A DNA stretch of 30,887 bases from NCBI RefSeq assembly GCF_000003605.2, contig NW_003155259.1, positions 7,330 through 38,216 on the forward strand, read 5' to 3'. Within the stretch, counting starts at the first letter, position 1; each line of letters begins with the position of its first letter. Below are positions 1 to 30,887 of this stretch, piece after piece. The notes under the pieces were generated by a model that was not told where the DNA came from, ran no database searches, and was given only the letters and a program-made list of their open reading frames with translations. Source of the DNA: Saccoglossus kowalevskii. Lineage: Eukaryota; Hemichordata; Enteropneusta; Harrimaniidae. Made by a program: the position numbers and the translations under genes.

Positions 1-517
1 CAAAGTTGACCAAGAGGCGGGACTGAACAGAAAAACAAGCGAAAGTGTCCGACAATGATGACACCGATAAAGCTGTTTACGTTTCTTTAAGAACGGTCTG
101 CCGGAACTCCACTATCTGGTCCCATCACCCAATGCAAAGCATACAACTCAGATATGACGACTTTGAATTTAAGGCCAGTTCAGGGTGGTTCTTGCGATGG
201 CAAAGAAGACACGCTATCGACACACGCAGTCTCAATCCAAGGCGAAGCTCGATCTGGGAACATTGACGCTGTCGGAACTTTTCCCGAAAAACTGAGAGAA
301 ATTATCTATGAAGGTGGTTATTTTGACGAACATGTTTATAATTGCGATGAAACTGGTTTATTTTGGAAGCTGTTACCGTCGAAGTCGCAAGCAACAGCAA
401 GCGGCCCACATAATATCAGACACAAACAAAATAATCAACGCAATGTTTACAGCAAACATAATCATGATTTTATTCGAATACTGCCTGACACATGTGATGA
501 TACATCAATTAACTAAA
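1..517 (+). pseudogene. Decayed Tigger/pogo-type (CENPB/jerky-like) transposase, 3' part
   Basis: Translated pieces in different frames match landmarks of Tigger/pogo-superfamily transposases. A GTPLSGPI piece lies near 100-140. The second helix-turn-helix region, FKASSGWFLRWQRRHAI, lies at ~165-220. The start of the DDE domain, VYNCDETGLFWKLLPSKS, lies at ~335-390. These three pieces cannot be read in one frame, so at least two frameshifts are present (about 140-165 and about 223-236). The 5' half of the element lies outside the window. The terminal repeat at 580-661 closes it on the right. No conserved protein similarity is visible after ~395, so the catalytic domain is also deleted. The copy is clearly inactive. 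The family assignment rests on recalled motifs rather than a search. Confidence 0.8.
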
Positions 518-579
518 CCGAGGGTTTATATGTGCTTTTTATATGTTTTTTCAATGCACGACCTCCCTCTTTCACGAGG

Positions 580-661
580 TCCCTCGGTAAGTCGCGGCCC
601 TCGATAAGTCGCGGTTTTTGCTTGGATCCCAACACCCGCGACTTAGCGAGGGGCCACTGTA
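580..661 (+). mobile_element. 3' terminal inverted repeat of the Tigger-like element
   Basis: The stretch ends in GCGAGGGGCCACTG followed by TA (660-661), the usual TA target site of this superfamily. The same terminal sequence, in opposite orientation, starts the element at 22740. The motif CTCGNTAAGTCGCGG occurs twice in tandem here (from ~583 and ~599). Confidence 0.75.
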
Positions 662-2535
662 TATTAATTTATTCAGTTGTTTATTTAGAGTGACGTCCGC
701 GGTCGAATGCGATTGGCTATCGATGTCAGTGCAAAGGTCACATGAATATTAAAATTAAGTGGGCGGAAGGAAAATTGTATAGGAGACAAGCTGGAGTCTC
801 GTGTGGCGATAGCGATAACACCGGGACGAATGGTCTGGGGTAACATCGTGGCCATTCCAGGATATAAACTCGTTCTTACAATTAAATAAATACAACATTA
901 TTATATTAGGCCCATTTTATATGATATTTCAATTGTATGCATGCGACGCAAAATTTAATATATTGCCAAATATTTTGATTTCAATTATTTCCATGGGATA
1001 ACAAATTTAGTATTGTTTGGCAAATTTTTAATTCATTATCAGTATCAGTGTGTTTAAATTTCCGTGAATTAACATTATGGCATTTTACGTCTGTCAACTA
1101 ACGGGAACGTGGAATCATTTATTATTAAGGACCTGACGTAGAATTGGAAATTGCTTCAAATAAACAAATGTCCAATTCGGAAACAGAATAATAGTATATT
1201 TGGTTAATGATGAAATAGTAGGGCGCCACCAGACGGTTTGGCTCAGCAAGTGCGTTGTGTTTCTCTCACGAAGTTGACGCTGATTGTACATCCCGCCATT
1301 GGATGCCGGCACATCGTGTATGTGATGTTTACAAAGGACGTGGAGATGATCCGTGGTACATCGTGACCAATAATAAAATGATTGGTTGTCCAACTGTGGG
1401 CGTGTCTTTTTTTTCTGTGCTAAACGTGCAACACCAAAGTCCCGCCACTTTGTTCATGGTTTCAATTTCACATCGACCAGACACGCCCCAAAACAGATGA
1501 CGAGATTTGACAGGATCGGCGAATGCGCATGCGTCTAAAACAGCTGGTACTAATATCGTAATATTCTAATTTCCTAATAACTTATTTTGCACTCGTACAA
1601 TGCAAAATACATATTTGATTAGGTTGGCCGCCAAGTACCATCGTACGGCACCCAATTCATATATCACCAACACCGTAGTACAGAGTTATGTTAAAGGAAA
1701 CATCAATCCAAACAACATATTGACCTCTAAAGAAAAAGCTCAACAAATGTAGGAAAATGCTATTTACATTTTTTATATCACTTTTCATTTTTTGGATATT
1801 CAACTTTTCATCAGTATTATGTCGTCAGCCATCTTGATTTTAAAGCAAAGGATTATGGGTAAAGTATGACATCATAGAATCTGTTGTCAGAAATGTAGAA
1901 CATGATTTCTAGCTCCGTGGTTTAACCACGGTTACTAACCGTGGTTTAACCCTCAGGACATGGCTAATTAGCACATCGTGCAAGGTGGGATTTTTGTTAG
2001 AAGCTTGTTATTGTTTCCGTGTCACGAGCGGCAGCAGCGAGCGCCGTCTTATTTACTGACAAAGTACAGAGTGTTGATTAAGTACTGCCTGAGTCATATC
2101 ATGGAGCTAGAAAGGGAAACATAAATAATGCACGGGCGGCAAGGTTTGAATCATTGAATCTCATTTTACCTCCATGGTTGAATCAAGAATGGCGAGAGGC
2201 ATGTAGTAATCTTCAGTGGAAAAGAAGTACAAGAGTTGTTAAACTATCATGCCATGTTATTATATATACAAACGGGTAGGTTGGTTGGCGATCCTCTCCG
2301 CTAAAGAAACAAGCAACATGTTTTCGGCTGTTGCCATGACGATCCGGCCCTGGTTTGGACGATCCAAAACAAATTGGGCATGAATTATATTCGATATGTG
2401 TTCATATCTGATGTTAATATATTAAATGCACAACGAATGTATGACTATTTTACTCACAACTTATATTTCGTCTTTTGCAGAGCATTTTCACGACTCAACG
2501 CCATATTTTACACAATGCAACAGATGTTTTTAGAG
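662..2535. other. Gene-poor stretch, no convincing gene
   Basis: No open frame here looks coding. Two short items stand out: an NRF1-like palindrome TGCGCATGCGT at 1524-1534, and the GTGG/CCAC palindrome pair at 1915-1951 listed separately. Runs of CpG-containing sequence at ~690-840 and ~1500-1540 are unusual for this AT-rich window and could be remnants of a promoter or of a mobile element. No transcript can be linked to them from sequence alone. Confidence 0.4.
1915..1951. repeat. Palindrome followed by a half copy
   Basis: CCGTGGTTTAACCACGG (1915-1931) is a perfect palindrome with one central base. After a 7-base spacer, CCGTGGTTTAACC repeats at 1939-1951. The three arms could form a small hairpin or a cluster of identical binding half-sites. 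No function is known to me. Confidence 0.7.
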
Positions 2536-3191
2536 GAAGGCGCGACATTGCACTTGATAACGTTATCCGATATTATCGTCTAAAAGTGTCTAAGTTAGAC
2601 AAGTCTCTTTAGGCAACTATTGAGGCAGTTCATTTTTCCCCGATATTATCGATAATATCGTCTAATAATGTCTAATAATGTCTAAGTTAGACAAGCCTCT
2701 TTAGGCAACAATTGGGAAAGTTCGTTTTTCCCCGATATTATCGATAATATCGTCTAATTATGTCTAAAATATCTAAGTTATACATGCCTTTTTAAGCAAC
2801 TATTGGGACAGTTCGTTTTTACTCCGATATTATCGATAATATCGTCCAATAATGTCTAAGTTAAACAGGCCTGTCTGGCCAAACTATTGGGACAGTTCGT
2901 TTTCTTCCGATATTATCGATAATATCGTCTAATAATGTCTAAAAATGTCTAAGTTATACATGCCTCTTTAAGCAACTATTGGGACAGTTCAGTTGTCTCC
3001 GATATTATCGATAATATCGTCTATTAATATCTAAGTTAGACAGGTCTGTCTGGGCAACTATTGGGACAGTTCGTTTTTCTCCGATATTATCGTCTAATAA
3101 TGTCTAAAAATGTTAAAAGTTAGATATCTCTGACAACATTTCATTAGATTTTATTAGACGATAATGATTTATATGACATTGTCGCGCCTTC
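2536..3191. mobile_element. Non-autonomous element made of palindromic ~92-bp tandem units
   Basis: Inverted 12-base ends, GAAGGCGCGACA (2536-2547) and its complement (3180-3191), enclose seven tandem units. Five units carry the perfect 20-base palindrome CGATATTATCGATAATATCG, starting at 2641, 2733, 2825, 2908 and 3000. The first (2568) and last (3082) carry only its left half. Spacings are 73, 92, 92, 83, 92 and 82 bases. The differences come from one or two copies of a decamer like TCTAATAATG and from the missing half-palindrome at 2568. Each unit also holds GTCTAAGTTAGAC (6-base arms around one base) and GCCTCTTTAGGC (4-base arms). No coding capacity and no clear target-site duplication are seen, so the superfamily is unassigned. 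Confidence 0.7.
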
Positions 3192-3801
3192 ATGGTTTTT
3201 TTTATACGCCGCCACCTGTAGGCTGACACAATGTTGTATTGGTCTATCACTAAATAAACAAATAAACTGTTTCTTTGCACGTTGTGCTTCTGGTTGTCGA
3301 GCAATACATTACAGTTCCGCTCAGGGTCCGCATTGTTGTGGTTCGTTTTAATGTGTTTCCATTTGGGAATTGCGTGAATAAATTAAGAACAGAAGTCGGA
3401 ATGTAGCAAGATGCCTCACTCGTTAAATGCTCGACTTCTTGTACTTTAGAGCTAAATTACAAACATTGATCATTCCTTCAACACCCGGTTGGGAAACGCC
3501 TTTGTTTAAGGTGTTATTCCCTCGATCGCTGGTAACAGTTTGCGTTATGCTTGTGGAGTGAAATCGATGACGTCATAGCATCTTTGGATCTTCCTAGATT
3601 TACACTGTCTTCCGGTCTGCGCATGTGAATCATTTTATACAACTTATTTCGAAATTATTTCGATTTGCGTGTGTATTTGTGTTCGTAAAAGCTTTCATAA
3701 TAAGGCACGTGTAATTTAAAAGATATGTTTATTTAATTGACATAAAAATAAATCAAGATTTCAATTTCAGACCGTTACAGCCAGCACTGTTCATTGTAGG
3801 G

Positions 3802-3813
3802 TGACGTCACGTG
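3802..3813. promoter_or_regulatory. Overlapping CRE and E-box motifs
   Basis: TGACGTCACGTG fuses a full CREB/ATF palindrome (TGACGTCA) with an E-box (CACGTG) that shares its last two bases. A second full CRE lies 234 bases upstream at 3568. The motif matches are exact, but no adjacent gene is identified, so the regulatory role is only a possibility. Confidence 0.3.
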
Positions 3814-4063
3814 TTATGGTGACGCTGTACGAAACGTTTTCACCCTATGAAAATGCGTCCATCTATCTAAAACGATCACAGTCGTCATATTGTTGTAGTT
3901 TAATATTTTAATTGTTCCCCATTATAGATTATTTTGTGTAGAAGCAGTTCAGTCGATTATTTTACCGTTAGTTTTGCCCCCCCCCATAGATACTTGTATC
4001 AGCCGACGAACCAATATGGTCGTCGAGTGTCGTTCTAAGAAAACGACTGTTCAAAGTTTGTTT

Positions 4064-4273
4064 TTAATATTGATGCCTAAAATTTTGAACAACCTGTGAT
4101 TTATATCTAAGAAATAACCGAATAAATTGGGTGTAGTCGGATTCCGATATTCTTCCCAGAAAATCACTGAATTTAGACAGCTCCCTGATTTGTTCAAGAT
4201 AGCGATTTGAACGACCGAAGTCGATGTTATAGTGAGAGTACTGGTATATGATCTTAACAAACCTCCTAAACAC
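4064..4273 (-). CDS. Short open frame of unknown origin
   Basis: The frame reads 69 codons with many charged and aromatic residues in a helical pattern (for example RYLEQIRELSKFSDFLGRI). It is open for about ten further codons upstream, to an in-frame stop near 4303, with no ATG. The composition looks more protein-like than its neighbours, so it could be a single exon or a decayed gene piece. I do not recognise the family. A second overlapping minus-strand frame (4051-4275) looks like a shadow of this one. Confidence 0.15.
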   Translation of the reverse strand: MFRRFVKIIYQYSHYNIDFGRSNRYLEQIRELSKFSDFLGRISESDYTQFIRLFLRYKSQVVQNFRHQY

Positions 4274-4556
4274 ACTCTTCCGACTTAAACTATCATTTTA
4301 TTAATATTGATGTGGAAGTTCAAAAAAGTGCCCAATGATGTTTGAATGGATGTTCTCTTAATTTTTTTTTTCGATCAAACTTAGATCGATACGTTTTTTG
4401 CGGCCCTGACAGATTGGATGGCTGCGTGGATGTCCCCGTTTCCGTAGCCTTTTTTCATGCACTCAGCAGCAACATTCTCTGGTCCCTCTTACCATATATC
4501 ATTCCAATCGATATCGAAATCGACAAAATCCTCACAGTTTTTCCACATTTCGGTAA

Positions 4557-5310
4557 ATAATAATAATAATAACTTTATTACACTACTATGCCATCAGAGG
4601 GCGCAGTATGGTAAATAAAATACAAATCATAAGAAAAAATACAGTAGCTAAACTATAAGATAAAATTAAAATTAAAAGATCATGTTAAAAGCTTAATAGG
4701 AAAAACAAATTAATGATAATTAATAATATTGTACCGTATTTCGCGTTGTGCCAAAAATCGAAACTAAGTGAATGTGATACAAGAAGGCTTCTGTTAAAAA
4801 TTATGTCATACCATATGCTAATTTTATGTTAATAGAGAAGTAGGCTTGCTGTTTAAAGAAAACAATTCACGGCTAAAAGAACGTACGTGAGTACGTAACT
4901 GATAATACCGCCTGTACTAAACTTCGACATGTCGCTTCCAAGGCATAGTTTGCAATAGAAAACGTTACAAAAAAATGAATAAAATAAAATAAAATAAAAC
5001 AAACTAAGTTAATACATTACAGAGAAAAAATATTAAGATTAAATTATTATACTATAAAAAGATGGAAAACAAAATGCGAAACTTAAACTGTGATAGAAAA
5101 TTGTCACTTTGGTTGCTGTCTTATTTCAAAACACTTCTTTAAATACCTTGCTACAGGGAGTGTTGGACCACTGTTGTTTAGCAAGGCTATGAATTGTGTC
5201 CTTGGTGGCAATTTTTTAAAGTTTTGGATTTTGGTTTTTGCCATTCCAAATAGAAATACCCCCGGAAAAAATGTTCTTTGTGTCTGCCAGTCTCAATTTT
5301 CAAGTTATGG
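4557..5310 (-). mobile_element. LINE 3' end (CR1/L2-like), minus strand
   Basis: Read on the minus strand, the piece ends in GTAATAAAG followed by (TTA)n at 4557-4580, a typical short-repeat 3' tail of CR1/L2-group LINEs. At ~5090-5290 the minus strand encodes a fragment resembling the extreme C-terminus of LINE ORF2 (FKKLPPRTQFIALLNN ... RYLKKCFEIRQQ), ending at a TGA near 5100. It is 5' truncated. A related tail lies at 13818-13935 and a similar one is nested in the MITE at 20119. Confidence 0.6.
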
Positions 5311-5619
5311 TCACTGAGGCGGAATTTAGATTTTCGCGCATCTCAATATTTTTCAGGGTAACAAGGTAGGTTTCAAAAGCTAAATTGTTTTTTTTTAATT
5401 CTCTGTATTTCTTAACTTATTTTTTTAAGTGTGGCGCTATCGTTATTCGAAATAACAGTTTTCACTTTATATTTCCATGTATATTATCAATTTGTTTCAT
5501 GTTTTTTTGTGTAACTTTATGGTCACAAAAAACGTTGGAGTTCGCGTGATCTCAGGGTAAATTAACACCTTGTCCGAGGCGCATGTACCAATCGCACTCA
5601 AGTATAGTCCATTATTATA

Positions 5620-5985
5620 TACTATTATTATACATCTGTCACCTTAACGCCATAGGTTACAGCGTGCCGTAATTTTGCGGTATTTTACGGGGTATTTTCA
5701 TCTTACCATATTAGGAAATGCGAATTCCAAATATGAATTATTACGCGCGTAAGCGTCCTCCAATAATAAAAATAAACATGGCTGCCACCAGAATTTAACC
5801 GGACTTCATACAAAAAACTTCGCTGATTCTGTTCTAAACTTTTTAGATTTCGGCATTCCCATGATGTATCTTTGGTAGGAAAAGATGTATAATAATAAGA
5901 TTATTACGAAGATACTTCAAAGTATGCACTCAGACAGTACTGTCGTGCATACTTTGAGGTATCTTCGTAATAACCTCATAGTATA
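5620..5985 (+). mobile_element. Hairpin MITE family A, copy 1
   Basis: The copy begins with TATTATTATACATCTGTC (~5624). The complement AGATGTATAATAATAA appears ~270 bases on (~5883-5898). A strong hairpin follows: ATTACGAAGATACTTCAAAG and its near-complement, closing at ~5975. Two more near-complete copies lie at 18560 (same orientation) and 24440 (reverse), and a partial one at 14885. There is no coding capacity. The superfamily is not determined. Confidence 0.75.
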
Positions 5986-7139
5986 CTAGTAGTTTATTTT
6001 ACCGTAACATAGAGTGATTTAATGTATTAAATGTAACTCGAAAATTTTCACAATATTTTGTAATGGATCAGAAAAATAAAATGCATAAAGAATCACACAC
6101 TACAATGTTGTGTCATACAAAATTGCTACAAATTGAAACATAAATTTTGGTGTTTTTACATAGCAGAGCCAGACGGTCGCCGGTGAAATGTCTGTGTATC
6201 CGATGTTATGTCTGTGTTTTGGGGGAAATTTTTGTCACTTAATTCGACAACGGTCAGGGAACCGGGGGGGGCGTTGCTGGAAAGATAGTTTCTTTTTTTG
6301 TGTGTTGTGTTTTCACACAAGTGCCACTCGGTCGGCGATGTGATGTCTGTGTCTTTATTTTTGAAAACTTGCGTCACTGAAATCGACAACAGTCAGTTTC
6401 AACAGTTGTTGAAATCAACAACATGTCGGAGAACCGGTATCGTTTGGATGATAATTGTTGACAAATGACAAGTTTACACCTTGACATTCATAACTGGCCG
6501 AGTTGTGCATTTTTTCTCCGGCCGAGTTCGGTTGTATTCGCATTTTTCTCCGACAGTGACTCAATTTTTCTGGGATAGTTCACATCGCCATGTTCACAAC
6601 AAAGCTGGTCTTATGTTATTAAATTTTGACGATCATATTAAGAAGCCTATGAAAATATGATACATCAGGGCAAAAACTGTACCAGTCAACCAAGGAATTC
6701 CACGAGTCAACTAAATTAAGACAAAATTAATACAACAGTCTCGAAATAGTACTGACGCGATATTTTGATTTTGTACACGTGTGTAGCGAATTTCGCATTG
6801 AGAGAACACTTATTACTTACTGTCATCTGATTTATTTCCACTGCTATTTAGTTTGAACTGCAACTGAATTTTATACTTTCTGTTTTATTGTTACCCGGGT
6901 CTGTTGTATAAATGTCGGTCAGACCTTTTGCGTCACTTCATGTTGAAACACCGCAGTATCTCGCGAGTTCGTGCGATTTTGCGTGACTTTGTGGACATTT
7001 TCTCATCTCCCCCAGCTGTTTATAAGCTTAAAACGCTATCGCAAAAGTAAACACGAGACACACGTTAGATCAAAAGAAATACCCGCGTTGCCAGTCTATT
7101 GTATAGTTGGTTTACTGAAACACTTAAAATTCCTCAGAA
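5986..7139. other. Gene-poor stretch with a diverged direct duplication
   Basis: Nothing here looks coding. Two related segments, 6174-6256 and 6329-6396, share CGGTCG, ATGTCTGTGT, GTCACT and TCGACAACNGTCAG in the same order, indicating an old direct duplication. The remainder (6400-7139) shows only AT-rich DNA and short poly-A/T runs. Confidence 0.4.
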
Positions 7140-7899
7140 GGAATTAAAATGGTTACACTAACTGCTAAAACACATATATAAAACATACAAATTTTACAAA
7201 AATTACTGTCTAAAGCACGACAATGATTTTAAAAAAAACCCAACAAACTACAATTACAAAAAACTATTGATATATGTAGGTAATAATATTAAAAAAAAAG
7301 ATGAAATAATAATAAAAAAATAAGAAATAAACAGTAAATCAATGAAAGATGGAAATGAGAAAAAAAAAACGTATTAAAGGAGAAAAGTATTAATGTTAAT
7401 TTGCCAGAAGACGTTGCTGTCTAAGGTTCGTGTTATTTTTGATATTTGTTTCAATTTTTATTTTATGATTGCTCAGACGGAACCTACTTAGACATTCTCG
7501 TAGTTCGGCATTCTTTATTTTGATCACATGATTTTCCAATGAGTAAATTCATTTTTGAAATGTGTGTACGTTCTGAGTTTATCCCTTCTGTTATTGTTAT
7601 TTTGGTTATCACAAGTCCTTATGTTAATTTCCCTTTTCCAGTATAATTAATATATTTTTTCAACTTCCAAACATAATTTCTTGGTTTCTATGTCATTCAG
7701 TATAGTTGTTGTTTCGATAATTTGTGGTTGGTTTATTTCAGTTAACAGTGTAGTTGAACACTGTACCATTTGCTGTTTAATTGTTTGTTCATAATTGCTG
7801 TCTCCCTTACCAATTCATTCGATGTATTCATTACTCTGTTGAAGTATTTAATTAATTGTTTTTTGATGAATACGTCGAGATTGAACCAAAACGACAAAA

Positions 7900-8140
7900 G
7901 TTTAGGTGAATTTATTCCACACTTGATTTGTATGTGCTTTCGTGACCCCAGATGTCACTTCCGTAAACTAGTATGGGCCTAATTAGTTTATCGAAAAAGG
8001 ATAGCATTGTAAGTGGATTTAAATTTGTCCTATGTTCAAGTTTTGCTTTTAGACTAAATAAAGCTTTTTGGCCTTTTAGTTTTAATGTTTTCATTGCTAA
8101 TTGTATGCCTGTCAAATATTAAGGGTAAACACATTGTTAG
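7900..8140 (-). pseudogene. LINE ORF2 C-terminal region (after the RT domain)
   Basis: The minus strand encodes LAMKTLKLKGQKALFSLKAK followed by a FFDKLIRPILVYGSDIWG block. This order is typical of the region just downstream of the reverse-transcriptase domain in many non-LTR retrotransposons. A stop ends the frame at ~7912, and the similarity fades beyond it. It belongs with the RT piece at 8950-9530. Confidence 0.75.
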
Positions 8141-8148
8141 CTATAGAT

Positions 8149-8731
8149 ATCCTCGATATCTACGTGAATTTGAACCAAAATGTTATCGGCAAGACTCAGA
8201 ATACGACTGTGACAGCCACTGAAACGCAATTGAAAGCAAATGAACACGTCAAGCAAAAAAAAAAAAAAAATTGTTCGAGTCCTGGCATAAAATGGAGGCA
8301 CATACCATTTTGATTCTTGAAGGGAATGGAAATCAGTTGATTTGAGGGTGTCACAATAAACAAGAGAGTAAATCGTTTTTATGCTACGAAAAAATGCAGA
8401 CCTTGAACGTACTTTTGGACTTTAGTACAACTTCATTTTTGTTTGATTACCTAACGTTTTTAGGTTCATTTTCTGCAAGTTACAGAGCACATACCTAAGC
8501 GGCCCTCCCTCAGCAAATAATGAAGTAAAGGCATTTTCGATGTCGAAATCGCGAAACTCATCCTTTTTACACAAACTGGGAAGTTCGAATTAATAAACAA
8601 AGTACAGGACGACGAAGATAAAATATCCAAAAATCAACACATACCAAAAATTATTCTCAAATATTCGTGGTGTATTTTTAGTCTAACCGGATCATAGTAC
8701 TCTAATTATCCAAATATATTTTAGTATAAGA
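8149..8731. other. Unassigned filler between LINE pieces
   Basis: The LINE frame on either side would need only about 150 bases to connect, yet ~580 bases separate its two pieces even after the MITE is excluded. The segment contains a 15-base A run near 8258 and no recognisable coding signal. It may be another old insertion. Confidence 0.35.
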
Positions 8732-8948
8732 TACTGTAGAATACTTTATTTTCGCTTGGAATTTATTTTCGCTAATTTCGCTGAAGGGATGATTCCGTGA
8801 AAATGAAATCCAGCGAATATCCATGTACTTTTTTCCTATATTTCACATTGAACTCATCAAAAATCAGTGAAAATAAATTCCATACAAAACGCCCAATAAG
8901 CCTTTTCAGCGAAAATTAATTTCAGCAAAAATAAAGTATTCCACAGTA
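8732..8948. mobile_element. TA-flanked MITE (Tc1/mariner-like ends)
   Basis: Ends CTGTAGAATACTTTATTTTC and its near-perfect complement (to CCACAG) are flanked on both sides by TA (8732-8733, 8947-8948). The element is 217 bases long including the TAs and has no coding capacity. TA duplication with CTGT/ACAG ends is typical of Tc1/mariner-type MITEs. It lies inside the LINE, just downstream of the RT core on the minus strand. Confidence 0.8.
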
Positions 8949-8949
8949 G

Positions 8950-9800
8950 TAATTATTTTTGTTTTCTCTGTATTAATAGTCAGCTTTCAATGTTTTGTGT
9001 AAGTGGAGAGATTATCTATTAGCTCTTTTGTAATCCATGTTTTGTTTCTGAAAGGATGACAATGTCGTCCGCAAAGAGGAGGCACCCAACTTTACTGTTT
9101 CCCAGTGTGGGTGGATTACATGTTGCAGTATCAAAAATTCCTGGTAGGTCATTAATAAACAAATTGAAAAGAGTTGGACTTAAGTTACACCCTTGTTTAA
9201 CCCCAGTATGTGATGAGAATTCAGTTGTTAATCCATCATTAACCTTGACTTTATAGTTTACTTTACTGTACATATCTTTTATAATGTTATAAATATTGCC
9301 TGTTATGCCAGATTTTAATAATTTTAAAAACATTCCTTCATGCCACACACTATCAAATGCCTTCTTAAGGTCTACCAAACAAGCATATAGTCTTTTGGGG
9401 TTTTGTTTGTTCTTATTTCCTGTAAGATCTTTTAGATTTTTGTTATGATGTAGGTACTTATTAATTATTGTTTTTAAAATGAAGAGGTTGTCTGATGTGC
9501 GAGAATCTCTCCTAAACCCAAATTGCTTTTTAGAAATAATATTATTTTTTCTAGGTATGATGTTATTCTTTGGCTAATTATACTCTTATTGTTTAGAGTA
9601 GTATTGTCTTCCGATGATGGATTTAGCAATTTATTAAAGTAATTTAACCACTCATTTGGTGTTGTTGAATTATGTATTTCATTACTGTTTCTATCATTAT
9701 CTAAATCTCGTAATAATTTCCAGAATTTAGAGAAATCTCCCTTTAAACTCTCAAGTTCATTTAGTTGCGAAACTTTAAATTCATTTCACTTTTTTTCAAT
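8950..9800 (-). pseudogene. LINE ORF2: linker and reverse transcriptase, broken
   Basis: Conserved RT blocks appear in order on the minus strand. The linker is KGDFSKFWKLLRDLD at ~9710-9750. Then come QFGFRRDSRTSDNLFILKT (~9470-9525), VDLKKAFDSVWHEGM (~9335-9378), a GVKQGCNLSPTLFNLFINDL block (~9150-9210) and the catalytic LLFADDIVILSE (~9040-9075). KLTINTEKTKII follows after a frameshift at about 9020, with an in-frame stop where a Trp is expected. The FADD catalytic pair is intact, but stops and frameshifts on both sides rule out a working protein. Confidence 0.88.
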
Positions 9801-10734
9801 GTTTTTTTATATTCCTTTTTAATACAGCAAAATCTGCCTCTAATATATGGGTCTCTTGGATATTTCTTCAGAAGAGATGAAATAATTCTGAAATCCTTTT
9901 CAAGTATCAATTTCACCATCCTTTGCCATTTGTAAAGTTGACAAGAATTTGTCTTTTTCCCTGATCATCTCCAAAAAAACACATTGGTAATAAGTTGATT
10001 CGGCACGGAAATGGTGTAGATTAACATTATCATCGGTTGAAAGGAGTTCATGAAATCCATGAATTTAACAAATTTGGAGAACATGTTTCCTGCCAGAGGA
10101 GTAATTTATTCGGTTTTACCGGTTGTAGAATGTGAACTTCGTTGTCTCTGTGCTGGTAAAAACAGTTCATCTTTATCATCATAGCTCTGCTTGTCTGGGT
10201 CACAGCGTTGTGTCTTCCCATCTTTCCGATGTATTTTGTTGTTTGCTGTGTGGTGGCGCTGCTGTGATCCACGTTCACTGTTTAATTTACGATATGGAAT
10301 CGGGAATCTCTTCGTATTTCTTGAATTGGTGTTGTTATAAACTTGAACTTTTCAATCTGAAATTCCGTTCCCGTTTTTTCGTGGGTAATCTATCGTGTCT
10401 AATCTTCGTATCTCCTCTTTGATGGCACAAACCAATTTAGCAGTACCTCTGGGGTTGATATGAATTCCATCACGAGCATAGAATTCTTGTGTTGTCGATA
10501 GGTGGTTGTGTTTTATAACATATCCGTCGCGACGAGTTGCTTCTTTCGATAGTAGCTCATTAAATTCTCTATCCTGTTATTTATCATTTTGTTGTTGTCA
10601 TGTCGTTTGATTACTTCAGACACCATTACCAGTGTGTTTGGCAACTGCTTTCGTGTTATGTTGACAAGTTCAATAGCTCTGTCCAGGCATTCTGTTGGGA
10701 TCACATCATTCAAATAGTTAGTTCCGAGGTGGTA

Positions 10735-10945
10735 TACTGTAGAGGGGTTAATTATTCACTGGGTTTTAATTTGGCTTATTTTGCTGACAGAAAAATGCGC
10801 TAAATTAATACCCAGTGAATATGTAAAATTTAGCATAGAACACATTGTCTAAATGATAAAACCGTGAATTTAAAACCCACTGAATATGTCTGAAATGGTA
10901 AATCAGTGAAATTTAAACCCAAGGAAAATTAGTCATTTTACAGTA
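10735..10945 (+). mobile_element. TA-flanked MITE family B, copy 1
   Basis: The 211-base element runs from TACTGTAGAGGGGTTAATTA to ATTAGTCATTTTACAGTA. It contains internal inverted copies of a TTCACTGGGTTTTAAT motif. A second copy of exactly the same length lies at 21578-21788 in intron 8 of the P450 gene. It is inserted inside the SGNH-like part of LINE ORF1, so it is younger than that LINE copy. Terminal TA dinucleotides and CTGTA/TACAG ends suggest Tc1/mariner-type mobilisation. Confidence 0.85.
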
Positions 10946-11578
10946 TCACAGTATCTACAGTAGTAGGAGTGATTTCCGAAATGGTTTTGCAGGCTTGTTT
11001 GAATGTCGGTATTCTAATGTGGTTTGCCGAATTTCTAGGAAACATGCGCGACACGTCCACGTGTTTTGTCGCCTACCAAGAGCTTTTCGACTTTCGAAAT
11101 GTTGTTTTTAATTGGCATACTAGTATTTGTGTTATCTCTACTTCGGTTTTCTACACCTTTTCGCGCATTTGGTTGCTTAGGTATGGCTCCATGTGGTACT
11201 TAAAGTCCCTGACTGGAGATATTTAGTTGCGCGAGAGTTGGGGTGGATACTGGTATATCAGAATACAGCGTTGCATTTTCGCTGGTTCTCATTACTTTTT
11301 CCAACTGCCCTTCCCCGTCTTCTAAGTCACAGTCGGCAGTATTGTTTACGTTTGTGCCCGAGCCGCGGTTAATTTCTAGTTCGATGTCACGTCCCAAAGC
11401 CGTGTTCTCGTGGATATCTTCTTTGTGTAATCCTTTTAGTTGTTGTTTCATTTATTTGTAGTTCATTTATTTCACGACTATGTTCTTTGTGTAGATTGTC
11501 TATTGTTTCCTTAAAAGTTGTTTCTAGTTCTGTGAATTTGGCATTGTATTCTTTTCGGATATTTTGTTCAGCTTTATT

Positions 11579-11994
11579 TAGCTCCGCTGTCGACTTTGTC
11601 GAGCGGAGCTTATCATATGAGTGATTGTCCGTCGTCGTTCGTCATCCGTCGTCCGTGTCAATGTTTTACTTTTTCGACTTCTTCTTGAAAACTACAAGAG
11701 TGAATGCTTTGATACTCGGTGTATATGTACTTTGGGTAGACCTCTCTTAGATTTGTTCTTTTCATGATCATATCTTCAATTCTCTAATTTTGGTGAATAT
11801 TTTCGTCATTTTTGGTAAAAAGTGATATTTTCAACTTCTTGTTAAAAACCACAATCATTTATTGAGAAAAATGATATCTTTGAATTCTTGTTGAAAACAG
11901 CAAGTCCCATTGCATTGATACTATGCATATTGTTCATTTTCTAATGATATCTTCTGTTCTTTATTTGAAATGTGCATTGCTAACAGCGGAGCTA
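11579..11994 (+). mobile_element. Foldback-ended MITE family F, copy 1
   Basis: The element lies between TA dinucleotides (11579-11580 and 11993-11994), with inverted ends GCTCCGCTGT and ACAGCGGAGC. Its left end is itself a hairpin: GCTCCGCTGTCGAC ... GTCGAGCGGAGC at 11581-11609. A run of TCCGTCG-like repeats follows. It interrupts LINE ORF1: minus-strand reading continues as coiled coil on both sides once the element and one TA are removed. A second copy begins at 30548. Confidence 0.85.
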
Positions 11995-12164
11995 TCTCAG
12001 CCGAGAGGCTGCTTGTCTATGCTAGCGGTGATTAGGTTCTCCAGTTTTGAGCTGGTGGTGTTTATATTTTCAGTAACAGAATTTTCCAATTTCGTAATGC
12101 TGCCACTCATTTATTAGTTGTCTGAGACAGAACACAATGTTAAAGAAAAAAAATGGTCTATCTA

Positions 12165-12525
12165 TTGCATAATATCTTTGGTAAAAACGTTATAATACTA
12201 CCAAAATGGTAACTATCCACTAAAATACAATCATCAATTTCATGAAAATTAGTGTGGTGACCCTCAACTTTTTTTTTTTAAAGTCAATATCCTTATATTG
12301 CCATGGATGTCACAGGAGCGGGGTTAGCCATGATGGGGGAAATAATCAAAGACATAGTCGGACAAAATAAACAACATCCAATTATAAAATTATAACATCC
12401 AACTGTAGGTGGCGCTAGACTGCACCTATACAATTTAGATCACAGCTACATTCTAACAATGGAGTCATATAATTTATTGGAAAATGAATAAATTCTATTT
12501 TCATTCATGAGTAGGTTTCTACCTC
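12165..12525 (+). mobile_element. MITE family G, 5'-truncated copy
   Basis: The segment matches the right two-thirds of the complete element at 22015-22544. Shared words are AATATCTTTG, AAAACGTTATAAT, GGTGACCCYCAACTT and, at the right end, ATGAGTAGG-TTCTACC. The left end is cut where the LINE begins (~12120-12165). A stretch with GTAGGTGGCGCTAGACTGC (~12405-12424) is inserted relative to the other copy. Confidence 0.65.
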
Positions 12526-12817
12526 AAGACATGATGATTGAAAAATAATGAAAAGAATATATCCTTTATTATTATTTTGTGTTCGATTTTAATAACACTG
12601 TACGGGCGTAGACATGGCTATATGTTTGAAAACCACTCATAACACGCGTTTTTGTGCTTTGTTTAGTTTTGTTTCGTTTTGCTTTGTGTTGTAGCATGCG
12701 TACTGTCCCGGATGTTTGTTTACGGCTAGTTTAAAATTAATATTCTCACGCATGTGTACAAGCGCCCGACATTCTGGGTCAGGTCACGACCAAACCTGCT
12801 ATGGTAAAACACACAAA
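12526..12817. other. Putative upstream region of the P450 gene
   Basis: This is the interval between the last repeat and the P450 start codon. It probably holds the core promoter and 5' untranslated region, but no TATA box or strong initiator can be pointed to. A poly-pyrimidine, T-rich tract lies at ~12650-12690. The transcription start is unknown. Confidence 0.35.
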
Positions 12818-23618
<10,801 letters not shown>

Positions 23619-24058
23619 TATTCATATTTATTCTTATTATTTATTCAAAGTTAAGAATGTACATTAGAGTTAGCAGGGAATGTTGTTCAGTCAGGCATGC
23701 ATGACACAGTATATTGTTATTTCCGAGATGAACTAAAGATTTCACTGTATTTACTTAAAATGCTTGTTTGGGTTCAATTTTCACAACTCTATAAAGAGTC
23801 TTTGATTTGTTGTATTTATTGTTAGTTCATTGTTTTTAAGTGAAATTATTGCATTTCTGTACTTCAGAGGTGCTTCACACCACAACATGCATTCAGAGCA
23901 ACTTGTCATTACATATCTACTAGATACATTTTCAGTTTATTATATACTCTATTCTATAACATTGTATTGCACGCATGAATAGGAGTATAAGTATAATTGT
24001 GGAGTATAAGGGCTAAAATTTGTTTGGCTTTTTTGAATTTGAGTTATTTACTTCATTC

Positions 24059-24064
24059 AATAAA
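24059..24064 (+). terminator. Candidate polyadenylation signal of the P450 gene
   Basis: The first canonical AATAAA after the stop codon lies 441 bases downstream, giving a 3' untranslated region of about 460 bases (23619 to ~24080). The intervening sequence is AT-rich with no other gene signal. No transcript evidence is available here. Confidence 0.5.
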
Positions 24065-24185
24065 ACATTACTTCATCATTTGATTGTCTACAGAGTTTTC
24101 ACAATGAAAGTCGTAATGAATTGAGAAATATCCAAAATACATCAAATGATGACTGAAAACGAAGTAACAAATCACAAGCCTTGGT

Positions 24186-24255
24186 AGCGCTCTAGACTGC
24201 TGGTGGGGACCGCAGCAGTCCAGGGCGCCACCTACGCCAACTTGTCAGGCTAAAG
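24186..24255 (-). repeat. Imperfect hairpin downstream of the P450, partner of 13006
   Basis: CTAGACTGCTG and CAGCAGTCCAG face each other across a short loop (24192-24222). The right flank, GGGCGCCACCTACGCCAACT and GTCAGGCT, is the inverted match to 13006-13045 just after exon 1. Confidence 0.6.
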
Positions 24256-24403
24256 CCTAGGCAGATGTATGAACTCCAGTGTGTACTTTTAACCTTGCTT
24301 TTGCAATTTAACATTTAGATACGACTTGTATCGTTATTCTTTTAATTTTTTGCAAAATAATCACAAATTTCAATCGTTTTAAACAAATTTGATTTTTGCG
24401 CTC

Positions 24404-24960
24404 ATGGCAATGATCGACGAAACCCTGCAAAAACTTGTGGATAATTACCAGGATACTGAAAAGTATATACAAAGACCACACAGCAGAGGTATGAGTGCAT
24501 ACTTTTCGGTATCCTCGAAATAAATAACATTATTATACATCTTTTCTTCCCAAAGATACATCATGGGAATGCCGAAATACAAAAAGTTTAGAACAGATTG
24601 AGCGAACTTCTTTGTATGGCGTCCGGTCAAACCCTGGGGTCTGCCATGTTTGTTTTCATTATAAGAGGACGCTTATGCACGCAATAGTTCCATATTTGTA
24701 ATCCGCTTTTCTAATATGGTGGGACGAAAATGCCCAATGCAATACCACAAAATTACGGCACACTATCTTATGGCGTTATAATAACAGATGTATAATAGGT
24801 GTTAACAAATGCTTTCTACAGCCAATTATGTCTTTGGATTGGAATGAAGCACAGGAGATCAATGAATACTTTCTAAAGCTGTGCAGACCATGTGGATACA
24901 CACCTGTAGCAACTTTTACAACAACTCAAACAGGTTTCAATTTATTTTATTCCAATAGTT
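24404..24960 (+). CDS. Two candidate coding exons of an unrecognised gene
   Basis: At 24404 an ATG opens MAMIDETLQKLV, just before a family A MITE. After the MITE, a good acceptor (TTTCTACAG, ending ~24822) precedes an open stretch reading PIMSLDWNEAQEINEYF and LCRPCGYTPVATF, to a possible weak donor (CAG|GTTTCA, ~24932) or a TGA at ~24960. Both pieces can be phase 0. The donor of the first is poor (CTT|GTGGAT). No further exons are found before the convergent gene at 26036. Protein-like composition is the main support; I do not recognise the product. Confidence 0.25.
24440..24798 (-). mobile_element. MITE family A, copy 3, reversed
   Basis: Read on the minus strand this parallels copy 1 from CTATTATACATCTGTTAT through CATGGCAGACC, GGCATTCCCATGATGTATC and AAGATGTATAATAATG to the hairpin around GTGCATAC. 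The hairpin arms at 24450-24470 and 24495-24520 are intact. A short minus-strand open frame inside it is a by-product. Confidence 0.75.
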
Positions 24961-26007
24961 GAGATGTATATACAATTTTTGTAAGTGGCAGTTGATTATT
25001 AAAAATATTGAAGGCAAATTGTCTTCAATTAAATTACATGGTGAAAATCAATAACTCTCAGCAGAATGTTTTTTGAGCCTTCAGCTACACATATAAATGA
25101 ATATGATCATTCAAGTTGTTGGAACCAAATTCCGTCAGAAATGCAGATAAATTTGGTCAAGCATGTACTTGCAATAAAACCCCAATTTAAAAAGTTAAAT
25201 GTAAAAACCTAAGATTATAATTGATTTATACTGTATCTATAATTCAGTAAACCTGAACAAATTGCAATGCATTGTAGAAAGGTCTAGTTGACAAGATATT
25301 GAACATGTGACATGTTTCTATAACGTTTGAACATGATCAGTCACGAAATGTCGGAGGTTCGTTTCCAACATTTATTAAAATAAACTGACCACTAATTGAA
25401 GCTGATCTGAAAAACAAAATGACATGCAACATCCCATAATGCTCAATGTATGTAACAAGTTTGAACGAACGAGATTTGCTTCCAGAATGGCAGAAATACT
25501 TAATATGGTTGTCATTTGGCATTCAATTATGCAAAATAAGTAATACATATAATGTAAAAGCATTTATTTTCCCTGGTGTTGAATTTCACTGGGTTTTAAT
25601 AAGTTCACAAACAATACTATTATTTTACATGCTCATGTGGATTAAATTTTGCGAACTTATCAGCGAAAATTGTGAAATTAAAAACCAGTGAATAATTAAT
25701 CCAAACTAATTGAGGTGTAGATTATCACAGATTAACCATGTACGGTACTAAGTTTCATTGAAATATCAACCCAAAATCTTCCAATTGGCCGATTATGTAA
25801 TTTATATATTTAATATACACAAATTTCGACCATGATTTGGTCATGCCTGATGATTATTGCAAAGCATGTATGTATCAAGTTTCATTGAAATGTGAGATAT
25901 ATTAGTACAACCATGGTACAACAGATACACGCACGTACATACAGTGTGTTCTAGAATATCCTTGTGAGCCACACACATGGAAGTCGAAAAATACTACCGC
26001 TAACATT
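24961..26007. other. Intergenic stretch with a family B-related inverted repeat
   Basis: At ~25583-25697, TTTCACTGGGTTTTAATAAG and its near-complement ending in AAAACCAGTGAA enclose ~115 bases related to MITE family B. Between 25745 and 25890 the phrase AAGTTTCATTGAAAT occurs twice, probably an old dispersed repeat. No gene is seen. Confidence 0.45.
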
Positions 26008-26013
26008 TTTATT
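26008..26013 (-). terminator. Polyadenylation signal of the zinc-finger/piggyBac gene
   Basis: AATAAA on the minus strand lies 22 bases after the TGA stop (26036-26038). This implies a very short 3' untranslated region. It is the first canonical signal downstream of the coding region. Confidence 0.5.
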
Positions 26014-26035
26014 TCAATTCAGGTGCGTTACGCAT

Positions 26036-29000
26036 TCACCATTGACAGTAAGAACCAATCAGCTGGTAGGCTATTTTCCTACGAAACTCAAACATTTCCA
26101 AACCACCCGAATGATGAGTAGAATAATTGATAAATGCATTGTGTATCACTTTATTAATGAGGTAGCTAAATCTTGAAGCCGTATTACTCTTGTTTCCATG
26201 CCAACCTGTGCCATACTTCGAAAACAAATTTTCATGCTTGTGTGCATTAGTTTGCTCATTTCTACATTTTTCAATCAACGTGGTTTGGTCATTAACAGCA
26301 AACACCACAGACGACAAAATCTGGTGGTAGCACCCATCATCATTTCTATAATTGTAAACAGCTAAATGTCCATCTTGATGCTTCACTGACTGCCCAGGTT
26401 GTAGATCTGGAAGGTCTACAATTGAAGTGGTGTCCACTGCACCATACACTTGCATACCTCGGAAATACAAATCCAGAATTATTCGAGAAGAACATGAATT
26501 ACTATCCAAGTAAACGATAGGATTCAGTTCTTCAAAGGGTTTCAGCAAAGATATTTCAACATCAGACTTTGGTGGCAACTGACACCCAGCTACTTTCAAC
26601 GAACATACATCATTGAATATATATCCCAAGTTTGAATCAAAAACAATATGAACTAAGGAAGATACTGGGGTGATATTCTTAGAAATTTTACCCTGTGAGT
26701 CAACAGCATAGACATTCACACTCAGTTCCGCACCTGGCTTTCTCACTTTTAGTGCATTCTTATTAAATCTTTCACAGATGCTATCAAAAAATTCTTGCTC
26801 TTGCTCGCTCGAGGACTGATTAGAAGGAAAGAGAGAACGCAACACTTCTTGAAATCTCTCTAATCCGAGAATTGTTTTAATCTTTGCATTACCGAGGTCT
26901 GGTGCACAGCTCCAATAGTGCTCGAGTAAAGGAACCTGACTATATCCTTGAATTATGCAAACACCTATAAAAGCTTTCATTTCATCAACTGACGTACCAA
27001 CACAAGATTCATTAGGATATTCAAAATTTGAATTAACCCAATTCACCATAAGTTGTAACATTTCATCATCAAATAGTTCCGTGACAAATCTGATTAAGCA
27101 ACAGCCTCGTTCTAAACTGCCTACGTATAAAGACTTATAATCCGAAGCTTGATGGTTTTTGTTGACTGACTCTTTCACTGGTTCAACTGTGATTAGTTCC
27201 ACGGGCGCAGGAGGTTTTATGACGGATTTCTTTCTCTTGTCTTCCTTTCTAACAAGTTCAGAGCTCTTGGAAAAAGTACAAGACTGTTTGTGATCTAAAT
27301 AATGATGTTTTAATTTAGTCCTAAAGGAACAAGCGAAGCAGCCGTACATCATTTCTTCTCTCTTCAAATAGTGCACACTTCTTAAATGCAAGAACATTGC
27401 ACTTGTCTGTCTAAAACTAGCCCTACATAAGTAACACTGGAACGGTGACTCCCCAGTATGTCGAAAAATGTGCTTCAAAACACTGCCTCTATCTTTTGAT
27501 GTGTATTTGCAAACCTTACATTTGAATAACTTGTTAACGATATCAGATTCCATCAGATCATGTTTTGGGGTATGTCTTTTCCTCCATTTGCTCAATTTAC
27601 TGTTCCTTAACATGCCTTGCATCCGTTTATTAATTTCAGCCCGAATGAATGAAGCATCAGTTGATTTTTCTTTTGAGATGCAGCTCTGTTGATTAGTATC
27701 TGTGAGATCTATGCAATCAATATCACACGAGTCAGGGAGTTTTTTTTCTGAAAGATGTTGACTCTTGTCCATTTCATGTGAAGACTTGAGCTCCGTGCCA
27801 ACATTCACAGCTTGCATCGTCTGTGATTCTACATGTACTCTGTCAGTGTCCTCTATCACAGTATTTTCTTTAGAGTTCAAAGAGATGTTTTGAATTTGTG
27901 GGAAAGCACCTGTATTTCCTGCAACTTCTGGATTTGGAAAGTGCTCTTTTTTGTGCTCAAGATAGACATGTTTTAGTTTGTTGTGAAATGGCAAACACAA
28001 CACCCATACTGCATCTGCTCACCTCTGCAATGGTGCAGGCGTCTCATATGTAAAAACATTGAACTTGACTGTTTAAAACTTTTCCTACACAGATAACATT
28101 GATATGGCTGCTCTCTAGTATGTTTTGCAAAGTGTTTGATAATACTACTCTTAATTTTAGAAGTGTATAAACAAATCTTGCATCTGTACACTTTTGCTGA
28201 TTTTAAAAATTCAATATCAGATGACAAAATATCTGTGCTCTTTCTGGAGTTTTCTGCAGAAGACTGTGCAATGGCAACACCGCGACCAGCATCAACAGCA
28301 GTTGGGATCACTATATCAGAAACAAGAGTTTCTCCATCATCTGGCTTGTGAGTGTTCTGGTGGCTTTGAAAGAGATTCTGTGAAGATGTTTGAAAGTTAC
28401 ATATCGAACAAATATACTGGCTACAACCACCTTGTGAAATGGAATGCACCCACTCAAGGTGTGTGACTAATGTATGTCTCTGTCGAAACTGTCTGTTGCA
28501 CTCAGGACATACATGTACAACAGGAGGCTCAACGGGAACCGGAGGCTCAACGGGAACTGGAGGCTCAACGGGAACCAGAGGCTCAACGGGTACAGGGGTC
28601 TGTTCCAGCAGAACCGGTGCTTCAACGATTTTTTTTTTTTGCTGAGGTACTTTGAATTTAGATAATTTCACATGTTTGGAGTGCCTCATAGGTTGAGCTA
28701 TTCCATGTATTCTTCTCATATGCAGATACAATGCACTGCTTTGGGTGAATGCAACGGCAACACCAACCGTTTGACAAAAAGTACATCTGAATGGCCGCTT
28801 ACCAGTATGCTTGGGAGAATGTTTCACCAAGTCAGATTTTCTTTTACAGGTATAAGAACACTCTTTGCAATTGTACTCCTTTTTAGATGGACTCCATTCA
28901 TAATCAATGTCCAACTCTTTTCCAGGTTTTGAAACGATTGCGTTACCATGTGAAGCTCCTGATGTAGGAATACTGAGCAAAGCACTTTCACTTTCCTCTG

Positions 29001-29604
29001 CATTTTTGAAAGAACTGCCGTGTGAACCAGAAATCATGTCATCAGACTGAGAAATTACTATAATTTCATTTCCATAGTTATTTTTTGCAAGTCTGTTATT
29101 AGGGAGAAACATGCTAGTTCGAGACACATCATTATTACCACAGTCTGTAGAATATGCCATTGGCCGTGCCTCATAAACACCATCAACAGTGTTGTAGATG
29201 GCGACTGCTGAGTCTTTCTTCACATCCTGGGAAGCTGCAACCATACTTTCATTCAATGACGCGAACCCTGCTGCATAATCAGGCTGAAGTAGACCAGCAC
29301 CATCCACATCTCCAACAGAGGACATCGGATTTGATTCATTGGCGTTACATACACCCGACGCCTGGTTCTCAAATGTAGCCAGGTAATGTTCATTGTCAAA
29401 TGTATCATCCATTGCTACTGTATTAGCCCCACCCATTGCATCAATATTGTCTGTATCTATATCTTGTTTGATCATACCATTCACAACCGTCCATACATTC
29501 CTGGAGTCCACAGAAGGTGTTAAATCATCACCACTGTGCTCATCTTTCTCAGGAGTATGGCATTCCAGTTTCTGAGTTACAGCTTGACTGTTCGCATCCG
29601 CCAT
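26036..29604 (-). CDS. C2H2 zinc-finger / piggyBac-transposase-derived fusion protein, with one frameshift
   Basis: Start at 29602-29604 (GACATGGCG, strong context), beginning MADANSQAV. The first frame runs 543 codons to TAA at 27973. The continuing frame runs to TGA at 26036, together about 1,190 residues. First frame: acidic N-terminus 1-240, C2H2 fingers with first Cys at residues 246, 274, 366, 399, 475 and 503, and a Pro-Val-Glu repeat at 336-362. A seventh finger (Cys535, Cys538) is cut by the frame break, and its helix and histidines continue in the other frame (KLKHVYLEH). That frame adds three more fingers (27280-27530) and a domain (26054-27091) matching piggyBac transposases block by block. 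Likely a nuclear DNA-binding protein domesticated from a transposon, like vertebrate PGBD genes. A one-base loss near 27977-27979 explains the break. If real, the product may be the finger-only 543-residue form, or the gene is dead. Confidence 0.85.
26054..27091 (-). other. piggyBac-transposase-derived (DDE_Tnp_1_7-like) domain
   Basis: Blocks in order: LFDDEMLQLMVNWVNSN; MKAFIGVCIIQGYSQVPLL with HYWS (family: LkaFiGi...MG...P.l..YWs); LGLERFQEVLRSLFPSN (family: ms..RF..il..lhf.dN); KPGAELSVNVYAVDSQGK, where families have a lsiDE core and KGR; VFDSNLGYIF (second catalytic Asp, 26636-26638); YLDSNSCSSRIILDLYFRGM with GAV (family: DNfyTS...L...gi...GTv); FAVNDQTTLI (third Asp, 26288-26290); and NAFINY with RRKIAYQLIG near the end. 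The first catalytic Asp is Asn (AAT, 26714-26716). The family's GGVD motif and C-terminal Cys-rich domain are not seen. Catalysis is therefore unlikely and retained DNA binding plausible. Confidence 0.82.
28525..28596 (-). repeat. In-frame 18-bp minisatellite in the zinc-finger gene
   Basis: Four tandem 18-base units (plus strand AGGCTCAACGGGAACCGG and variants) encode repeats of Pro-Val-Glu-Pro-Pro-Val in the linker between finger 2 and finger 3. Being a multiple of three, it can vary in copy number without disturbing the frame. Confidence 0.9.
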
Positions 29605-29680
29605 GTCCTTTATGTACGATTTACCACACAATAGATGTGTATATGGATTTACCACCAGAAATTGCAAATCTACAGTGGTT

Positions 29681-29758
29681 TTAGAAAAATAGTTGGACCA
29701 GTACATATGCAGTCCTTCTAGCTTTCAACATAAATACATCTATGTCACTGGCATCCAT
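29681..29758 (-). other. Upstream ORF in the 5' leader of the zinc-finger gene
   Basis: A 25-codon frame starts at ATG 29756-29758 and ends at TAA 29681-29683, 76 bases before the main start. A polypyrimidine tract and AG (minus strand, acceptor ending at 29861-29862) suggest that this leader begins a second exon, so the whole coding region would lie in one exon. Whether the uORF is translated is unknown. Confidence 0.4.
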
Positions 29759-29860
29759 CTCGAATGTCAACTATGCAGTTATTAATGGATTTTCTACTTC
29801 TTTTCAGCGTCTTGATCTAAGCAATACTTTTCTCAGGGACTTCCGAAAGTTGACTGTTAA

Positions 29861-30547
29861 CTAAAAAGAGATGAAAGAAAACAATGATAATTTTTTTTCA
29901 AATTTGAAGACATTTATGATATGCATGTTCAACAGGAACCTACATGTACTGATCCTCGGCAACTTTCGGAATGGAAATATTATGCATGTGATCAAATATA
30001 CACAACTTTTTATTATTTTTTTTACCATTATGTAAAATCACATGGCTATTTATTTAAATACCATAGTTGAAAGCTTAAGGTCGAGCAAAAAAATGTTTGT
30101 ATTTCCACACAGTAACATGCATTGACTGTAATTTTGTTGGTAACAAAAGGTACGTTTCAGAAGAAGTTGCAAATTAAACGCAGAAACGCATTGCTTAAAG
30201 GCAAATGATCCTAAGTAATGAAACAACTGGATTTTTTTTCCTGAAATCAGGAAAAAAGTCATTTTTGGAAAATTAACTGAGCATTGAAGAAGAATTCAAC
30301 TCTTTATGCTGATAACTCATTGTTAAAAAAGACACTAGTCACAGGAAAGATTATAATGTTTGGAAAATGACACTTGAATTAAAAAATGTATGGTAAAGCA
30401 AAATCTTTTTTTGACCATAGATTCACCTAGAGCTGTTATTTACATAAGTGCATGCACTTCCAATAAAGAAAATATGGTATTTGTGAATGAATGTTTTTTG
30501 ACTAAGTCTTGTTAGTGAACTGCCTGAAATTCTAGTATGCGTTTTTT
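29861..30547. other. Upstream region of the zinc-finger gene
   Basis: AT-rich sequence with no convincing coding frame, repeat or promoter motif. It probably holds intron or upstream sequence of the minus-strand gene. The minus-strand open frame at 30050-30262 has no recognisable similarity. Confidence 0.35.
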
Positions 30548-30887
30548 GCTCCGCTGTCAACTTTGTCGAGCGGAGCTTATCATATGAGTGATTGTCCGTC
30601 GTCGTCCGTCGTCGTTGTCCGCCGTCGTCCGTGTCAATGTTTTACTTTTTCGACTTCTTCTTGAAAACTACAAGCCTAAATGCTTTGATACTTGGTGTAT
30701 ATGTACCTTGGGTAGACCTCTCTTAGGTTTGTTCATTTCATGTTGATATCTTTAATTCTCTAATTTTGGTGAATATTTTTGTCATTTTTGGTAAAAACTG
30801 ATATTTTCGACTTCTTGTTAAAAACCGCAAGTGCAATTGCTTTGATATTACATCTATAGGTACTACATGTGGACCTCTCTCAGATTT
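30548..30887 (+). mobile_element. Foldback-ended MITE family F, copy 2 (cut by window end)
   Basis: It starts with the same hairpin as copy 1 (GCTCCGCTGTC ... CGAGCGGAGC). TCCGTCG-type repeats follow, then GTGTCAATGTTTTACTTTTT and CGACTTCTTCTTGAAAAC. It matches 11581 onward closely over 340 bases and runs off the window. Confidence 0.85.

Follow-up and report, generated by a model that had tools for sequence, protein, structure and literature searches.

The window, by which we mean the whole analysed stretch of 30,887 nucleotides from Saccoglossus kowalevskii (contig NW_003155259.1), carries on its minus strand a gene that joins an array of C2H2 zinc fingers to a piggyBac-derived transposase domain. 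The gene occupies 26036-29604 (or extends to 29706), with a stop codon at 26036-26038 and a likely ATG start at 29602-29604 that an in-frame TGA precedes by 41 codons; these ends agree with the span proposed in an earlier note on this DNA. It lies tail to tail with a cytochrome P450 gene on the plus strand, the exons of which are found between 15279 and 23615 (PF00067 matched 4 of the 10 ORFs tested there). A Pfam scan of 104 of the 150 ORFs of at least 52 codons outside the gene gave five matches to P450 and one to a reverse transcriptase (Table 1), and WBS28, HTH_Tnp_Tc5 (E 0.0013) and ITAM_Cys-rich each had one weak match among the same 104 ORFs. RNA families and tRNAs numbered 0 in the window. 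On a mitochondrial contig of the genome, the COX1 frame holds 9 TGA codons translated as sense; it is open under the invertebrate code, and likewise under the vertebrate, echinoderm, and ascidian codes, so that the code does not fix the phylum. A tandem array at 2578-3118 can be described either as six copies of a 92-bp unit, which contains a palindromic stretch, or as three copies with a 175-bp period. The gene itself is free of N, and the only N run in the window is at 13127-13481. Beyond 30887, upstream of the gene, all of the fetched bases (9,684 of 9,684) were N, through either a gap or withheld sequence, so that a far 5' exon would be out of view.

Table 1. Features of the zinc finger-piggyBac gene and its surroundings, gene features in the order of translation
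Feature	Position	Strand	Remarks
ORF2	27973..29706	-	577 aa; fingers 1-6 and cysteine half of finger 7
ORF1	26036..28003	-	655 aa; histidine half of finger 7, fingers 8-10, linker, piggyBac-derived domain, stop
C2H2 finger 1	28807..28869	-
C2H2 finger 2	28705..28785	-	Loop longer than in sister fingers (by eye); may be weakened
18-bp tandem repeat, four copies	28519..28590	-	Encodes Pro-Val-Glu-Pro-rich stretch linking finger 2 to finger 3
C2H2 finger 3	28444..28509	-
C2H2 finger 4	28348..28410	-
C2H2 finger 5	28120..28182	-	First of module 2
C2H2 finger 6	28030..28098	-
Finger 7	27938..28002	-	Split by frame change; cysteines in ORF2, histidines in ORF1
C2H2 finger 8	27458..27520	-	First of module 3; sister of finger 5
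C2H2 finger 9	27371..27436	-	Sister of finger 6
Finger 10	27278..27340	-	C-C-H-C; sister of finger 7
piggyBac-derived domain (PF13843, DDE_Tnp_1_7)	26132..27079	-	Profile and fold match
First catalytic position (T. ni piggyBac D268)	26714..26716	-	Two of three alignment modes give Asn, the third a nearby Ser
Second catalytic position (D346)	26504..26506	-	Asp kept in all three alignment modes
Third catalytic position (D447)	26237..26239	-	Lys in all three alignment modes
AATAAA polyadenylation-type signal	26008..26013	-	About 20 nt 3' of stop codon
Reverse transcriptase (RVT_1) remnant	9022-9573	-	E 2.1e-24

The coding sequence is divided over two open reading frames, ORF2 and ORF1, which differ in frame and have 31 bases in common. 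Measured from stop to stop, the open stretches were 583 codons (ORF2 part) and 660 codons (ORF1 part) long. In 200 dinucleotide shuffles of the gene stretch, read in three frames on one strand, the longest open stretch was 251 codons (mean, 95), and the two stretches are thus not products of chance. From the ATG to the stop codon (~3.57 kb, ~1,190 codons) a frame change in finger 7 was the single break. Host domain and transposase domain nevertheless share one coding frame, as fingers 8 to 10 are encoded together with PF13843 in ORF1, so that C2H2 fingers are truly fused to a piggyBac-derived domain whatever the nature of the break. Accordingly, the earlier claim that fingers and domain are fused stands for fingers 8 to 10 and, given the frame change, may or may not extend to fingers 1 to 7; "one intronless coding region", as the locus had been described, overlooked the frame change and the two ORFs that result from it. 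The assembled sequence as printed does not encode the whole fusion.

Ten C2H2-type fingers were located at 28869-27278 on the minus strand, N-terminal to the piggyBac domain, as had been estimated at about ten from the letters; eight are complete C2H2 fingers, finger 7 is split, and finger 10 is of the C-C-H-C type. The zf-C2H2 profile (PF00096) scored 53.4 bits in ORF2, over five stretches (cut-off, 25.2), and 12.1 bits in ORF1 alone, which is below the cut-off. The fingers of ORF1 matched many solved C2H2 proteins, with a CTCF chain as the best match (E 2.2e-23 when all of ORF1 is compared). Fingers 5 to 7 and 8 to 10 are sister triplets that differ in the encoded amino acid at 33 of the 78 compared codons. 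Differences between the triplets at codon positions 1, 2, and 3 numbered 26, 18, and 36, respectively (P of approximately 0.05, worked by hand, in what is a weak test), and by the NG86 method dN was 0.29, with a dS that was not computable and was read as saturated. Part of module 1 resembles modules 2 and 3 as well (local nucleotide alignment score of 52, versus 149 between modules 2 and 3). The N-terminal part of ORF2, some 245 residues after the likely start, had no Pfam match and is net acidic (39 D+E versus 15 K+R).

Finger 7 spans the frame change and both of its halves resemble the sister finger 10, which argues that the frames of ORF1 and ORF2 were once one. The break lies away from long homopolymers, A or T runs of at least 7 within the gene being confined to 27740 and 28629. 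Programmed frameshifting was considered, and no classical slippery heptamer was seen at the break by eye. The genome assembly yielded no second copy or allele with which the break could be compared. Single-base errors occur in draft assemblies. As the change is the only one over the entire coding stretch, we attribute it to an error of assembly or to a lesion that is either very recent or confined to one allele.

The C-terminal domain matched PF13843 (DDE_Tnp_1_7) with an E value of 4.6e-30 and 105.5 bits (cut-off, 22.4) over profile positions 8-349 of 349. This Pfam comparison, which the earlier note had put forward as a check of its assignment, confirms the assignment, and by its profile match the domain belongs to the piggyBac superfamily by descent. 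In the structure-prediction check suggested alongside it, a fold model of the domain (mean pLDDT of 52) gave a fold match (by VIA-align 2), but the match is not independent, because the alignment behind the model included resident piggyBac proteins; a single-sequence prediction (mean pLDDT of 35) was set aside. By alignment, the DDD catalytic triad of active piggyBac transposase has lost its first and third aspartates, and the domain is probably catalytically dead. The parts described for piggyBac include a dimerization and DNA-binding region and an RNase H-like core (PMC9499001), and both are retained here. The C-terminal cysteine-rich domain, reported as important for the binding of transposon DNA (PMC9499001), is a different matter: ORF1 ends where four resident piggyBac elements (L002, L003, L005, and L007) run on into such a domain. 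A profile of the cysteine-rich domain, run over all six frames of the window so as to include a separate exon, gave no match within the inclusion threshold (best, 10.5 bits at 15735-15902); this profile was built from five sequences, among them that of the positive control, L005, which matches by construction.

Searches of the 572-Mb source genome located the gene at a single place. A genome search with the piggyBac part returned the gene itself at 864.8 bits and a next match of 24.9 bits (9 places, E up to 1), and a search with the finger part, in which 76 of 290 candidates were scored, gave 6 rows at E up to 1e-5: the gene, the second module of its own array, and four further loci with many C2H2 motifs. 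The gene is single copy, unlike mobile elements. TTAA-flanked inverted repeats, sought in 22001-26036 and 29605-30887 (the sequence beyond 30887 being N), did not exceed those of shuffled sequence: the best pair scored 10/16, versus 9 to 13 in 50 shuffles, 46 of which equaled or beat it.

PF13843 was matched at 36 other places in the genome. Among the 23 of these that were examined, as 27 overlapping loci whose flanks were often limited to 1.5 kb and which in some cases held long N runs, none had an open frame with more than one C2H2 motif; the same C2H2 pattern gives five motifs in ORF2. An apparent giant fusion on contig C1340, where a piggyBac match lies in an open frame of 2,265 codons, proved to be an artifact of an N run. 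The resident copies L002 and L003 retain both the triad and the cysteine-rich domain, and direct descent of the domain from the resident elements is unlikely, since the aligned rows are only 18 to 24% identical to it. Scans of viral contigs for relatives gave eight pattern matches with P0003 and three with the piggyBat stretch, of which none became a confirmed locus. Several of the resident elements have features of their own. L001, L003, and L004, which share one 12.7-kb contig (C3891), and L002, on C3732, are closely similar (L001 and L002 are 95% identical), and these four possibly represent a young piggyBac family; L004 carries one stop, and the frame of L001 stops short of the cysteine-rich domain. 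At L005:304-3129, a piggyBac open frame of 942 codons has lost the second catalytic aspartate and kept the cysteine-rich domain, and judged from its sequence it is possibly another domesticated piggyBac gene. The 851-codon piggyBac open frame at L007:955-3507 has nine-residue tandem repeats at its C-terminal end.

We consider it more probable than not that the gene is a domesticated, catalytically dead host-transposase fusion, in which the fingers would do the targeting and the piggyBac core would serve as a platform for dimerization, DNA bridging, or docking. Its origin would lie in the joining of a C2H2 zinc-finger gene with a piggyBac transposase into one coding sequence, after which the transposase would have lost two of its three catalytic aspartates and the C-terminal cysteine-rich domain, with the rest of the dimerization region and the RNase H-like core being retained. 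DNA cutting is unlikely because the catalytic triad is broken, and the missing cysteine-rich domain makes it less likely that piggyBac ends are recognized; with both of these gone from the piggyBac part, the fingers are the likelier targeting part. The earlier suggestion of two DNA-binding modules that target transposon-like sites is thus weakly supported. The finger array would then pick DNA sites, and the piggyBac core, no longer cutting, would act as the dimerization, DNA-bridging, or protein-docking platform of what may be a sequence-specific regulator of chromatin or transcription. Its likeliest role would be as a dimer scaffold or docking surface through which a finger protein could bridge or recruit, by analogy somewhat as CSB-PGBD3 does.

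Among the other explanations, the frame change may be real. In that case translation would end after six and a half fingers, only the finger protein of ORF2 or nothing at all would be made, and the fusion gene would be recently dead or a segregating null allele. That the change is present in the assembled sequence, in a gene stretch without N and away from a long homopolymer, speaks for this explanation, as does the odd loop seen by eye in finger 2. We nevertheless regard it as unlikely, though it deserves to be taken seriously: over ~3.57 kb no other stop or frame change was found, the open stretches far exceed those of shuffled sequence, a gene no longer in use should accumulate further lesions over time, and draft assemblies are known to carry errors of a single base. 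Alternatively, the two frames, being separately open with their overlap of 31 bases, could belong to two transcription units, one for a C2H2 protein (ORF2) and one for a short three-finger piggyBac protein (ORF1), or splicing past the broken finger could join them. Since finger 7 crosses the change with two halves that are both like finger 10, the frames were once one, and even in two units three fingers would remain fused to piggyBac; this arrangement strikes us as improbable.

The transposase origin of the domain, together with a compact coding stretch that has no evident intron and a polyadenylation-type signal of its own, would also suit a mobile piggyBac-like element that has captured fingers and that remains mobile, whether by itself or with the help of others. 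Its presence at one genomic place only, the broken triad, the missing cysteine-rich domain, and TTAA and inverted-repeat ends no better than those of shuffles stand against this, and it is very unlikely that the gene is mobile; we give an element of this type hardly any weight. The domesticated, catalytically dead fusion hence remains our preferred reading, and it invites a bolder one. The gene may be the first natural fusion of a C2H2 array with piggyBac, in which an invertebrate would have arrived independently at the design of POGZ from another transposase superfamily, a duplicated finger array replacing the end-binding domain of piggyBac and the dead core being kept as a dimerization platform, to make a sequence-specific DNA-bridging regulator. 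We put this forward tentatively, as a possibility somewhat short of an even chance.

Fusions of host domains with transposases are a known class and a recurrent route to new regulators, and those in the papers cited here are mostly from vertebrates. Searches of one open-access literature library turned up no natural gene that combines C2H2 fingers with piggyBac, in line with the earlier note, which knew of no domesticated piggyBac gene with a long C2H2 array. The closest architecture is that of POGZ, in which seven to nine zinc fingers scattered over the N-terminal part precede a pogo DDE domain, so that both proteins combine a finger array with a transposase-derived DDE domain (PMC7386202). 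POGZ differs in having a pogo DDE_1 domain with a well-conserved triad and HTH_Tnp_Tc5 (PMC7386202), whereas the gene described here has PF13843 with a broken triad; neither HTH_Tnp_Tc5 nor DDE_1 was found in ORF1 or ORF2 by Pfam up to an E value of 1. If true, an invertebrate C2H2-piggyBac gene would mean that the design of a finger array plus a transposase has had more than one origin, with different transposases as the source.

Among piggyBac-derived proteins, PGBD1 likewise carries additional domains N-terminal to that of the transposase, but in most PGBD1-type proteins these are SCAN and KRAB (PMC9499001) instead of C2H2 fingers; neither SCAN nor KRAB was found in ORF1 or ORF2 (Pfam up to an E value of 1), within a window that could miss a 5' exon. 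In CSB-PGBD3, a host N terminus is fused to a piggyBac domain and transcription is altered, with effects on genes that are reported to track the partners of the N terminus and not the transposon sites of the protein (PMC3459987). There, however, the N terminus is that of CSB and the fusion arises through alternative splicing into an intronic transposon (PMC3459987), whereas here C2H2 fingers and piggyBac lie within one open frame. PGBD5, too, is a host gene of piggyBac origin in which the classical catalytic triad is lost (PMC12324416); a finger array is not mentioned in its description in that source, and the likeness between the two is that of triad loss. PGBD5 and SETMAR are cited as cases in which a noncanonical triad need not mean inactivity (PMC12324416).

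Fusions with transposon or viral domains have been surveyed in 10 million eukaryotic proteins, and BTB/POZ-integrase proteins with zinc-finger arrays are described there (PMC12062965); neither C2H2 nor DDE_Tnp_1_7 occurs in the main text of that survey. Those proteins resemble the present gene in that a zinc-finger array is combined with a domain derived from a mobile element or virus, and they differ in having an N-terminal integrase zinc-binding domain, BTB/POZ, and no transposase core (PMC12062965). Fingers have been joined to piggyBac in the engineered Znf-PB proteins, which are laboratory constructs for integration (PMC10719622), whereas the S. kowalevskii gene is natural and has lost catalytic residues. 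If true, the fusion would be the natural counterpart of these engineered zinc finger-piggyBac tools and a testable case of the role that a piggyBac core can have once cutting is lost.
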